DNA of 64,000 nucleotides from Oscillospiraceae bacterium (GTDB lineage: Bacteria > Bacillota > Clostridia > UBA1381 > UBA9506). Each line of letters begins with the position of its first letter. Position 1 is the stretch's first letter. The position numbers and the translations under genes are program-made. The notes beneath the pieces were generated by a model. It was not told where the DNA came from and ran no database searches. It saw only the letters and a list, made by a program, of their open reading frames with translations. Below, piece by piece: positions 1 through 64,000 of this stretch. The DNA is taken from assembly GCA_015069045.1 (NCBI GenBank), contig SVJJ01000002.1, positions 1 to 64,000 of the forward strand. The letters run 5' to 3'.

Positions 1-42
1 TTTTTTCGCTCCATCTACCATGTGTAAAATTTTAATTTTCAT
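1..42 (-). CDS. 5' end of a gene running off the left edge, possibly ComB (2-phosphosulfolactate phosphatase) family
   Basis: Only 14 codons are visible. An ATG at 42-40 follows a good ribosome binding site (AAAGGGGAT, about 5 bases upstream), and the peptide begins MKIKILHMVDGAKK. This resembles the start of clostridial ComB-family proteins, where a similar 'GAKKA.GLTVIIDVFRA' stretch follows, but too little is present for a firm call. Reading from the start codon and ribosome binding site is direct; the family name is a guess from N-terminal resemblance. Confidence 0.35.
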   Translation of the reverse strand, partial: MKIKILHMVDGAKK

Positions 43-133
43 TACTCTATCCCCTTTTACATTATGAAAATTTCATCCTTTACCGATATATTCCTTAACC
101 GTCGCCAGGTTCGTGTCAAGACTGGGATAAAAA

Positions 134-496
134 TTATTCTATATACACTACTTGTAAATCTTCATCCTTTTCCACATTATATCCTAATTTTTCCATGATA
201 TATCTTACTGGAGCGAAAGCACTTCCGTCTATTATTACTGGTTTATGGTCAAAATTATGTTTTCATCTTTTACAATGGCAGTAACTTCGGTTGGTTTTGC
301 CCTTTCTTTATCAACTAGAACAATATTTCATATTTTTTATCATGATAGTGATATGTACCGATTTCGTATCCCCTGCCTTCCGTTTTACAGCATGCCCACC
401 TTTTGCATCAGTTCGTCCTGGATGAGCACTTGCTATTACTGTGGAAATAGGAATGCTTATCCCAATAATTAAAACCACTATCTTTTTTAAATTAAT
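134..496 (-). pseudogene. Degenerate YHYH-domain / copper-amine-oxidase-stalk secreted protein
   Basis: Reading the minus strand gives, in three successive frames, the pieces of one secreted protein. First comes a signal-peptide-like segment (NLKKIVVLIIGISIP..) followed by AHPGRTDAKGGHAV. After a frame change comes GRGYEIGTYHYHDKK, the YHYH motif. After further frame changes comes VIIDGSAFAPVRYIMEKLGY, typical of the C-terminal half of copper amine oxidase N-terminal-like (stalk) domains, ending at a TAA at 134-136. The expected start is an ATT codon at 494-496, placed properly after an AGGATGG ribosome binding site, so the start codon also looks mutated. At least two frameshifts plus the lost start argue for a decayed gene. 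Sequencing error could explain some but probably not all of these lesions. Confidence 0.65.
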
Positions 497-518
497 ATTT
501 TACCATCCTATTATCAAA

Positions 519-845
519 TTAAAATATAATCTGCACTAAAATCATATAGCATATCGTTCCGCAAATAATGCTTATTAAGGTATTCCTTTTCCACACATAA
601 AGAATACCAACAACAAAAGACGAAATAAGTGCAGGCAGATAGTTTGATACACTTGCAAAATTTAAATCCTTCAGGCAGTAAACAACAAGCATACCCATAA
701 TTGCGTAAGGAAGTACCTTTCCAAACTTCTCAATTATTTGTGGTGTTTTTCTTTTTCCATTAAATATTGCAAATGGCAAAAAGCGAAGCAAAACTGTAAC
801 CAAAGAAATGATGGTAACAACATGCCAGGTATGTGACTCATTCAT
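519..845 (-). CDS. azlD: AzlD-type branched-chain amino acid exporter small subunit
   Basis: Predicted 108-residue membrane protein with about four hydrophobic segments, matching the length and pattern of AzlD (conserved 'TRFLPF'-like segment here as LLRFLPFAIF near residue 20, and YAIMGMLVVYCL in the middle). AzlD works with AzlC as a two-subunit exporter of branched-chain amino acids or analogues in the cytoplasmic membrane. The ATG at 845-843 is preferred over the ATG at 851 because it sits 9 bases after AAGGAGG. It overlaps the azlC stop by 8 bases, so the pair is probably translationally coupled. Substrate specificity cannot be read from the sequence. Confidence 0.85.
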   Translation of the reverse strand: MNESHTWHVVTIISLVTVLLRFLPFAIFNGKRKTPQIIEKFGKVLPYAIMGMLVVYCLKDLNFASVSNYLPALISSFVVGILYVWKRNTLISIICGTICYMILVQIIF

Positions 846-1521
846 TCCCATACCCCTCCTTATAAAAGCAGAGTAACAGCGAAATAACAAGCATTGTAGG
901 AATTAAAAATTTTTCGCTACCGAACAAAATCAAGCTAATTACAGAAACAACAACACCAATGATAGCAGGAGCGTGCTTGCTTGTGGTAAGCCACTGTTCA
1001 ATAAATACAGTAAGAAAAAGCGCGGATAAAGCAAAATCAATACCATCACTGTTGAATTTAACAAAAGAGCCGATAACCGCACCAAGCACTGAGCCGATAA
1101 TCCAATACATTTGATTAAAGAAAGATACTAAAAAATAATAGTTTTTTCGTTCCACTGCTGGTATGCTTGGATCATCTTTACATACCAGTGAATATGTTTC
1201 ATCGGTAAGAGCAAAGATCAGATATGGCTTTATTTTCCCTATGTTCTTATACTTTTCAAGCATTGAAATACCATAAAACAAATGTCTTGCATTAACCATA
1301 AGCGTTGTAAGCGCAGTAGTAATTAAGGAAGCTCCACTTGTAAGCAGTCCAATAGAAACATATTGCATAGAACCTGCATATATAATAAGGCTCATAACAA
1401 ATGCCAAAAATATTCCATAACCGTTGGCTTTGAGAATTATACCAAAACCAAATCCAAGAACCAGATATCCCGCCAGCACGGGAACCGTAGAAACAAAAGC
1501 TTGTTTTGCTATTTTTTTCAA
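838..1521 (-). CDS. azlC: AzlC-type branched-chain amino acid exporter large subunit
   Basis: A 227-residue multi-pass membrane protein with the AzlC hallmarks: an N-terminal AGYLVLGFGFGI segment, an SLIIYAGSMQY helix, and MVNARHLFYGISM near residue 90. The family exports branched-chain amino acids together with AzlD. The open frame extends 36 codons further upstream, but that extension has no membrane character. A TTG at 1521-1519 lies 9 bases after GGAG and gives MKKIAKQAF, matching the family start. The gene is the first of an azlC-azlD operon behind a promoter-like site covered by a palindrome (1724-1758). Confidence 0.85.
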   Translation of the reverse strand: MKKIAKQAFVSTVPVLAGYLVLGFGFGIILKANGYGIFLAFVMSLIIYAGSMQYVSIGLLTSGASLITTALTTLMVNARHLFYGISMLEKYKNIGKIKPYLIFALTDETYSLVCKDDPSIPAVERKNYYFLVSFFNQMYWIIGSVLGAVIGSFVKFNSDGIDFALSALFLTVFIEQWLTTSKHAPAIIGVVVSVISLILFGSEKFLIPTMLVISLLLCFYKEGYGNE

Positions 1522-1723
1522 TATGTTCAACTCCGCAAATTCAATACTATCTATTTCGATACACCTTACTATTAAGATGAAACATTTTGGATACAATTCT
1601 TTTTGGGCGAGATACTCGCTCACCCACATGTGATATATTTATTACCACAATAAATGGGATATAACCCCGCTTTTCGACCTAACGATATGACACAAATTCC
1701 TTATTCTCATTTCGAAGGGATAT

Positions 1724-1758
1724 ATTATACCACTGCGGTTGAATATCAACCGCAATGG
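1724..1758 (-). promoter_or_regulatory. TATAAT box with adjoining perfect palindrome upstream of azlC
   Basis: On the minus strand a TATAAT lies at 1729-1724. Immediately upstream (1730-1758) is an inverted repeat with 13-base arms, GCGGTTGA-ATA-TCAACCGC at its core, with one mismatched position between the arms. The palindrome covers the place where the -35 and spacer would be, so a DNA-binding regulator site is plausible. Alternatively it is a mobile repetitive palindrome that supplies the -10. No good -35 hexamer is visible. Confidence 0.45.
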
Positions 1759-1821
1759 CGAGATGTAAGGTTTAGATGCAACCCTTTTTTGTCTTAGTTC
1801 GTATTAAGTTAGAGCAAAAAA

Positions 1822-2199
1822 TTATTTGTTTCGTTTCAAATCAAATCTATCATCTCTTACCAATGATAAATCACCCTCTGCATATGCAAGTATTGCAAAA
1901 TCTAACCTTTCTATGTACTCGTCATAATTTTCGGGGAAGCAATCAAAATCAGCAATATCACTTGGAGCAAAGTGACACATAAACTCCTTTAATATTCTTT
2001 GATAGCTTCTACTTAATGTCATTGACAATTCAAGGTCTTTTTCTTCTTTCTTTAACCCTGCCAACGCAACTATACTATCATGATAATTCCAAAATTTTTC
2101 TTCTGAAAACATATTTTCATTATACAAAGAGTCCGTAAAACTTCCTTCTACTCCATAACAATTATCATAAATAATCTTTTTAGCTTTTTCTATATTCAT
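1822..2199 (-). CDS. Hypothetical protein, 125 residues
   Basis: Unrecognised soluble acidic protein. The ATG at 2199 follows AAGGAG and is preferred over an in-frame ATG 12 codons upstream. The protein is probably mainly helical, with no signal peptide, membrane segment or metal motif. The Asp/Glu and aromatic-rich composition and ~125-residue size resemble small immunity or SMI1-type proteins only loosely, and no toxin gene lies beside it. It is separated from azlC by about 300 bases and from fucU by about 115 bases, so it may be a single-gene transcript. Confidence 0.65.
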   Translation of the reverse strand: MNIEKAKKIIYDNCYGVEGSFTDSLYNENMFSEEKFWNYHDSIVALAGLKKEEKDLELSMTLSRSYQRILKEFMCHFAPSDIADFDCFPENYDEYIERLDFAILAYAEGDLSLVRDDRFDLKRNK

Positions 2200-2314
2200 A
2201 CATGACTCCTTTCGACATCTTTCGACATTATCCATATGGCTCGTGTCAACTCATGATCAAAAATTGTAGAAAGAAAACCTTCTCTTTGGCTTTTTAATAT
2301 GTAAGAAATTTAGC

Positions 2315-2755
2315 TTAGGCAATTACAACGCCTTTTTGCAACATTATATTTGCATAAATCGCAGTTTCTCCGGTAGCAATAACGGCATAGGCCTTTTTAG
2401 CTCTTTCATAAAATTCAAAGCGTTCAACTTCTGCAAAAGCTTTATCTCCCCTGTCGTCTACCTGAGCAACAAGCTTTTTATAAACATCCCAAATAGGGGT
2501 TTTGGCATTATCTCCGGGCATAACCTGCATAAGAGATACCGGGGAATCCACATAGGTATCTAAGGGAAAAACTTTTAATATTGCCTCAAGAATTTCCGGC
2601 ACACCATGACCATCGGCACGGATGACAATAGCATCCTTACCTATTGTTTCTGAAGGAAAGTTACCGTCAGCAATAACAATCGTGTCGCTGTGTCCCATCT
2701 CACACAAAACCTTTAAAAGTTCGGGGGATAAAATAGCAGGGATTCCTTTTAACAT
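2315..2755 (-). CDS. fucU: FucU/RbsD-family sugar mutarotase
   Basis: A 146-residue protein with the FucU/RbsD pattern: LKGIPAILSPELLKVLCEMGHSD at the N-terminus (the catalytic His of the family is in GHSD), IVIADGNFP, and a C-terminal YANIMLQKGVV. The family interconverts anomers of fucose or ribose in the cytoplasm; FucU members share the GHGD/GHSD and ANIILRKGV-type ends seen here. The ATG at 2755 has AGGAG 9 bases upstream; a TTG three codons earlier abuts the ribosome binding site. No fucose or ribose catabolic gene is in the window, so the sugar is uncertain. Confidence 0.85.
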   Translation of the reverse strand: MLKGIPAILSPELLKVLCEMGHSDTIVIADGNFPSETIGKDAIVIRADGHGVPEILEAILKVFPLDTYVDSPVSLMQVMPGDNAKTPIWDVYKKLVAQVDDRGDKAFAEVERFEFYERAKKAYAVIATGETAIYANIMLQKGVVIA

Positions 2756-2789
2756 AATAGACAACTCCTTTTAAAATATATTAATTAAA

Positions 2790-3434
2790 TTATTCTTCCA
2801 CGAAATCATCGCAATCTTGTAGTTGCCGCAAAGCATCGTCAACAGCATCTACGGAAAATCCTCTTGAAAGCAGATAGCGTTTAGCCTTCATTTTACTTTC
2901 AAAAGAGAAATCGCCCTTAAGTTTTTTTTCAAGTAAAAAATAAAGGGCTTTTTTTTCGTCCGTTATCAATTTTTCTTGTGAAAATTCTGCTGTAATCTCC
3001 TCAATAACATCTCTTGGTATGCCTTTAGCCTGCAAATCATATTGAATTTTTCGCATACCACTTTTACCAATACGCAAAGCTGTTTCTATATATCGAAGTG
3101 CATACTCTTTATCATCAATATACCGATAATCCTTTAAAAAAGCAATAACACCATTAATTGTCTCAGCATCGCTGCCCCGCTGGATTAACTTACGCCGTAA
3201 GGCCTTTTCTGTATAGGCCTGCCTGTCTAAAAGTTTAAGGGCATATTGCCTCGCATCCTCTAAAAGAACATCCTGTCGAATCATATCAAGCTCCTCGCTT
3301 GAAAGTTCTTGCCCTTCCTTTAAATGCAATCGACACAAATCAAAATTTGATAAACCAAAGGCAAATTTACCATCTACATACAAAGAACTGCGATCTTTAT
3401 ATTTTATTTGCGATTCAATTTTTGTAATCTGCAT
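2790..3434 (-). CDS. recX: Regulatory protein RecX
   Basis: A 214-residue RecX family protein. It has the three-helix repeats expected of RecX, including ALKLLDRQAYTEKALRRKL near residue 67, FLKDYRYIDDKEYALRYIE near residue 104 and GKSGMRKIQYDLQAKGIP near residue 125. RecX binds RecA filaments and modulates recombination and SOS induction. The ATG at 3434 follows GAGGAGAATTTTGT. recA itself is not in the window. A hairpin separates this gene from the oxidoreductase cluster upstream. Confidence 0.9.
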   Translation of the reverse strand: MQITKIESQIKYKDRSSLYVDGKFAFGLSNFDLCRLHLKEGQELSSEELDMIRQDVLLEDARQYALKLLDRQAYTEKALRRKLIQRGSDAETINGVIAFLKDYRYIDDKEYALRYIETALRIGKSGMRKIQYDLQAKGIPRDVIEEITAEFSQEKLITDEKKALYFLLEKKLKGDFSFESKMKAKRYLLSRGFSVDAVDDALRQLQDCDDFVEE

Positions 3435-3459
3435 ACAAAATTCTCCTCATGTAAGCAAA

Positions 3460-3515
3460 ATGGGCTGCCGCCAATCAGGAGGCAAATGGATGCATCCGGT
3501 TCAACAACAGCCCAT
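3460..3515 (-). terminator. Probable terminator of the oxidoreductase cluster
   Basis: Inverted repeat with 8-base arms (ATGGGCTG/CAGCCCAT) enclosing about 40 bases, followed in the minus direction by TTTTGC. It lies just after the beta-subunit stop and before recX. The loop is long and the T tract short, so termination may be weak. Confidence 0.45.
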
Positions 3516-3531
3516 GTTATACATAACTTAC

Positions 3532-4269
3532 TTACATTTTATCACAATACACACCCAAAGGATAGTAAGGCAACATATTGTCCCGCAGCCAATTCATGGC
3601 TTCCTCGGGAGAAAGACCCCAGTTGGTGGGACAAGTGGATACAACCTCCACCAAAGAAAAACCTTTTTTCTCAATTTGACAGGCAAAAGCTTTTTTAATG
3701 GCTTTTTTAGCTTGATTAATATGCTTAACAGTATCAACCGTCACCCGTTCAATATAGGCCGGACCATCCAAGGTAGCAAGCATTTCGCTGACACGGATGG
3801 GAAAACCCTGGGTTTCTGTATTTCGACCATAGGGAGAGGTCTGGGTCACCTGACCGGGCAAGGTGGTTGGAGCCATTTGTCCGCCGGTCATACCATAAAT
3901 AGCATTATTAATAAAAATAATGGTAATATTTTCACCACGAGCAGCCGCATGGACCGTCTCAGCAGTACCAATCGCTGCCAAATCGCCATCACCTTGATAT
4001 GTAAATACAATATTATCCTGGTTTGTGCGCTTCACACCGGTAGCAACAGCAGGTGCACGGCCATGGGCAGCTTCTACCATGTCACAATTAAAATAATCAT
4101 AAGCAAAAACAGAGCAGCCAACCGGTGCAATACCAACTGTTTTCCCCTCAATGCCCAATTCATCAATAACCTCAGCCACCAGGCGATGAACAATACCGTG
4201 GGTACAACCGGGGCAATAATGCAAAGGCACATCACAAAGTGCATGGGGTTTTTTAAATACCTGTTTCAT
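3532..4269 (-). CDS. 2-oxoacid:ferredoxin oxidoreductase, beta (thiamine diphosphate) subunit
   Basis: A 245-residue beta subunit of a KorB/VorA-type ferredoxin oxidoreductase. YCPGCTHG near residue 18 and the thiamine diphosphate/Mg site GDGDLAAIGTAE with the downstream NN (IIFINNAIYGMTGGQ) are visible. The enzyme oxidatively decarboxylates a 2-oxoacid (2-oxoglutarate or branched-chain) with CoA and reduces ferredoxin. The ATG overlaps the alpha-subunit stop (TAATG), indicating tight coupling. Which 2-oxoacid is used cannot be decided by eye. A gamma subunit would normally follow, but recX lies there instead. Confidence 0.88.
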   Translation of the reverse strand: MKQVFKKPHALCDVPLHYCPGCTHGIVHRLVAEVIDELGIEGKTVGIAPVGCSVFAYDYFNCDMVEAAHGRAPAVATGVKRTNQDNIVFTYQGDGDLAAIGTAETVHAAARGENITIIFINNAIYGMTGGQMAPTTLPGQVTQTSPYGRNTETQGFPIRVSEMLATLDGPAYIERVTVDTVKHINQAKKAIKKAFACQIEKKGFSLVEVVSTCPTNWGLSPEEAMNWLRDNMLPYYPLGVYCDKM

Positions 4270-5333
4270 TATGCAATCCCTCCCACAATATCTTTCATTT
4301 TTTTAATAATTTCATCCGGATACGGAATATTACCACCGCAGCGGCCATAAAAATGAACAGGAATTTTAGATTCCACAGCCAATTTAACATCATCAATCAT
4401 TTGACCTAAGCTCATTTCCACGCTTAAAATCGCCTTAACCTTTCCAACGTATTGCTTGTATGTTTCATCAGGGAAGGGCCATAAGGTGATGGGACGTACC
4501 AAACCAACTTTAATGCCTTGATCCCGCAATTCATCAACAGCATTTTTAGCAATACGAGCTGTTGAACCATAGGCGGTAATCATATACTCTGCATCTTCCA
4601 TGCAATAGGTTTCTGCCTTGGTTTCATCTTGCTGAATTTGAATATATTTCTTGTTACGTTCTAAAACAATTTTCTCCAAATCGTCAGGCTTAATGTAAAG
4701 AGAGTTCACAACGTTATGTTCCCGTTTCATGCCCGTACCATTGGTTGCCCATGTTTTCTCCGGCAATTTTCTGCCCTCAGGCAATTCAAATGTAACCGGC
4801 TCCATCATCTGGCCCAGCATACCATCGCCAATAATCATAACCGGCATTCTGTAAAAATCGGCCAAATCAAAGGCTTCTGCTGTTAAATTAATAATTTCTT
4901 GTACAGAGCTAGGAGCCAAAACAATCATTTTATAATCACCATGTCCAAGCCCTTTTGTTGCCTGATGATAATCAGACTGAGCCGGCTGAATACCGCCTAA
5001 CCCTGGACCCGCACGTACAATGTTAACCACAACAGCCGGCAAATCTGCTCCTGCAATGTAAGAAATTGCCTCAGCTTTTAAACTAATACCCGGACTAGAG
5101 GACGATGTCATCACGCGGGCTCCGGCTGCAGCCGCACCATAAACCATATTACAAGCAGATATTTCACTTTCTGCCTGTAAAAAAACGCCGCCAATTTTTG
5201 GCATACGCTTTGCCATATAAGCAGAAATTTCTGTCTGCGGTGTAATCGGATAGCCAAAGAAATACCGACAACCGGATAAAATAGCTGCTTCAGCAATGGC
5301 TTCATTACCCTTTAATAATACCTTTTCAGCCAT
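4269..5333 (-). CDS. 2-oxoacid:ferredoxin oxidoreductase, alpha subunit (VorB/KorA type)
   Basis: A 354-residue alpha subunit of the VorB/KorA type. The N-terminal pyrimidine-binding fold has KGNEAIAEAAILSGCRYFFGYPITPQ, and SSSSPGISLKAEAISYIAGADLP follows. The C-terminal part has the transketolase-like AYGSTARIAKNAVDELR and VEMSLGQM. It forms the alpha partner of the beta subunit encoded directly downstream. Clostridial clusters of this shape are usually annotated 3-methyl-2-oxobutanoate dehydrogenase VorB, but the substrate is not proven by sequence. Confidence 0.88.
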   Translation of the reverse strand: MAEKVLLKGNEAIAEAAILSGCRYFFGYPITPQTEISAYMAKRMPKIGGVFLQAESEISACNMVYGAAAAGARVMTSSSSPGISLKAEAISYIAGADLPAVVVNIVRAGPGLGGIQPAQSDYHQATKGLGHGDYKMIVLAPSSVQEIINLTAEAFDLADFYRMPVMIIGDGMLGQMMEPVTFELPEGRKLPEKTWATNGTGMKREHNVVNSLYIKPDDLEKIVLERNKKYIQIQQDETKAETYCMEDAEYMITAYGSTARIAKNAVDELRDQGIKVGLVRPITLWPFPDETYKQYVGKVKAILSVEMSLGQMIDDVKLAVESKIPVHFYGRCGGNIPYPDEIIKKMKDIVGGIA

Positions 5334-5419
5334 GTTAATTCTCCATTCTGCCGCCCTGCTTCGGCATAATCTAATAATGAACTCTTACCCGCAGGGAAAG
5401 GATAAGAGAAATTAAGATG

Positions 5420-5626
5420 TTATTTAAAGACTTCTATCACACAATCGGGACAAATCGTTGCACACATAGCGCAACCAATACATTTTTCCTGTTCTGTTAC
5501 CTCTACAGGCCGAAACCCCTTAGTGTTCATTCTGTCCTCAACTACATGAATAATTTTGTTAGGACATGCTGTTACACATAAATAACAACCCTTGCATCTT
5601 TCCTCAAAAAATACAACTTTTGCCAT
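5420..5626 (-). CDS. 2[4Fe-4S] ferredoxin-like delta subunit of the oxidoreductase
   Basis: A 68-residue protein with two CxxCxxCxxxCP clusters (CKGCYLCVTACP near residue 11 and CIGCAMCATICP near residue 48). It is the electron-transfer subunit of the oxidoreductase encoded downstream. The ATG at 5626 is chosen because an in-frame ATG four codons earlier overlaps the GGAGAG ribosome binding site. The gap of about 86 bases to the alpha gene has no obvious terminator. Confidence 0.88.
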   Translation of the reverse strand: MAKVVFFEERCKGCYLCVTACPNKIIHVVEDRMNTKGFRPVEVTEQEKCIGCAMCATICPDCVIEVFK

Positions 5627-5714
5627 GCTTCTCTCCATTTCTGTTTACACGCAATGCATAAACCTATTTATTTGCAATGTCTCCCCTTTTGCTTGGCACA
5701 ATATAAAAAAATGC

Positions 5715-6377
5715 CTAAAATCCGGTGGACATAAAGCGCCTAATGATAAACAATCTTTTCTCAAATTCTGCAGGCAACGCAGCGGCTACCTCTTTGGTAG
5801 CTGTTATATAACGACATGGTAATCCGGTTAATGCCACGGCTTCATCCACAATACTTTGACCTTTTACAACTTCGGACGCAGTAGTCAACCCCGCTAAATT
5901 AGAACTGTTAACTAAAGCTGTTACCTTTTGTCGGCTCACTGTTTCAATATCAAACACCATTTCCTGAATTTGTTCCGCAGTGGCTGTCATAGGCCTGAAA
6001 ACATTGATAACAAACAACATTTCTACTTGTTCTTTATCGAAAAATTGCTTGTATCGACCCAAGGCAATGGCTCCGTCATCATCGCCTCCAACATCAAAAA
6101 CAACAGCCGCATTCGGGTCAGCAAAAACACGGTTAACCTCGGCAGGTAAAGCGGGAACATCAACATTGCTACTGGCATAGGGAGAGGCAATAACCGAAAG
6201 CCCCATATCCTCCAAACGGGCCTTAATATCATTTGTACGAAAATAGGGATTAACAATATCCAAATCTACCAAATATACCTTTTCAAAAGTTTCCTTAAGA
6301 CGAAGGGCATAATTAATAGAAAACTCGGTTTTTCCACTACCATAATGTCCAACAATAATATGAATCCTTGCTTCCAT
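5715..6377 (-). CDS. MinD/ParA-like P-loop ATPase linked to the oxidoreductase cluster
   Basis: A 220-residue protein with a P-loop GHYGSGKTE at residues 8-16, then VDLDIVNPYFR (deviant switch I) and VVFDVGGDDDGAIALGRY (Walker B). It belongs to the SIMIBI class of ATPases. Homologues often sit immediately upstream of VorB-type oxidoreductase genes in Clostridia, suggesting a maturation or assembly role, but no function is established that I can cite. ATG 6377 has AAAGGAG at proper distance. A promoter is at 6429-6457. Confidence 0.75.
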   Translation of the reverse strand: MEARIHIIVGHYGSGKTEFSINYALRLKETFEKVYLVDLDIVNPYFRTNDIKARLEDMGLSVIASPYASSNVDVPALPAEVNRVFADPNAAVVFDVGGDDDGAIALGRYKQFFDKEQVEMLFVINVFRPMTATAEQIQEMVFDIETVSRQKVTALVNSSNLAGLTTASEVVKGQSIVDEAVALTGLPCRYITATKEVAAALPAEFEKRLFIIRRFMSTGF

Positions 6378-6428
6378 GCTAACTCCTTTATGCAACTAAA
6401 ACTATCACTTTGTTGCACCATTTATTTT

Positions 6429-6457
6429 ATTATAGCACAAATGGAACCTTTTGTACA
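6429..6457 (-). promoter_or_regulatory. Promoter of the MinD-like ATPase/oxidoreductase cluster
   Basis: On the minus strand, TGTACA (-35, 6457-6452), 17 bases, then a perfect TATAAT (-10, 6434-6429), about 50 bases upstream of the ATPase start. SigA-type spacing. Confidence 0.65.
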
Positions 6458-6524
6458 GAAAAATTGTAAAAAAATCAAATAAAAAGACTTTTTATCCTGT
6501 GTGACAAGTAAATAAAATAAATAT

Positions 6525-6549
6525 CCACCCGCAAAGCGGGTGGTTTTTC
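6525..6549 (+). terminator. Rho-independent terminator-like hairpin
   Basis: Perfect 8-base arms CCACCCGC-AAA-GCGGGTGG followed by TTTTTC on the plus strand. No plus-strand gene ends near it, so its role is unclear. It may simply be part of the repeat mosaic. Confidence 0.5.
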
Positions 6550-6990
6550 ATTTTCGGGCATAGCCCTAAAATGCTACTGGCTACGCACGAGTGCGCTTTT
6601 TTATTGGCCTGCCAGCCATAGAGCCGCTACTTGCTACCCATAAATGGGTTATGTAAATCGTTCTTCTATGTAAAGGAGGTCCAGGGGCAACGCCCCTGTG
6701 TCGTTTTAAGGGGGCATGGGGGAGAATCGAAACTCCCCCATGTTTTTGCTACTTTTGTCGCACAAAAGTAGGCCAGCCCGGCAGGGCATAAAATACGAAA
6801 ATACAGTGCATTTTCTACACCTCATCCGAGCTTTGCTTTGCAAAGCTCACCTTCCCCTCAAGGGGAAGGCTTTTCAGAAAATGCTTTATACTATTTCAAA
6901 ACGTCACCTAAACAATTCACTTTGTTATACATAATAAGCTGCTAATTGTTCATCGGTTAACCTTTTAAAAGCCACGGGGCTATCCCGTGG
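6525..6990. repeat. Hairpin-dense intergenic mosaic without a gene
   Basis: The 695 bases between the MinD-like ATPase and the Gfo/Idh/MocA gene hold no credible gene but a chain of palindromes. They are 6525-6542 (CCACCCGC/GCGGGTGG, then TTTTT), 6549-6573, 6682-6698 (CAGGGGC/GCCCCTG), 6715-6742 (10-base perfect arms, then TTTTT), 6749-6771 (10-base perfect arms), 6808-6884 (9-base outer stem GCATTTTCT/AGAAAATGC enclosing two inner hairpins at 6828-6848 and 6850-6869), and 6972-6990 (CCACGGG/CCCGTGG). The 'CCTCATCCG..CACCTTCCCCTCAAGGGGAAGG' style of the nested part resembles repeats scattered in intergenic DNA of clostridial genomes. Confidence 0.7.
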
Positions 6991-7000
6991 TTTTCGGTAT

Positions 7001-7045
7001 ACAAAGAAAAAGCAACACAAAATTTATATTAATTAAGTGTTGCTT
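7001..7045 (-). terminator. Terminator after the Gfo/Idh/MocA gene
   Basis: Inverted repeat AAGCAACAC/GTGTTGCTT (7010-7018 and 7037-7045), followed in the minus direction by TTTTCTTTG, located 28 bases after the stop of the oxidoreductase gene. Confidence 0.6.
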
Positions 7046-7072
7046 TATTTCTTTTATCTCTATTAATATTCC

Positions 7073-8206
7073 TTAAAACTTAGTGGGAATTTCAACAGAA
7101 ATACCACCCTGTTTTGCTGACATTTCTGCATATTTACCTGCAATAGACATTTGAATACCTGCATCAACATCAAGGGGTGATTCTGTATTATTTAAAATAC
7201 AATCCGCAAAGACTTCTACCATTTTGGCATCTGCACCGCCATGACTACCCACAGGCATACGAGGACGTTCATAATCAGGAAATGGTGTAGCAACCGGAAT
7301 GTCAATTTTACCCTCTGTGTTCGGAAAATCAGCAAGTCTTGCAAATGTGTGGGCAATGTGAAAGTCATTATTTCTGTCTGTCTCTAAAGTACCCCTCTCG
7401 CCATAAATCGTGAAATTATGATCATGGCCCACATTGACACCAGAACCAATAAATATTTTAATCAACGAACCCTTTTCCGTTCTAAAAATTGCAACCTGGT
7501 CCTTAGCACCTGTTATATAGTCCGGTTTATGTTCATATTTAAGCTCAGGCGTAAAGCAAGTAACACTTACGCATTTATCATCTAAAATATAAAGAAGAGG
7601 ACCTAAATTATGTGTTAAATAGGTAATAGAGTTAAGTCTGGCGCGCCAGGTCGGGTTTCCATTCTCATCAATGGCTCTGTTTACAGGCGGACGGCCACCA
7701 ATGGCTGGATCATAATAAAGATGGTGCAAATATTCGCTTTCGGCAAACACAGCCTTGCCCAAAAGGCCTTTTTTATACATGTGTTTCCATGTGTGAATAA
7801 AACCCCAGAAGCAACAGTTTTCACCTGCCATATATTTAAGCTCCGGATGAGCTGCAACCGCTTCTTTAAGGTTTTTTGCATCCTCAAGTGTTCCTATGGT
7901 AGGAATTTCACTTAATACATGTTTCCCTGCGTTTAACGCCTTAATTGCCATCGGTGTATGTAAAGAAATTTCGGTTGCAATGATAACTGCATCAATATCC
8001 GACTTAAGCAAATCGTCATAATTATCAAAACAAAGTAAATTGTCACACTTAACATTGTGACGTTTAAAGGATTCTTTGGCAACTTCAAAACGTTCAGGAT
8101 TAATGTCGCAAATTGCGTGAAGAACACCTTTTTTTCCATCACATGAATTTGCCAGGTCAATACCTCTTCCAAGACCTACGACGCCAATTTTTACATAATC
8201 GCTCAT
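7073..8206 (-). CDS. Gfo/Idh/MocA family NAD(P)-dependent sugar oxidoreductase
   Basis: A 377-residue protein with an N-terminal Rossmann fold (KIGVVGLGRGIDLA at residues 5-18), the family motif EIPTIG in place of EKP (in HVLSEIPTIGTLEDA near residue 100), and a C-terminal catalytic/dimerisation domain ending with a typical MSIAGKYAEMSA helix. Members oxidise or epimerise sugars, inositols or glycosides; the substrate cannot be deduced here. The ATG at 8206 follows GGAGG. The open frame extends 28 codons upstream but into the promoter region. It is a single-gene unit. Confidence 0.85.
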   Translation of the reverse strand: MSDYVKIGVVGLGRGIDLANSCDGKKGVLHAICDINPERFEVAKESFKRHNVKCDNLLCFDNYDDLLKSDIDAVIIATEISLHTPMAIKALNAGKHVLSEIPTIGTLEDAKNLKEAVAAHPELKYMAGENCCFWGFIHTWKHMYKKGLLGKAVFAESEYLHHLYYDPAIGGRPPVNRAIDENGNPTWRARLNSITYLTHNLGPLLYILDDKCVSVTCFTPELKYEHKPDYITGAKDQVAIFRTEKGSLIKIFIGSGVNVGHDHNFTIYGERGTLETDRNNDFHIAHTFARLADFPNTEGKIDIPVATPFPDYERPRMPVGSHGGADAKMVEVFADCILNNTESPLDVDAGIQMSIAGKYAEMSAKQGGISVEIPTKF

Positions 8207-8261
8207 TGTGATTTTCCTCCGTCCATTATTATATGATTGATAATAATTTAAAATCGGTTCT

Positions 8262-8290
8262 ATCTTATCAGTAAATATCCACTTTGTCAA
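8262..8290 (-). promoter_or_regulatory. Promoter of the Gfo/Idh/MocA gene
   Basis: On the minus strand, TTGACA (8290-8285), 17-base spacer, TAAGAT (8267-8262), about 56 bases upstream of the chosen ATG. A strong SigA-type match. Confidence 0.7.
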
Positions 8291-8356
8291 TACTTTTTCA
8301 CATAATAAATCAATTTTTTTGCAATACTAAGAAAAAAAGAAAAGGACTGATATAAT

Positions 8357-9028
8357 ATGCATTTAGCACTAATTCGTACATTAATTTTATACATAGTGGT
8401 TATTGGTGCATTGCGACTTATGGGAAAGCGACAAATTGGGCAGTTGCAGCCTTCTGAACTTGTTGTTGCCATGATGCTCTCAGAACTTGCGTCTATACCA
8501 ATGGAAAGCGTAGGCACTCCACTTACCGCAGGGATTATTCCGATTTTAACACTTATGATAGCCGAAACGACCTTTTCTTTTTTAACTTTAAAAAGCCGAC
8601 GTATGCGAAAAATTTTGTCCGGCTCCCCTACTATATTAATAGAAAAAGGTCAAATTTTAGAAAGTGAATTAGAACGGTTGCGATACAACATAGACGATTT
8701 ATTAGAGGAACTAAGAACAAGCGGATATGCAAATATTTTAGATGTAGAATATGCCATTATTGAATCAAACGGAAATTTAAGTGTTATTCCAAAATCTAAC
8801 AAAAGGCCACTGACGCCCGAAGATATAAAGTTAAATCCTCAATATGAAGGCATCCCCTTTTTATTAGTTACAGATGGCAGGTTAAATCAACAAGCCATGA
8901 ATGATGCCGGCGTAACAATTGAATGGCTTTTAGAACAGTTAAAAACCTATAATATTTATGATATAGAAGATGTTTTTTTAGCCACTTTAGATTCTTCCGG
9001 TAAATTATATGTTCAGAAAAAAATATGA
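8357..9028 (+). CDS. DUF421 (YetF/YrbG-type) membrane protein
   Basis: A 223-residue protein with two to three N-terminal membrane segments (residues ~1-70), the family stretch LRLMGKRQIGQLQPSELVV near residue 19, and a cytoplasmic C-terminal domain with ILIEKGQI and the family-typical NIDDLLEELR. The function of the family is not established; B. subtilis members are spore- or envelope-associated. The start follows AAAGGAC. The DUF4363 gene follows after 15 bases, a pairing seen in other Clostridia. Confidence 0.85.
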   Translation: MHLALIRTLILYIVVIGALRLMGKRQIGQLQPSELVVAMMLSELASIPMESVGTPLTAGIIPILTLMIAETTFSFLTLKSRRMRKILSGSPTILIEKGQILESELERLRYNIDDLLEELRTSGYANILDVEYAIIESNGNLSVIPKSNKRPLTPEDIKLNPQYEGIPFLLVTDGRLNQQAMNDAGVTIEWLLEQLKTYNIYDIEDVFLATLDSSGKLYVQKKI

Positions 9029-9043
9029 AAGGAATAACCTATC

Positions 9044-9424
9044 ATGAGAACCTTCATTGGTGCAATGGTGATTTTGTTTGTCATAATTATAGGTGCAGGT
9101 ATTTATATGCATTGGCTAAATAGTACTGTTCAACACCTAGATGCCAACCTGGATGCTTTAATTACGAGCGTAGAAACAAGTGATTGGCATAGCACATACA
9201 CAGGCATAAATCAGTTTTTATCGAATTGGGATCATATTTACCCAAAGCTTGAATTATTTATTCATCACAATGAAATCGATAAAATAAATACCCTACTTTA
9301 CGAGATAAAAGGCTATGCTCACGTGAAAAAAAGAGAGGAATTTTTAGTAAAAGCGGGTGTACTGCAAGTGCTTATACGGCAACTTCCTATTGGAGAACAA
9401 ATAACCGGAGAAAACATTTTATAA
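9044..9424 (+). CDS. DUF4363 family membrane-anchored protein
   Basis: A 126-residue protein with one N-terminal membrane segment (residues ~4-24) and a helical extracytoplasmic domain. It matches the DUF4363 pattern by length, topology and genomic pairing with DUF421. No catalytic motif is visible. The ATG lies after GAAAGGAATAACCTATC. It is probably co-transcribed with the DUF421 gene; the function is unknown. Confidence 0.75.
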   Translation: MRTFIGAMVILFVIIIGAGIYMHWLNSTVQHLDANLDALITSVETSDWHSTYTGINQFLSNWDHIYPKLELFIHHNEIDKINTLLYEIKGYAHVKKREEFLVKAGVLQVLIRQLPIGEQITGENIL

Positions 9425-9515
9425 GGAATATATCATCTTCAGGCACAGCTTATAACTGATACACATACAATAATATATACCGGTTTAAAGCTCTGCTTTT
9501 ACCGTTTATATAGAC

Positions 9516-9547
9516 GGGAGGTCACGGCAAAAGCTTGTTGACCTCCC
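9516..9547. other. Inverted repeat ahead of the small Cys-rich gene
   Basis: Arms GGGAGGTCA (9516-9524) and TGACCTCCC (9539-9547), with further partial pairing outside. No T tract follows on either strand. It may be a 5' leader hairpin of the 48-residue protein gene or a weak terminator of the DUF421/DUF4363 pair. Confidence 0.4.
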
Positions 9548-9578
9548 CATCTGTTTAAACTAAAAAGGAAGTGATAAA

Positions 9579-9725
9579 ATGACAACCATAAATTGCTCAA
9601 AATCCTGTAAATTTCAAATAGACGGCAAATGCTGTTGTGATAACGTTTTAATTCCTCTAAATGAACCATCAAAATTCGCTGAATTAACTTGCCCTTACCA
9701 AACACCAGCAGAATCAAAAAAATAA
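9579..9725 (+). CDS. Small cysteine-rich protein, 48 residues
   Basis: ATG at 9579 preceded by AAAAAGGAAGTGATAAA; 48 codons to TAA at 9723-9725. Six cysteines are arranged as C-x3-C, C-x-... with CCC near residues 18-20 and TCPY at 38-40. It resembles the small clostridial proteins often mislabelled 'hydroxymyristoyl-ACP dehydratase' (pattern INC...C.......C..........CPY). A zinc or iron-sulfur role is possible but unproven. A terminator-like hairpin follows at 9755-9792. Confidence 0.7.
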   Translation: MTTINCSKSCKFQIDGKCCCDNVLIPLNEPSKFAELTCPYQTPAESKK

Positions 9726-9754
9726 GTATTTATAAGAAAAAAAATAATAAAATA

Positions 9755-9792
9755 ACTGCCGCAACACTTTAAAAACATAGTGTCACAGCAGT
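9755..9792. terminator. Bidirectional terminator between the small Cys-rich gene and rlmH
   Basis: Stem ACTGC..ACACT / AGTGT..GCAGT with a few wobble positions and a short A-rich loop. In the minus direction it is followed by a T-rich tract, as expected after rlmH. Convergent genes flank it. Confidence 0.6.
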
Positions 9793-9808
9793 ATTGATAT
9801 ACAGCTTT

Positions 9809-10288
9809 TTATTTATGATAGTTTTCCCCGGCGTTAATTTTAAATGCCCGATAAATTTGTTCCAGAAGAACCACGCGCATAAGTTGGTGAGGAAAGGTCA
9901 TGGCAGAAAAAGACAAACAGTAATTGCTTCGGGCCTTAACCTCTTTAGATAAACCATTGGAACCGCCAATAATCAACACCAACCGCCCGGAACCCATTTG
10001 TTGAATCTGGGTAATTTTATCTGCTAAAGATTCAGAGGAAATTTGACATCCCTCCACACAAAGAGAAACAACATAATCCCGTGGCCACAGTAATGCTAAA
10101 AGCCGTTCTCCTTCTTTTTCCATAGCTTGGTGTAATTGCGCATCAGAAACTCGCTCTCCTACCGCTTCATCTTTGACCTCTGTGATATGCAGTCGACAAA
10201 AACGAGATAATCGTTTTCCATATTCAGCGCATGCTTCTACCCAAAATTTTTCTTTCAGTTTTCCGACGCATAAAATTTCAATTTGCAT
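9809..10288 (-). CDS. rlmH: 23S rRNA (pseudouridine1915-N3)-methyltransferase RlmH
   Basis: A 159-residue SPOUT methyltransferase. The C-terminal knot shows VLIIGGSNGLSKEV and the end motif SFSAMTFPHQLMRVVLLEQIYRAFKI followed by YHK, both characteristic of RlmH (YbeA/YydA). It methylates pseudouridine 1915 in helix 69 of 23S rRNA. The ATG at 10288 has GGGAGGCG upstream and lies one base after the walJ-like stop, so the two genes are probably co-translated. Confidence 0.95.
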   Translation of the reverse strand: MQIEILCVGKLKEKFWVEACAEYGKRLSRFCRLHITEVKDEAVGERVSDAQLHQAMEKEGERLLALLWPRDYVVSLCVEGCQISSESLADKITQIQQMGSGRLVLIIGGSNGLSKEVKARSNYCLSFSAMTFPHQLMRVVLLEQIYRAFKINAGENYHK

Positions 10289-10289
10289 T

Positions 10290-11096
10290 TTAAAAGCGCC
10301 TCCCATTAGTTGATTGGTCAATCCAATATCGGGGTAAAATGTTTAAAACCGGTTCAACATTACCCTTAACAAACGTATTTTGCAGAATATTTGATACTGT
10401 TTGATAGGCTAAATCCGGTCGATTGTTTTCTGCCGAAAGATGACCCAGCCAGAATGAACGAGTGCCGTTTTGGGCTAGTTGTACGCATAATTCCCCACAA
10501 TGTTCATTAGAAAGATGTCCTTTGTCTCCCAAAATTCTTTTCTTTAAATAATAGGGGTATCGTCCATTTTTTAGCATATCAACATCGTGATTGGCTTCAA
10601 TAATAACCGCATGGCTGCCTAAAAGCGCCTCTATCAAGCCATCATTTACATGACCTAAATCTGTGGCAATGGTAAATTTTTCACCATCTTGCTCAAAACT
10701 ATATCCAACCGGCTGCGCAGCATCATGGGGAATAGGAAAGGAACTAACCACTAACCCCTTTATAAGCATTTTTGATTCCGTAATACGTTTATTTTGTGGT
10801 GCAATAACACCCAAACTGTTTTCCATGGCATCCCAAGTTTTTGGAGTAGCATAAATCGGTATATTAAATTTTCTGGATAAAATTCCTGCGCCGGCTATAT
10901 GATCTTTATGCTCGTGAGTTATAAAAATACCAGCTAAATCTGCAGGCAAAACACCAAGCCGCCGCATACATTCGCAAACATATTGTCCGCCTGCACCACA
11001 ATCTACCAACAAATTCACAGTGCCATTTGTTATAAATGTGCAATTCCCTGAGGAACTGCTTAAAAATGATTGAAAACTAATCACATTACACCTCAT
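10290..11096 (-). CDS. walJ: WalJ/YycJ-like metallo-beta-lactamase-fold hydrolase
   Basis: A protein of about 268 residues with the MBL metal motif THEHKDH near residue 60, an aspartate in ATDLGHV and the final His in WLGHLSAENN. The N-terminal SFLSSSSGNCTFI is typical of WalJ/YycJ (usual form 'SLASGSSGN'). WalJ-type proteins are implicated in cell-wall and DNA-repair coordination; the substrate is unknown. The start is uncertain: ATG 11096 or GTG 11084, the latter closer to a GAGGTG box. Confidence 0.8.
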   Translation of the reverse strand: MRCNVISFQSFLSSSSGNCTFITNGTVNLLVDCGAGGQYVCECMRRLGVLPADLAGIFITHEHKDHIAGAGILSRKFNIPIYATPKTWDAMENSLGVIAPQNKRITESKMLIKGLVVSSFPIPHDAAQPVGYSFEQDGEKFTIATDLGHVNDGLIEALLGSHAVIIEANHDVDMLKNGRYPYYLKKRILGDKGHLSNEHCGELCVQLAQNGTRSFWLGHLSAENNRPDLAYQTVSNILQNTFVKGNVEPVLNILPRYWIDQSTNGRRF

Positions 11097-11126
11097 AATT
11101 AGCATGCAATATTTAGTATGATATGT

Positions 11127-11160
11127 AAAAATTCCTCATTCTAACGAATGAGGAATTTTT
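11127..11160 (-). terminator. Terminator of tRNA-Thr
   Basis: Perfect 14-base arms (AAAAATTCCTCATT / AATGAGGAATTTTT, 11127-11140 and 11147-11160) with a 6-base loop. In the minus direction the stem ends in a run of T directly after the tRNA 3' end. Confidence 0.8.
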
Positions 11161-11235
11161 GGAGCTGGTGGCAGGACTTGAACCTGTAACCTGCTGATTA
11201 CAAATCAGCTGCTCTACCGATTGAGCTACACCAGC
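11160..11235 (-). tRNA. tRNA-Thr (anticodon UGU)
   Basis: On the minus strand a 76-base cloverleaf runs from GCTGGTG to CACCAGC with an encoded TCCA tail. The D-arm is GCTC..GAGC, the anticodon stem-loop is CTGAT-TTGTAAT-CAG giving anticodon TGT, and the T-arm contains GGTTCAAGTCC. Acceptor stem GCTGGTG/CACCAGC is fully paired. Confidence 0.97.
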
Positions 11236-11261
11236 ATCATATTTGTTTTAGAACATTTAGC

Positions 11262-11291
11262 ATTATAACACAGATTCTCTCTATCTGTCAA
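11262..11291 (-). promoter_or_regulatory. Promoter of tRNA-Thr
   Basis: On the minus strand, TTGACA (11291-11286), 18-base spacer, TATAAT (11267-11262), about 27 bases upstream of the tRNA 5' end. Confidence 0.8.
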
Positions 11292-11414
11292 CATTTTTTT
11301 ATATAAAATTTAAAAATTTTTATTATATCCTCACCTACACAATCATTTATCAAATACGATTTTTTGTTCTAAAACTTGTCTTACTGTAATATGCATAGGG
11401 TAAGAGGTGATAAC

Positions 11415-12311
11415 ATGGACAAGTGTAAAACCATTATCATGCAACAATTACCGGGTGTATATCGTTCTCTTTTAGAACCACTTTCTTTCCATAACCTAGA
11501 GGAAATTCGTTTTCGTGTTGGTAGTCCTGTTATGCTTTATGGCCACGGAACATACCATTACTTGGATAGTCATGGTGGCGGTACACAAGACATTAATTGT
11601 GCTAAAATTACCTTAAAAGCAGAAATGAACGCGCTGGCCGCCGCATTATGTGAGCATTCTGTCTATGCTCACTTACATAATATGCGAGATGGATTTATAA
11701 CATTACGTGGCGGTCATCGTGCAGGTCTTGCTGGGAAGGCAATCATAAAAGATGGTCAACTTTCCGGCTTAACAGAAATTTCCGGTATTAACCTTCGCAT
11801 CGCAAGACCATATGTGGGTTGTGCACAATCACTATCTGCCCGCCTGCTTCGAAATAACAGGATTAAAAACACACTACTTCTATCCCCGCCCCAGTGTGGA
11901 AAAACCACATTACTTCGAGATTTAACTCGTATTTTTTCGGCAAAATTTAAAATTTCGGTTGTGGACGAGCGTTCAGAAATAGCCGGCATGTACGAAGGAA
12001 CGCCCCAGTTTGATTTAGGGTCGCAAACAGATGTACTGGACCGTTTTCCAAAATCAATTGGCATGCTATTGGCTGTGCGTTCCTTATCGCCCCAAATTAT
12101 AGTTACCGATGAACTGGGTGGCGAGGCAGATCGAAATGCTCTGCTCCATGTACTGGGGACAGGCTGCCGCATCATTGCCAGTATACATGGTGATAGTCCT
12201 GAAGAACTCAGCACCGAACATCAAAAATTATTGTCCTGTTTTGATGTAGCCGTAATATTAGGACGCCAAAATAATCGACCTGCCGTTTTAGACATTAAGG
12301 AGCTGAAATGA
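11415..12311 (+). CDS. spoIIIAA: Stage III sporulation protein AA (ATPase)
   Basis: A 298-residue secretion-ATPase-like protein. The Walker A motif SPPQCGKTT is near residues 156-164 and Walker B IIVTDELGGEAD near residue 233. It powers the SpoIIIA-SpoIIQ feeding-tube/channel between mother cell and forespore. The ATG at 11415 has GAGGTGATAAC upstream; an earlier in-frame start lacks a ribosome binding site. It is the first gene of an intact eight-gene operon. In known spore-formers this operon is under SigE, but I could not identify a convincing SigE promoter by eye in 11240-11414. Confidence 0.95.
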   Translation: MDKCKTIIMQQLPGVYRSLLEPLSFHNLEEIRFRVGSPVMLYGHGTYHYLDSHGGGTQDINCAKITLKAEMNALAAALCEHSVYAHLHNMRDGFITLRGGHRAGLAGKAIIKDGQLSGLTEISGINLRIARPYVGCAQSLSARLLRNNRIKNTLLLSPPQCGKTTLLRDLTRIFSAKFKISVVDERSEIAGMYEGTPQFDLGSQTDVLDRFPKSIGMLLAVRSLSPQIIVTDELGGEADRNALLHVLGTGCRIIASIHGDSPEELSTEHQKLLSCFDVAVILGRQNNRPAVLDIKELK

Positions 12312-12830
12312 ATGTATCAAATATTGGGTGCCTGTTTTGTTGTTTTTGCATGTTCCGTTTTTTCCCGGAAAATAGTAACAAAACAAAAAATGGGTTGGAA
12401 GGCCGTTGAGGAATTATCCCATTTATTAACTGAATTTAACCATGGTATTTCTTTTCAATTGGAAACACTGCCAAACTTAATTACCCGTTTATCCTCTGAA
12501 AAATCTCCCTGGGCCCAAGGCTTTATTCAAGAACTGTATGCCGGACTTCAAAGTGAAGATTACCCTCTGTTACAGGATGTATGGAGTCGCGCCACCCATA
12601 CCTACGCTAAAAATGTTTTCCTTCCAAAGGAGGCAGAACAAATTTTATATGATGTGGGTAAATACGTAGGGCAAATGGATGTTGAAATTGAAACTTCTCG
12701 ACTGTCTCTTGGGGCTGCTAAACTCAATCATTTGTTGGATACATGGAAAAAAAACAGCGCCAAAACCTGTAAAACAATAAATAGCTTAGGGATTTTATTG
12801 GGAATTTTTATTGTTATTATTCTTATATAA
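12312..12830 (+). CDS. spoIIIAB: Stage III sporulation protein AB
   Basis: A 172-residue protein with an N-terminal membrane segment and a C-terminal one (LGILLGIFIVIILI). The middle is helical, resembling type II secretion GspF-like domains. The ATG directly abuts the spoIIIAA stop (TGAATG), so expression is coupled. The conserved SRLSLGAAKLN-like helix near residue 134 is typical of the family. Confidence 0.92.
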   Translation: MYQILGACFVVFACSVFSRKIVTKQKMGWKAVEELSHLLTEFNHGISFQLETLPNLITRLSSEKSPWAQGFIQELYAGLQSEDYPLLQDVWSRATHTYAKNVFLPKEAEQILYDVGKYVGQMDVEIETSRLSLGAAKLNHLLDTWKKNSAKTCKTINSLGILLGIFIVIILI

Positions 12831-12861
12831 AACAATTGAAAAAGGGAAAGGGCGTAACATA

Positions 12862-13056
12862 ATGGGCGTTGAATTAATTTTTAAAATTGCGGCTATTGGC
12901 ATTGTTGTCAGTGTATTAAATCAAGTCCTAATTCGATCCGGGCGTGAGGAGCAAGCTATGATGACAACTTTAGCCGGATTAATTGTTGTATTGTTGATGA
13001 TGTTAAATGAAATAAACTATTTGTTTCAAACGATTAAAACAATTTTTAACTTATAG
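12862..13056 (+). CDS. spoIIIAC: Stage III sporulation protein AC
   Basis: A 64-residue protein with two membrane helices, matching the usual SpoIIIAC length. It contains IFKIAAIGIVVSVLNQVL and ends in a short charged tail. ATG 12862 follows an AAAGGG ribosome binding site; an earlier in-frame start inside spoIIIAB is rejected. It is related to SpoIIIAD, encoded immediately downstream. Confidence 0.93.
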   Translation: MGVELIFKIAAIGIVVSVLNQVLIRSGREEQAMMTTLAGLIVVLLMMLNEINYLFQTIKTIFNL

Positions 13057-13066
13057 GTAATAAAAA

Positions 13067-13453
13067 ATGGATATTGTAAAAATTATCGGCATTGGGCTTG
13101 CAGGTACCGTTGCCGCCGTTATTTTAAAAGAATATAAACCGATTTTTGCATTAAGCATTGGTGCCATTACAGCCACCATTATGTTTATACTGATGCTAGA
13201 TCGCATTACATATATTTTTGATGTGGTCAACATGATAGCTACACGCCTTTCCATTAGTGCAGATTATATTGCCATCATCATTCGCATTATCGGCATTTCG
13301 TACATTGCTCGTTTTGGTACAGAACTTTGTCGGGATGCCGGACAAAATTCAATTGCCCAAAAAATTGAATTAGCTGGAAAAGTTATGATTGTTGTTGCAA
13401 GTATTCCTATTTTAACCGCCGTACTAAATTTACTGGTTGGTATTTTACCTTAG
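13067..13453 (+). CDS. spoIIIAD: Stage III sporulation protein AD
   Basis: A 128-residue multi-pass membrane protein of the SpoIIIAC/AD family. It contains the conserved YIARFGTELCRDAGQNSIA (around residues 84-102) and IELAGKVMIVVASIPI. It forms part of the mother-cell membrane portion of the channel. It starts 10 bases after the spoIIIAC stop. Confidence 0.94.
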   Translation: MDIVKIIGIGLAGTVAAVILKEYKPIFALSIGAITATIMFILMLDRITYIFDVVNMIATRLSISADYIAIIIRIIGISYIARFGTELCRDAGQNSIAQKIELAGKVMIVVASIPILTAVLNLLVGILP

Positions 13454-13467
13454 GGAGAGGATAACAA

Positions 13468-14574
13468 ATGAAAAAATTTTTGCTGAGTATAGTCCTTATT
13501 TTTCTTTTGTTTACAACATCGGTCATGGGGCAAGAAATATCCGACCCCACAAATGATATATTAAATGATATTCTGACTGCAAGCGAAAACATACAAATAA
13601 ACCATATAAACCTTTCTGAAGATATAGAAAAAATTGCAAATGGTACTTTTTCCTTTCATTTTAATACTGTTTTGAGATGGATCACGGATATGTTAATACA
13701 GGAATGCAGGGAAAATATAGGTCTATTAATTAAAATACTTGTGTTAGCTGTTTTAGCCGGTGTACTATGTAATTTACAACATTCTGCTTCCGGAAACAAC
13801 ATAAGCGAAATAAGTTTTATCGCCTGTTTTTCCATTGTGGCAGGACTATCTGTCAATATTATTGCCGGCCTTAATGATTTAGCTGTTTCATCCATTGACA
13901 ATATGATGTTGTTAATTGCCGGATTAATGCCAATCATGAGTTCCATGATTGTAACCGCTAACATAACTGCTTTTTCCGGCTTTTATCCCGGCTTATTTAT
14001 AGCCATGCAAAGTTTTATTGCTATCTGTAAAAGTATTATGCTTCCGCTGATTATGGTAATGACTGCGCTGTCTGTAGTTAATACCATCAGCAACCGCTTT
14101 CACATAACTCGACTTATTGATTTAACGCGCCAGGCTGTTAAATGGGGGCTAGGTCTTTTATTAACCATATTTGTAGGTATTTTGGGTATGCACAGTTTAT
14201 CCGCCGGAGCAACCGTTGGTATTGCCGGTCGAACTGTTCGTTATGCTTTGTGTAACTTTATACCCCTTGTTGGAAATGTTTTAGCTGAATCAGCTGAAGC
14301 AGTCATTGATAGCATCCGTTTACTGCGCAGCATAGTTGGTGTTGCAGGAGTTTTGGCCTTACTATCCCTGGTCTGTTTACCTCTCATTAAAATCATTGCA
14401 ACCTCTGTTTTGTATCGTTTTGCCGCCGGCATAACAGAACCGGCCACCGACAAACGCATTGTTCGTCTGTTAATGGATATATCTGGAAATATTACCTTGA
14501 TATTTTCTATTCTACTCATGGTTACCGTGATGTTTGTAATCAGCATTGCACTTTTATGTGTATTCATTGTATGA
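13468..14574 (+). CDS. spoIIIAE: Stage III sporulation protein AE
   Basis: A 368-residue protein with an N-terminal signal-like helix and about seven further membrane segments. Family features include GLMPIMSSMI near residue 150, LPLIMVMTALSVVNTIS near residue 191 and PLVGNVLAESAEAVIDS near residue 265. It is preceded by GGGAGAGG. It is an essential component of the SpoIIIA channel. Confidence 0.94.
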   Translation: MKKFLLSIVLIFLLFTTSVMGQEISDPTNDILNDILTASENIQINHINLSEDIEKIANGTFSFHFNTVLRWITDMLIQECRENIGLLIKILVLAVLAGVLCNLQHSASGNNISEISFIACFSIVAGLSVNIIAGLNDLAVSSIDNMMLLIAGLMPIMSSMIVTANITAFSGFYPGLFIAMQSFIAICKSIMLPLIMVMTALSVVNTISNRFHITRLIDLTRQAVKWGLGLLLTIFVGILGMHSLSAGATVGIAGRTVRYALCNFIPLVGNVLAESAEAVIDSIRLLRSIVGVAGVLALLSLVCLPLIKIIATSVLYRFAAGITEPATDKRIVRLLMDISGNITLIFSILLMVTVMFVISIALLCVFIV

Positions 14575-14587
14575 GAGGTGAATTAAC

Positions 14588-15043
14588 ATGGATTTTATCA
14601 GTGAATATGTCATAACAATCATGACTGTATCTGTATTAGCCGTTTTACTGGAAAATATTTTACCGGAAGATAACAACAAAAAATACATTCATGTTATCAT
14701 CGGGCTTTTGGTAATGTTGGTCATATTAGCGCCCTTAACCAATCTCCCTCATTATAGCGATACCTTTTCTTTTCCCGCATTGCGTTTAGAAAATACAGAT
14801 GTTTCTGTGCTGCCACACACCTCATACGTTTCAAATACATTCCAAAAAAATCTGGAATTATCCCTCTGTCAGGACCTTTATGAACGCTACGGTCTTACTG
14901 TGGATTGTCGTGTAGCATTACAACTAAACGATAATGGACAAATTGCTGAAATTCGTAAAATACAACTTATACCATACAACACCGAAATGGCTCTATATGT
15001 ATCAGAAAAATATGGCATTCAGGAGGACATTATTTCACCATGA
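14588..15043 (+). CDS. spoIIIAF: Stage III sporulation protein AF
   Basis: A 151-residue protein with two N-terminal membrane helices (including IHVIIGLLVMLVILAPL near residue 35) and an extracytoplasmic ring-building-motif type domain. The family signature NKKYI....G is visible. It overlaps spoIIIAG by 4 bases (ATGA). Confidence 0.92.
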   Translation: MDFISEYVITIMTVSVLAVLLENILPEDNNKKYIHVIIGLLVMLVILAPLTNLPHYSDTFSFPALRLENTDVSVLPHTSYVSNTFQKNLELSLCQDLYERYGLTVDCRVALQLNDNGQIAEIRKIQLIPYNTEMALYVSEKYGIQEDIISP

Positions 15044-15582
15044 ACTTTGATATTAAAAAATATTTTGAGACATGTATGAATACAAAACAACTTGCCATCA
15101 TATTGTTAATAGGGGTTGGCCTCCTATTACTGCCAAATGTTTTTCAGAAATATGAAAAGGATATAACGCCAAGTAACGAAGAAAATTTAAATTATGCTGC
15201 TTATGAAAAAGAACTGGAAACGCGCCTGGCAAACATTGTGTCAACCATTCGTGGTGTCCGCGATGTTAGTGTTATGATTACGTTAGATGATAGCGGAGAA
15301 ACCTATTATGCACGGAACGAAAAGACAGATAAAAAACAAACAACAGATGGCTCCCTGCAGGAAGATAATAGTCAAACAGAGGGCAACGTAGCATTAAAAA
15401 ATCAGTCAGGTGGCAGCCAAACACCTATTTTGTTAAAAAGAAGCATGCCAAAAATATCCGGCGTATTAGTCACTGCCAAGGGTGTAGATAATCCCACGGT
15501 ACAAGCTAATGTAATGAATGGCATTCGTGCCGTATTGGATGTTGCAGCACACAGAATACAGGTATTGGAAAAATCATCCTAA
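15040..15582 (+). CDS. spoIIIAG: Stage III sporulation protein AG
   Basis: A 180-residue protein with one N-terminal membrane helix (IILLIGVGLLLLP) and a ring-building domain (LETRLANIVSTIRGVRDVSVMITLD). The C-terminus has ISGVLVTAKGVDNPTVQANVMNGI, shared with the EscJ/PrgK-like fold. SpoIIIAG forms a large ring in the intermembrane space. It is translationally coupled to spoIIIAF. Confidence 0.94.
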   Translation: MNFDIKKYFETCMNTKQLAIILLIGVGLLLLPNVFQKYEKDITPSNEENLNYAAYEKELETRLANIVSTIRGVRDVSVMITLDDSGETYYARNEKTDKKQTTDGSLQEDNSQTEGNVALKNQSGGSQTPILLKRSMPKISGVLVTAKGVDNPTVQANVMNGIRAVLDVAAHRIQVLEKSS

Positions 15583-15610
15583 AACTTATTATATCAAACA
15601 GGAGGTTTAT

Positions 15611-16249
15611 ATGAAACTATTTAGCAGATTCCTAACAAACAGAAAAACAAAATCAAGCAAAAAAAATCGTATGCTGGTACTGCATAAAAAGCAAATTACA
15701 GCTTTATCCCTCATGATTTTAATTGGTATTGCGGGATATTTAAACTGGAGTTTTCAACAAAATGCTGTAGATCCGGAAGTAGCTGTTGTTTATAATCAGG
15801 TTACAAAAAAAATTGGGGAGGCGCAAATGGTTAACGGCGATATAATGGAAGATGCAGACTCTACATCACCAACGAATTCTACCTCTGTACCGACTACAGT
15901 TAACGATTATTTTACACAAGCACGATTAGAACGAGATATTAAACGTAGCGAAGCTATGGATATGATCAGCGAAATATTAAATGCACAGAGTACCGATAAA
16001 GAAGCACGCACCAAAGCCGAGGATGAAATTCATCGTCTTGCAGATTTTACAGAAAAAGAAACCATGACAGAAAACATAATTCGGGCCAAGGGCTTTGCCG
16101 AAGCTGTTGTGTTTATGGGCGAAAACCTCGTTAGTATTGCCGTGAAAAGTCAAGGCTTGAACGAAATAGATGCGGCCGTTATACGGGATGCAGCCATGGG
16201 TACTACCAATTATGCCGCCGAACAAATTAAAATAGTGGAAATTAAATAA
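15611..16249 (+). CDS. spoIIIAH: Stage III sporulation protein AH
   Basis: A 212-residue protein with one N-terminal membrane helix (~residues 22-42), a Thr/Ser-rich linker and a C-terminal EscJ-like domain with AKGFAEAVVFMGENLVSIAVKS. It pairs with forespore SpoIIQ to hold mother cell and forespore membranes together. The ATG at 15611 follows GGAGG; a longer open frame overlapping spoIIIAG is rejected. spoIIQ is not in the window. Confidence 0.94.
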   Translation: MKLFSRFLTNRKTKSSKKNRMLVLHKKQITALSLMILIGIAGYLNWSFQQNAVDPEVAVVYNQVTKKIGEAQMVNGDIMEDADSTSPTNSTSVPTTVNDYFTQARLERDIKRSEAMDMISEILNAQSTDKEARTKAEDEIHRLADFTEKETMTENIIRAKGFAEAVVFMGENLVSIAVKSQGLNEIDAAVIRDAAMGTTNYAAEQIKIVEIK

Positions 16250-16359
16250 CAATCTTATTGCATTGTGTATCTACAGGTTAGTAAGTAGGAAAACAGAGGG
16301 TTTTTATCTATAGGCTAAACGAAATTAATACAAAATTGTTAAAAAAGTTTTAAAAACAG

Positions 16360-16388
16360 TTGACAAATATGTCAATTTACTGTATAAT
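16360..16388 (+). promoter_or_regulatory. Promoter of the NlpC/P60 gene, with palindrome over the -35
   Basis: Consensus TTGACA (16360-16365), 17-base spacer, TATAAT (16383-16388). The -35 is the left half of a perfect inverted repeat TTGACA-AATA-TGTCAA (16360-16375), a plausible operator overlapping the RNA polymerase contact. Confidence 0.85.
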
Positions 16389-16434
16389 AAATTTTGTAAT
16401 AGCTTCGAAATAGCTTTTGGAGGATTATAAACTC

Positions 16435-17118
16435 ATGTACATACAAAAGAAATTTTCTATCTTATTGGTAAGTACGGCTATAATGTTAGCCTTATTCGTG
16501 ACCACTGTAGGCGCAGAATCTTTTCCCTGTGTTGGTATCGTTGTTGCTGATGATGTTAATGTTCGCTCCAATGCAAGTACAGACTCTACCGTTTTGTCCA
16601 GGGTAAACTGCGGTGTAACCATGGATGTTTATGAGAGAATTGGCAACTGGTTTAGAATTGGTATTGGAAATGATGAATGTGCATTTATTTCTGCCGATTA
16701 TGTGAGTGTTCGCCCTCAGGATGTTGCAGCCCGTGGTAATTATTTGGGTGGCAATCGTGTTGTGCAGGTTGCAAAACAATACCTGGGTACACCCTATGTA
16801 TATGGTGGTTCCAGTCCTTCCGGTTTTGATTGTTCAGGCTTTACATCCTTTATATATCGCAAATTAGGCTACACCATAAATCGCGTTGCCCATGATCAGT
16901 TAGCAAATGGTGTGGCTGTTAACAAAACTGACTTAAAACCCGGTGATTTAGTTATGTTTAAACGTCCCGGCAATTCTTATGTACACCATGTTGGTATTTA
17001 TGCAGGCGACGGAATGATGATTCATGCACCGCAAGCCGGCGATGTTGTTAAATTCACCAGCATTACAACTGGTTATTACAATAATGTTTATTACGCAGCA
17101 AGACGAATCATTCATTAA
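16435..17118 (+). CDS. Secreted SH3b-NlpC/P60 peptidoglycan endopeptidase
   Basis: A 227-residue protein: signal peptide (~1-28, cleavage after a GAES-like site), an SH3b domain (~37-95, containing DDVNVRSNAS), and an NlpC/P60 domain (~112-225). Catalytic residues are Cys in FDCSGF, His in YVHHVGIY and a third polar His in MIHAPQ. It cleaves D-gamma-glutamyl-diaminopimelate-type bonds in peptidoglycan outside the cell. The ATG at 16435 is used; a TTG six codons upstream lies inside the GGAGG box. It has its own consensus promoter and terminator. Confidence 0.92.
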   Translation: MYIQKKFSILLVSTAIMLALFVTTVGAESFPCVGIVVADDVNVRSNASTDSTVLSRVNCGVTMDVYERIGNWFRIGIGNDECAFISADYVSVRPQDVAARGNYLGGNRVVQVAKQYLGTPYVYGGSSPSGFDCSGFTSFIYRKLGYTINRVAHDQLANGVAVNKTDLKPGDLVMFKRPGNSYVHHVGIYAGDGMMIHAPQAGDVVKFTSITTGYYNNVYYAARRIIH

Positions 17119-17130
17119 AAGAAATATTAT

Positions 17131-17160
17131 GCGCAGAGCGAAAGACTCTGCGCTTTTTTT
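17131..17160 (+). terminator. Terminator of the NlpC/P60 gene
   Basis: GCGCAGAG / CTCTGCGC perfect arms with a 7-base loop, followed by seven T. Confidence 0.9.
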
Positions 17161-17216
17161 ATATATTAGATTTTTTTGTTTTGAGACAAAACGAAACAAA
17201 ATATTTGGATTTCCTC

Positions 17217-17244
17217 TTGTATTTTTTAAAAAGTATGATATAAT
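17217..17244 (+). promoter_or_regulatory. Promoter of the LexA-like repressor gene
   Basis: TTGTAT (17217-17222), 16-base spacer, TATAAT (17239-17244), about 42 bases upstream of the ATG. An inverted repeat TTTTGTTT/AAACAAAA lies 17-50 bases upstream of the -35 (17166-17200) and could be an autoregulatory site. Confidence 0.6.
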
Positions 17245-17285
17245 TGAACTAAATGCATTATTTTTTCTACAAAAAGGAGAAAAAA

Positions 17286-17909
17286 ATGGATAATTTTGGA
17301 TTACAACTAAAAAAACTACGAAAAACAAAAGGCTTAAATCAAGAAGATTTAGCAGAAATACTAGGCGTAAGAAAAACAACTATATCCAACTACGAAACAG
17401 GCTATTCTGGTCCTTCTAACTCCATGCTGCGCCAAATTGCTGAATATTTTGGTGTTACCATTGGCTCTTTAATGGGTGATACACCGGTTATGCAGGAGTG
17501 CCTTGCGCCCCCGCAAAGCGACTGTAGAGCTATCCCCGTTTACGCATCATTAAATCAGAACATGGCAAATATTGTTCCACTATATTATATACATTTTCCT
17601 TCAGCCATTATGGGTGAAGGGGACTTTTTTGCCATCAAAATTTTAGGTGATCGCATGGAGCGTGCCGCCTTAACAGATGGCAGCTTAGCCATTATTCGCA
17701 AACAAGAATTTGCTGATAACGGTGAAATTGTCATTGTTACCACAAATAACGAGCCGACTTTTCTGGCTCGTCTATACCGTTTTGGCGAAAACATCACATT
17801 GGTAGCTGAAAGTAACAACCCTATGTACCACCCTATTACTGTTAACACCCGTGAGCAGAAGGTTCTAATTTTTGGAAAAGTGATACAGGTTATTCAAACC
17901 GTTTCATAA
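17286..17909 (+). CDS. HTH-XRE repressor with inactive LexA/S24-like domain
   Basis: A 207-residue protein. Residues ~6-62 form an XRE helix-turn-helix (LRKTKGLNQEDLAEILGVRKTTISNYE). Residues ~110-200 form a peptidase S24-like domain. Where active LexA/CI relatives carry the nucleophile in GDSM this protein reads GDRM, and the general-base Lys (usually in TVKR) is replaced by Ala (TFLARLYR). It should therefore not self-cleave. It is not LexA itself. Targets are unknown; it sits between an NlpC/P60 hydrolase and a SLOG protein, with the SLOG gene 13 bases downstream. Confidence 0.85.
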   Translation: MDNFGLQLKKLRKTKGLNQEDLAEILGVRKTTISNYETGYSGPSNSMLRQIAEYFGVTIGSLMGDTPVMQECLAPPQSDCRAIPVYASLNQNMANIVPLYYIHFPSAIMGEGDFFAIKILGDRMERAALTDGSLAIIRKQEFADNGEIVIVTTNNEPTFLARLYRFGENITLVAESNNPMYHPITVNTREQKVLIFGKVIQVIQTVS

Positions 17910-17922
17910 ATCGGAGGCCTTT

Positions 17923-18426
17923 ATGCTAAAAAAAATTACATGTTGTTTTACCGGCCATCGAATCATGCCCGCAGATCTTAAAACAATTCAATCTGAACTA
18001 AGAAATTATTTATGTTCTTTGATTAATGACGGGTTTATTTATTTTGGCTCCGGCGGTGCATTAGGTTTTGATATGCTAGCAGCGGAAACTGTCCTTCAGC
18101 TCAAAAAAAGCTACCCACACATTAAGCTTTCGATGATTCTTCCCTGCCCAAATCAAGATCGTTTTTGGACACAGGAACAAAAAAATAAATATAAAATCAT
18201 ACTAACCGCCGCTGATGAGATTATATACACATCTGACACATATTACAAAGGCTGCATGCAAAAAAGAAATCGTTGTTTGGTAGATTCTGCCTCCTGTGTG
18301 CTTGCCTATTTAGAGCGAAACACCGGAGGAACCAAATATACTGTTGATTACGCCAACAAAACAGGTGTTAATGTACAGTTTCTCTTGTCGTCGCAAATGC
18401 AAGGCCAGCAGCTTTCTTTTTGTTAA
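17923..18426 (+). CDS. SLOG-family (YpsA/DUF1273-like) nucleotide-binding protein
   Basis: A 167-residue Rossmann-like protein with the DUF1273/YpsA pattern: TGHR near residue 10, then FGSGGALGFDMLAAE near residue 42, LPCPNQDRFW near residue 75 and CVLAYLERNTGGTKYTVDYA near residue 125. SLOG proteins bind nucleotide-derived ligands; the exact role is unknown. It follows the repressor gene with a GGAGG site and is probably co-transcribed. It is closed by a strong terminator. Confidence 0.87.
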   Translation: MLKKITCCFTGHRIMPADLKTIQSELRNYLCSLINDGFIYFGSGGALGFDMLAAETVLQLKKSYPHIKLSMILPCPNQDRFWTQEQKNKYKIILTAADEIIYTSDTYYKGCMQKRNRCLVDSASCVLAYLERNTGGTKYTVDYANKTGVNVQFLLSSQMQGQQLSFC

Positions 18427-18433
18427 AAAATGC

Positions 18434-18463
18434 AATACCGACCCAATGGGTCGGTATTTTTTA
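18434..18463 (+). terminator. Terminator after the SLOG gene
   Basis: Perfect 11-base arms AATACCGACCC/GGGTCGGTATT with an AAT loop, followed by TTTT. Confidence 0.88.
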
Positions 18464-18533
18464 CCTTTGTCTTCTGTGAGGCTAAGAACAATTTACATTA
18501 TTTAATGTTTTTTTATGAATAATGGTAATTTTA

Positions 18534-18562
18534 TTGACTTTTTTGTACATTCACTATATAAT
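18534..18562 (+). promoter_or_regulatory. Promoter of the murJ-to-ispH/rpsA gene run
   Basis: TTGACT (18534-18539), 17-base spacer, TATAAT (18557-18562), 38 bases upstream of the murJ start. No clear terminator is visible from here to 34773, so this may drive a very long transcript, probably with internal promoters. Confidence 0.75.
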
Positions 18563-18600
18563 ATAAGATGAAATTATTTCGTTAAAGGACGTTGCATGGT

Positions 18601-20160
18601 ATGTTAAACGTTAAAAATACAATTAAAACTGCCGGGTTTATGATTATGGCTACACTATTGGCCAAGTTGGCCGGCATGGGACGTGAGGTGCTGTTTGCTT
18701 CTTTATACGGAACCGGTGGTGAAGCTGCAGCTTTTTTAACTGCCTCACGAATTCCCCTCCTTTTTTTTGATATTACATTAGGCTCTGCTATTTCTGCCTC
18801 ATTTATTCCTGTCTTTAACGAATATTTAGAGCATGACAAACGCAACGAAGCTATGAAATATGCCAACACATTTATTAATGCTGTTTTATTAATCACGAGC
18901 ATTTTGTGTGCTGTAGGCATTTTTTTTGCGCATCCAATTGCTGGTTGGATTGGAAGTGGATTAGCACACAGCGAAAAGGAATTAGCTTCTCAACTGGTTA
19001 TTATACTGTTTCCTACCATGATCTTTACCGGTATAGCATATGCATTAACAGGCATTTTGCAATCTTTGGGTGAATTTAACATACCTGCCGCCATTAGCTT
19101 AGTCTCAAACCTCATGATGATGTTATATTTACTATTCGTTCGTGACAAATTTGGTATTCATGGCGTCGCTATTGCCATGTTAATTTCCTGGGGTTTTCAG
19201 ATTTTGGTGCAACTTCCTGCTTTACATAAAAAAAAGTTTATATATCGTCCGGTATTACACTTAAAAAGCGATGGTATGAAAAAAACGGTGACACTTGCTT
19301 TACCCATATTAATTAGTTCTTGGGTACAACCTATTAATTCAACAGTGAATATATATTTAGCCTCTTTCTTAAACGAAGGTCAAGCCGTTGCTGCGCTGGA
19401 TTACGCAAACAAACTCTATATTATATTTGTTGGTATTTTAACTTATGCTGTTTCCAACTTAATATTTCCCTCTATTTCCCGTTTGGCCGCAGGGGAGCAT
19501 CACGTTGCACTTGGGCAATTACTTGGAAAAGCCTTAAAAATTGTGTTGGCTGTTATTTTACCAGTGATGACCCTGTTTTTATTGCTCCGTGTTCCTATTG
19601 TACAGTTTGTATACGAGCGGGGAGAATTTAATAGCCAAAGTACTACCCTTACCGCCTCAGCTCTTTTATTTTATTCGTTAGGCATGGTCGGTTATGCCGC
19701 AAGCGAAATCCTAAACAAGGGATTTTACGCATTAAAAGACGGCAAAACCCCTATGTATGTGGCCATGGGCGGTATCATTTTAAACATTGTGCTTAGCTTT
19801 TTCTTTGTACGTGCATGTAATACCGGCTTGTGGGGATTAGCATTAGCCGCATCTATTGCTGCAAACAGTATTGGTATGGCTTTGCTATTGATACTGAATA
19901 AACGGTTGCATATAATTAAAAAACAGGATTATTTTAATATTGTAAAGCTGTTACTTGCCTCCCTGGTAATGGGGCTGGTTGTTTATTCTATAATCACCAT
20001 GTTGCATTTTGGCAATTCCTTATCAGATCGTTTTCTAACATTATCAATCCCTGCCACTATTGGTATAATTGTTTATATTCTTTTTTTGCTGATTTTGCGC
20101 ACTGACGAAGGAAAAGATATAGTTAGACTTCTTCACCGCAAAGAAAGGAAGGAAAGCTAA
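18601..20160 (+). CDS. murJ: Lipid II flippase MurJ/MviN
   Basis: A 519-residue polytopic membrane protein with about 14 helices. Family features are the N-terminal KLAGMGREVLFASLYGTG, ISASFIPVFNEYL near residue 58, and VYERGEFN near residue 340. It flips lipid-linked peptidoglycan precursor across the cytoplasmic membrane. ATG 18601 lies about 10 bases after AAGGAC; a TTG three codons earlier is also possible. Its last codon overlaps the next gene (TAATG). Confidence 0.92.
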   Translation: MLNVKNTIKTAGFMIMATLLAKLAGMGREVLFASLYGTGGEAAAFLTASRIPLLFFDITLGSAISASFIPVFNEYLEHDKRNEAMKYANTFINAVLLITSILCAVGIFFAHPIAGWIGSGLAHSEKELASQLVIILFPTMIFTGIAYALTGILQSLGEFNIPAAISLVSNLMMMLYLLFVRDKFGIHGVAIAMLISWGFQILVQLPALHKKKFIYRPVLHLKSDGMKKTVTLALPILISSWVQPINSTVNIYLASFLNEGQAVAALDYANKLYIIFVGILTYAVSNLIFPSISRLAAGEHHVALGQLLGKALKIVLAVILPVMTLFLLLRVPIVQFVYERGEFNSQSTTLTASALLFYSLGMVGYAASEILNKGFYALKDGKTPMYVAMGGIILNIVLSFFFVRACNTGLWGLALAASIAANSIGMALLLILNKRLHIIKKQDYFNIVKLLLASLVMGLVVYSIITMLHFGNSLSDRFLTLSIPATIGIIVYILFLLILRTDEGKDIVRLLHRKERKES

Positions 20161-22064
20161 TGGAAAGTGTTATATTGCAATTTTTTTCTAATATTTTTCA
20201 TGGGTTAGCTATATGGTTTAACGAAAGTATAATCGGAAGCTGGTTTAATCGTCTTTCCGGATGGTTTGCCACCGTTTTTCGTGATAGCATGTTGGGTCGT
20301 TTTTTTGCATGTAAGGGCGAAAGGTCTTTTTTTAAAGAAAGTTTATTTTGCAAATTATTAAAAACCCCTGTTATCTTTTGTCAATTTATCGGGAAGCATA
20401 TACACAAGTTGAGTCATAACACTTTTCAAACCAGTGGTGTTGTGTGGTTGCTTGCAAATTGGCATAGCATAAGCATTCGAATTTACGGAACCGTTTTATT
20501 ATCTTTTTCAATTACCTATGGCATCATTCGTATTATATTAGCCAAACCAACCCTATTGGAAGCGTGTTTAGTTGTTACTGCCTGTTTTGCTTCCCTATTG
20601 TGTATTCTAATTAACCGTAGCATTAAATCTCTGTTTAAAGGCAGCCGTATTGCAATGGCTGTTAGCGGTTTATTTTGTGAAATACGCAAAGATATAGACA
20701 GCAAGCTTTTTTTAAAGGACCCTGAATTAATTTTAGCTCGTCCTCTTTTTGGTATCTTTATTGGTTTCGCCCTTGCACTACCCGTTGCCATTTTACAGCC
20801 TCCCTTGTTTTTCTTGCTGTTGGGCGGAATAGCCTTTGTAACCTTAGTTATATATTCCGTTTCCTTTGGCGTGTTTTTTGTGATTATGGCCACACCTTTT
20901 TTACCAACAATGGTCTTGGCAGCATGTTGCCTGTTAACTGTGTTATCCTTTTTCCTACGCATCTTAACACATCAAAATATATCTTTGCGTCCGGTACCAA
21001 TGGCCAGTTATATTGCATTTTTTGGCCTTACACTTGTTTTAGGAACCCTTACTTCTTTTACCTTTATTAAAAGCATGCAAATTCTATTTCTTCATATAGT
21101 TTTTATTGCATTTTATTTTGTAGCATTCCAAGCCTTGTCAACATCTAAGAAATGGCGGGGTGCATTGGTTTTGTTTCTCCTTTCTTCTGGGGTTGTATCC
21201 CTTTTGGGCATTTATCAAAATTTTGCAGGGGTAAACTCCACAGCCTCCTGGGTAGATGCAGAAATGTTTAACCAAATAAAGGTTCGGGTATATGCAACTT
21301 TTGGCAATCCAAATGTTTTGGGAGAATATTTAATTATAATGATATCCCTTGCCTTAGCTGTTATTTGGAAAAGCAAAACCAACGGGCAAAAAACCATATA
21401 TTGCGCTCTTTTTGCCGCATTGGGACTGTGTATGATTTTCACTTGGTCTCGAGGTGCCTGGCTGGGTGTTGTTTTAGCTGCTGTTTTGTTTTTATTAATC
21501 ATGGATAAACGATGGACACTTGTAGGAATGATTGCCATATTGGCCCTACCTATGCTCCTGGGTGCAGACTCCCCTATTACAGATCGCATATTGAGCATCG
21601 GTAACACGGCAGATAGCTCTACAGCCTATCGTGTTTCCATTTGGCAAGCATCTATAAATATGATTCAGGACTTTTGGATGAACGGAATCGGCCTGGGCTC
21701 TGATGCTTTTTCCATGATTTATCCCAAATATGCCATGGCAGGCGCAAATTTTGCGCTTCACTCTCACAATCTATTTTTACAAATATGGGTTGAAACGGGC
21801 ATAGCGGGCATTATTTCCTTTTTGGTTTTAATTCTTGCTTTTGTACGACAAAGCATTTCACTTTCCATGTATCAAAATCGGTGTAATTTTAACAGCGCCA
21901 TTGCCATCGCTCTTGCAACCGGTTTATTAGGGTTTATGTTTCAGGGTTTAACAGACAATGTTTGGTATAATTATAAAATGCTTTTGATTTTCTGGATTGT
22001 AATGGCTTTTGCCGGCTCTGTCTCTGCACCGGATTTCAATGCCGAAGGAGGAGGTCGTGTATGA
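20160..22064 (+). CDS. O-antigen ligase/Wzy-family membrane protein
   Basis: A 634-residue membrane protein with about 12 helices. The C-terminal half has the Wzy_C/O-antigen-ligase features: FGNPNVLGEYLIIMISLALA near residue 380, TWSRGAWLG near residue 427 and HSHNLFLQIWVETG near residue 537. The first ~170 residues are an extra segment with amphipathic pieces. Such enzymes polymerise or transfer lipid-linked polysaccharide at the outer face of the membrane. It is coupled to murJ upstream and overlaps the glycosyltransferase gene downstream by 4 bases. Confidence 0.85.
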   Translation: MESVILQFFSNIFHGLAIWFNESIIGSWFNRLSGWFATVFRDSMLGRFFACKGERSFFKESLFCKLLKTPVIFCQFIGKHIHKLSHNTFQTSGVVWLLANWHSISIRIYGTVLLSFSITYGIIRIILAKPTLLEACLVVTACFASLLCILINRSIKSLFKGSRIAMAVSGLFCEIRKDIDSKLFLKDPELILARPLFGIFIGFALALPVAILQPPLFFLLLGGIAFVTLVIYSVSFGVFFVIMATPFLPTMVLAACCLLTVLSFFLRILTHQNISLRPVPMASYIAFFGLTLVLGTLTSFTFIKSMQILFLHIVFIAFYFVAFQALSTSKKWRGALVLFLLSSGVVSLLGIYQNFAGVNSTASWVDAEMFNQIKVRVYATFGNPNVLGEYLIIMISLALAVIWKSKTNGQKTIYCALFAALGLCMIFTWSRGAWLGVVLAAVLFLLIMDKRWTLVGMIAILALPMLLGADSPITDRILSIGNTADSSTAYRVSIWQASINMIQDFWMNGIGLGSDAFSMIYPKYAMAGANFALHSHNLFLQIWVETGIAGIISFLVLILAFVRQSISLSMYQNRCNFNSAIAIALATGLLGFMFQGLTDNVWYNYKMLLIFWIVMAFAGSVSAPDFNAEGGGRV

Positions 22065-23170
22065 TTCATATTGTTCAGGTATTGTCTGATACAAACATTG
22101 GAGGCGCGGGAAAATACTTAATTAACTACTTAAAATGTTTCAACAGACAAACATACACCGTAACCGTTGTTTTGCCGGAAAACAGCAAGCTTTTGCCCTA
22201 TATTCGCTCTTTTGATGATATTTTCGTGATTGAGGCACCTCACATGGCAGATCAATCATTCAACAAATGGGCAGTTTCCTTTTTAAAGGATTTGTTTATA
22301 AATATAAAGCCCAATATTGTACACAGTCACGCTTGCCTCTCAGCACGAATTGCTGCCAAAAAAGCTAGAGTCCCTGTTGTCCTTGCAACACGGCATTGCA
22401 TTGAGCCTATACCCTGCGGTATTAAAGCCCTTGCTTTAGGACTTGCCAATAATCATTTATGTGATTATTATATCGCTGTTTCCGATGCAGTTGTAAATAA
22501 TTTAAAAGATTGCGGTGTTAAGCCGGGAAAAATTAAATTGGTTAATAATGGCGTGGAACCGGTTGATAGAATATCAGATGCAGAAATTGCCGCCATTCGT
22601 GGCCACTACAACATAAATCCAAAAGATATTGTTTTTGGTATTTTTGCACGTTTAGAACCTGTTAAAGGCCATAAATATTTCATTAGAGCCGCACAACAAG
22701 TTTTAGAAGAAAATGATAATGCCAAATTTTTAATTGTAGGAAACGGAAGCCTGGAGACATATCTTCGTGATATAACAAAACAATACGGCATAGAAAAAAA
22801 CGTTATTTTTACCGGATTTGTAACAGATACCACAGAGCTTTTAAACGCCGCTGATATAAATGTAAATGCATCACAATCTGAAGCTATGAGCTTATCTATT
22901 TTAGAAGCAATGAGTCTTGGAAAACCTTCTATTGCAACAAATGTCGGCGGAAACGGCGAATTAATTGAAGATGAAAAAACCGGGCTTTTAATAGATTATG
23001 CTGACAGTTCCTCCTTAGCCTATGCTATGAAAAAACTGATGCAAGACTCACAATTGTCAGCAATCCTAGCTAAAAATGCTAAAGAAAAATTTGATACATG
23101 TTATACAGTACAAAAAATGGTATCTCGATTAGAAGAAGTTTACGAGGAGGTTTTATCAAATGATCATTGA
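22061..23170 (+). CDS. GT4-family glycosyltransferase
   Basis: A 369-residue GT-B enzyme: N-terminal acceptor domain starting IVQVLSDTNIGGAGKYL, and a C-terminal donor domain (~185-350) with IFARLEPVKGHKYF, ADINVNASQSEAMSLSILEAMSLGKP (the EX7E motif) and NVGGNGELI. It probably adds a sugar to a surface polysaccharide precursor together with the preceding ligase. It overlaps both neighbours by a few bases. Confidence 0.9.
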   Translation: MIHIVQVLSDTNIGGAGKYLINYLKCFNRQTYTVTVVLPENSKLLPYIRSFDDIFVIEAPHMADQSFNKWAVSFLKDLFINIKPNIVHSHACLSARIAAKKARVPVVLATRHCIEPIPCGIKALALGLANNHLCDYYIAVSDAVVNNLKDCGVKPGKIKLVNNGVEPVDRISDAEIAAIRGHYNINPKDIVFGIFARLEPVKGHKYFIRAAQQVLEENDNAKFLIVGNGSLETYLRDITKQYGIEKNVIFTGFVTDTTELLNAADINVNASQSEAMSLSILEAMSLGKPSIATNVGGNGELIEDEKTGLLIDYADSSSLAYAMKKLMQDSQLSAILAKNAKEKFDTCYTVQKMVSRLEEVYEEVLSNDH

Positions 23171-23660
23171 TGAGAAAGGGCGTCTGTTCGGAAAACTGAA
23201 TATTTTGGATATATTGTTTGTTTTAATCTTAATTATTTTGATTGCAGGCGCATATATGCTATTTTCTACAAATAGTAAAACAGATACTGTTGTTCCTGTA
23301 ACCTATACGCTGGAAATCAAAAATTGTGATGCCGCCTATTTTGCTAATGTACACATCGGTGAGCAAGTAACAGATGGCGTTACAAAAGCTGTCATGGGAC
23401 GTATTGTTGATTTTAAACAAGCACCGGCCGAGGTACTGACAGAGGCCAACAACAAAATTGTGATGTCATACCCGAAAGATCGGTTTGATGGTTATGTTAC
23501 CATTGAAGCCCAGGCAAGCGTAGTGTATCCAGACCTGATATTAGATGGCGAGCCAATTAAAATTGGTCAGCTTGTGGCATATCGCTCTGAAAGCCTTGCC
23601 ATGCGCGGCTATATTATTGATATTCAGTATGACATTGAGCAGCTAAGGGGGATGAAATAA
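23160..23660 (+). CDS. DUF4330 family protein (first copy)
   Basis: A 166-residue protein that starts IDEKGRLFGKLNILD followed by one membrane helix (~18-38) and an extracytoplasmic domain, matching DUF4330. Function unknown; the family recurs beside clostridial surface-polysaccharide genes. It overlaps the glycosyltransferase gene by 11 bases and the second copy by one base, so all are likely one translation unit. Confidence 0.8.
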   Translation: MIIDEKGRLFGKLNILDILFVLILIILIAGAYMLFSTNSKTDTVVPVTYTLEIKNCDAAYFANVHIGEQVTDGVTKAVMGRIVDFKQAPAEVLTEANNKIVMSYPKDRFDGYVTIEAQASVVYPDLILDGEPIKIGQLVAYRSESLAMRGYIIDIQYDIEQLRGMK

Positions 23661-24184
23661 TGCTTGATAATAAAGGAAAATTATTTGGCAAGGTCAGCGT
23701 CATTGATTTGCTGGTTGTTTGTATCGTCATCATCATGGCTATTGGCGCCTATATGTCCTGGCAAAAAATAAATAATAAAACTGTTTTAACCGAAAACAAA
23801 GGTTTAATACAAAACAGTGCAGCGGATACCTTAGAGGTCACCATGCGATTAGAAGAGGTTCGTCAAATTACCATGGATGCTATCCACATTGGCGATGATG
23901 TGTTTATGAAAGATACCGGTAAGTTTTTCGGTCAGGTTGTTGATGTTTATTCAGAACCGGCTAAGCGTTTGATTTATAGTCAGGATGGTACACCTATAGA
24001 GGCTGTTGTGCCCAACCGTTTAGATGTTTTAATGGTGGTACATGTGCCCGGTAAACGATTGGAAAACGGATATTACACAGCCAATAATATCCACTTAGTG
24101 TATGATTCCTCTATGGAAATTAAAACACCATCAATCCAAACCATTCCTAAAATCGAAACAATAAAAACAGTAACAGGTGTGTGA
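23660..24184 (+). CDS. DUF4330 family protein (second copy)
   Basis: A 174-residue paralogue of the preceding gene: MLDNKGKLFGKVSVIDLLVV, one membrane helix, then a beta-rich domain containing IHIGDDVFMKDTGKFFGQVVDV, comparable to VHIGEQVTDGVTKAVMGRIVDF in the first copy. The two start with the same G[KR]LFGK motif. Possibly a heteromeric membrane-anchored pair. Function unknown. Confidence 0.8.
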   Translation: MLDNKGKLFGKVSVIDLLVVCIVIIMAIGAYMSWQKINNKTVLTENKGLIQNSAADTLEVTMRLEEVRQITMDAIHIGDDVFMKDTGKFFGQVVDVYSEPAKRLIYSQDGTPIEAVVPNRLDVLMVVHVPGKRLENGYYTANNIHLVYDSSMEIKTPSIQTIPKIETIKTVTGV

Positions 24185-24189
24185 TATAA

Positions 24190-24993
24190 ATGCAAACATC
24201 CATCGCAAAATTAAAACAAGCGAAAAGAATTGTTGTTAAAGTTGGAACCTCCAGCCTCACATATAGCACAGGACAAATACATTTACGACACATTGAACTA
24301 TTGGCCCGTGTTTTAGCCGATTTAAACCACGAAGGCCGAGAAGTTGTTTTGGTGTCTAGCGGTGCAGTTAGTGTTGGTCGTAGCAAAATCGGTTTAACCG
24401 AAAGACCGAAAACCCTTCGTGAAAAGCAGGCTGCCTCTGCCATTGGCCAAAGCGAACTGATGAGTATTTACAGCAAATTATTCGGAGAATATGGTTGTGA
24501 TGTTGCCCAAGTACTTTTAACCAAACATGTTATTGAAGATCCCCAACGAAAAGAAAATGCCATAACCACCTTTAACACACTTCTTGAGTGGGGCGTTGTG
24601 CCCATTGTTAATGAAAACGATGCTATTTCCACCGAAGAATTAAAGTATGGCGATTTTGGCGATAATGACTCTCTTTCCGCTATGGTCGCTTGTTTGATTG
24701 AGGCCGATTTATTAATAATTTTATCTGACATTGATGGCCTATATAGCGCTGACCCTCGTACAAATGAAGATGCAGAGTTAATTAGTGAAATTAATGAAAT
24801 TACCGATGACTTGCTGCAAATTGCAGGCAGTGCCGGTTCTGCTCGGGGTACTGGTGGTATGATTACAAAGTTAACGGCTGCAAAAACCGTCATGGCTGCT
24901 GGTATTAACATGGTAATTGCCAACGGCCAAAACCCGACCATTATCTATGATATTTTAGACGGCAAACAAATTGGCACTTTATTTAAAGGATAA
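24190..24993 (+). CDS. proB: Glutamate 5-kinase
   Basis: A 267-residue amino-acid-kinase-fold enzyme. It shows RIVVKVGTSSLTY at residues 12-24, VLVSSGAVSVG near residue 52, NENDAIS near residue 140 and RGTGGMITKLTAAK near residue 220. It phosphorylates glutamate in the first step of proline synthesis. The C-terminal PUA domain found in longer ProB proteins (~370 residues) is absent, as in many short Gram-positive forms. proA follows, forming a proBA pair. Confidence 0.95.
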   Translation: MQTSIAKLKQAKRIVVKVGTSSLTYSTGQIHLRHIELLARVLADLNHEGREVVLVSSGAVSVGRSKIGLTERPKTLREKQAASAIGQSELMSIYSKLFGEYGCDVAQVLLTKHVIEDPQRKENAITTFNTLLEWGVVPIVNENDAISTEELKYGDFGDNDSLSAMVACLIEADLLIILSDIDGLYSADPRTNEDAELISEINEITDDLLQIAGSAGSARGTGGMITKLTAAKTVMAAGINMVIANGQNPTIIYDILDGKQIGTLFKG

Positions 24994-25020
24994 GTCCATA
25001 TTCAGTAAGAGGTGAACTGT

Positions 25021-26259
25021 ATGTTACAAGAAATGGGTAAAAAAGCAAAAGAAGCCAGTTTGATTTTGCTAAGCATCAGTGCTCAAACAAAATCTAACGG
25101 CTTATTGGCCATCGCCCAAGCTCTGCGAAAATACAATGATTTAATCTTGGAAGAAAACAAAAAGGATATTAACGCTTTTATGCAAAAAGGCGGTAAAGCC
25201 TCTCTATTAGACCGTTTAACACTAACCCCCCAGCGCATTGAGGCCATGGCCGCTGGTGTTGAAAAAGTGGAACAACTCCCCGACCCTGTTGGCCAGGTAA
25301 CCGGCATGATTAAACGTCCAAATGGTCTTGTTATTGGTACAAAACGTGTGCCCTTAGGTGTCATTGGCATCATTTATGAAGCACGACCTAATGTAACGGT
25401 TGATGCTGCTGTTTTATGCCTGAAAACTGCTAATGCCTGTATCTTGCGTGGCGGTAGCGAAGCCATTTATTCTAACACTATATTGGTTAAAATTATGAAT
25501 GAAGCTTTAGAAAGTGCCGGATTTCCTGCAGGCAGCTTACAATTGGTTCATGATACTTCTCGCGAAACTGCTCGGGAGTTTATGCGCTTATCTTCCTATT
25601 TAGATGTGCTGATTCCACGCGGCGGCAAAGGACTTATTGCCTCTGTGGTAGAAAATGCTACTGTCCCTGTTATTGAAACAGGCACAGGAAATTGCCATAT
25701 TTATATTGAAAAATCTGCTAACCTGGCCATGGCGACCAATATTTTTATTAATGCAAAGACAAGTCGACCATCTGTATGCAATGCAGCCGAATCCCTATTG
25801 GTTGATGAATCCATTGCTGCAGAAGTACTCCCTATGATCAGTCATGCATTACAACCATATAATGTAGAAATTCGTGGCTGTGTCAAAACCTGTTCCCTCT
25901 TACCCGAGGCAATACCCGCCAATGAAGAAGATTTTTATACAGAATATAATGATTATATTGTCTCTGTTAGGGTGGTACGAAACATCGATGAGGCAATCCA
26001 ACATATTAACCAATATGGTACAGGTCATTCTGAGGCTATTGTTACCACCGATTATGCCGTGGCGAATCGCTTTTTAGATGAAATTGATGCCGCTGCGGTG
26101 TATGTTAATGCCTCTACCCGTTTTACTGATGGTGAGGAATTTGGTTATGGCGCCGAAATTGGCATTAGCACACAAAAGCTTCATGCGCGTGGGCCTATGG
26201 GGCTTACTGCCCTAACCTCTACCAAACATATTATTTACGGTAACGGCCAAATCAGATAA
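25021..26259 (+). CDS. proA: Gamma-glutamyl phosphate reductase
   Basis: A 412-residue aldehyde-dehydrogenase-superfamily enzyme. It has GVIGIIYEARPNVTVDAAVLCLKTANACILRGGSEA near residue 116, the catalytic Cys in RPSVCNAAE near residue 250, and the end GPMGLTALTSTKHIIYGNGQIR. It reduces gamma-glutamyl phosphate to glutamate semialdehyde. ATG 25021 has GAGGTG 9 bases upstream; a GTG three codons earlier overlaps that site. Confidence 0.96.
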   Translation: MLQEMGKKAKEASLILLSISAQTKSNGLLAIAQALRKYNDLILEENKKDINAFMQKGGKASLLDRLTLTPQRIEAMAAGVEKVEQLPDPVGQVTGMIKRPNGLVIGTKRVPLGVIGIIYEARPNVTVDAAVLCLKTANACILRGGSEAIYSNTILVKIMNEALESAGFPAGSLQLVHDTSRETAREFMRLSSYLDVLIPRGGKGLIASVVENATVPVIETGTGNCHIYIEKSANLAMATNIFINAKTSRPSVCNAAESLLVDESIAAEVLPMISHALQPYNVEIRGCVKTCSLLPEAIPANEEDFYTEYNDYIVSVRVVRNIDEAIQHINQYGTGHSEAIVTTDYAVANRFLDEIDAAAVYVNASTRFTDGEEFGYGAEIGISTQKLHARGPMGLTALTSTKHIIYGNGQIR

Positions 26260-26280
26260 AACAGAGGATGAAGGAAAAAC

Positions 26281-27117
26281 ATGATTAAAACGGAACACTT
26301 GCGTTATGCATATCAGACAGAAAATCAAGAAACCATCAAATTTGTCTTGGACGATATTGATTTAACCATACAACAAGGGGAGTTTGTGGCTATTTTGGGC
26401 CATAACGGCTGTGGAAAATCAACATTAGCGAAGCATTTTAATGGACTTCTGCTCCCCTCAGGCGGTACTGTATACGTGGAGGGTATGGATACAAAACAGG
26501 AGCAGCATTATTGGGATATTCGCAAAACCGTAGGCATGGTTTTTCAAAATCCTGATAACCAAATTGTGGCCACTATTGTAGAAGAGGATGTAGCCTTTGC
26601 GCCGGAAAATTTAGGCATTCCTTCCCTTGAAATTCGCCAACGTGTAGATGAAGCATTAAAAACAGTAGACATGTATGATTTAAGACGCCATGCTCCTCAC
26701 CTGCTCTCCGGCGGGCAAAAGCAAAGGATTGCCATTGCCGGCGTTATTGCTATGGAACCTAAATGTATTGTTTTTGACGAACCAACCGCTATGTTAGACC
26801 CAAAAGGTCGGCGGGAGGTTATCGATACCATATTAACCCTGAAAAACAAAAAGAAAATGACCGTTGTCCTCATAACACACTACATGGAAGAGGCCGTGCA
26901 GGCTGATCGCGTCGTTATAATGGATAGCGGACATATTTTGCGCAACGATGTTCCCCGTAATGTCTTTTCTGATGTTTCTTTTATGAAAAAATTAGGATTA
27001 GATGTGCCACAGGTTACAGAGCTCTGTTATGAATTAAAAAAAGCTGGGATACCCATTAGACAAGATGCAATGACTGTTTCTGAATGTGCTGATGAATTAA
27101 TGAAACTTTTATCATAA
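26281..27117 (+). CDS. ecfA1: ECF transporter ATPase EcfA1
   Basis: A 278-residue ABC ATPase: Walker [10 protein letters not shown] near residues 40-48, Q-loop FQNPDNQ, signature LLSGGQKQR near residue 141 and Walker [37 protein letters not shown] is typical of the EcfA1 subunit. With EcfA2 and EcfT it energises vitamin uptake by interchangeable S components. No S component gene lies in the window. Confidence 0.95.
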
Positions 27118-27145
27118 GTAAAACCTATTGAACGGGAGTAAAACA

Positions 27146-28027
27146 ATGGCAATTAAAATTTCCAACTTAAATTACATATATATGGCAGGTAGTCCCTTTG
27201 AAAAGCATGCACTTCGTAATGTAAACTTGACCATTAATGATGGTGAGTTCGTGGGGATCATTGGACATACAGGCTCCGGTAAATCCACTTTAATTCAGCA
27301 TTTAAATGGTCTGCTCAGCCCTGAAAGTGGTACTATTCGTATTGGAAATATTGATGTCACCGCTAAAAATGCCGACCTAAAAGCGTTGCGTCGTCGAGTT
27401 GGTTTAGTCTTTCAATATCCCGAGCATCAACTTTTTGAAGAAACAGTATATAAAGATGTAGCATTTGGTCCAAAAAATATGGGATTATCTCAAGAAGAAG
27501 TTGATGAGCGCGTCCAGGAAGCCATGCGTCATGTTGGATTGACTGAAAAATACATGAATCGTTCTCCCTTCGAGCTTTCCGGCGGGCAGAAACGTCGTGT
27601 GGCCATTGCAGGCGTTCTAGCTATGCGCCCGGACATTTTAATTTTAGACGAACCAGCTGCCGGCTTAGACCCTGCCGGTCGCGAAGAAATCCTAACCCAA
27701 ATTCGTGCCCTATACCTGGCACGAAAAATGACTGTTTTATTTGTATCTCACTCTATGGAAGATGTAGCCCGTGCTGCCGGTCGAATTATTGTGATGAACA
27801 AGGGTACTGTGGCTATGGATGGTAAACCTGCTGAGATTTTTTCTCGTGCTGCGGAACTACGTGAAATGGGTTTGGATGTTCCTCAAATTACCCGTTTAGC
27901 TGAAGAATTGCACAACCGTGGTTTGTCAATTAATAAGAGCATATATACTGTAGAGCGTGCCAAAGCCACAATATTGATGTTGCTTTCCGAAAAGGAACAG
28001 CAAAAACGGGAGGAGAAACAATGTTAA
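27146..28027 (+). CDS. ecfA2: ECF transporter ATPase EcfA2
   Basis: A 293-residue ABC ATPase: Walker A GHTGSGKST near residues 40-48, FQYPEHQLFEETVYKDVAFGPKN (EcfA2-typical), signature ELSGGQKRR and Walker B LILDEPAAGLDP. ATG 27146 follows GGGAG; a start six codons earlier lacks a binding site. It overlaps ecfT by 7 bases. Confidence 0.95.
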   Translation: MAIKISNLNYIYMAGSPFEKHALRNVNLTINDGEFVGIIGHTGSGKSTLIQHLNGLLSPESGTIRIGNIDVTAKNADLKALRRRVGLVFQYPEHQLFEETVYKDVAFGPKNMGLSQEEVDERVQEAMRHVGLTEKYMNRSPFELSGGQKRRVAIAGVLAMRPDILILDEPAAGLDPAGREEILTQIRALYLARKMTVLFVSHSMEDVARAAGRIIVMNKGTVAMDGKPAEIFSRAAELREMGLDVPQITRLAEELHNRGLSINKSIYTVERAKATILMLLSEKEQQKREEKQC

Positions 28028-28821
28028 AGGATATTACACTTGGGCAATTTTTTCCTATTGAATCACCTCTCCATCGTATGGATCCACGAACAAAAATCTT
28101 AATACTAATTATGCTGATTGTTTCTATATTCATTGCAAAGGGTCCCTATTGTTATGCATTGGTTACTGTGTTTACTTTGTCCATTATACTACTTTCCAGG
28201 GTACCCTTGTCTATGTATTTAAAAGGGTTAAAACCCATATGGTTTGTTATTATTTTTACGGCAATTTTAAATGTTTTTTTAACCCCAGGCAGGAGAATAT
28301 ATATACTGGAATACCAAACGCATATAACGTGGGAAGGACTCATACTGGCAGGCAAAATGGCTATACGATTGATTCTTTTAATTATTGCCAGTTCTGCATT
28401 AACCTACACAACTTCACCTATTAGGTTAACTGATGGAATAGAAAAATTACTAAAACCTTTAGCAAGGTTAGGACTGCCAACTCACGAACTTGCCATGATG
28501 ATGAGTATTGCGATTCGCTTTATTCCCACATTAATTGAAGAAACTGATAAAATTATGAAAGCGCAAAAAGCCAGAGGTGCCGATTTTGATTCGGGTTCTC
28601 TCCTCCATCGTATGCGTGCGCTGGCTCCCATGCTTGTCCCCTTGTTTATCAGTGCTTTTCGCCGTGCCGATGAATTGGCTGTGGCAATGGAGTGTCGCTG
28701 TTATCGTGGCGGTGATCACCGAACCCGATTAAACGAAATACATTTTTCTGTCATTGATTTCGTAGCGATCATTGTGTTTGTACTCTTTTTTATTGCTATA
28801 CTCTGGTTACAATTATCTTGA
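28021..28821 (+). CDS. ecfT: ECF transporter transmembrane protein EcfT
   Basis: A 266-residue membrane protein with about five helices and the two EcfT coupling motifs, AQKARGADF near residue 182 and MECRCYRGG near residue 223 (both variants of the A-R-G signatures that contact the ATPases). Its N-terminus HRMDPRTKI is also family-typical. Start ATG 28021 overlaps the ecfA2 end. Confidence 0.95.
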   Translation: MLKDITLGQFFPIESPLHRMDPRTKILILIMLIVSIFIAKGPYCYALVTVFTLSIILLSRVPLSMYLKGLKPIWFVIIFTAILNVFLTPGRRIYILEYQTHITWEGLILAGKMAIRLILLIIASSALTYTTSPIRLTDGIEKLLKPLARLGLPTHELAMMMSIAIRFIPTLIEETDKIMKAQKARGADFDSGSLLHRMRALAPMLVPLFISAFRRADELAVAMECRCYRGGDHRTRLNEIHFSVIDFVAIIVFVLFFIAILWLQLS

Positions 28822-28858
28822 TAAAAAATCATAATTGAAATAAAATTTGAGGTATACC

Positions 28859-29596
28859 ATGAACTACAAACTCCAATTAATGTATGATGGTACTGCCTAT
28901 GCCGGTTGGCAAAAGCAGAACAACGCCATAACCATACAAGATCAAGTGGAAAAGGCTTTGGCTGTCATCCTAAGACAACCTGTATCCTTGGTGGGTGTTA
29001 GCCGAACGGATGCCGGTGTACACGCTGCTGATTACACCGCTAACTTTCATGCAGAAGGATTGTTTGATGCTAAAAAAATTTGTCGCGGTGTTAATGCATT
29101 GTTGCCACCGGATATTCGAATCATGGATGCTATACCTTGCTCCGATAACTTTAACGCACGATTTGATGCCATAAAAAAAACTTATGTATATCGAATTGAT
29201 TGTTCTTCTTACGGTAATGCTTTTTATCGCAATTTCGTTTGGCACCATCCTATCCCTCTTGATGTGGAATCTATGAAACACGCCGCCGGCTATTTCCTTG
29301 GCCTGCACGATTTCTCTGCTTTTATGGCCCAAGGGGGCAGTTCAAAAACATTTACCAGGGAAATTATGGAATCTCATCTGACTGAACAAAATAATATATT
29401 GGAATATCACATCACAGGCAATGGATTTTTATATAATATGGTTCGTATAATTGCCGGAACGTTAGTGTGGGTAGGGCGTGGTAAAATAAACCCGGATGAT
29501 ATTCCTAATATTCTTGAATCAAAAGACAGAACTCATGCCGGCATGACTGCGCCTGCTAAGGGACTGACCTTAGCAAAAGCTTATTATAATCTATAA
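28859..29596 (+). CDS. truA: tRNA pseudouridine38-40 synthase TruA
   Basis: A 245-residue pseudouridine synthase. The catalytic Asp is in SRTDAGVHA near residue 51; LMYDGTAYAGWQKQ opens the protein, and GNGFLYNMVRIIAGTLVWVG is near residue 190. It modifies the anticodon arm of tRNAs. ATG 28859 lies 6 bases after GAGG. It follows ecfT, the classic ecfA1-ecfA2-ecfT-truA order of Gram-positive genomes. Confidence 0.96.
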   Translation: MNYKLQLMYDGTAYAGWQKQNNAITIQDQVEKALAVILRQPVSLVGVSRTDAGVHAADYTANFHAEGLFDAKKICRGVNALLPPDIRIMDAIPCSDNFNARFDAIKKTYVYRIDCSSYGNAFYRNFVWHHPIPLDVESMKHAAGYFLGLHDFSAFMAQGGSSKTFTREIMESHLTEQNNILEYHITGNGFLYNMVRIIAGTLVWVGRGKINPDDIPNILESKDRTHAGMTAPAKGLTLAKAYYNL

Positions 29597-29610
29597 AAGG
29601 AGTGATTCCT

Positions 29611-30759
29611 GTGCGTTCTCCCATGTTTTATAAACCCAATATTTGGCGGCGTATTTTAGTGGCAGTTGCAATCACAGCTGGAGCAATAGCCATAATTTTT
29701 ATTGCAAACTTTTTTGCCTCTATGTATTTTAACTATCGTGATCGAGTTCGCGTCAGTGACGATCCCTCAGTAGCGCCTCTAAACCTTGAATTTGACCCCG
29801 GCATTACCTATAAAAATGCCGTTAATGATAGCGCTCTTTATTTTTTTAGTGCAGAAAATGTAAAAATTGTAGATACAGATGGTAAGTTGGCAGCTGATGT
29901 TTCCTTAAAAATGTATAATCCAACTGTAGCACTAAAGGAATCCTACGCCTTATTTTATGATGTTGGCGGACATGATACCGTTACATTTAATGGCACTAAG
30001 GAAATTTCGTCATTAAAGGTTGAGGAAACCATTTTATTGGCTTCTGTCAGCAGTAGCGGATATGCAATTATAGTCACCGAGGGTGATTTACACAAATGTG
30101 CTGTTCGTGTATTTACGCCGGATGGCAAGGAAATTTTTAAATGGAATTCCGGTAATTTATCTGTTGTAGGAGCAGATATTTCAAACAACTGTAAAGATAT
30201 AACGGTTGCAGCTATAAACACTGATGAAGGTAAAATAAAAACTCATATTATTATGTTTAATATCGCTAAAGAAAAACCCTTTACAAATGATATTTATGAT
30301 GGAAAACTATATGCTGGCATCCGCTATAGCGGTGGCTATACCTATTGCATAGGCAAGGATGACACTTTAATTTATAATAGCTATGGAAAATGCTGTGGCA
30401 CAGCTGACTATACCGGTCGAGAATTACTTGAATATACCCTGGATGATGATGTTTTAGCCTTAGCCTTTTCCGGTTCAGAAGAAATAAGTGGTGCCACTGC
30501 TGAAATTAAAACCTTTAACCATCGTGGAGATGTTTTAGGAAGCTTTACCTGTCAGCAAGAATTTGACTTTTTTGATTCTGCCGATGGAGCCATTGCTGTA
30601 AATGATGGCAGAACCATTTCAATTTTAAATAATCGTTGTCGGGAGCGATTACAGATTAATTTAAAAATTGACCTACGAGATTTTGCCTTTTTTGGCAGTC
30701 AAACTCGAGGTGTGGGTATAACCGCCTCAGGTGCAGAATTAATTCAATTAACTGTGTAG
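29611..30759 (+). CDS. DUF5711-like membrane-anchored beta-propeller protein
   Basis: A 382-residue protein with an N-terminal membrane helix (~residues 12-38) and an extracytoplasmic part made of repeated beta units (VKIVDTDGKLAADVSL, VRVFTPDGKEIFKWN, IKTFNHRGDVLGSF), like a WD40/PQQ propeller and matching the DUF5711 arrangement. The function is unknown. GTG 29611 is chosen as the start because AGGAG lies 8 bases upstream. It precedes cvpA by 15 bases. Confidence 0.75.
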   Translation: MRSPMFYKPNIWRRILVAVAITAGAIAIIFIANFFASMYFNYRDRVRVSDDPSVAPLNLEFDPGITYKNAVNDSALYFFSAENVKIVDTDGKLAADVSLKMYNPTVALKESYALFYDVGGHDTVTFNGTKEISSLKVEETILLASVSSSGYAIIVTEGDLHKCAVRVFTPDGKEIFKWNSGNLSVVGADISNNCKDITVAAINTDEGKIKTHIIMFNIAKEKPFTNDIYDGKLYAGIRYSGGYTYCIGKDDTLIYNSYGKCCGTADYTGRELLEYTLDDDVLALAFSGSEEISGATAEIKTFNHRGDVLGSFTCQQEFDFFDSADGAIAVNDGRTISILNNRCRERLQINLKIDLRDFAFFGSQTRGVGITASGAELIQLTV

Positions 30760-30774
30760 AAAGGAAGCAAAACC

Positions 30775-31422
30775 ATGAATCTTGCTGATATTATTGGTAT
30801 TTTAATAATTGTAATATTGGCTATTTGGGGCATAAAAAAAGGATTGGTTCGCTCAATTTTTAGCCTTAGCTCTCTGCTTTTATCCCTAATATTAGCCCTT
30901 ACGCTCTACCCTGCTGTGTCTGACTTTATGGAGGATAGTGTTTTAGGCGATTATGTGCGCCTTAATGTCTATAAAGTTTTTGATGCTGAGAATGTTGAAC
31001 CAAAAACAGCAGAAACAGCCAGTGAAACCTTAAATCTACCATCTTCTTTACAATCTATATTAGTGGATACAACCAATGAGGCTATCGATAGTGTTCAGGA
31101 ATCTATAGCGGAAAATGTAGCTGCTTTAGCCATAAAACTACTTGGTATATTACTGGTTTTTCTCTTAGTTCGCATAATTTTATGGCTAGTTTTAAAAATT
31201 TTAGATGCATTTGCTAAATTACCAATTATTCGAAGCGCCAACAAACTATTAGGCGGTATAATGGGAATTTGCTATGGCATACTGATCTTATATCTCATTT
31301 TGGCACTTCTTACCTTTACAACTACTCTCAAGGCATTTAATAAACCAATACAGTTAGTGTTGGAATCTAAATACATTTCTGTGATGTATAACGAAAATAT
31401 TTTATTAAATTTTTTAAAGTAA
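30775..31422 (+). CDS. CvpA family membrane protein
   Basis: A 215-residue protein with four membrane helices and the CvpA features: NLADIIGILIIVILAIWGIKKGLVRS at the N-terminus and RSANKLLGGIMGICYGILI near residue 153. The family is tied to colicin V production and envelope homeostasis; the exact role is unknown. The preceding AGGAAGC and the 15-base gap to the DUF5711-like gene suggest co-transcription. Confidence 0.85.
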   Translation: MNLADIIGILIIVILAIWGIKKGLVRSIFSLSSLLLSLILALTLYPAVSDFMEDSVLGDYVRLNVYKVFDAENVEPKTAETASETLNLPSSLQSILVDTTNEAIDSVQESIAENVAALAIKLLGILLVFLLVRIILWLVLKILDAFAKLPIIRSANKLLGGIMGICYGILILYLILALLTFTTTLKAFNKPIQLVLESKYISVMYNENILLNFLK

Positions 31423-31423
31423 A

Positions 31424-31449
31424 ATCAGATAATATTGACAATATCTGAT
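31424..31449. other. Imperfect inverted repeat between cvpA and cmk
   Basis: ATCAGAT..AATATTG / CAATATCTGAT pairs with a three-base interruption just upstream of the cmk ribosome binding site. No T tract follows. A processing or translational-control hairpin is possible. Confidence 0.35.
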
Positions 31450-31466
31450 AACAAGGAGGCTACCCT

Positions 31467-32129
31467 ATGCAAATAGCAATTGACGGTCCCGGAGGCGCAG
31501 GAAAAAGCACTTTATCTAAAAAATTGGCCAAAACTTTGAGATTTGTGTATATAGACACCGGTGCCATGTACCGTGCTGCCGGTCTTTTATGTTTACGAAA
31601 CGGAATTGAAATTCGTCAAGAACCGGATAAAGCCATTGCATTAACAAAAAAAGCCAATATTGATTTGGTGATTGCCGAAACCGGTCAAAAAATATTATTG
31701 AACGGCGAAGATGTAACCGATTTGATTCGTACGCCGGAAATCTCTATGGCTGCCTCCGATGTGTCTGCCATACCGGAAGTTCGATTGCAACTTGTGGAGC
31801 TGCAAAGAAAATTAGGGCAAACTCATGATGTTATTATGGATGGTCGTGATATTGGTACCTATGTGTTACCCAATGCATCCATTAAAATTTTCTTAACTGC
31901 AGCCCCTGAAGTGCGAGCCAAACGCCGACTTGCAGAGCTTACAGAAAAAGGTGAAGTTTGTGATTATGACACCGTTTTGGCAGATTTAAAACGCCGTGAT
32001 CATAATGACTCTACCCGTGCTTTTGCCCCTCTAAAAGCTGCAGAGGACAGCATTGTTGTTGATACATCTGAGTTAACTTTTGAGGAGTCCTTTACCCACC
32101 TTTACACAATTATTAAAGAAAGGCTATGA
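31467..32129 (+). CDS. cmk: Cytidylate kinase
   Basis: A 220-residue NMP kinase with P-loop GPGGAGKST at residues 6-14, YIDTGAMYRA near residue 27, the CMP-binding MDGRDIGTYVLPNA near residue 125 and lid RRLAELTEKGE. It phosphorylates CMP and dCMP. The cmk-plsC-ispH-rpsA order is widespread in Clostridia. Clear AAGGAGG upstream. Confidence 0.96.
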   Translation: MQIAIDGPGGAGKSTLSKKLAKTLRFVYIDTGAMYRAAGLLCLRNGIEIRQEPDKAIALTKKANIDLVIAETGQKILLNGEDVTDLIRTPEISMAASDVSAIPEVRLQLVELQRKLGQTHDVIMDGRDIGTYVLPNASIKIFLTAAPEVRAKRRLAELTEKGEVCDYDTVLADLKRRDHNDSTRAFAPLKAAEDSIVVDTSELTFEESFTHLYTIIKERL

Positions 32130-32133
32130 TACC

Positions 32134-32760
32134 ATGCTGCTTCGCTTAACACGCTTTTTAATTAAATGTTTTATGCATCTTGTGTTTCGCCTTCATATTT
32201 ACAACAAGGAGAATTTTCCTGCAGAAGGTGCTGCCATTGTTGCAATCAATCACAAAAGCTATTGGGATGCTCCACTACTCGCATCTGCTTTGCCACGTTC
32301 TTTACATTTCATGGCAAAAAAAGAGCTATTTTCCAAACCATGCCTAGGCCAAATTTTACGTTGGAGCGGTGCTTTTCCTGTCTCTCGTGATGCCTCAGAT
32401 ATCAGCGCAATTAAGGTGGCTCTTTCTACCTTGCGTGCAGGCAAGGTATTGGCTATGTTCCCGGAGGGACGACGTGTGAAGGGTGACGAAGAACACAAAG
32501 CTAAGGCCGGTGTTGCACTAATTGCCGAAAAAACCGGTGCTCCCATTATTCCGGTTGCTATTGCCGGCAAATATGGATTTTTATCACGAATTGATGTATA
32601 TATTGATAAGCCTATATGGGTTAAATCACAAGATGGCTGCAAGCTTTCCGGTGACGAACTGCAAGCAATTAGCGACCAATTAATGGCTCGTATTATACAA
32701 ATGTCACAACACGACCAATGTGATAAAAAGGAGCAGACATATGAATGTCAAAGTAGCTAA
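32134..32760 (+). CDS. plsC: 1-acyl-sn-glycerol-3-phosphate acyltransferase
   Basis: A 208-residue acyltransferase with the HX4D motif NHKSYWD near residue 40 and FPEGRR near residue 108. It acylates lysophosphatidic acid at the membrane. The start ATG 32134 is 4 bases after the cmk stop. Its end overlaps the following ispH-rpsA gene by 20 bases. Confidence 0.93.
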   Translation: MLLRLTRFLIKCFMHLVFRLHIYNKENFPAEGAAIVAINHKSYWDAPLLASALPRSLHFMAKKELFSKPCLGQILRWSGAFPVSRDASDISAIKVALSTLRAGKVLAMFPEGRRVKGDEEHKAKAGVALIAEKTGAPIIPVAIAGKYGFLSRIDVYIDKPIWVKSQDGCKLSGDELQAISDQLMARIIQMSQHDQCDKKEQTYECQSS

Positions 32761-34750
32761 AACGGCCGGATTTTGCTTTGGTGTTGCCCGTGCTATCGAC
32801 AGTGCTTACCGTTGTGCGGAGGAATTGGATGCAAAATACTGCACCTTAGGCCCTATTATTCACAATGCACAGGTAGTAGAGGACTTAAAAGCCAAGGGTA
32901 TCAGTGCCGTTGATACATTAGAAGAGTTGCCGGAGAATACAACGGTTATTATTCGAACCCACGGCATCCCAAAAGCTGTATATAAGAAAATGGAGGAAAA
33001 ATCCATTCCCTACCTCGACCTGACTTGCCCCTATGTCAAAAAAATTCATAACATTGTAAACCACCACTTTCAGAAAGGATGCCAAATTATAATCATTGGC
33101 GATAAAACCCATCCAGAGGTAATTGGCATTAATGGATGGTGTGAAAATTCTGCCATAATTATAGAGAGTATTGAGGAGGCCCAAACCCTTCCCCATATTA
33201 AAAAACAAGTGTGCATTGTGGCACAAACCACCTTTAATCAAAATATTTATAAAAAAATAATATTTTTTTTAAAAAAAACTTGCCAAAACCCTATATTGTT
33301 TGATACAATATGTAGTGCGACTGATGAAAGACAGAATGAAACCCGGACATTGGCCAGTCAGGTTGATGTAATGTTGGTGCTTGGCGGTCAAAACAGTTCT
33401 AACACACAAAAGTTGTATCAAATCTGTAAAGACATTTGCCCGGAAGCCTATTGTGCTGAATCCATTACCGCTTTGGGCGATCTTTCACACTTTCATAACA
33501 AAAGAGTCGGCATTACTGCAGGCGCTTCAACGCCGGCAGTTATAATAAAGGAGGCTATCAACATAATGGAAAACCAAGACAAAGACTTTGCAACACTTTT
33601 AGAGGAATCTCTAAAACCAATCTTCACAGGCGATATCGTAACAGGTACCGTTATTGAAGTTGGGCCCACGGAAGTTGTCGTTGACCTGGGTGTAAAACAA
33701 GACGGCATTATTCCTGCATCTGAAATTTCAGATGATCCGGCATTAACACCAGAGGATATTGTAAAAGTAGGAGATGAAATTCAAGGTTTCGTTGTCCGTG
33801 TTAACGACGTGGAAGGTAAAATTACTCTTTCCAAAAAGAAACTGGATTCCTTCAAAACCTGGGATGCAATTGTAAAAGCTCAGGAAAATGGTGATATTTT
33901 GGAAGGGAAAGTTGACAGCGTTGTAAACGGTGGCGTGATCGTTATATATAAAAGCTATCGCGTTTTTGTACCTGCATCACTGGCAAATGACAGATTTTTA
34001 TCTGATATGAATGAATTGGTGGGCAAAATTGTTCCCTTTAAAATTATTGACATTAATGAAAGAAGAAGACGAATTGTAGGTAACATCAAAACTGTTCTAA
34101 CTGCACAAAAACAAGAGCTGGAAAAGGCTTTTTGGGAAACTGCTGAGGTTGGCAAAAAATATGATGGTATTGTAAAATCTTTAACAAGTTTTGGTGCATT
34201 TGTCGACATTGGTGGTGTAGATGGTTTAGTTCACATCTCAGAATTAAGTTGGTCCAGAATCAAACATCCTTCTGACGTTGTTAACGTTGGTGACACCATC
34301 CAGGTGTACATTAAAGATATTAGTGAAGATAATAAGAAAATTTCCTTAGGTTATAAAAATCCGTTGGACAACCCCTGGGAAATTGCTAAGAGCAAGCTAA
34401 ATGTTGGCGATGTTACAAAGGCTAAAATCGTTCGTATGTTACCCTTTGGTGCGTTTGCTGAAATTTTGCCAACTGTGGATGGTTTAATTCATGTTTCTCA
34501 AATTGCAGCTAAGCGCATCGAAAAACCACAGGATGAACTTTCCATTGGTCAAGAGGTTGATGTTAAAATTGTAGACATTGACTGGGATAACAAAAAGATT
34601 GCTTTAAGCATACGCGCCTTACTCCCCGAGGAGGAAGTATCGGCACCTGCTCCCGTAGCTGAAACGACCGAGGAAGTTGTTACCGCTTATAAAGACGAAG
34701 TAACAGACACTATTGGCGATGCCCTGAATGTAGAAACATCTGAGGAATAA
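32741..34750 (+). CDS. ispH: IspH (HMBPP reductase) fused to ribosomal protein S1
   Basis: A 669-residue fusion. Residues 1-~275 are IspH (MEP pathway, makes IPP/DMAPP), with the three cluster cysteines in GFCFGVARA (~12), LTCPYVKK (~96) and TICSATDER (~190). From ~276 onward are four S1 RNA-binding domains beginning GDIVTGTVIEVG, GDILEGKVDSVV, GKKYDGIVKSLTSFGAF and GDVTKAKIVRMLPFGAF, then an acidic Ala/Glu-rich tail. The fusion is common in Clostridia. An in-frame ATG at 33566 preceded by AAGGAGG at the junction could also make free S1. Start 32741 follows AAAAGGAG. Confidence 0.95.
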   Translation: MNVKVAKTAGFCFGVARAIDSAYRCAEELDAKYCTLGPIIHNAQVVEDLKAKGISAVDTLEELPENTTVIIRTHGIPKAVYKKMEEKSIPYLDLTCPYVKKIHNIVNHHFQKGCQIIIIGDKTHPEVIGINGWCENSAIIIESIEEAQTLPHIKKQVCIVAQTTFNQNIYKKIIFFLKKTCQNPILFDTICSATDERQNETRTLASQVDVMLVLGGQNSSNTQKLYQICKDICPEAYCAESITALGDLSHFHNKRVGITAGASTPAVIIKEAINIMENQDKDFATLLEESLKPIFTGDIVTGTVIEVGPTEVVVDLGVKQDGIIPASEISDDPALTPEDIVKVGDEIQGFVVRVNDVEGKITLSKKKLDSFKTWDAIVKAQENGDILEGKVDSVVNGGVIVIYKSYRVFVPASLANDRFLSDMNELVGKIVPFKIIDINERRRRIVGNIKTVLTAQKQELEKAFWETAEVGKKYDGIVKSLTSFGAFVDIGGVDGLVHISELSWSRIKHPSDVVNVGDTIQVYIKDISEDNKKISLGYKNPLDNPWEIAKSKLNVGDVTKAKIVRMLPFGAFAEILPTVDGLIHVSQIAAKRIEKPQDELSIGQEVDVKIVDIDWDNKKIALSIRALLPEEEVSAPAPVAETTEEVVTAYKDEVTDTIGDALNVETSEE

Positions 34751-34772
34751 AACAGAAATAATGTGAATTGAT

Positions 34773-34815
34773 AAGGCCTTGCACGCAATATAAGGTGCAG
34801 GGCCTTGTATTTTAT
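34773..34815 (+). terminator. Terminator of the murJ-ispH/rpsA run
   Basis: AAGGCCTTGCAC / GTGCAGGGCCTT arms with a one-base mismatch, followed by GTATTTTATT. Confidence 0.75.
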
Positions 34816-34836
34816 TAATTAATAGAGCTAATATTC

Positions 34837-34865
34837 TTGCAAAAATATATAGAATATGGTATACT
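34837..34865 (+). promoter_or_regulatory. Promoter of the phosphohexomutase gene
   Basis: TTGCAA (34837-34842), 17-base spacer, TATACT (34860-34865), followed by an unusually long leader of about 190 bases before the ATG. The leader contains a hairpin TTCACCAAAAG/CTTTATGGTGAA (34990-35034). Confidence 0.6.
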
Positions 34866-35062
34866 ATTATTATAGAGTATTTCCATATAATTGCCTACAA
34901 TGGGAAATGTTATTTGTGCCATATCTTTCGTCTCCATGAACTATAGGCTTATTCCGGATAATCACCATATAGACTTAATAAGACTTTAATTCACCAAAAG
35001 ACAATGCAGTTAATGTACTTGCCTTTATGGTGAAGAATATATAAAATGTAAGGATGATGAAC

Positions 35063-36559
35063 ATGCTATCAAAAGAATGGGCTGCATTAAAAAACGGCAG
35101 CGATATCCGTGGTGTTGCTTGTGAAGGAATCCCGGGAGCTGTTGTGAATTTAACTGATCCGGTGGTAGAAGCCATTGCTACAGGTTTTATCCGTTTTTTA
35201 CAAAATCAATATAACATGCCCGCTACCAAATTGACTATTGCCATTGGCCACGACAGCCGTTTGTCTGCTCAGCGTGTCAAAAACGCATGTATTCGAGCCA
35301 TTACTGCTACCGGTGCAAACATCATAGACTTTGGGCTTTGCACAACACCGGCCATGTTTATGAGCACTATAGATGAATCTTTAAATGTTTTTGCTTCCGT
35401 TATGCTCACGGCCAGCCACCTGCCCTTTAACCGAAACGGTATGAAATTCTTCACCCGTGAAGGAGGCCTGGAAGGCAATCATATTACTGAGATACTAACC
35501 TATGCACAGGAGGGTACTCTGCTTACCGGTTCCATGCCGGGAATGGTGAAAACCTTTGATTACCTATCCCGCTATGCTGAGCATATTGCCGACATTATTC
35601 AGCGTGAAACCGGGCTGGAAAAACCCTTTGCCGGTATGAAAATTGCTGTGGATGCAGGAAACGGAGCCGGTGGATTTTACGCTGAAAAGGTGCTTGCTCC
35701 TTTAGGTGCCGATATTAGCGGCAGTTGCTTTTTAGAGCCTGACGGCCATTTTCCTAATCATATTCCCAATCCGGAGGATAAGGATGCCATGGCAGCAATT
35801 TCCAAGGCTGTGTTAGATTCTCGCTCAGATTTAGGCGTTATTTTCGACACTGATGTGGACCGTGCCGCCATTGTTGATGATAAAGGCCGTGAAATTAACA
35901 AAAATAAACTGATTGCTCTGATTTCCGCCGTTTTATTAGCCGATCGCAAGGGTACCATTGTTACCGATTCTGTTACCTCTACGGGCCTAGCCGAATTTAT
36001 TACCAAAGACTTAGGCGGTGTTCATCATCGTTTTAAACGAGGCTATAAAAATGTCATTAATGAAGCTAAGCGCTTGAATGAGGCCGGAACTTATTGCCCC
36101 TTAGCCATCGAGACCAGCGGTCATGCTGCTCTATTGGAAAACTATTTCTTAGATGATGGGGCTTACTTAGTAACTAAGCTGTTAATTAAAGCTGTTTTGA
36201 TGCGGGAAGAGGGTCGAAAACTCACTGAATTGATTGAGAACTTAAAAGAGCCAAAGCTTGCGGCAGGCCAGCGTTTAAACCTAACAGGCGCAAATTTTAA
36301 AGAAGACGGTCAGCAAATTTTAAATGCCTTGGAAAAAGCTGCAGACGCTTCTGAAAAAATGACCAGAGAGCTCCCTAATTATGAGGGCGTTCGGGTTAAT
36401 ATGGGAGATGGTTGGTTCTTACTACGCTTGTCTCTCCACGACCCCTTAATGCCCTTAGATATTCAATGTGACACCCAAGCCAGTTTAGATGAAATTTACG
36501 CCTTTTTAAAGGAATTTTTATCGGCCTTTGATTGCATTGACCTAACTGCTCTACCCTAA
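35063..36559 (+). CDS. Phosphomannomutase/phosphoglucomutase family enzyme
   Basis: A 498-residue alpha-D-phosphohexomutase. The phosphoserine loop is LTASHLPFNRNG near residue 115, the metal loop is FDTDVDRAAIVD near residue 262, and the sugar-binding loop is ETSGHAALLENYFLDDGAY near residue 350. It interconverts hexose 1- and 6-phosphates for polysaccharide or glycolytic metabolism; mannose versus glucose preference is not decidable here. ATG 35063 gives the best spacing to AAGG; ATGs at 35054 and 35057 are alternatives. Confidence 0.9.
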   Translation: MLSKEWAALKNGSDIRGVACEGIPGAVVNLTDPVVEAIATGFIRFLQNQYNMPATKLTIAIGHDSRLSAQRVKNACIRAITATGANIIDFGLCTTPAMFMSTIDESLNVFASVMLTASHLPFNRNGMKFFTREGGLEGNHITEILTYAQEGTLLTGSMPGMVKTFDYLSRYAEHIADIIQRETGLEKPFAGMKIAVDAGNGAGGFYAEKVLAPLGADISGSCFLEPDGHFPNHIPNPEDKDAMAAISKAVLDSRSDLGVIFDTDVDRAAIVDDKGREINKNKLIALISAVLLADRKGTIVTDSVTSTGLAEFITKDLGGVHHRFKRGYKNVINEAKRLNEAGTYCPLAIETSGHAALLENYFLDDGAYLVTKLLIKAVLMREEGRKLTELIENLKEPKLAAGQRLNLTGANFKEDGQQILNALEKAADASEKMTRELPNYEGVRVNMGDGWFLLRLSLHDPLMPLDIQCDTQASLDEIYAFLKEFLSAFDCIDLTALP

Positions 36560-36574
36560 TGCTATAAACAGAAA

Positions 36575-36616
36575 CTGTCCGCCGCCGCAAAGCATGATGG
36601 TGGCGGGCAGTTTTTT
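36575..36616 (+). terminator. Terminator of the phosphohexomutase gene
   Basis: CTGTCCGCCGCC / GGTGGCGGGCAG arms (wobble pairs tolerated), 12-base loop, followed by TTTTTT. Confidence 0.87.
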
Positions 36617-36700
36617 ACATAAAGGTATGAATATTGTTTCATGCAATTTATATATTTCTAAAGAACTGCCTATAAAATCTGTAATTTAATTGAATAGATA

Positions 36701-36729
36701 TTGAATATTATTTACATTTCGTGTATAAT
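36701..36729 (+). promoter_or_regulatory. Promoter of hisZGH
   Basis: TTGAAT (36701-36706), 17-base spacer, TATAAT (36724-36729), about 41 bases upstream of the hisZ start. No T-box or leader peptide is evident in the short leader. Confidence 0.7.
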
Positions 36730-36769
36730 GAGAAGGTATTCTGCAATACACGCAAAAAAGGAGGCAATT

Positions 36770-38056
36770 ATGGCTGATTGGAAAAGATACACCCCGGAAG
36801 GTACACAGGATGTGCTACCGCGGCAATGTGCAAATAAATCAAAAATAGAGGCCACAATCGCAGATGTTTTTGAAAGCTTTGGTTATCAGGTAGCAGAAAC
36901 ACCTGTTTTACAATTTTATGATGCTTTTGATACAACCAGTGAAAAAATTCCTCAAGAGATGATGTTTAAATTTTTTGATGCACAAGGACGAATTTTAGTT
37001 TTGCGGCCGGATATAACAACATGTTTTGCGCGAATGATGGCTTCAAAACTCAATGATGGTCTTTATCCAAAACGGCTTCACTATTGTGGCAAGGTTTTTC
37101 GCTATATTGACGAGTTTTCTTCCGGCCAACGTGAATTTTGTCAGGCAGGAATTGAGCTTTACGGCGCAAAGGGCGATTTAGCTGATGCGGAGGTAATTGC
37201 CTGTGCGATTGAAGCTTTATTGTCTGTTGGTTTAGAAAAATTTCAAATCGAAATTGGACAAGTTGCTTTTTATAAGGCAATGATTGCACAAACCAGTCTT
37301 TCTCAAGAGGATGAGGAAACACTACGATCATATTTAGATAAAAAAGATGCTTTAGCTATTGGTGAATTTTTAAAAGATAAGCAAGTTGATGATAAATTGA
37401 CTCAATTTTTTGAATATCTGCCTTCCCTCTTTGGCGGCGTGGATGTCATTCAAAATTTAGATGATTCTCTTTTAAGCAACGATGCAAAATTCGCACTTAC
37501 TAATTTAAAAAATGTGTATGAATTGCTTTGTGCCTACGGATATGAAGATTATATTTCTATTGATCTTTCTTTGGTACAAGGAATTAATCACTACACCGGT
37601 ATTATTTTTAAAGGAATCACCCACGGCATCGGTTTTTCCTTGTGTGCCGGTGGTCGATATGATGATCTTGTTGGCGAGTTTGGCGACCCATTAAGTGCCG
37701 TGGGTATGGCCATTGGTACCGATCGATTGCTAACCGTTTTATCTCGCCAACTAGGGTTAGAAACCATAGGAAGCGATTTTCTTGTAGTGGCTTCTGACCC
37801 AGCGCTATGCTATCAAATTGCTACAGCCCTGCGAGATAGTGGCTACACCGCTGAACAAGCCTTATGCGGCAACGCAACCGACGTTATCCTTACCTACGCA
37901 CAAAAGAATGGGATTCAAGGGGTTTTGACTGTTAAAACAGAAGATACGGCAGAGATTTATAACCTTATTACCCAAGAAACCACTATTGTAGATTTACATG
38001 AGTTATTAATGCATGATGACCATTGCGACTGCCATACCTGTTGTGGAAAGGACTGA
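36770..38056 (+). CDS. hisZ: ATP phosphoribosyltransferase regulatory subunit HisZ
   Basis: A 428-residue histidyl-tRNA-synthetase paralogue. It has [11 protein letters not shown] near residue 7, [15 protein letters not shown] near residue 79, [22 protein letters not shown] near residue 113 and [12 protein letters not shown] near residue 294. The C-terminal anticodon-binding domain of HisRS is replaced by a short alpha/beta region. HisZ is needed for activity and feedback control of short-form HisG, encoded next. The end [14 protein letters not shown] is an unusual His/Cys-rich tail. ATG 36770 follows AAGGAGG. Confidence 0.93.
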
Positions 38057-38061
38057 AAATT

Positions 38062-38700
38062 ATGAATTATATAACAATTGCACTGGCCAAAGGTCGTTTG
38101 GCTGAATTATCCGTTGATTTATTAGAGCAAGCGGGATTAAATGTCAGTGAATTGCGTGAAAAAACCAGGAAATTAATATTTACTGACGAAGAAAATAAAT
38201 ATAAATTTATTCTTGTGAAAGCCAGTGATGTCCCTACATATGTGGAATATGGCGCCGCCGATATTGGCATTGTGGGGCGCGATACCCTATTAGAAGCCAG
38301 AAAAGATTTATATGAAACCATTAATTTAGGTTTTGGTTCTTGCCGTATGGCGGTAGCCGGACCTAAGGAATTAGCTGGCAAATTAGACCAAATTCATAAT
38401 ATGCGCGTTGCCACTAAATATACACAAATTGCTAAAAATTACTATCATTTGGTAAAAAAACAATCCGTTGAAATAATTAAATTGCATGGATCTGTGGAAT
38501 TGGCTCCTTTGGTGGGTCTTTCTGAGGTTATTGTTGATATTGTTGAAAGCGGTAAAACGCTTAAAGAAAATGGTTTAGAGGTCTTGGAAGATGTCTGTGA
38601 TTTATCGGCCCGATTTGTTATCAATCGTGTTAGCTTAAAAATGGAGTCAGAACGCATTCTCTCCCTTGTTAATAAAATTAAAGAACTTTTAAAACAGTGA
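38062..38700 (+). CDS. hisG: ATP phosphoribosyltransferase, short catalytic subunit
   Basis: A 212-residue short-form HisG, which lacks the regulatory C-terminal domain and needs HisZ. It has ALAKGRLAE at the start, [12 protein letters not shown] near residue 62, and [32 protein letters not shown] near residue 140 with the phosphate-binding loop. First committed step of histidine synthesis. It starts 5 bases after the hisZ stop. Confidence 0.96.
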
Positions 38701-38708
38701 GGTAAACT

Positions 38709-39317
38709 ATGATTGCCATTATCGATTACGATGCCGGTAACTTAAGAAGTGTTGAAAAGGCATTTTTATATTTAGGCCAAAACGTTAAGGTAACTAAGGA
38801 CCCGGAATTAATCAAAGCAGCTGACAGAGTTGTTCTTCCCGGCGTTGGTGCCTTTCGGGATGCAATGAATAAGCTAAAACAATCCGGTCTAATTCCTGTT
38901 ATACAAGAGGTAATTCAAAAAGAAACCCCTTTTTTAGGCATCTGTTTGGGCATGCAGCTTTTATATGAATATAGTGAAGAAGGCAATGTTGCCGGTTTAG
39001 GTATTTTACCCGGTGTTGTTCGTCGTTTTCCCGCAGAGGCAGATCTGAAGGTGCCCCAAATTGGTTGGAATCAATTAGAAATGCAAAAGACATCACACTT
39101 GCTTAAGGGTTGCCCGGAAAACCCTTATGTCTACTTTGTTCATTCTTATTATGTAGATGCAACCGATAGGGATACGGTTGCAGCAACCATAACCTATGGC
39201 ACGAAAGCAGATGTGTTAGTAGAAACCAGACAGATATATTTAACGCAGTTTCATCCGGAAAAAAGCGGTCAAATTGGTCTTATAATGTTGCAAAACTTTG
39301 CAGAGGGTGAACAGTAA
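38709..39317 (+). CDS. hisH: Imidazole glycerol phosphate synthase glutaminase subunit
   Basis: A 202-residue class I glutamine amidotransferase. The nucleophile Cys is in GICLGMQLLYE near residue 79, with QFHPEKSG near residue 180 carrying the His and Glu of the triad; IDYDAGNLRSVEKA opens the protein. HisH supplies ammonia to HisF, which is not encoded here. A one-base overlap (TAATG) with the next gene suggests co-translation. Confidence 0.92.
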   Translation: MIAIIDYDAGNLRSVEKAFLYLGQNVKVTKDPELIKAADRVVLPGVGAFRDAMNKLKQSGLIPVIQEVIQKETPFLGICLGMQLLYEYSEEGNVAGLGILPGVVRRFPAEADLKVPQIGWNQLEMQKTSHLLKGCPENPYVYFVHSYYVDATDRDTVAATITYGTKADVLVETRQIYLTQFHPEKSGQIGLIMLQNFAEGEQ

Positions 39318-39784
39318 TGAAAATTCTCCTTCTTAGTGATTCCCACGGCAAAACAGACCGCATTGATGAAGTGTTGACTCAATGCGTAAAACCGGATATT
39401 TTAGTACATTGTGGCGATATTGACAACGATTGTGACTATCTTCAATTTATTGTGCCCCACCATGTGCCTATAGTGGCTGTGTGCGGTAATAACGATTGGT
39501 ATTCTAACCGACCCTATTACACCATTGAAACCATCGGCGGTGTACGTACATACATTACACACGGTCATCAAGAGCGTGTAAAATTCGGTGTAGAAGGACT
39601 GCTCCATGCAGCTAAAAAATTTAATTGTAAAATGGTTTTATTTGGTCATACCCATCAAGCAATTCATGAAACAATAGATGGTATTGACCTAATTAATCCC
39701 GGTGCTCTGACCGGCCCTCATCCTACCTATGCCATAGTCACAATTGAAAATCAACATATAGGTACAGAATTTTTTTCAATCTGA
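39317..39784 (+). CDS. YfcE/MJ0936-family metallophosphoesterase
   Basis: A 155-residue calcineurin-like phosphoesterase with all metal motifs in order: SDSHG (~7), CGDID (~32), GNND (~56), THGH (~79) and FGHTH (~108). It hydrolyses small phosphodiesters; the physiological substrate is unknown. It is coupled to hisH, but a histidine-related role is not implied. Confidence 0.9.
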   Translation: MKILLLSDSHGKTDRIDEVLTQCVKPDILVHCGDIDNDCDYLQFIVPHHVPIVAVCGNNDWYSNRPYYTIETIGGVRTYITHGHQERVKFGVEGLLHAAKKFNCKMVLFGHTHQAIHETIDGIDLINPGALTGPHPTYAIVTIENQHIGTEFFSI

Positions 39785-39814
39785 TTTGATTGTGTATTTA
39801 TATCTAAAGTCATT

Positions 39815-39854
39815 AAAAGAGGCTACAGCAAGTCATGTTGCTATAGCCTCTTTT
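39815..39854. terminator. Bidirectional terminator between convergent genes
   Basis: AAAAGAGGCTA.AGCAA / TTGCT.TAGCCTCTTTT arms with a small loop; A-rich on one side and T-rich on the other, so it can serve both the phosphoesterase gene and the DUF1015 gene. Confidence 0.85.
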
Positions 39855-39866
39855 AATTTTTTATCA

Positions 39867-41069
39867 TTATTTTACAATTTTTTTAGCTTCCATGTAGAAC
39901 CGTTTTTCATTGGCTTCCCCCATTGAAAAAGTTTTTCTTGGAAGGGCACCATCTGCAATAACAGTTTCAAATAAGCTACTTTTTTCCATTACAGGAAGTA
40001 AAATACCCACTGCACCTGCCTGACAAGAAAGATTACACACAACATCTTCACCATGAATATAATCCACTTCACAGTCCAAAGAATCAAGATAGTTCTGCAC
40101 TGTACCAACTTCTATCGGGCTAGTTGTGCGATTTATGTATAAATCTATTTTTTCCTTATGATTAACTAAAATCACATGCTGACAATCTGATGAACATGGT
40201 CCGCACTGTAAGTCCTGTTTAAACTTTTCAATAAATTCTTTTTCATTCACGCCGAAAACAACACGATGAATTGGTTCAAATTCAAGCACTTCATCGTGGA
40301 TATTTTCAATTTCAACCAAACAGAATCGAGCCGGGTGTGTTTCTCTTTCCTTTTCATCTAAAGTGGCTTTAATAGTTTCCCAACAGGTTTTAGCTGTTGC
40401 AAGAGAGTGATTACCATCACCCACAGCAAACACCAGGCCATCTGTTGCTTGTTGTGCAAATGCATCAACTGATGCAATAAAAGCATCCGCATCGGCACCC
40501 TCAACAAGCCAACCGGCAAGATGACCACCCTTTTCCATCAATTCAAAATCATATAACTTTTGACCCTTTTTTACATTTTCAATAAGGGTGCATTGTTTAT
40601 CATCTACCAAAAGCATAACGTGTGGCAATTCCAAAGGAGCATTTTCTCTAATTTTTACCCGTGGCGGAATTCTCTCCAAAACGGTCCCCTCTGTTGCCCT
40701 GATGGCACTCTTAGAACCTTTTGCAAAGTCATAGGCCTCTAAATCTACGGCAGCCACAACACCCTTTCTGACCCGACCATTGGAAAGGGTTCGTTCAACA
40801 TAAATGATACATTGTTCATAACACTGAAAAATATCTTGGTCAAGATATTGCTGCATTGCCATGTTAATGTCTTTAATTCTTTGGTCTCCTTGGCTTAAAA
40901 AGGCCTCCGGATATACTAAATGCAAGGTGCTGGGATGTCCATTAACAAATTGAGTAACTCTCTCCCAGTATTCCGTCTGAGATGTGTATTGGTCACAGGC
41001 CACTGTACTCCACTTTGTTAAATCATCCACATTTGGCAATAAAATATCCGACTTTTGCAAAATTGACAT
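39867..41069 (-). CDS. DUF1015 family protein
   Basis: A 400-residue protein of the DUF1015 family: WSTVACDQYTSQTEYW near residue 20, an internal AVGDGNHSLATAKTCWE near residue 215 and a phosphatase-like core. In many Clostridia this family is encoded right next to serC and serA; here serCA lies 4.6 kb upstream on the same strand. Function unproven. It is last in the operon csaB-fusion, ruvX, amidase, DUF1015. Confidence 0.88.
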   Translation of the reverse strand: MSILQKSDILLPNVDDLTKWSTVACDQYTSQTEYWERVTQFVNGHPSTLHLVYPEAFLSQGDQRIKDINMAMQQYLDQDIFQCYEQCIIYVERTLSNGRVRKGVVAAVDLEAYDFAKGSKSAIRATEGTVLERIPPRVKIRENAPLELPHVMLLVDDKQCTLIENVKKGQKLYDFELMEKGGHLAGWLVEGADADAFIASVDAFAQQATDGLVFAVGDGNHSLATAKTCWETIKATLDEKERETHPARFCLVEIENIHDEVLEFEPIHRVVFGVNEKEFIEKFKQDLQCGPCSSDCQHVILVNHKEKIDLYINRTTSPIEVGTVQNYLDSLDCEVDYIHGEDVVCNLSCQAGAVGILLPVMEKSSLFETVIADGALPRKTFSMGEANEKRFYMEAKKIVK

Positions 41070-41100
41070 GATTCTCTTCTCCTTTTACATGTATAATAAC

Positions 41101-42798
41101 TTATATACCCATTTCTGTAAAGGCCTGCAAAACACCATCACAAACTGCTTGTGCTAATTTTTGCCGATAGGCCTCCGTCATCATTTTTTCACACTCTTCC
41201 AAATTAGATATAAACCCAATTTCAATCAATGTAGCCGGCATTTTGGTAGAATTCACAACCGCCAATCCCTTGCCGTCCTTCACTCCTCGATCATATGCTT
41301 CTGTTTCTTCCAACAAGTTTTCTAACAAAATTTCAGATAGTCGTTGGCTGGTCATACCATTAGATACCGAGCCTGCTTCTAAATATCCATAGGTTTCAAT
41401 ACCATTTGCTGTCGGCGTTGTGGCTGAATTGGTGTGAATACTTACAAAAAGGGATGTTCCCGCGTCATTGGCAATGCTGCCTACACGCAAATAATCCACG
41501 TAAACATCCTCACTACGAATCATGTGTACCTCTACACCTTCAGCCTCTAACAGCTTTTGTGCACGAAGAGCAACATCTAAATTAAAGTCTTTTTCTTTGG
41601 CTAAAATTTCCCCATCCTCATCATATGCTACTGCGCCTCCATCAGCTCCACCATGTCCGGCGTCTAGAGTGACAGACCGTGGTAAAGCCTTATGAACTGA
41701 CTTAAGACGTACCTCATTCTCTTGCATATACATTTCTGCATCAGAGGATTTAAGTTCTATTGTGATGGTGCCTTCAGTCGCATCTTTTCCCGGCGTATAC
41801 ACCATTTTTTGTCCAAAAAAGCCGGTTACATCCTTTTCTGCAGGTTCATCAGGTAAATTCTCCCCCGAAATAGGAATGGTGACCTTGTTGCCTTTTTTGA
41901 TTGCATTGCCTATGGTGCAGTTTATCTTCACATAGTCTCTGCCACCTTCATAACCATATGTAACCAACTCGAAAATGTCCTTAATCTCCGGCTTAGCAAG
42001 CGTCTGATCAACCGTAATGGTAACGATAATATTTTTCCCTTCACTGCGAACTGAATATCCTAAATCTGCAGTCAAATCCACAACAATTCGTGCCGCATCT
42101 GTTTGCTGCCCAAAGCGTATGGCGCTGACATTTCCATTATCTGCTTCAATCACATCCGGTATTTTTGAAAAAACACCACCAATAACATCCAGAACAAGGC
42201 GTGTTGGCTCTTCTAACATAAAGGCCTTATGTTCCGGTTTTTCAGTATCTGTTATAAGAGTTAATGTTGTTTTTGTATCGCTAACCTCTTTATACTTTAC
42301 TTTGGAAACCTGTATAACCTGTTTTTTGTTATCGGTAATAGAAATCGTATCTGTGTCGCTATCAAAATCAACTGTCATACCCAATTGCTCCCCTACAAAA
42401 CGTGCCGGAATCATAGTGTAGTCGTTAATAATCTTTGGTGCAATAGGCATCATAACCGTTGCCCCATCCAACATAGCCGTTTTTTGATTAATAAACATAA
42501 CAAGTTTTGTGTTTTGCAGGGTAACCGTTACCTTTTGTGCCGATGCATTCCAGGCAACCTCTGCTCCCAATCCATCTTGAAAAACAGCACGGGCGGGCAC
42601 TAAGGAATAATCTGAAAAAACAATAGGTGGCACAACCGGTTCCAATTCTGTTTCATTGACTATCAACTTAAACAGATTGCCGGTATAAATATGGGTTTCT
42701 CCATCATAAAAAAGTTCTAATCCGTTTGCACTGCAAAGCGTAGTCAAAAATAACATGATCACCATTGCCATGCACGGAATCCATTTTTTTGCACTCAC
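41101..42798 (-). CDS. N-acetylmuramoyl-L-alanine amidase with stalk and AMIN domains
   Basis: A 565-residue secreted protein: signal peptide (~1-25), copper-amine-oxidase-type stalk domain (~40-155, with LVPARAVFQDGLGAEVAW and MIPARFVGEQLGM), AMIN domain(s) (~165-275), and a C-terminal amidase_3 domain (~375-563). Zinc ligands are visible in DAGHGGADGG, the E of EKDFNLD and the H of SIHTNS; the catalytic E is in LIEIGFISN. It cleaves the glycan-peptide bond of peptidoglycan. GTG start 42798 overlaps the ruvX stop (GTGA). Confidence 0.93.
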   Translation of the reverse strand: MSAKKWIPCMAMVIMLFLTTLCSANGLELFYDGETHIYTGNLFKLIVNETELEPVVPPIVFSDYSLVPARAVFQDGLGAEVAWNASAQKVTVTLQNTKLVMFINQKTAMLDGATVMMPIAPKIINDYTMIPARFVGEQLGMTVDFDSDTDTISITDNKKQVIQVSKVKYKEVSDTKTTLTLITDTEKPEHKAFMLEEPTRLVLDVIGGVFSKIPDVIEADNGNVSAIRFGQQTDAARIVVDLTADLGYSVRSEGKNIIVTITVDQTLAKPEIKDIFELVTYGYEGGRDYVKINCTIGNAIKKGNKVTIPISGENLPDEPAEKDVTGFFGQKMVYTPGKDATEGTITIELKSSDAEMYMQENEVRLKSVHKALPRSVTLDAGHGGADGGAVAYDEDGEILAKEKDFNLDVALRAQKLLEAEGVEVHMIRSEDVYVDYLRVGSIANDAGTSLFVSIHTNSATTPTANGIETYGYLEAGSVSNGMTSQRLSEILLENLLEETEAYDRGVKDGKGLAVVNSTKMPATLIEIGFISNLEECEKMMTEAYRQKLAQAVCDGVLQAFTEMGI

Positions 42799-43217
42799 GT
42801 TTTTTCCTCCGTTCGTGTTAAAAAAGACATATAGCCTTCTAAAATTAAAGTAGCAGCAACAGTATCCACTAAGTTTTTCCGTTTTTTGCCACGGACGTCC
42901 AGCTGGCTTAAAAACCCATGTGCTGCAACTGTTGTTAACCGCTCATCCCAAAAAACAATTTCCGTATCAATCAGGCTAGCAAGCTCCCCTGCAAAGGCAC
43001 GGGCTTTCTCAGCACTGGCACCCTCGGTGTTATTCATGTTTTTGGGTAAGCCCACCACGATTCTGTCCACACCTTCTTTGGTAGCCAAATCAGCAACCTC
43101 ACGACAAGCCCTTTCCGACTGTCTTATATTACCCCAACCTTGGGCCGTAATACACAAGGGGTCAGAAAAAGCAATGCCGATACGTGCATCTCCATAATCA
43201 ATTCCCATTAATTTCAT
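42795..43217 (-). CDS. ruvX: RuvX/YqgF putative Holliday junction resolvase
   Basis: A 140-residue RNase-H-fold protein: GIDYGDARIGIAFSDPL at the start, IVVGLPKNMNNTEG near residue 58 and WDERLTTVAAHGFL near residue 95, carrying the expected acidic residues. Implicated in pre-16S rRNA 5' processing and Holliday-junction cleavage in different bacteria. It starts 19 bases after the upstream fusion gene ends and overlaps the amidase start. Confidence 0.94.
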   Translation of the reverse strand: MKLMGIDYGDARIGIAFSDPLCITAQGWGNIRQSERACREVADLATKEGVDRIVVGLPKNMNNTEGASAEKARAFAGELASLIDTEIVFWDERLTTVAAHGFLSQLDVRGKKRKNLVDTVAATLILEGYMSFLTRTEEKT

Positions 43218-43236
43218 AATGATATCTCTCCATTAC

Positions 43237-45471
43237 TCAACCATTAGCTTGCTCCATAAGCTTGTATGCAATATGAGCATTTTCTTCTGCTAAACGCATT
43301 AACTCTGTCTTTTTATCCATTAGTCTCTGCTTAATAGCACTATAATCCTTATAAACCATGTCAACAGTTTCTACCAATTTCTGACATTCCAATGTATCAA
43401 CTGATATGGCCGTTCCCATTCCTATATATTCCATGAAGGCATCCACCTTTGTATCATAGGAAAGCCCTACAGTAGGCACTAATCCATTAGCCGCATATAT
43501 TAAAGAATGAAGCCTTTCTGCTAACACAATTTCCATGGAACCCACAAGGCCTATCATAACAGATGCCGGAAGCGACTCAGAAAGGATATATCCCCCACAG
43601 GTCATCTGGGCTTCAATTTTGCAAGAAAGGTCATAATCTTCGGGATACTTCATGGGAATAAAAACGGGGGTAAATCCGTAAATTTTACAAAGTAAATCAA
43701 TGCCTTCTGCCATAACCCGGTCAAAATCGGGTCGACTGTTTTTCCAAGGTCGAATGGCTATGCCTAAAATTTTAGCATATTTATCTATACCTAATTGTTG
43801 TAGCACTTGCTGAACAGCAGCATCGTCTGCCACAGGTAGCGTCAATGCAGGGTCAGCTGTTACAATGATATGCTCACAGGCCACGCCTAAATTAGTTAAT
43901 TCCTCTAAGGAAGCTGTTTCCCTTAAGGTAATGGTTTCCACGTTTTCAAGTGCATTTTTAACAGCCAACCGGTTTTTTTCTTTTTGGATGGGACCAATAC
44001 CATTGGCATAGAGCATAACCGGTGTGTGTGCCTTCTTCGCCATGTTAATTAAGAACAAATAATAGCGCAAGGACCGGCTGGATGTAACATCCTGCAACAA
44101 ACTGCCGCCACCGCTAATAAATAATTTTGCATCTTTAATTACCTTCCTTATGCGGCCATAACAAAATCGATTAATTGAATATACCCCATGGGTCTGAATC
44201 GTTTCTGCCGGATTTTTGGAAAGCACACACAATTTCATATCAGGGTTTTCTGCGCGCAAATGAGTCAACATGGCGGAGAGCAAAGCTTCATCGCCTGAAT
44301 TTTTATAACCATAATAACCGGAGATCACAGCATCCCAGGATTTATGGTTCACCGCATCACAATACATGGCCACGTTATCTGCCATCATTTTGGAAACAGA
44401 ATAATATTGACATATAATTTGGCGAGAATATGTCCCCCACTTTTCTGTTTGGGCTTCATCAGCAGATAAAACCTTTTGTACATCTGCAAATAATTGTTGT
44501 GATGTTGATGCTTCTAAACCACGACAACAAAAGTTTGTATCGATACCAACTTGTAGCTTGCTCTCATCAAAAATACCTAAATACCCTTCATTACCAGCCA
44601 CAATAACAGGCTTAGCACAAGCCATGGCCTCTAAAGCAGAACGAGAAACACCAATAAATAAATCTGCCATAGCGGCAAATCGATCAATATCTGTCCGTCC
44701 GCCGGCTAGCGTAATCATGGGTCGACCAATTTGGTCATTAATTTTATCCGTTAGCGCTTGTAGCTTATCAAACACATTGCCGGAACCGACAATTACAATA
44801 TCTGTATGGGGAAAAGCCTCGTTAATTTTAGGCGCAATTTCAACTAAATGAAAAGCAACTAACGCCCTATCCTCATCCATACGACTAATGTAAACAATTT
44901 TTTTGCTCTCCTTCTTTAAGGAAAACTCTTGAAGTAAAGAGGAATAATCAACATTCGGGGAAAATTTTTCTGTATCAATGCCGTTAATTGTCAAGTAAAT
45001 ATCCTTGGAATCTGTTCCATAATTCTCTATTAAGTACGTCTTAATATCCTCACTAACAGACATAACCTTTTCGCCCCAATTAGACAAATATTTAAACCCA
45101 TGGGTAGTCCTAAATACCCAATGAGCCGTGGTTACAAAGGTAAAAGACATAAAAGGATGCAACAAACCGCATAAAAAGGCAGGAATTCGACCATGTGCAT
45201 GAACGATATCAATTTTTTCTTTTTGAATAATCTGCCGCAGTGCCCATAGGGATTTTATTACTTTACCGGGACTCTTGGTGTACATAGGTACACGATAGTG
45301 TTTAATATCTGCCTCCTCAAGATGTTTTTCGTAGACGCCGCCACCTGAAGCAACAACAACCTGATATCCTTGGCGAGCCAACTCTAAGGAAAGCTCTAAC
45401 ACATGTGTTTCCGCACCGCCAATTTCAAGCCGCATTAACGTCATTAAAATTTTTTTATTTTTAATGTCCAC
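43237..45471 (-). CDS. csaB: GT4 glycosyltransferase-CsaB polysaccharide pyruvyl transferase fusion
   Basis: A 744-residue two-domain protein. Residues ~1-370 form a GT4 glycosyltransferase (MRLEIGGAETHVLELSLEL near residue 13, ADLFIGVSRSALEAMACAKPVIV near residue 270). Residues ~385-742 form a CsaB-type pyruvyl transferase (VISGYYGYKNSGDEALLSAML, FISGGGSLLQDVTSSRSLRYYL, VLAERLHSLIYAANG). CsaB adds ketal pyruvate to secondary wall polymers, the ligand of SLH domains; an SLH protein is encoded at 52.4-56.7 kb. GTG start 45471 has AGGGAGG upstream. Confidence 0.9.
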   Translation of the reverse strand: MDIKNKKILMTLMRLEIGGAETHVLELSLELARQGYQVVVASGGGVYEKHLEEADIKHYRVPMYTKSPGKVIKSLWALRQIIQKEKIDIVHAHGRIPAFLCGLLHPFMSFTFVTTAHWVFRTTHGFKYLSNWGEKVMSVSEDIKTYLIENYGTDSKDIYLTINGIDTEKFSPNVDYSSLLQEFSLKKESKKIVYISRMDEDRALVAFHLVEIAPKINEAFPHTDIVIVGSGNVFDKLQALTDKINDQIGRPMITLAGGRTDIDRFAAMADLFIGVSRSALEAMACAKPVIVAGNEGYLGIFDESKLQVGIDTNFCCRGLEASTSQQLFADVQKVLSADEAQTEKWGTYSRQIICQYYSVSKMMADNVAMYCDAVNHKSWDAVISGYYGYKNSGDEALLSAMLTHLRAENPDMKLCVLSKNPAETIQTHGVYSINRFCYGRIRKVIKDAKLFISGGGSLLQDVTSSRSLRYYLFLINMAKKAHTPVMLYANGIGPIQKEKNRLAVKNALENVETITLRETASLEELTNLGVACEHIIVTADPALTLPVADDAAVQQVLQQLGIDKYAKILGIAIRPWKNSRPDFDRVMAEGIDLLCKIYGFTPVFIPMKYPEDYDLSCKIEAQMTCGGYILSESLPASVMIGLVGSMEIVLAERLHSLIYAANGLVPTVGLSYDTKVDAFMEYIGMGTAISVDTLECQKLVETVDMVYKDYSAIKQRLMDKKTELMRLAEENAHIAYKLMEQANG

Positions 45472-45518
45472 GAAAAAAACCTCCCTTGTCGCAACAAAAT
45501 TAACATGTACACATAAAC

Positions 45519-45547
45519 ATTATACAGTATATTTCCCCTTTTTTCAA
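45519..45547 (-). promoter_or_regulatory. Promoter of the csaB-fusion operon
   Basis: On the minus strand, TTGAAA (45547-45542), 17-base spacer, TATAAT (45524-45519), about 48 bases upstream of the GTG. Confidence 0.7.
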
Positions 45548-45608
45548 TCATTTACGCGGTATTGTAACATAATCTTAAATATGAACAATATAATACCAAT
45601 AAAAATTT

Positions 45609-45636
45609 AGCCCCGTTTCAATTTTGAAACGGGGCT
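45609..45636 (-). terminator. Terminator of serCA
   Basis: AGCCCCGTTTCAA / TTGAAACGGGGCT perfect 13-base arms with a two-base loop, followed in the minus direction by AAATTTTTATT. Confidence 0.82.
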
Positions 45637-45664
45637 TTATCAAACAACAAATCAATGAATGGTT

Positions 45665-46831
45665 CTAGCGTAAAATGCGAACACGAAGAACGCCGTCAAT
45701 TGCATTCAGCTTTTCTTCAATCACTGCTTCAACCTCACCATCAATATCCATAATAGTGTATGCAGTTTCTTTTTTATTTTTGTTCATCATATTCTGAATA
45801 TTTAAATGTTTTTCAGCAAAAATTGCCGAAAATTGGCTGAGCATGGCAGGAATATTTTTATGTAAGATAGTAACACGAACTTTACCCTCCCGCTCAACAG
45901 AGCAAGTAGGAAAGTTTACTGAATTGGTAATGTTACCATTTTCTAAATAATCTACCAACTCCTGCGCAGCCATCTCTGCGCAATTTTCCTCAGATTCCGG
46001 TGTGGATGCACCTAAATGAGGAATAGCAATTGTATTCTCTAAGGTTAAAACTGTTTCATCAGGAAAATCTGTCACATAGCAAGCCACTTTCTTGGCGTTA
46101 AGTGCTTGTGCCAAATCCTCCGTATTAACCAATCCACCACGAGAGAAGTTTAAAATACGCACGCCATCTTTCATGATGTTCAATGATTCCGCACATATCA
46201 TGCCTTTTGTTGAATCATTGAGTGGTACATGCAACGTGATATAGTCACAGTTTGCAAAAACTTCATTCATATCTTTGGCCTTATGAATACTGCGGGACAA
46301 ATGCCATGCAGAATCAATGGTTAAATAGGGATCATAGCCAATAACATCCATGCCTAAATTATGAGCTGCATTGGCAACCATAACACCGATGGCCCCTAAA
46401 CCAATAACACCTAATCTCTTTCCTTTAATTTCCGGCCCCACAAACTGACCTTTTCCTTTTTCTACAAGCTTTGGTACTTCCGCGCCTTGACCAAGCAAGG
46501 TCTTTGCCCATTCAACACCGCCAATAACATTACGGCTTGCCAACAGAATGCCCGTTATTACCAATTCTTTAACAGCATTCGCATTTGCACCGGGTGTATT
46601 AAATACAACAATGCCTTTTTCAGTACAAGCCTCAATTGGAATGTTGTTTACGCCAGCACCGGCTCTGGCCACAGCCTTTAATTTCTCCGGCAATGCCATG
46701 TCGTGCATAGAAAAGCTACGTAAAATGATACCATCCGGATTGTCACAGCTATCCGTAACATTATAAACATCCTTGGTAAATTTTTCAAGGCCCTGTGGCG
46801 CAATTTTATTTAAGGTTAGTACATCAAACAT
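45665..46831 (-). CDS. serA: D-3-phosphoglycerate dehydrogenase
   Basis: A 388-residue 2-hydroxyacid dehydrogenase: NAD-binding GVIGLGAIGVMVANAA near residue 142, NFSRGGLVNTEDLAQAL near residue 228, IPHLGASTPESEENCAEMA near residue 268 (catalytic His), and a C-terminal ACT domain (~315-388, VTILHKNIPAMLSQFSAIFA) for serine feedback. First step of serine synthesis. It follows serC with a 16-base gap. Confidence 0.95.
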   Translation of the reverse strand: MFDVLTLNKIAPQGLEKFTKDVYNVTDSCDNPDGIILRSFSMHDMALPEKLKAVARAGAGVNNIPIEACTEKGIVVFNTPGANANAVKELVITGILLASRNVIGGVEWAKTLLGQGAEVPKLVEKGKGQFVGPEIKGKRLGVIGLGAIGVMVANAAHNLGMDVIGYDPYLTIDSAWHLSRSIHKAKDMNEVFANCDYITLHVPLNDSTKGMICAESLNIMKDGVRILNFSRGGLVNTEDLAQALNAKKVACYVTDFPDETVLTLENTIAIPHLGASTPESEENCAEMAAQELVDYLENGNITNSVNFPTCSVEREGKVRVTILHKNIPAMLSQFSAIFAEKHLNIQNMMNKNKKETAYTIMDIDGEVEAVIEEKLNAIDGVLRVRILR

Positions 46832-46847
46832 ATGCTTTTATCACCTT

Positions 46848-47924
46848 TCAATTATTTTTTTCAAATTCCTTCATAAAGGCAACCAGCTTTTCTACACCCT
46901 CTGTCGGCATAGCATTATAAATGCTGGCACGCATACCGCCAACGCTACGATGGCCCTTTAAGTTAACAAAGCCGGCAGCCTTAGCCTCTTTAATAAATTT
47001 TGCATTAAGTTCATCAGAATCTGTAACAAAAGGTACATTCATTAAAGAACGATCCTTAGCCTCAACGGTTCCGCGGAACATTGCAGATTCATCTAAATAA
47101 TCATATAGTATTTTAGCTTTTTTAATATTTATTTCGTGCATAGCATCAATGCCACCAAGTTCTTCTAACCATTCCAGCACCAGCTTACAAACATAAATAC
47201 CATATGTTGGTGGCGTGTTATACATGGATCCATTATCAGCATGAATCTGATAATTAAACATTGTAGGTGTACCCTCTTTTGCGTTGCCTATTAAATCCTC
47301 ACGAATAATAACAACGGTTACACCTGCAGGACCCATATTTTTCTGCGCGCCGGCATAAAGCATGCCAAACTTAGAAACATCAATAGGCTCAGATAAAATG
47401 TTAGACGAAATATCCGCAACAAGGGGCACATTGCCTGTATCAGGCAGTTCTGTGTAGCGTGTGCCGTAAATTGTATTGTTATAAGTAATATGGAAATAAT
47501 CAGCCTCAGGGTCAAAAGTTGCAGGGTCTAAGGCAGGAATATAAGAAAATGTTTTATCTGCTGAGCTGGCAACCCGATTAACAGTACCATATTTTTCAGC
47601 TTCCTGTGCAGCCTTTTTAGACCACTGGCCGGTAATGACATAATCTGCTTTACCCGTTTTCATTAGGTTTAATGGAATCATAGCAAACTGGCTGGAGGCA
47701 CCGCCCTGTAAAAACAAAACCTTATAATTATCAGGAATATTCATCAATTTGCGCAACAAAGCCTCAGCACCCTGAATAATTGCCTCATAATCAGCTGAAC
47801 GGTGGCTCATCTCCATAACAGACATACCGGTGCCTGCATAATTCAGCATTTGTTCTGATGCTTTGCGTAAAACCGCTTCCGGTAGCATAGAAGGACCCGC
47901 AGAAAAATTATATACTCTACTCAT
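46848..47924 (-). CDS. serC: Phosphoserine aminotransferase
   Basis: A 358-residue PLP enzyme: YNFSAGPSMLPEAVL at the start, SHRSADYEAIIQGAEALLR near residue 41, GGASSQFAMIPLNL near residue 75 and the PLP lysine in YAGAQKNMGPAG near residue 190. Second step of serine synthesis. It forms an operon with serA. It has a consensus promoter. Confidence 0.96.
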   Translation of the reverse strand: MSRVYNFSAGPSMLPEAVLRKASEQMLNYAGTGMSVMEMSHRSADYEAIIQGAEALLRKLMNIPDNYKVLFLQGGASSQFAMIPLNLMKTGKADYVITGQWSKKAAQEAEKYGTVNRVASSADKTFSYIPALDPATFDPEADYFHITYNNTIYGTRYTELPDTGNVPLVADISSNILSEPIDVSKFGMLYAGAQKNMGPAGVTVVIIREDLIGNAKEGTPTMFNYQIHADNGSMYNTPPTYGIYVCKLVLEWLEELGGIDAMHEINIKKAKILYDYLDESAMFRGTVEAKDRSLMNVPFVTDSDELNAKFIKEAKAAGFVNLKGHRSVGGMRASIYNAMPTEGVEKLVAFMKEFEKNN

Positions 47925-47956
47925 TTTGTACCTCCAATTTCTATTTATTATATATA

Positions 47957-47985
47957 ATTATATCGCAATCCCTGACACAAGTCAA
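47957..47985 (-). promoter_or_regulatory. Promoter of serCA
   Basis: On the minus strand, TTGACT (47985-47980), 17-base spacer, TATAAT (47962-47957), about 33 bases upstream of the serC ATG. Confidence 0.82.
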
Positions 47986-48182
47986 TCATAAAAATGTATA
48001 AAAAACCAAAAAAACACCTTAAATTGATTTATAAAAAAAATATACACAGATTTATAACTTTTTTTAAATTATCTCTTCCCTTTTAGCTAATTTTATGTTA
48101 CAATATTTTGTGGGTGTATTGTAACACTCTCGGCAGGTTAACTGTCTTATAAATAGGATTTTCACAACTTAAGGAGGTGTGA

Positions 48183-48356
<174 letters not shown>

Positions 48357-48375
48357 GTTTATTAGGCAAATAGAG

Positions 48376-48417
48376 CTGCCACAATTTGGGGTTGCCCAAA
48401 TTGTGGCAGTTTTTTTA
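48376..48417 (+). terminator. Terminator of the ferredoxin gene
   Basis: Perfect 15-base arms CTGCCACAATTTGGG/CCCAAATTGTGGCAG with a 4-base loop, followed by seven or more T. Confidence 0.95.
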
Positions 48418-48511
48418 TCTGTATCCTTTGTTACCATCTTTTGTGGGTTGCAGCACTATGGATTATATTGTATAATGTAATTGCAGAAAAAAATTGGGAG
48501 TGCAAAAGGTA

Positions 48512-48742
48512 ATGAAATATAAAAAACATAACAAAAAAAACAGGATGCATTGGCTGGCTAAATGCATTATTAAATTTGGTGTCATACTATCCTTCATTCT
48601 TCTTTGTATGGGATTTATTCCCCAAAAGTCCTCATTTTTAGCTATTTCCATAGGGAAAACTGCCGTCACAATGTTCTCTATATCTCTCATTGCAGGTCTG
48701 CTGATTGATGTAATTGCACAACGAATGGGGCTTAGAGAATAA
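48512..48742 (+). CDS. Small two-helix membrane protein, 76 residues
   Basis: A basic N-terminus (KYKKHNKKNR) followed by two membrane helices (~20-38 and ~48-66). Unrecognised. The ATG at 48512 is chosen; a GGGAG lies about 12 bases upstream, and an alternative TTG at 48494 is less well placed. A shared terminator follows. Function unknown. Confidence 0.55.
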   Translation: MKYKKHNKKNRMHWLAKCIIKFGVILSFILLCMGFIPQKSSFLAISIGKTAVTMFSISLIAGLLIDVIAQRMGLRE

Positions 48743-48796
48743 AAAATGCAACATTTGCGATGTATACACACGGACACATGCATTTGTTGCATTTTT
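48742..48796. terminator. Bidirectional terminator
   Basis: AAAAATGCAACA (48742-48753) and TGTTGCATTTTT (48785-48796) pair perfectly around a long loop, between the small membrane protein gene and the convergent anti-sigma gene. Confidence 0.75.
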
Positions 48797-48799
48797 ATA

Positions 48800-49729
48800 T
48801 TAAGATTCTATGTGAATTTCAATCCAGATAAAATTATCATATTCTGTCATATCTGCATAAGTTATATCTTCAACCATTTCTATATCTTCTTTATGGGATA
48901 TATAACCCGTCAGTTTTGTCAATTCATTTAAAAAATCAACTGAATCATTTGGAACGCAAATTCCCTGCTCGGTTACATAAGGCTGCAGCATTTCGTAGGC
49001 CAATGCAAAGCCTTCCGGGGTCATTGTGTAGTGCACAACATTTTTTTGCAATGTATAGGATGCCACTTGTACATCTGGGTTTTCCGTTACATCTGAATCA
49101 CTTGATTCTGATGGAATATATGCCGGGTTTGCATCCCAGTTCTCGGAGGCCGTAGCAATACCGTTTTCCGCCTCTGTTTGCGCGAATTCATTGTTTGTTT
49201 GTCCATCACCCTCATTTGCATGACTGCCGCTTGGCATGTCCTCATCCGCGTGCATTCTTGATATTACTTCGCTGGGAACTCCTTCTGATATTGTTGGTTC
49301 CTTTTGTTCACTTGCAGGTTGTACTCGTGTTACGCTTGCGGTCGGTTCCGGCGTTATCATTTCTTGGCCCGGCAGGCTATCTAGTTTTGGCAGATTGCCA
49401 AAGGTTACAACAGAAAGCACTATCACAGCAGCTACCGCAACAAAACCGGATGCAGTAGAATAAAAATGAAATTTTGGCTTATATGTCTTTTGTTTATTTT
49501 CTGCTTCTGCCACTAATTTTCCATGAAGCTCATTGTGAAATTTGTCTGAAGCAGTTATACTCGGTAATGTGTGTGCCGTTTTTATAACACACGATAGCAC
49601 TTCAAAATCTTGACGACAAACTTCGCAATGAGATAAATGGTCACGAACCGCATCTCGTTCCGCTTCACACAGCACATCATCTATGTACTGCGGTAAAAGA
49701 TCTTGTATCTCACAACATGATTTGCTCAC
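48800..49729 (-). CDS. Zinc-finger anti-sigma factor
   Basis: A 309-residue protein. The N-terminal putative zinc-finger anti-sigma domain has HLSHCEVC (HxxxCxxC) near residue 31. One membrane helix spans ~93-112, followed by a Ser/Thr/Glu-rich linker (~120-215) and a C-terminal extracytoplasmic domain (~220-309). It should hold the ECF sigma factor encoded 54 bases upstream at the membrane until an envelope signal releases it. Confidence 0.87.
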   Translation of the reverse strand: MSKSCCEIQDLLPQYIDDVLCEAERDAVRDHLSHCEVCRQDFEVLSCVIKTAHTLPSITASDKFHNELHGKLVAEAENKQKTYKPKFHFYSTASGFVAVAAVIVLSVVTFGNLPKLDSLPGQEMITPEPTASVTRVQPASEQKEPTISEGVPSEVISRMHADEDMPSGSHANEGDGQTNNEFAQTEAENGIATASENWDANPAYIPSESSDSDVTENPDVQVASYTLQKNVVHYTMTPEGFALAYEMLQPYVTEQGICVPNDSVDFLNELTKLTGYISHKEDIEMVEDITYADMTEYDNFIWIEIHIES

Positions 49730-49783
49730 TGTGTTCCCTCCCTTCCTCGCTACATGATTATAGTTTTTTATACCATATAGACG

Positions 49784-50368
49784 TTACTGCAACAAAAAAA
49801 GTTCCTTATGGGGCTGCAAAATTTTTTGTAAAGCACGTCGCGCCCGATTAATTCTGGATTTAACCGTACCAGGTGCCGCATGAATAATTTGACCTATTTC
49901 TTCATAAGAAAGTCCTTCCACATCCCGCAAAATAATCACCTTTCTCTGTTGCTCTGAAAGTTGATTTAAGGCCGAAAGTAGTGCCTGTTGAGCCTCGTTA
50001 AGCTGAGCTTGTTCATAAGGTGTTGGTGCTGTATCTGCCAAAGGTAAAACAAACTCCTCCCCTTCATCATTATATTGATGAATCGTAATCGTTTCCTTCG
50101 GCTGTCGCTTAGCTTTACGCAGAAAATCCAAACAAATATTAGAAGCAATTTTATATAGCCAGGTTGAAAATGAGGATTGACCGGTAAAACTGCCAATAAA
50201 GCGAAAAACCTTAACAAACGTTTCCTGGGCAGCATCCTCCGCATCTGATTGATTCCCCAGCATGCGATAACAATAGTTTAATATTTTATTTTCGTAGTCT
50301 TGTATTAACATTTCAAATGCTTCAACATCACCATTTTGACAGCGCTGAATTTGTTCTTGTTCAGACAC
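49784..50368 (-). CDS. ECF-type RNA polymerase sigma factor
   Basis: A 194-residue sigma factor. Region 2 contains YCYRMLGNQSDAEDAAQETFVKVFR near residue 30; region 4 contains LSEQQRKVIILRDVEGLSYEEIG near residue 135 and GTVKSRINRARRAL. It resembles the SigW group. GTG 50368 is preferred over the GTG four codons earlier because AAGGTGG lies 8 bases upstream. A perfect palindrome GGTGATCACC (50369-50378) fills the gap between ribosome binding site and start. The anti-sigma gene follows. Confidence 0.9.
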   Translation of the reverse strand: MSEQEQIQRCQNGDVEAFEMLIQDYENKILNYCYRMLGNQSDAEDAAQETFVKVFRFIGSFTGQSSFSTWLYKIASNICLDFLRKAKRQPKETITIHQYNDEGEEFVLPLADTAPTPYEQAQLNEAQQALLSALNQLSEQQRKVIILRDVEGLSYEEIGQIIHAAPGTVKSRINRARRALQKILQPHKELFLLQ

Positions 50369-50410
50369 GGTGATCACCACCTTTACAATGTTGTCAGGGT
50401 CTTATTCTAC

Positions 50411-51094
50411 CTACTCCGTCACACAAATCGGTTGAAATCGTAAATAATCCGCGGATACTAACTGATATTGCACATTATTGATTGTCCCCGTCACAGCCAT
50501 AGCATGATGCTGTCCATGTAAATGACCATACAAACATTTACTAACACCATACTGCTCCATTAAACGTGCAAATTCCGATTGGGGGGATGGTGGATAATGA
50601 AGCATAACAAAAATCGTTTCTCCACCCATTTTAACCGCCATATCAAGAGAGAGCTGCAGTCGATTAACCTCCCGCAGATATAACTTCTTATCCTCTGCTC
50701 TCTTGCCATTATCCGGATATCCTTTAGCGGCACATATGGTAATATTGTCGTAGGTATACACATTATTATGCATAAAATGAATGTTTGAAAAATTCTTTTG
50801 TTCTAACCATAAGTTCAATTTACTCAAGGTTTCCCACCAATAATCATGATTCCCTTTAGAAATTAATTTCATACCGGGCAACTCATGTAAAAAGCGGAAA
50901 TCAGCCTCTGCTTTGTCAATATAGGTAGCCCAGGATATATCACCGGGAAGCAATACCAAATCCCGGGGGCCGATAGTTTTAAACCAATTATCCCGCAATA
51001 TCTCTACATAATTTTCCCATCGTGAACCAAAAATATCCATGGGTTTATCCGTTGATAAACCTAAATGTAAATCCGAAATGGCATAAATGGCCAT
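50411..51094 (-). CDS. Calcineurin-like metallophosphoesterase
   Basis: A 227-residue phosphoesterase with metal motifs SDLHLG (~6), PGDISW (~49), SKGNHDYWW (~78), LHYPPSP (~165) and YGHLHGQHH (~190). Related proteins act as phosphohydrolases or UDP-diacylglucosamine-type hydrolases, but no substrate can be named. The ATG at 51094 follows AGGGGA; upstream in-frame ATGs overlap the terminator of rpmA. The sigma factor gene starts 42 bases downstream. Confidence 0.87.
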   Translation of the reverse strand: MAIYAISDLHLGLSTDKPMDIFGSRWENYVEILRDNWFKTIGPRDLVLLPGDISWATYIDKAEADFRFLHELPGMKLISKGNHDYWWETLSKLNLWLEQKNFSNIHFMHNNVYTYDNITICAAKGYPDNGKRAEDKKLYLREVNRLQLSLDMAVKMGGETIFVMLHYPPSPQSEFARLMEQYGVSKCLYGHLHGQHHAMAVTGTINNVQYQLVSADYLRFQPICVTE

Positions 51095-51116
51095 ACTCAT
51101 TCCCCTAACATTACAA

Positions 51117-51148
51117 AAAAAGCCCAAACCATGATGGTATGGGCTTTT
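51117..51148 (-). terminator. Terminator of rplU-prp-rpmA
   Basis: AAAAGCCCA..CCATCATGG..TGGGCTTTTTTT hairpin in the minus direction, 10 bases after the rpmA stop. Confidence 0.82.
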
Positions 51149-51158
51149 CACTTTTTAA

Positions 51159-51437
51159 TTATGCAGAATAAACGCTGACCTGCTTCTTGTTCTTACCTTT
51201 TCTCTCGAACTTAACGTTACCATCAATCAAAGCAAACAGCGTATCATCTCCGCCCTTGCCCACATTGATACCGGGATGAATTTTTGTTCCCCGCTGACGT
51301 ACCAAAATGTTGCCGGCCAAAACAGCCTGTCCGTCACCCTTTTTTACACCTAAGCGTTTTGCTTCGCTGTCACGGCCGTTCTTTGTGCTACCAACACCCT
51401 TTTTATGTGCAAAAAACTGAATATCAAACTGAATCAC
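51159..51437 (-). CDS. rpmA: Ribosomal protein L27
   Basis: A 92-residue L27 with the Firmicutes N-terminal extension [10 protein letters not shown], cut after FFA before HKKGVGS so that the new N-terminus reaches the peptidyl-transferase centre. The cutting enzyme Prp is encoded immediately upstream. Conserved [13 protein letters not shown] and [10 protein letters not shown] are present. Confidence 0.97.
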
Positions 51438-51523
51438 AATAAAACCTCCTTTTTAAACGACGACCTAATGTCGCCTATTATGTTGGGGATATCCCATTCA
51501 GAAAACACCTTGTTAGAACGGAA

Positions 51524-51850
51524 TTACATCTCCCGCAAATTAACATAATCACCATATTGCAACACTATGTTTTGTAAGGTAAGCATCATGCTTTCTAAAA
51601 GCAAATCCGTACTAAAGCGTTCCTGTTGTGAAAGAGTTTCGGGTAGCTTACAATCAAGATACCCATCTTTTATAACCGGTGTCAACTGAATCCCCGCCAC
51701 ATCTGTTAACCCATTTACAGCAGTCATAACAGCCGTTGTAACGGAAGCACAAACAATATCTGTACCTCGTTCACTATACCCTGCATGACCCTCTACTGTA
51801 AAACGAACAATTTGGCAGTTTTTGTTTCTTGTTACATCAATCGTAATCAT
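51524..51850 (-). CDS. prp: Ribosomal-processing cysteine protease Prp
   Basis: A 108-residue protease (YsxB family). The catalytic His is in VEGHAGYS near residue 20 and the Cys in DIVCASVTTAV near residue 32. It removes the N-terminal extension of L27. Gene order rplU-prp-rpmA is the standard Gram-positive arrangement. Confidence 0.95.
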   Translation of the reverse strand: MITIDVTRNKNCQIVRFTVEGHAGYSERGTDIVCASVTTAVMTAVNGLTDVAGIQLTPVIKDGYLDCKLPETLSQQERFSTDLLLESMMLTLQNIVLQYGDYVNLREM

Positions 51851-51856
51851 AATACA

Positions 51857-52168
51857 TTATGCGTTGATTTTTTCAATAACAACTTTGGTATAGGGCTGTC
51901 TATGACCTTGCTTCTTAGCATAACCCTTTTTAGGCTTGTACTTAAATACAATCACCTTCTTGGCCTTTCCTTCCTTGAGCACCTTAGCTGTTACACTGGC
52001 ACCATCTACAAAGGGAGCACCAACATTTAAATTGCTGCCTTCACCAACGGCAACAATTTCGTTAAAGGTAACAGTTTCATCAGCAGCAACACCTAATTTT
52101 TCAACAAAAATAGCGTCACCTTCGCTAACTTTATACTGTTTTCCACCCGTTTGAATAATTGCGTACAT
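51857..52168 (-). CDS. rplU: Ribosomal protein L21
   Basis: A 103-residue L21: [18 protein letters not shown] at the start and [17 protein letters not shown] near residue 76. The ATG at 52168 follows GGAGGTGCGAAA. A leader of about 80 bases separates it from its promoter; an open frame through the leader is rejected because it lacks a start site. Confidence 0.97.
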
Positions 52169-52247
52169 TTTCGCACCTCCTCCATCCTTGCTCGCTGTTA
52201 CATTGAGGTAGGCATGACTGCCGTTTATAACCCCATACACGCGGCTA
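52169..52247 (-). promoter_or_regulatory. 5' leader of rplU, possible L21 leader RNA
   Basis: About 80 bases of transcribed leader, with short complementary segments (for example CCGCGTG..CACGCGG-like and GGCAGTCATGCC). Firmicutes rplU-prp-rpmA operons often carry a structured L21 leader for autoregulation. I infer the class from position and cannot confirm its fold. Confidence 0.4.
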
Positions 52248-52253
52248 TATGCA

Positions 52254-52282
52254 AGTATACCATAACAAATAAAATTTGTCAA
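52254..52282 (-). promoter_or_regulatory. Promoter of rplU-prp-rpmA
   Basis: On the minus strand, TTGACA (52282-52277), 17-base spacer, TATACT (52259-52254). Confidence 0.82.
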
Positions 52283-52341
52283 GAAATTTTAAAAATTTTT
52301 TATTGATTGCTTTATATTGATTGCTTTATTATATACATAAA

Positions 52342-52372
52342 AATACTCCCTGTAAAATTTACAGGGAGTATT
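52342..52372 (-). terminator. Terminator of the cohesin/dockerin/SLH operon
   Basis: Perfect 15-base arms AATACTCCCTGTAAA/TTTACAGGGAGTATT around one base, followed in the minus direction by TTTTATG, about 20 bases after the SLH gene stop. Confidence 0.87.
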
Positions 52373-52393
52373 AAAAACCTGTGAACTAGTTTT

Positions 52394-55300
52394 TTATTTG
52401 GTAAATCTTACAAACACTGTTGCAAGCTCAGCACGGGTTGCATTAGCAAGAGGAGCAATAGTTCCATCTGCATTACCACCCATAATACCGTTAGCACATG
52501 CCCACTCAATAGCATCAACAGCATATTCAGAAATACTGTCTGTATCAGAGAAAGCAGGTACTTCAGCATCTTCGCCTACAGCAACATCCATGCCCATTGC
52601 TTTTGCGTATCTGTAAAGCATTGTTGCCATCTGCTCACGAGTAATATTGCTATCCGGTGCAAATTCATTTTCTGTCACACCGTTTACAATTTCGTTTCTC
52701 TTAGCCCAAGCAACAGCACTTGCGTAGTAGCTATCTGCAGATACATCACTAAAGGCAATATCCTTGGTATCCATTGTATCGCCAGATAATCTATGAAGAA
52801 CAGTTACAAACATAGCTCTTGTTACAGCAGCATCAGGAGCAAACTCGGTTTCAGATACGCCATTCATCAAGCCTGCTTCGTTGGCAGCCATAACTGCATC
52901 ATAGTACCATGCACCTTCTACAACATCTGCAAAGGTAACTACCGGTTCTTCGCCTGATGCTTCCTCAGCCCATTTAGCATACAGTGTAAAGGATTTAGCA
53001 ACCTTAGCAGCAAAATCATACGCTTGAGTCAATTCTGCATCTGTATACCAGCCTTCAAATTCAAAGCCATCTTTTGTAGGTGCAATCGGTTCAGCTATAA
53101 CTGCATTTTCAATGACAGTTGCAGCTGCTACATCACTACCGCCATTGGATTCAAAAGTAACGGTATACTGGGCTGGTTTGGAAACGCCACTGCTGGGACG
53201 TACAGTCGAATTAGGTTCAGTGTAAACAACATAATCAGAGAAATGTTCAACTTCTAAGATAGCATATGTGCCATCGTGTGTAACACTAACCGCTTCTTCA
53301 TTACCTAAGTCATCAATGTACTTAGCTTTAATTCTGCCAGTATCCTTTACATAAGGAATCTTAACTTTAACCTTGTTACCAGTACCAAATGTGGTTACTG
53401 CACCATCATTAATTTTCAGTTCAACAGCCGTTACGTTTGTTGCATCTTCAGGAATGACATCCAACTGAGCTTCTGTCAATGTAGCCGGCTTAACATCCAG
53501 GTGCATATCAACGCTGGCGCCAAGAGCGGTGGAAATGTGTGAAAGAACATCACGGCTAAATTCAACAACAGCTTCTGTTAATGTAATTGAAACAGGTCTT
53601 GTAGCAATCAGTTTGTCAACTAATTCATAAGGAACAATAACCGTTTCAGTTGTTTCGGTTTCATTTTCTGTCATATCAATTGAAGCAGCTTCGGTATCCT
53701 CTTCAATTGCATCAAGAGCAGCTTGATCAACAACAATAATCGCAGCGTTGCCATCAGCTCTAGAAACTGTAATGGTAACATCATTTTCTGTACCTTCAGC
53801 AGGGGCTTCAGCTGCAGCAATTTCAATGTCTACATTTTCTAAAACTGTATTTGTTAAGTTGTAATTAGATGCTGCATCACCTGTTAAAACAATGTTAGAA
53901 ACCGTTGCCTTACCAGCACCAACTGTCTTGTCGGTAATGGTTATATCAATTACATCAAAATCAATGCCTAAAGCGTCTTGTTCCAAGTTGCCATTGATTG
54001 TTGCCGTTTCACCTGCAAGATCTATAGCTGTAACAGCAACATCCTTCTTGGCAATTGTAAAGGCCTTTTCAATTGTACCACCGGAATAAATGGCACTATC
54101 AAATGTAGCAACGACTACATAATTACCGGCAGCCTTAACATCTGCTACGTCATTATAAATCGTTCCGTCTTCTGCTTTATAAGTAATGGTAACAGTTGCG
54201 TCAAGATCGGCGCTCTCAACGGTTGTACCTTCTTCTCCATTAACGGTCCATGTATATGTTGGAGCCTCAATGGCCTCACCATAAGTCACAGAAGCAACAT
54301 CACTTAAGGTAGCAGTTGCAGGCGTTTTGCTTGTAATGGTGATAACATGTGTTTTATCACCTACAATTGTAACCCACGGAATATCGGCGAATGTCTCATC
54401 TGCAATGGTAAGTTCAACTGTTTTATCGGTTGTCTCTGTAACCTGTGCAGCAATTGCTTGAACAGCTGCCAAATCCTTATCCCAAACGATTACAAGATCT
54501 GTTTGTTCATTACCATAATTTACAGTAATTCTATAGGGAGCGATATCCGGCATATCAATAACATTTTCGCCGATAACAGCAGCCTTTGGAAGTGTGTAAT
54601 CTTCAATTGCTGTAAATGTACCTTCTACAGCCGTTAAGGTTACAGGCACCTCAACATCAAGCTCAGATGTGTCAATATTGTCATTATCAGCTAAAGTACC
54701 AACAAAGGTATAGCTACCGCCCTTAGCATCAAAATCCTCTTCTAAGGCCCAAGTTACAGCAATCGGATCCTTTGAAGAGCCGTTTTCGTACTGTACATAC
54801 TCAACATAGATTTCAGCGGGCAGGCCAAGTTCTGTTGCCAGATCTTCTTCTGTTAAAATGTTAGCCGCTGCACTTAATTCAGCAGGAACATCAGCATTAA
54901 GGTTATATCCTGTAGCAACAGCCTGGGTAATGGTTAATGTTGTAGTTAACTCAGCAGGATTATTATAATTTTCGTTAGATGTTGTAAATGTAACAGTAAC
55001 TGTATATTCACCTGCATTTAAAGGAGTCGCAGAATAGGTGATTTCATAACTTACACCATCAGGAACCGTAATATTGGTATCTAAATAATCATATTCACGA
55101 CCTTCATATACCTCAGTCTGAGGTGCCAATGCAACTTCTAAATCTGTATAATCTGCTTTAGCAATGGTAAAGTCATCACTAATAGCGGTGTAGATTGTAT
55201 CATCAGTTTCGCATACTACTGTTACTTTATAAGTACCGGCCTCAGTAGGCTTAATGGCAGATGAATACGGGTCGCCGTTAGCAAGAGTACCTGTATAAAG

Positions 55301-56653
55301 AACGGTGTGATCACCTTCATGAACCGGCTCGCCGTTTAATACAAAGTCAGCAAGTGCTTCACCATAAGTACAACCCTCTTGGGTAACTGTCATGGTAGAA
55401 TCATCTGTTTCTTTAACAACAATTGAAACGGTAATGGTTGCTTCATCAGCAGCATAGTATCCGCCAACTGCATCAGAGTTAATCTTAACAGTGATGGTGC
55501 CTGTTACGGCACCTGCCGTAATAACACCATTTTCAAGAGTAGCTTCTTCAGGAAGGTCACCATCTACTGTATAAACAAGAACTGCGCCCTCTGCATTTGA
55601 AGTACACAAGGTACTTAAATCAAGAGTTCCACCAACACGAACACTGGGTGTTGGGTTTGCAACAGTAATAATTTGTTCTGCTTTATCTGTTGTAATAGTG
55701 GCAGTTACGCTTTCACTTTTTTCATGTGTAGCAGTTTCTTTTACACGAGTATATACTGTATAAGCTGTATCAGGAGCAAGATCTGTGAATACACCGGTAT
55801 CGTTCCAATTAGCTGTTGGCTCAGTAGCTTCTGTTGTAATAGCATATTCCTGACCGTTTACAGCATCGGTAACCATTACGGTTGTATCGGTTGCGGTTAA
55901 TTCCGGTGCAATAGCTGTTTCTGCACATGCAGCCTTGTTAACTGTTACATCAAATTCTTTTGTAACACTTGCATCATTAAACTTACCAGCATCTTCATCG
56001 TTTACGGTAAATGTAACTTGCAGTTTTGCTGTACCAACAGCCGGTGTTTCAGTGCCGTTCTCTAATGAGAAAGTACCTGTATATTCTTTACCGTTAACAG
56101 TAACAACACCACTTGTGGGTAATTCTACAGCTGCGCTTAATGCATCGCCATAGGAGATAGCTTCAGGTGAAAACTCCCAAGTAACATCTTCTGCATCAAA
56201 ATCATACTTCGGCAAAGAAATGGAGCCATCTATAAGGGTGACATCCGTCCTATCTACTTGAGCTTTTGAACCGGAAATTACATATGTTCCGGGTTCTGCA
56301 TCATTTTTAACTAAAAATGTTAGTTTTAAAATAACACCATCAACAGCAACATTGCTGGAATATGCAGCACCTAAATTGTTCCTAGCCTCGTCCCAGCTTG
56401 CTAACGTAGGACTTCCAACCGAAACAACCTCATAGCCGGTAAGTTCTAAGGCAGTCGTATCATAATCGGCTAATGTGAATGCATAAGATTTTACGGATGA
56501 AGCTTGCAAGGATAATGTAAGCTCTACGGTGTCGCCCGGTTCTGCATTTGCACTACTAATGGTCATACTGCTCGTTGTTGCAACAACGCCGATAGTAGAC
56601 ATTGTAGAAAACACAAGAAGAACACTCAGCATTAAACTTAGAAATTTTTTCAT
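52394..56653 (-). CDS. Large SLH-anchored surface protein with cohesin-like N-terminal domain
   Basis: A 1419-residue secreted protein. A signal peptide (~1-25) is followed by a cohesin-like domain (~27-148: ANAEPGDTVELTLSL, YDTTALELTGYEVV, VDGVILKLTFLVK, IDGSISL). Then comes a long stalk of beta-sandwich modules resembling bacterial Ig, MBG and YDG repeats (~150-1150), an InlB-type B-repeat (~1160-1228, VTFESNGGSD..FEGWYTDAELTQAYDF) and three SLH domains (~1230-1419) with TRAM, TREQ and TRAE in the usual TRAE position. SLH modules bind pyruvylated wall polymer. It is the third gene of the operon. ATG 56653 is used; an ATG seven codons upstream is possible. No catalytic domain is visible. Confidence 0.9.
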   Translation of the reverse strand: MKKFLSLMLSVLLVFSTMSTIGVVATTSSMTISSANAEPGDTVELTLSLQASSVKSYAFTLADYDTTALELTGYEVVSVGSPTLASWDEARNNLGAAYSSNVAVDGVILKLTFLVKNDAEPGTYVISGSKAQVDRTDVTLIDGSISLPKYDFDAEDVTWEFSPEAISYGDALSAAVELPTSGVVTVNGKEYTGTFSLENGTETPAVGTAKLQVTFTVNDEDAGKFNDASVTKEFDVTVNKAACAETAIAPELTATDTTVMVTDAVNGQEYAITTEATEPTANWNDTGVFTDLAPDTAYTVYTRVKETATHEKSESVTATITTDKAEQIITVANPTPSVRVGGTLDLSTLCTSNAEGAVLVYTVDGDLPEEATLENGVITAGAVTGTITVKINSDAVGGYYAADEATITVSIVVKETDDSTMTVTQEGCTYGEALADFVLNGEPVHEGDHTVLYTGTLANGDPYSSAIKPTEAGTYKVTVVCETDDTIYTAISDDFTIAKADYTDLEVALAPQTEVYEGREYDYLDTNITVPDGVSYEITYSATPLNAGEYTVTVTFTTSNENYNNPAELTTTLTITQAVATGYNLNADVPAELSAAANILTEEDLATELGLPAEIYVEYVQYENGSSKDPIAVTWALEEDFDAKGGSYTFVGTLADNDNIDTSELDVEVPVTLTAVEGTFTAIEDYTLPKAAVIGENVIDMPDIAPYRITVNYGNEQTDLVIVWDKDLAAVQAIAAQVTETTDKTVELTIADETFADIPWVTIVGDKTHVITITSKTPATATLSDVASVTYGEAIEAPTYTWTVNGEEGTTVESADLDATVTITYKAEDGTIYNDVADVKAAGNYVVVATFDSAIYSGGTIEKAFTIAKKDVAVTAIDLAGETATINGNLEQDALGIDFDVIDITITDKTVGAGKATVSNIVLTGDAASNYNLTNTVLENVDIEIAAAEAPAEGTENDVTITVSRADGNAAIIVVDQAALDAIEEDTEAASIDMTENETETTETVIVPYELVDKLIATRPVSITLTEAVVEFSRDVLSHISTALGASVDMHLDVKPATLTEAQLDVIPEDATNVTAVELKINDGAVTTFGTGNKVKVKIPYVKDTGRIKAKYIDDLGNEEAVSVTHDGTYAILEVEHFSDYVVYTEPNSTVRPSSGVSKPAQYTVTFESNGGSDVAAATVIENAVIAEPIAPTKDGFEFEGWYTDAELTQAYDFAAKVAKSFTLYAKWAEEASGEEPVVTFADVVEGAWYYDAVMAANEAGLMNGVSETEFAPDAAVTRAMFVTVLHRLSGDTMDTKDIAFSDVSADSYYASAVAWAKRNEIVNGVTENEFAPDSNITREQMATMLYRYAKAMGMDVAVGEDAEVPAFSDTDSISEYAVDAIEWACANGIMGGNADGTIAPLANATRAELATVFVRFTK

Positions 56654-56702
56654 GGTTTCTACCGTTCCTTTCATATTTTATAAAAAATTATTTGTAATTC
56701 AA

Positions 56703-57311
56703 TCAGTTACCCAAAGTAGGATATAAGGGATAATCTTCCTCTCCAAACAAACAATTGAATAATAGATGAATAGCATCGTCTTCATCAAATTCGCCACTGC
56801 CATCTACATCAGGATCTAGGGTAATGGGATAATCTTCAGCACCAAATAAACAATTAAATAACAGATGAATGGCATCATCCTCATCGAATTCGCCACTACC
56901 ATCCATATCACCGGGCACAGCATCAGATGATGCGCCACCAACAACGATGTTACCGATAGCAGTAGCACTTTGCAGGCCGAAACCACCAACAAAGGCGGTA
57001 GCACCTGCAAATTCATCACCGGTATCACGCAAGCCAAATTTTCCAAAGGATATTACATTGCCTACGGCTGTTGCCTGATCAATGTACAGAATCTTTTCCT
57101 CCAGATTCTCATCACTAAGATCAAGAACTTCTTTGTTCAAGCCCTCAATAATAACAAGTCCAAACTCGCCATTTTGAGAAGCACCATCAATTGTTACATC
57201 ATTAATTGTAACATAACCATCCCCGCCAAGTCTAAAATCAGTAGCGGCAACACCAATAGCCTGGGACATCAGCATGATAACCGCCAATGAAATGACAAGA
57301 ATTTTCTTCAT
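56703..57311 (-). CDS. Secreted protein with C-terminal dockerin-like repeat pair
   Basis: A 202-residue protein: signal peptide (~1-23), a beta-rich unknown domain (~25-128), and a C-terminal dockerin-like module (~133-198). Two calcium-loop repeats each read DxDGSGEFDEDDAIHLLF followed by NCLFG and an EDYP end, spaced 33 residues apart, matching the duplicated F-hand loop plus helix of dockerins (D-x-[DN]-G-x-[GD]...D). Each repeat carries one Cys, which is unusual. It is the natural ligand candidate for the cohesin-like domains encoded on either side. Confidence 0.85.
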   Translation of the reverse strand: MKKILVISLAVIMLMSQAIGVAATDFRLGGDGYVTINDVTIDGASQNGEFGLVIIEGLNKEVLDLSDENLEEKILYIDQATAVGNVISFGKFGLRDTGDEFAGATAFVGGFGLQSATAIGNIVVGGASSDAVPGDMDGSGEFDEDDAIHLLFNCLFGAEDYPITLDPDVDGSGEFDEDDAIHLLFNCLFGEEDYPLYPTLGN

Positions 57312-57349
57312 CTCTTCTTCCTCCTTAAATAATGTATTTAGTATATATT

Positions 57350-58357
57350 TTAAATAATACCCATAATAGAAAGCAACATTTCGTTAATTGCCGTAATTTC
57401 AATTTGACGTTGCGGAACCCAGGGATTGTCCTTAGGAGAAATGACAACAGCACTATTAATCGGTTCCCAATACACATCACAATCTAAATGTTCCGAAACA
57501 AACCGTACCGGCACCATCGTTCTGTCATAGAGCATTTCAATGGGAGCCTCATAGGTGTATGTTTCACCATTTACCGTAAACTCGTTTGAATTAAACACAA
57601 ACTGGATTTCCTTGTCACCTTTTTTTACAATGCAGCCATCCCAGCCTTCTTCCCACAAAACCTCAGCCTGCAGGGCTTCGCTAATGAACCGCAGAGGAAC
57701 CATTGTGCGACCGTTATTAATATAAGGAACAACAAGGGGATTTTCGTCATCAATATATGTTTTAACATTATATGTAATGGTTAAATTCTTATTAATCTTC
57801 AAACAAATGACATCTTTCTTCCGTTCTAAACTGGTAAGAACTTTGTCTGTTTCTTCAGCCTCCGGCACAACATCGTCAGGCTCTTCTGTTGGTGCTGTGG
57901 AAACAGCCAATCCATCTACCTCTATGGTAGCGGTAGTGGTTTTAATGGTCTCTTTATTAACTATAGCATCAAAAGATATATCATATGTACCGGATACTGC
58001 CGTGTCTTTAACCTTGAGTTGTAATGTTAAAATTGTCTCATCAACCAAGGCTGGTGCAGAATAGGCTGCAGCAAGAACCCTGGTTTCGCTATCCCACTTA
58101 TTAATTACCGGAGCCTCTGTGTTGCCCTCAACCCCTGCAATAAGTTCAAAAACTTTCTCGTTAAAAGAAATATTATGCACGCCATAGGTTTTTACGTTTT
58201 CCCCACGTAGTGTTATGGTTACATCAAAGGTTTCACCGACTTTAGCGACCGCCTTAGATGGTGTAATCGTTGCAACATCTCCCCCTGCATATACTATCCC
58301 GCATATAGAAAATACAAGGAGAGCACAACAGCACAGGCTCATAACTCTCTTAACCAA
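57350..58357 (-). CDS. Secreted protein with cohesin-like and copper-amine-oxidase-type stalk domains
   Basis: A 335-residue protein: signal peptide (~1-24), a cohesin-like domain (~27-148: PSKAVAKVGETFDVTITL, FNEKVFELIAGVEG, ETILTLQLKVKDTAVSGTYDI), an acidic Pro/Glu linker (~152-172), then a stalk domain (~185-300: NNGRTMVPLRFISEALQAEV and LYDRTMVPVRFVSEHLDCDV). No SLH or LPXTG anchor is visible, so surface attachment, if any, is by another route. TTG 58357 gives proper spacing to GAGGAG; ATG 58363 abuts the box. First gene of the three-gene operon. Confidence 0.87.
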   Translation of the reverse strand: MVKRVMSLCCCALLVFSICGIVYAGGDVATITPSKAVAKVGETFDVTITLRGENVKTYGVHNISFNEKVFELIAGVEGNTEAPVINKWDSETRVLAAAYSAPALVDETILTLQLKVKDTAVSGTYDISFDAIVNKETIKTTTATIEVDGLAVSTAPTEEPDDVVPEAEETDKVLTSLERKKDVICLKINKNLTITYNVKTYIDDENPLVVPYINNGRTMVPLRFISEALQAEVLWEEGWDGCIVKKGDKEIQFVFNSNEFTVNGETYTYEAPIEMLYDRTMVPVRFVSEHLDCDVYWEPINSAVVISPKDNPWVPQRQIEITAINEMLLSIMGII

Positions 58358-58598
58358 AATCATTCTCCTCTCTCGTAAAAAAATAACATAGCATTCAAAA
58401 AGTTGTTATAATATTACATGTCATACCAACAAAATAAAAAAGGACAACAACTCTTCATTTGTAGACAAATACATTATAGCATAAATTTATAATACCGTCA
58501 ACAAAATAATTACACAAAATCCACAAAAATTTTTATCCTACATGCATAAATTTTTGCATGTTCATAATGTAACATTTTATGCGACCATAAAGAAAAAA

Positions 58599-58656
58599 AC
58601 AGGGATATGTGCTATAGTCAAACATTCTGTTTCAGCTTCAGTCACATAGCCCTGTT
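58599..58656 (-). terminator. Terminator of glnN
   Basis: AACAGGG.TATGTG / CACATA.CCCTGTT arms around a loop of about 30 bases, followed in the minus direction by TTTTTTC. The remainder of 58364-58676 holds AT-rich promoter-region sequence for the cohesin operon with no clear consensus box and no gene. Confidence 0.7.
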
Positions 58657-58676
58657 GTTCATAAAGTATGGGGTTA

Positions 58677-60791
58677 TTATACACTGTAAATTAAATCGCT
58701 GTAGGTGGGAATTGGCCAATACTCCTTGGCAACAATTGATTCTAATTCATCTGCATATTTCCTTACCTCACCCATAATCGTTATCAATGAATCCCGGGTG
58801 AAATTCGCATGTGCTATATAATCATCACCAAAATTTTCAGCTTTTTGTATAGCTTTTTCCAGCTTTTTCATGGTTTTATGAAGGGCAGCTATCCCGCCGG
58901 AAACCTTGCGAAGAAGGTCTTCTGCCGCTAAAGTATCACAAGATAAGCCCGTGGCTTTTACATTAACAATGCATTGCGCCACAGAATCAGCAAAACGCAT
59001 GCACGCCGGAACAATGAAGCGATGGAGCATTTGCAAAAGGGTTTGCGCCTCAATACCCACAATTTTACTATACTTTTCCATTTTAATTTCATAACGGGCA
59101 CGAAGCTCCGTTTCTGAATATACATGGTGTTTTTCAAACACAGCAATGGATTCAGGATAAATAAAGGCCCGATAGGAATCCACCGAATTGTTAATGTTAG
59201 GCAAACCACGACGTTTAGCCTCGGCAATCCACTCCGCCCCGTAACCATTACCATTGAAAATAATTCTCTTGTGTTTTTTAATAATGTCCACTAAAAGTGC
59301 ATTTAATTCTTTATTAAAGTCCTTTGCCTGTTCCAACCGATCAGCAATAGTGCATAAAGAATCAGCTACAATTGTGTTTAAAACCGTATTAGGACCGGCA
59401 ATGGAGGCAGAGGATGCAACCATTCTAAACTCAAATTTGTTACCGGTAAACGCAAAGGGTGAAGTTCTGTTTCGGTCGGTGGAATCTAAGGGCAAATTCG
59501 GCAACGCCGACACCCCTGTATCTAGCACACCACCAAAATGGTCATGGTGCTCTTCTCCACTCTCAATTTCCTCTAAGATGGCCGTCAATTCATCACCCAA
59601 GAAAATAGAGATAATGGCTGGCGGTGCTTCTAAAGCTCCTAAACGATAATCATTACCTGCATTGGCCGCAGAGGCACGAATTAAGGCAGGGTGATCGTCA
59701 ATTGCACTGATAACAGCGCACAAAAAAACTAGGAACTGTGCGTTTTCCCGAGGTGTTTTGCCGGGATTTAATAAATTAACACCATCCGGCGTTGTCAGTG
59801 ACCAGTTATTATGTTTACCGGAACCATTAAGGCCTGCAAAAGGCTTTTCATGAAGGAGGCAAACCATATCATGATGGTCAGCAATTTTTTTCATTAACTC
59901 CATGGTAATTTGGTTATGGTCGCAAGCAATATTAACCGTTTCAAAAATGGGTGCCAATTCATGTTGAGCCGGCGCCGCTTCATTATGTTTGGTTTTAGCC
60001 GGCACACCAATTTTCCACAAAGCCAAATCCAGTTCCTTCATAAAGGCAGATACCCGCTCTTTTAATGTGCCGAAATAATGGTCATCCATCTCTTGGGTTT
60101 TAGGAGGTTTTGCGCCTAACAAGGTGCGGCCTGTAAACACTAAATCCGGCCGTTTTTTCCACATTTTTTTGTCAATCAAAAAATATTCCTGTTCTGCTCC
60201 ACAGCTTACAGAAACACGGTTCGTGGTTTCATCTCCAAATAAGCGCAAAATGCGAACTGCTTGTGCAGATATAGCCTCTACTGAACGCAATAGAGGTGTT
60301 TTTTTATCCAACGCTTCACCATTGTAAGAACAAAATGCTGTGGGAATGCATAAAGTTAAACCGCTGGAATCTTCCTTTAAAAAGGCAGGCGATGTACAGT
60401 CCCAGGCTGTGTAGCCGCGAGCCTCAAAGGTTGCCCGCAAACCGCCGGATGGAAAGCTGGAAGCATCCGGCTCACCCTTAATGAGAGATTTACCGGAAAA
60501 TTCTGTAATGGCATGTGTGCCATCTTTAGAAAGACTAAGGAAGGAATCATGTTTTTCAGCCGTGTAACCATTAAGAGGCTGAAACCAGTGGGTGTAATGG
60601 GTCGCACCCTGCTCCATTGCCCAGTTTTTCATGGCTTCTGCTACAGCCTCAGCCACATGCGCACTCAGGGGCATCCCTTTATCAATCGTATTCTTTAGTT
60701 CAGTAAAAGTTTCTTTGGATAATCGCTCACGCATAACCTCTTCGCTGAACACATAGCAACCAAAAACATCTTGTATATTACAACTTGACAT
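58677..60791 (-). CDS. glnN: Glutamine synthetase type III
   Basis: A 704-residue GSIII. It has FSEEVMRERLSKETF near residue 16, the family-specific PSGGLRATFEARGYTAWD near residue 115, SCGAEQEYFLID near residue 203, and GLNGSGKHNNWSLTTPDGVNLLNPG near residue 318. It assimilates ammonia into glutamine. ATG 60791 follows GGGGAGG. It is a single gene with its own promoter and terminator; the promoter region contains a notable inverted repeat. Confidence 0.96.
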   Translation of the reverse strand: MSSCNIQDVFGCYVFSEEVMRERLSKETFTELKNTIDKGMPLSAHVAEAVAEAMKNWAMEQGATHYTHWFQPLNGYTAEKHDSFLSLSKDGTHAITEFSGKSLIKGEPDASSFPSGGLRATFEARGYTAWDCTSPAFLKEDSSGLTLCIPTAFCSYNGEALDKKTPLLRSVEAISAQAVRILRLFGDETTNRVSVSCGAEQEYFLIDKKMWKKRPDLVFTGRTLLGAKPPKTQEMDDHYFGTLKERVSAFMKELDLALWKIGVPAKTKHNEAAPAQHELAPIFETVNIACDHNQITMELMKKIADHHDMVCLLHEKPFAGLNGSGKHNNWSLTTPDGVNLLNPGKTPRENAQFLVFLCAVISAIDDHPALIRASAANAGNDYRLGALEAPPAIISIFLGDELTAILEEIESGEEHHDHFGGVLDTGVSALPNLPLDSTDRNRTSPFAFTGNKFEFRMVASSASIAGPNTVLNTIVADSLCTIADRLEQAKDFNKELNALLVDIIKKHKRIIFNGNGYGAEWIAEAKRRGLPNINNSVDSYRAFIYPESIAVFEKHHVYSETELRARYEIKMEKYSKIVGIEAQTLLQMLHRFIVPACMRFADSVAQCIVNVKATGLSCDTLAAEDLLRKVSGGIAALHKTMKKLEKAIQKAENFGDDYIAHANFTRDSLITIMGEVRKYADELESIVAKEYWPIPTYSDLIYSV

Positions 60792-60812
60792 ATGTACCTC
60801 CCCGAAGATATT

Positions 60813-60870
60813 GTAAAATTCGATATTCGTTTACACGCCTAATTATACACGAATTTTACATATTATGCAA
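60813..60870 (-). promoter_or_regulatory. glnN promoter flanked by a 10-base inverted repeat
   Basis: On the minus strand, TTGCAT (60870-60865), 17-base spacer, TATAAT (60847-60842). A perfect inverted repeat GTAAAATTCG (60813-60822) / CGAATTTTAC (60850-60859) brackets the -10 and transcription start, so it may be an operator or a 5'-end hairpin. Confidence 0.65.
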
Positions 60871-60915
60871 TACAAAACAAAAAATTGTCTCAAAAAATTT
60901 GAATTTTGCTTAAAA

Positions 60916-60960
60916 AAGCTGGAAAACAGTTGTTTTTTATAAACAACTGTTTTCCAGCTT
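60916..60960 (-). terminator. Terminator of lgt
   Basis: Perfect 20-base arms (60916-60935 and 60941-60960) starting AAGCTGGAAAACAG, five-base loop, followed in the minus direction by TTTT. It begins one base after the lgt stop codon. Confidence 0.9.
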
Positions 60961-61752
60961 CTACTGCAACGTTTTATGTTTCCTGCGACCTAAAATAATA
61001 CAAATAATGCCGATTAGAACACAAATAAGAGCCAGAAGTTGAGAAATGCGGATAGGTCCAATCCACAAACTATCCTGGCGCAAACCTTCTATCCAAAATC
61101 TCCCTAAACCATAACCTGTTAAATAAAGTAAAAATATCTCACCGTCAAACTTTTGGTACCTCTCATATAAATTTAAAAAGATAAATACACCTAAATTCCA
61201 TATGGATTCATATAAAAAAGTGGGATGAACTAGAATACCCATATCCACTAAATTCATTCTAAACAATGCAGTATTTGTATAACTGCCATAGGCTTCTGCG
61301 TTAACAAAATTACCCCATCGTCCCACAATTTGACCAATTAAAAGTCCAAATGCACCCACATCAAACACTTTACTAAAGGAAATTTTTTTCACATGACAAT
61401 AAATCAGCGTTGATAGGCTTGCACCAATAACGGCACCGTAAATAGCAATGCCACCTTCCCATATTTTAAAAACATCCAACAAGTTGTGCCGATACTCTTC
61501 CCAACTAAACGCGACATAATACAGGCGCGCACAAACAATTGCCGAGGGAATGCCCCAAAGAATAACATCAAGCAAGGTATCGTTGCTTATATTTCGCTTA
61601 GCTCCTTTTTTAGCGGCAAATAAATAGGCCAAAACCACGCCTATGGCAATAATTAAACCATAATAATGAATCGATATGCCAAGAAAGGTAAATTTTTCAG
61701 ATAGTGTAAAAGGGCCGATACCTAATCCGGGAAAAGCAATGGTGTTTTTCAT
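60961..61752 (-). CDS. lgt: Prolipoprotein diacylglyceryl transferase
   Basis: A 263-residue membrane enzyme with about seven helices. It has YGLIIAIGVVLAYLFA near residue 31, ARLYYVAFSWEEY, WEGGIAIYGAVIGA near residue 103 and the signature GRWGNFVNAEAYG near residue 144. It transfers diacylglyceryl to the lipobox cysteine of lipoproteins. It is encoded 24 bases after the M16 peptidase gene. Confidence 0.96.
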   Translation of the reverse strand: MKNTIAFPGLGIGPFTLSEKFTFLGISIHYYGLIIAIGVVLAYLFAAKKGAKRNISNDTLLDVILWGIPSAIVCARLYYVAFSWEEYRHNLLDVFKIWEGGIAIYGAVIGASLSTLIYCHVKKISFSKVFDVGAFGLLIGQIVGRWGNFVNAEAYGSYTNTALFRMNLVDMGILVHPTFLYESIWNLGVFIFLNLYERYQKFDGEIFLLYLTGYGLGRFWIEGLRQDSLWIGPIRISQLLALICVLIGIICIILGRRKHKTLQ

Positions 61753-61776
61753 GATGCAAACTCCTTATTATGTCAT

Positions 61777-63066
61777 TTATCGTGGTCGAACAACAGAAAG
61801 AACAGCCCGTTCTGTATCGAAATAAGAGCGGAGGCGTTGCTCTAAACTCTCAACCGTAATTTGATTCATAACCTCCGTAAAATCAAACAACCCTACATGA
61901 TTGAACACCTGACTCATATACTGATGGGCTACTGCGCTTAAGCTGTTAAACTGCTTTATATATTGCCCCATCATGGCACGGCGCACCCGCTCTACATCCT
62001 CAGCACATAACCCGTCTTTTTGCGCTTTTTTAACGCCTTCAAAGACAATATCCCGCACTGTTTCCGGGTCCCGACTCTCCCCTGAAAGTGCTACATAACC
62101 ATAGTCTTTTTCACAGGCAGTTTCAGCATCCATACCACCAAAAATAAATCCTTCGTCATATAGTTTCGTATAAATCGGTCCGGTCTTACCAAATAAAAGT
62201 TCGCAAATAATGGATAGTTCCATATCCTTTTTTAAAAGATTTTTCCCGTCATAGCCGCAATCCAGATCTTTAAAACCAAGCATATACATAGGTACGCTCA
62301 CATCCATGGTACAACTAACCATCTTTTCACAAACAGATAGGGGCTCCTCACCATAAATCCGTTGAATTTCTCCGCCCTTTTGCGCCTTTTGCAAAATTTT
62401 CTCCTCAATATAAGGGCCTAACCGTTCCGGCTCAACATCACCTATGATAAATAAACACATGTTAGACAAATCATAAAAGGTCTGATAGCAATCATACAAG
62501 GTTTCTTTCGTAATATGAGAAATAGATTCCACAGAACCGGCAATATCAACACGAACAGGATGCCTGTGGAACATAGCCCCTAAAAAACCCATCATTAACT
62601 GCCAACCCGGGTCATCATCATACATGCCGATTTCTTGCCCAATAATACCCTGCTCTTTTGCCACATTTTCATCTGTAAAATAGGGTTTTTGCACAAAATC
62701 CAATAATATTCCCAAATTTTCCTGAACATCTTGTGTGCTTTCAAATAAATATGCTGTCACATTAAAACTGGTATAAGCGTTAGCGTTAGCTCCATGGCGA
62801 GCGTAACTCTCAAAGACATTTGTACCGTCAGGCTGTTCAAATAATTTGTGCTCCAGAAAATGAGCAATGCCATCCGGCAAGTGAACAACTTCATGGCTCA
62901 TTGGCGAAATAAACTCGTTATCCACAGAACCAAAATGGGTGCCAAAAACCGCATAGCTTTTACTGTAACCCTTTTTAGGCATAATGGCAACATGTAAACC
63001 ACTTGGATGAATCGCTGTATATAAAGTTTCACGCAAGGTGGAATCATAGTGTTTTATAAATTCCAT
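61777..63066 (-). CDS. M16 zinc peptidase (YmfH-like)
   Basis: A 429-residue insulinase-family protein. The inverted zinc motif HFLEH is in GIAHFLEHKLFEQPDG near residue 70, with the downstream Glu in the NVAKEQGIIGQEIGMYDDDPGW segment. The C-terminal half is the paired inactive M16 domain. Probably pairs with the neighbouring M16 protein, as YmfF/YmfH do. Its start overlaps the upstream stop by one base (TAATG). Confidence 0.9.
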   Translation of the reverse strand: MEFIKHYDSTLRETLYTAIHPSGLHVAIMPKKGYSKSYAVFGTHFGSVDNEFISPMSHEVVHLPDGIAHFLEHKLFEQPDGTNVFESYARHGANANAYTSFNVTAYLFESTQDVQENLGILLDFVQKPYFTDENVAKEQGIIGQEIGMYDDDPGWQLMMGFLGAMFHRHPVRVDIAGSVESISHITKETLYDCYQTFYDLSNMCLFIIGDVEPERLGPYIEEKILQKAQKGGEIQRIYGEEPLSVCEKMVSCTMDVSVPMYMLGFKDLDCGYDGKNLLKKDMELSIICELLFGKTGPIYTKLYDEGFIFGGMDAETACEKDYGYVALSGESRDPETVRDIVFEGVKKAQKDGLCAEDVERVRRAMMGQYIKQFNSLSAVAHQYMSQVFNHVGLFDFTEVMNQITVESLEQRLRSYFDTERAVLSVVRPR

Positions 63067-64000
63067 TATTGTTCACCTCTCATCACATAAACCATTTCAG
63101 GCTGAATGACATTAGCCACAGCAATAACCTCATCCTTTGTGACACAACTGATAAGTCGGCACTGTTCCTCCAGACTAATTAAGGTACCACTCACGGCCTG
63201 ACCTAAATAATAATCTGCCAAATAGCCGGCGCTATCCTGCATAGAACGAAGGGAATTAATAATACTCTTAACCGATACATCAAATTCATAATCGGTGATA
63301 TCCCCTTCCTTCATAGCTGTTAGCTGGGCCAAAATTTCTGCTTCTGCCTTCTCTCGATTTTGGTATTCTATACCGGAGGAAACCGCCATAATTCCCTTGC
63401 TTCTTTCTAAGCGTGACGATGCATAATATGCCAGACTTAGTTTTTCGCGAACATTGTTAAACAGTTTAGAATGAGCGCCGCTACCAAAAATACTGTTAAA
63501 CACCATCAAAGCACTATAGCGTGGATCTTTGGGACCAATACCGGTATAAAAACCCATAGAGAGTTTCGCTTGGGATACCTCATATACTTCCTCTATACTT
63601 TGATAGGTACCCGTGGGCATATAAAGAGAAGTTTGTGGATAGCTCGTACGTGTCGACGCAATTTTTTTAAATCGCTCAAGTGCCATGTTCACAATGGGCT
63701 GAATGTTTGTATTACCGGTAACAAAAATATCCACAGGGCTTTGATGAATAATGGTTCTATATTGTTCGTACAAGACCTTCGGCGTAATAGATTCCACCGA
63801 TGTCTTGTCGCCTAATTCGTAAATGCTATAGGCATCATTCTGACACATGTTTTCAATCAGCCGCCACAAGGCATAGGTGCGCTTGTCATTAATTAAAGCT
63901 TCAATATCATTAATTAAATTTACTTTTTCCTGCTCTACATAATCTGATCGAAAGCCGCCATCAACCACCAAAGGACACAGCACCATATCCAACAACGCAG
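63066..64000 (-). CDS. M16 peptidase-like protein (YmfF-like), N-terminus beyond the window
   Basis: About 311 residues of the C-terminal portion are visible and the frame stays open to the window edge. Typical M16 features are IVNMALERFKK, AKLSMGFYTGIGPKDPRYSALMVFNSIFG, and FNNVREKLSLAYYASSRLERSKGIM. The zinc-site region, if any, would be off the edge. It forms a tandem pair with the downstream M16 gene. Confidence 0.87.
   Translation of the reverse strand, partial: ALLDMVLCPLVVDGGFRSDYVEQEKVNLINDIEALINDKRTYALWRLIENMCQNDAYSIYELGDKTSVESITPKVLYEQYRTIIHQSPVDIFVTGNTNIQPIVNMALERFKKIASTRTSYPQTSLYMPTGTYQSIEEVYEVSQAKLSMGFYTGIGPKDPRYSALMVFNSIFGSGAHSKLFNNVREKLSLAYYASSRLERSKGIMAVSSGIEYQNREKAEAEILAQLTAMKEGDITDYEFDVSVKSIINSLRSMQDSAGYLADYYLGQAVSGTLISLEEQCRLISCVTKDEVIAVANVIQPEMVYVMRGEQ

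Follow-up and report, generated by a model that had tools for sequence, protein, structure and literature searches.

The window, the whole 64,000-nucleotide stretch of DNA analysed here, carries on its minus strand an operon of three secreted-protein genes that we read, with a probability of about 0.7, as a self-contained, enzyme-free cohesin-dockerin display module, in which both cohesins would be held in the wall and the small protein P0002 would dock on either of them, leaving its N-terminal domain displayed. We class the operon as a recurrent variant of the cohesin-dockerin theme that carries no enzyme, and not as a cellulosome. Its parts, the signals on either side of it and one further gene of the window are as follows:

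52394-58363, minus strand: the P0001-P0002-P0003 operon, three co-directional secreted-protein genes
57350..58363, minus strand: P0001, 337 aa, secreted, with an N-terminal cohesin and a C-terminal Cu_amine_oxidN1 module
57926..58267, minus strand: cohesin domain of P0001 (PF00963; 30 bits in the genome scan, 28.3 bits in the protein scan)
57440..57733, minus strand: Cu_amine_oxidN1 module of P0001 (PF07833, 98.1 bits)
56703..57311, minus strand: P0002, 202 aa, secreted, with a signal peptide, a ~110-aa 'YIDQ' domain and a C-terminal dockerin-like pair
56922..57242, minus strand: N-terminal domain of P0002, unannotated, with YIDQ and GG motifs and homologues in sister genera
56715..56915, minus strand: dockerin-like double EF-hand of P0002, two near-identical halves
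52394..56653, minus strand: P0003, ~1,419 aa, with a cohesin, a long Ig-like stalk, a List_Bact (InlB-type) repeat and three SLH domains
56219..56566, minus strand: cohesin domain of P0003 (PF00963; 36 bits in the genome scan, 36.6 bits with the N-terminus scanned alone)
52973..53167, minus strand: List_Bact/InlB-type repeat of P0003 (PF09479, 71.7 bits)
52421..52936, minus strand: three SLH domains of P0003 (PF00395)
52342..52372, minus strand: intrinsic terminator with a 14-bp stem and a T run, after P0003, the last gene
58473..58501, minus strand: promoter-like site TTGACG-17-TATAAT with an extended -10, a consensus match only, in the gap upstream of P0001
43237..45471, minus strand: fusion of a glycosyltransferase-4 and a CsaB-type polysaccharide pyruvyl transferase, the only PF04230 gene in the genome

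The layout agreed with the first-pass annotation: the genes are separated by gaps of 38 nt (57312-57349, P0001/P0002) and 49 nt (56654-56702, P0002/P0003), and one terminator, at 52372-52342, follows the last of them. The 49-nt value presupposes that P0003 starts at the second ATG of its ORF (56653), as it probably does; the longer ORF opens at 56674. For P0001, a TTG at 58357 with a better-spaced RBS is a possible alternative start. The TTGACG-17-TATAAT site was the best promoter-like match of the operon region, and since promoter- and terminator-like matches were no more numerous there than in shuffled sequence, the two signals are consistent with a single transcript rather than proof of one. 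All three reading frames are intact, and a Pfam scan called no enzyme domain and no CBM family in P0001, P0002 or P0003, as the first-pass annotation had also concluded.

Cohesins had been proposed in the first and third proteins, and both scored above the PF00963 gathering cut-off of 24.1 bits (28.3 bits in P0001, where the N-terminus reads as hydrophobic and signal-like, and 36.6 bits in P0003). The two are 33% identical over 127 aa, signal peptides included, and by this comparison are paralogues. A profile built from both window cohesins and four homologues matched 36 PDB sequences, by name nearly all cellulosomal scaffoldins, anchoring proteins or NagJ, with the OlpC cohesin 4dh2 among them. 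Alignment profiles were needed because searches of the PDB with single sequences returned either nothing (phmmer with P0001 or P0002) or, for the P0003 cohesin, antibody chains beside cohesins.

The rest of P0001 had been described as a stalk, and a second domain is indeed present, but it is a Cu_amine_oxidN1 module (98 bits). A single type I cohesin joined to a Cu_amine_oxidN1 wall-binding module is the layout of the anchoring scaffoldins OlpC of C. thermocellum and ScaG of A. cellulolyticus and C. clariflavum (PMC3413522, PMC4582956), and by this likeness the module of P0001 is a probable wall-polymer-binding anchor. Because the OlpC domain is reported to bind secondary cell-wall polymer (Pinheiro et al., as summarised in PMC4582956) and the authors of a 2024 RefSeq screen classed cohesin proteins with a Cu_amine_oxidN1 domain as anchoring (PMC11557425), P0001 is likely anchored, and not the free cohesin protein that it had been taken for.

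In P0003, a weakly matching, Ig-like stalk of ~1,000 residues separates the cohesin from the InlB repeat and the three SLH domains, both of which had been correctly recognised. CsaB-type enzymes make the SLH ligand, and the genome, in which we counted 40 SLH matches, encodes such a pyruvyl transferase, which makes SLH anchoring of P0003 plausible. By analogy with known wall-bound proteins, both window cohesins are probably wall-anchored.

The dockerin-like EF-hand pair assigned to the C-terminus of P0002 needed closer argument. PF00404, whose gathering cut-off is 22.9 bits, gave no match to P0002 even at E<=10, and Pfam returned only weak EF-hand_6 and EF-hand_1 matches; the assignment is upheld by evidence of other kinds. 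P0002 ends in two 28-residue copies of DxDGSGEFDEDDAIHLLFNCLFGxEDYP that are identical at 26 of 28 positions in protein and differ silently at 9 codons, a pattern that is not that of a chance motif and that would be expected if selection keeps both halves alike. Dockerin repeats were looked for as two ~22-residue units of a calcium loop and an F-helix, with aspartates at loop positions 1, 3, 9 and 12, and DxDGSGxFDxxD followed by AIHLLFNCLFG occurs twice. A profile of nine sister dockerins from which P0002 had been left out found P0002 at E=3.6e-5 (Z=1500 proteins) as its only significant match in the window, the next window protein scoring 0.24, and with P0002 included the profile ranked dockerins best in the PDB (best 5e-10). 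Orthologues at the same operon position exceed the PF00404 cut-off (L022, 27.6; L062, 29.4; L118, 30.2; L121, 25.2 bits), as does the dockerin protein of L130 (23.2 bits).

Single-sequence AlphaFold gave no usable model of P0002 (pLDDT 36), and a dockerin-only model from five sequences reached a low-confidence pLDDT of 58.7 and pTM of 0.39, for which reason its fold matches were used only to check that the ranking was consistent: the top 24 in the PDB were all dockerins or cohesin-dockerin complexes, individually non-significant (best E 0.06). Judged by the sister profile, the orthologues, the profile and fold rankings against the PDB and the symmetry of its halves, the C-terminus of P0002 is a divergent dockerin. 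Such near-symmetry goes with dual-binding-mode dockerins (PMC5429695). The window cohesins (-7 and -10) and the P0002 dockerin (-20) are all acidic, which we counted against the docking model.

These modules are confined to the operon. In the host genome, a small one of gut-type Clostridia (1.48 Mb in 26 contigs, 97.5% complete), the only PF00963 cohesins are the two described above, one per protein, and searches with PF00404, with P0002 as query and with the family profile recovered no dockerin other than that of P0002. There is thus no multi-cohesin scaffoldin and no dockerin-bearing carbohydrate-active enzyme among the matches, the three proteins gave no CBM on a scaffold, and an ordinary cellulosome was rejected because no further dockerin or cohesin was found in the genome. 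The operon shares cohesin, dockerin and SLH parts with cellulosomes, and it lacks these three components by which a cellulosome was judged; the structural use of the interaction proposed in the first-pass annotation is supported by this genome-wide result and by the recurrence of enzyme-free arrangements in other Clostridia described below.

We infer the following arrangement. Secondary wall polymers would retain P0001 through its Cu_amine_oxidN1 module and P0003 through its three SLH domains, which would place the P0001 cohesin close to the wall and the P0003 cohesin at the end of its long stalk. Secreted P0002 would be the mobile part: its calcium-loaded, two-fold-symmetrical dockerin would dock on either cohesin in a calcium-dependent way, so that the ~110-residue N-terminal domain would be shown at one of two heights. 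A role of the displayed domain as adhesin or coat subunit is guesswork and the least supported step of the scheme; the domain matched nothing in Pfam and nothing meaningful in the PDB. P0002 was absent from the plasmid records searched.

A first scan of genome contigs with the P0001 sequence gave no relatives, and a second scan with an alignment gave five. Four genera of the family share a gene pair: first a Cu_amine_oxidN1 protein whose N-terminus is a cohesin or resembles one, then a protein that combines a P0002-type N-terminal domain with a C-terminal dockerin (pair loci: the window; L022 and L023, in one genome; L026; L055; L056). Most of the family relatives carry a CarboxypepD_reg domain, which P0002 lacks, between these two parts, and two of the relatives are ruminant-gut MAGs (water buffalo colon and goat cecum). 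Pfam called no cohesin in the N-terminus of the Cu_amine_oxidN1 protein at L023, L055, L056, L116, L118 or L121; compared as a group with a cohesin profile, these divergent N-termini matched over the start of the profile only (probability 33%, single-comparison E 4.5e-4). Closer to home, no match to P0002 was found in nine genus-mates, which indicates that the dockerin gene is dispensable at the genus level. The six genus loci examined have conserved the flanking genes on one side and lack the operon itself; taken with the missing P0002 matches, this makes the operon lineage-specific within the genus.

Two loci outside the family, L062 and L130, set a Pfam-grade cohesin next to a Pfam-grade dockerin, and a class-wide search of 391 genomes added further loci. 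At L062, from a goat-rectum MAG, a protein with a Pfam cohesin (25.9 bits) and Cu_amine_oxidN1 adjoins one with a P0002-type domain, two Big_2 domains and the Pfam dockerin. The closest parallel to the window is L130, where the dockerin protein adjoins two proteins with cohesin and SLH domains (36.2 and 34.8 bits). Across the tabulated loci, the nearest same-strand gene upstream of the dockerin gene encodes Cu_amine_oxidN1 in 13 of 23, a raw count over loci that were chosen by homology to P0002. At several of the others, L130 among them, the next gene downstream encodes a secreted protein with a cohesin; the matches in downstream genes at L123, L126 and L128 (22.9, 15.7 and 21.6 bits) are sub-threshold. 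The local dockerin profile did not match at L131, L132 or L128, and a dockerin-like repeat can be seen by eye in the L131 protein. In the sister operon L022, the third gene encodes cohesins followed by a C-terminal dockerin (39.7 bits) in the place where P0003 has its three SLH domains. Its similarity to the P0003 stalk is weak (E 3e-4 over 84 residues), so this anchor swap is a positional comparison and not proven orthology.

The recurrence of similar pairs across Clostridia suggests a simple use for the coupling, that of fixing a small protein to the outside of the cell. At a little under even odds, we would go further and propose that the pairs form a widespread, unrecognised class of enzyme-free modules in Clostridia, in which neighbouring genes encode a small 'YIDQ' dockerin protein and the cognate cohesin with its wall anchor, Cu_amine_oxidN1 and SLH replacing each other as anchors and the third gene of one sister operon ending in a dockerin instead. 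If this is true, the coupling would be a general, reversible, calcium-dependent means of attaching non-enzymatic surface proteins, of which cellulosomes would be one specialised use.

Beside surface display, the first-pass annotation had proposed a bridge, in which P0002 links the cohesin of P0001 to that of P0003 and cross-links two surface proteins. That one operon holds two cohesins and a single dockerin with two near-identical halves gives this some appeal, but symmetrical halves of this kind are known to let a dockerin sit on one cohesin in either of two orientations, and not as a simultaneous bridge (PMC5429695), the papers that we read gave no precedent for one dockerin holding two cohesins at once, P0001 is by analogy probably anchored itself, and at several sister loci the examined stretch shows a single cohesin-type neighbour gene. 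We consider bridging unlikely, and display of P0002 the likelier of the two. It is very unlikely that the operon is instead a reduced remnant, idle or in decay, of a cellulosome-like system whose enzymes have been lost: the genome is small, at 1.48 Mb, and larger relatives (G007 and G008) encode multi-cohesin proteins, some with dockerins, but the three frames are unbroken, the changes between the two dockerin halves are mostly silent and the enzyme-free pair is found again in other families of the class.

Partners from other species would offer another role for these genes, with the cohesins capturing the dockerin proteins of neighbours, or P0002 docking on a neighbour's cohesins, for scavenging or community attachment. 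Related genomes are ruminant hindgut MAGs, from a habitat where cellulosomal bacteria can be expected, and scavenging has been suggested for Paenibacillus guangzhouensis (PMC11557425); against this, the gene for a matching dockerin lies between those of the two cohesins, and cohesin and dockerin are inherited as a pair, and we give the idea very little weight. Least probable of all, the EF-hand pair of P0002 might be a calcium-binding stabiliser only and the cohesins plain Ig-like surface domains that P0002 does not bind. The failure of the Pfam dockerin model and the weak EF-hand matches would fit such a role, but the same-position orthologues have Pfam-grade dockerins beside cohesin or Cu_amine_oxidN1 proteins, and the spacing of the two loops and F-helices in P0002 fits dockerins.

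The display module that we favour has its nearest functional analogue in CttA-ScaE of Ruminococcus flavefaciens, where the single cohesin of a surface-anchored protein receives a dockerin protein that is non-catalytic and believed to be adhesive (PMC5301203). Unlike P0002, which has neither a CBM nor an X module, CttA carries CBMs and an X-dockerin, and ScaE is sortase-anchored and also carries a cellulosome, of which the window genome has none. Cohesin and dockerin modules outside cellulosomes are already known (Peer et al. 2009, as cited in PMC4300822), and single-cohesin proteins of unknown function have been reported (PMC11557425). Those reports concern modules, whereas the window holds a linked cohesin and dockerin gene unit that recurs across families, and we found no description of such a recurrent, linked, enzyme-free unit in our searches of the open-access literature. 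Genomes with enzyme-free pairs would not appear in the 2024 screen, which asked for both a multi-cohesin protein and a dockerin-bearing glycoside hydrolase (PMC11557425).

Most of what is known of cohesin-dockerin pairs concerns their part in holding cellulosomes together and their use in nanobiotechnology, and dockerin proteins with no catalytic partner are often left unexplained. With two cohesins and one dockerin, the genome is a minimal natural system that allows questions of specificity, stoichiometry and function to be put without cross-reaction among hundreds of modules. It also prompts one to ask whether the pair has a more general, and perhaps older, use in surface attachment. A family of small unannotated domains, that of the P0002 N-terminus, comes into view as well, which the coupling would place on the surface of gut Clostridia. 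On the cohesin side, OlpC and ScaG resemble P0001 in layout, but they come from cellulosome producers, and ScaG is reported to bind enzyme dockerins; P0001, by contrast, shares its operon with a non-enzymatic dockerin protein, the only dockerin found in its genome. A wall amidase encoded elsewhere in the window has the Cu_amine_oxidN1 module in common with P0001.

The N-terminal "YIDQ" domain of P0002 (window 56922-57242), the dockerin-like member of the operon, was also present in further secreted proteins of Clostridia, at loci L131, L132, L057 and L059 from other genomes. Searches with this domain returned no match in Pfam and no meaningful match in the PDB; it is a candidate for a new domain family. 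By eye, an N-terminus similar to this domain was also seen in the SLH protein encoded upstream of the cohesin/dockerin pair at L062, a locus of a goat-rectum MAG.

Features of the window and of related loci
window 41101-42798, minus strand: N-acetylmuramoyl-L-alanine amidase whose N-terminal part carries Cu_amine_oxidN1 and AMIN domains
window 43237-45471, minus strand: family-4 glycosyltransferase and CsaB-type polysaccharide pyruvyl transferase (PF04230) fused in a single ORF
window 48800-50380, minus strand: protein with a zf-HC2 anti-sigma-type zinc finger
L022:7565-11113: the sister operon's third gene, encoding cohesins and a C-terminal dockerin
L062:5464-9690: three SLH domains in a protein of 1,408 aa
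L122:1-2201, minus strand: protein ending in a long (Asp-Ala)n repeat

In the third gene product of the sister operon L022, two stretches passed the cohesin call, and the dockerin lies at the C-terminus, the place held by SLH domains in the window protein; additional divergent cohesin-like repeats were judged by eye. The (Asp-Ala)n protein at L122, a locus from another genome, is encoded directly downstream of a P0002-like gene.

Within the window, the Cu_amine_oxidN1 module of the amidase is shared with P0001, where it is a putative anchor. The glycosyltransferase/pyruvyl transferase fusion was the sole PF04230 gene detected genome-wide. The zf-HC2 gene lies 2 kb from the cohesin/dockerin operon, and immediately ahead of the zf-HC2 gene is an ORF resembling an ECF sigma factor.
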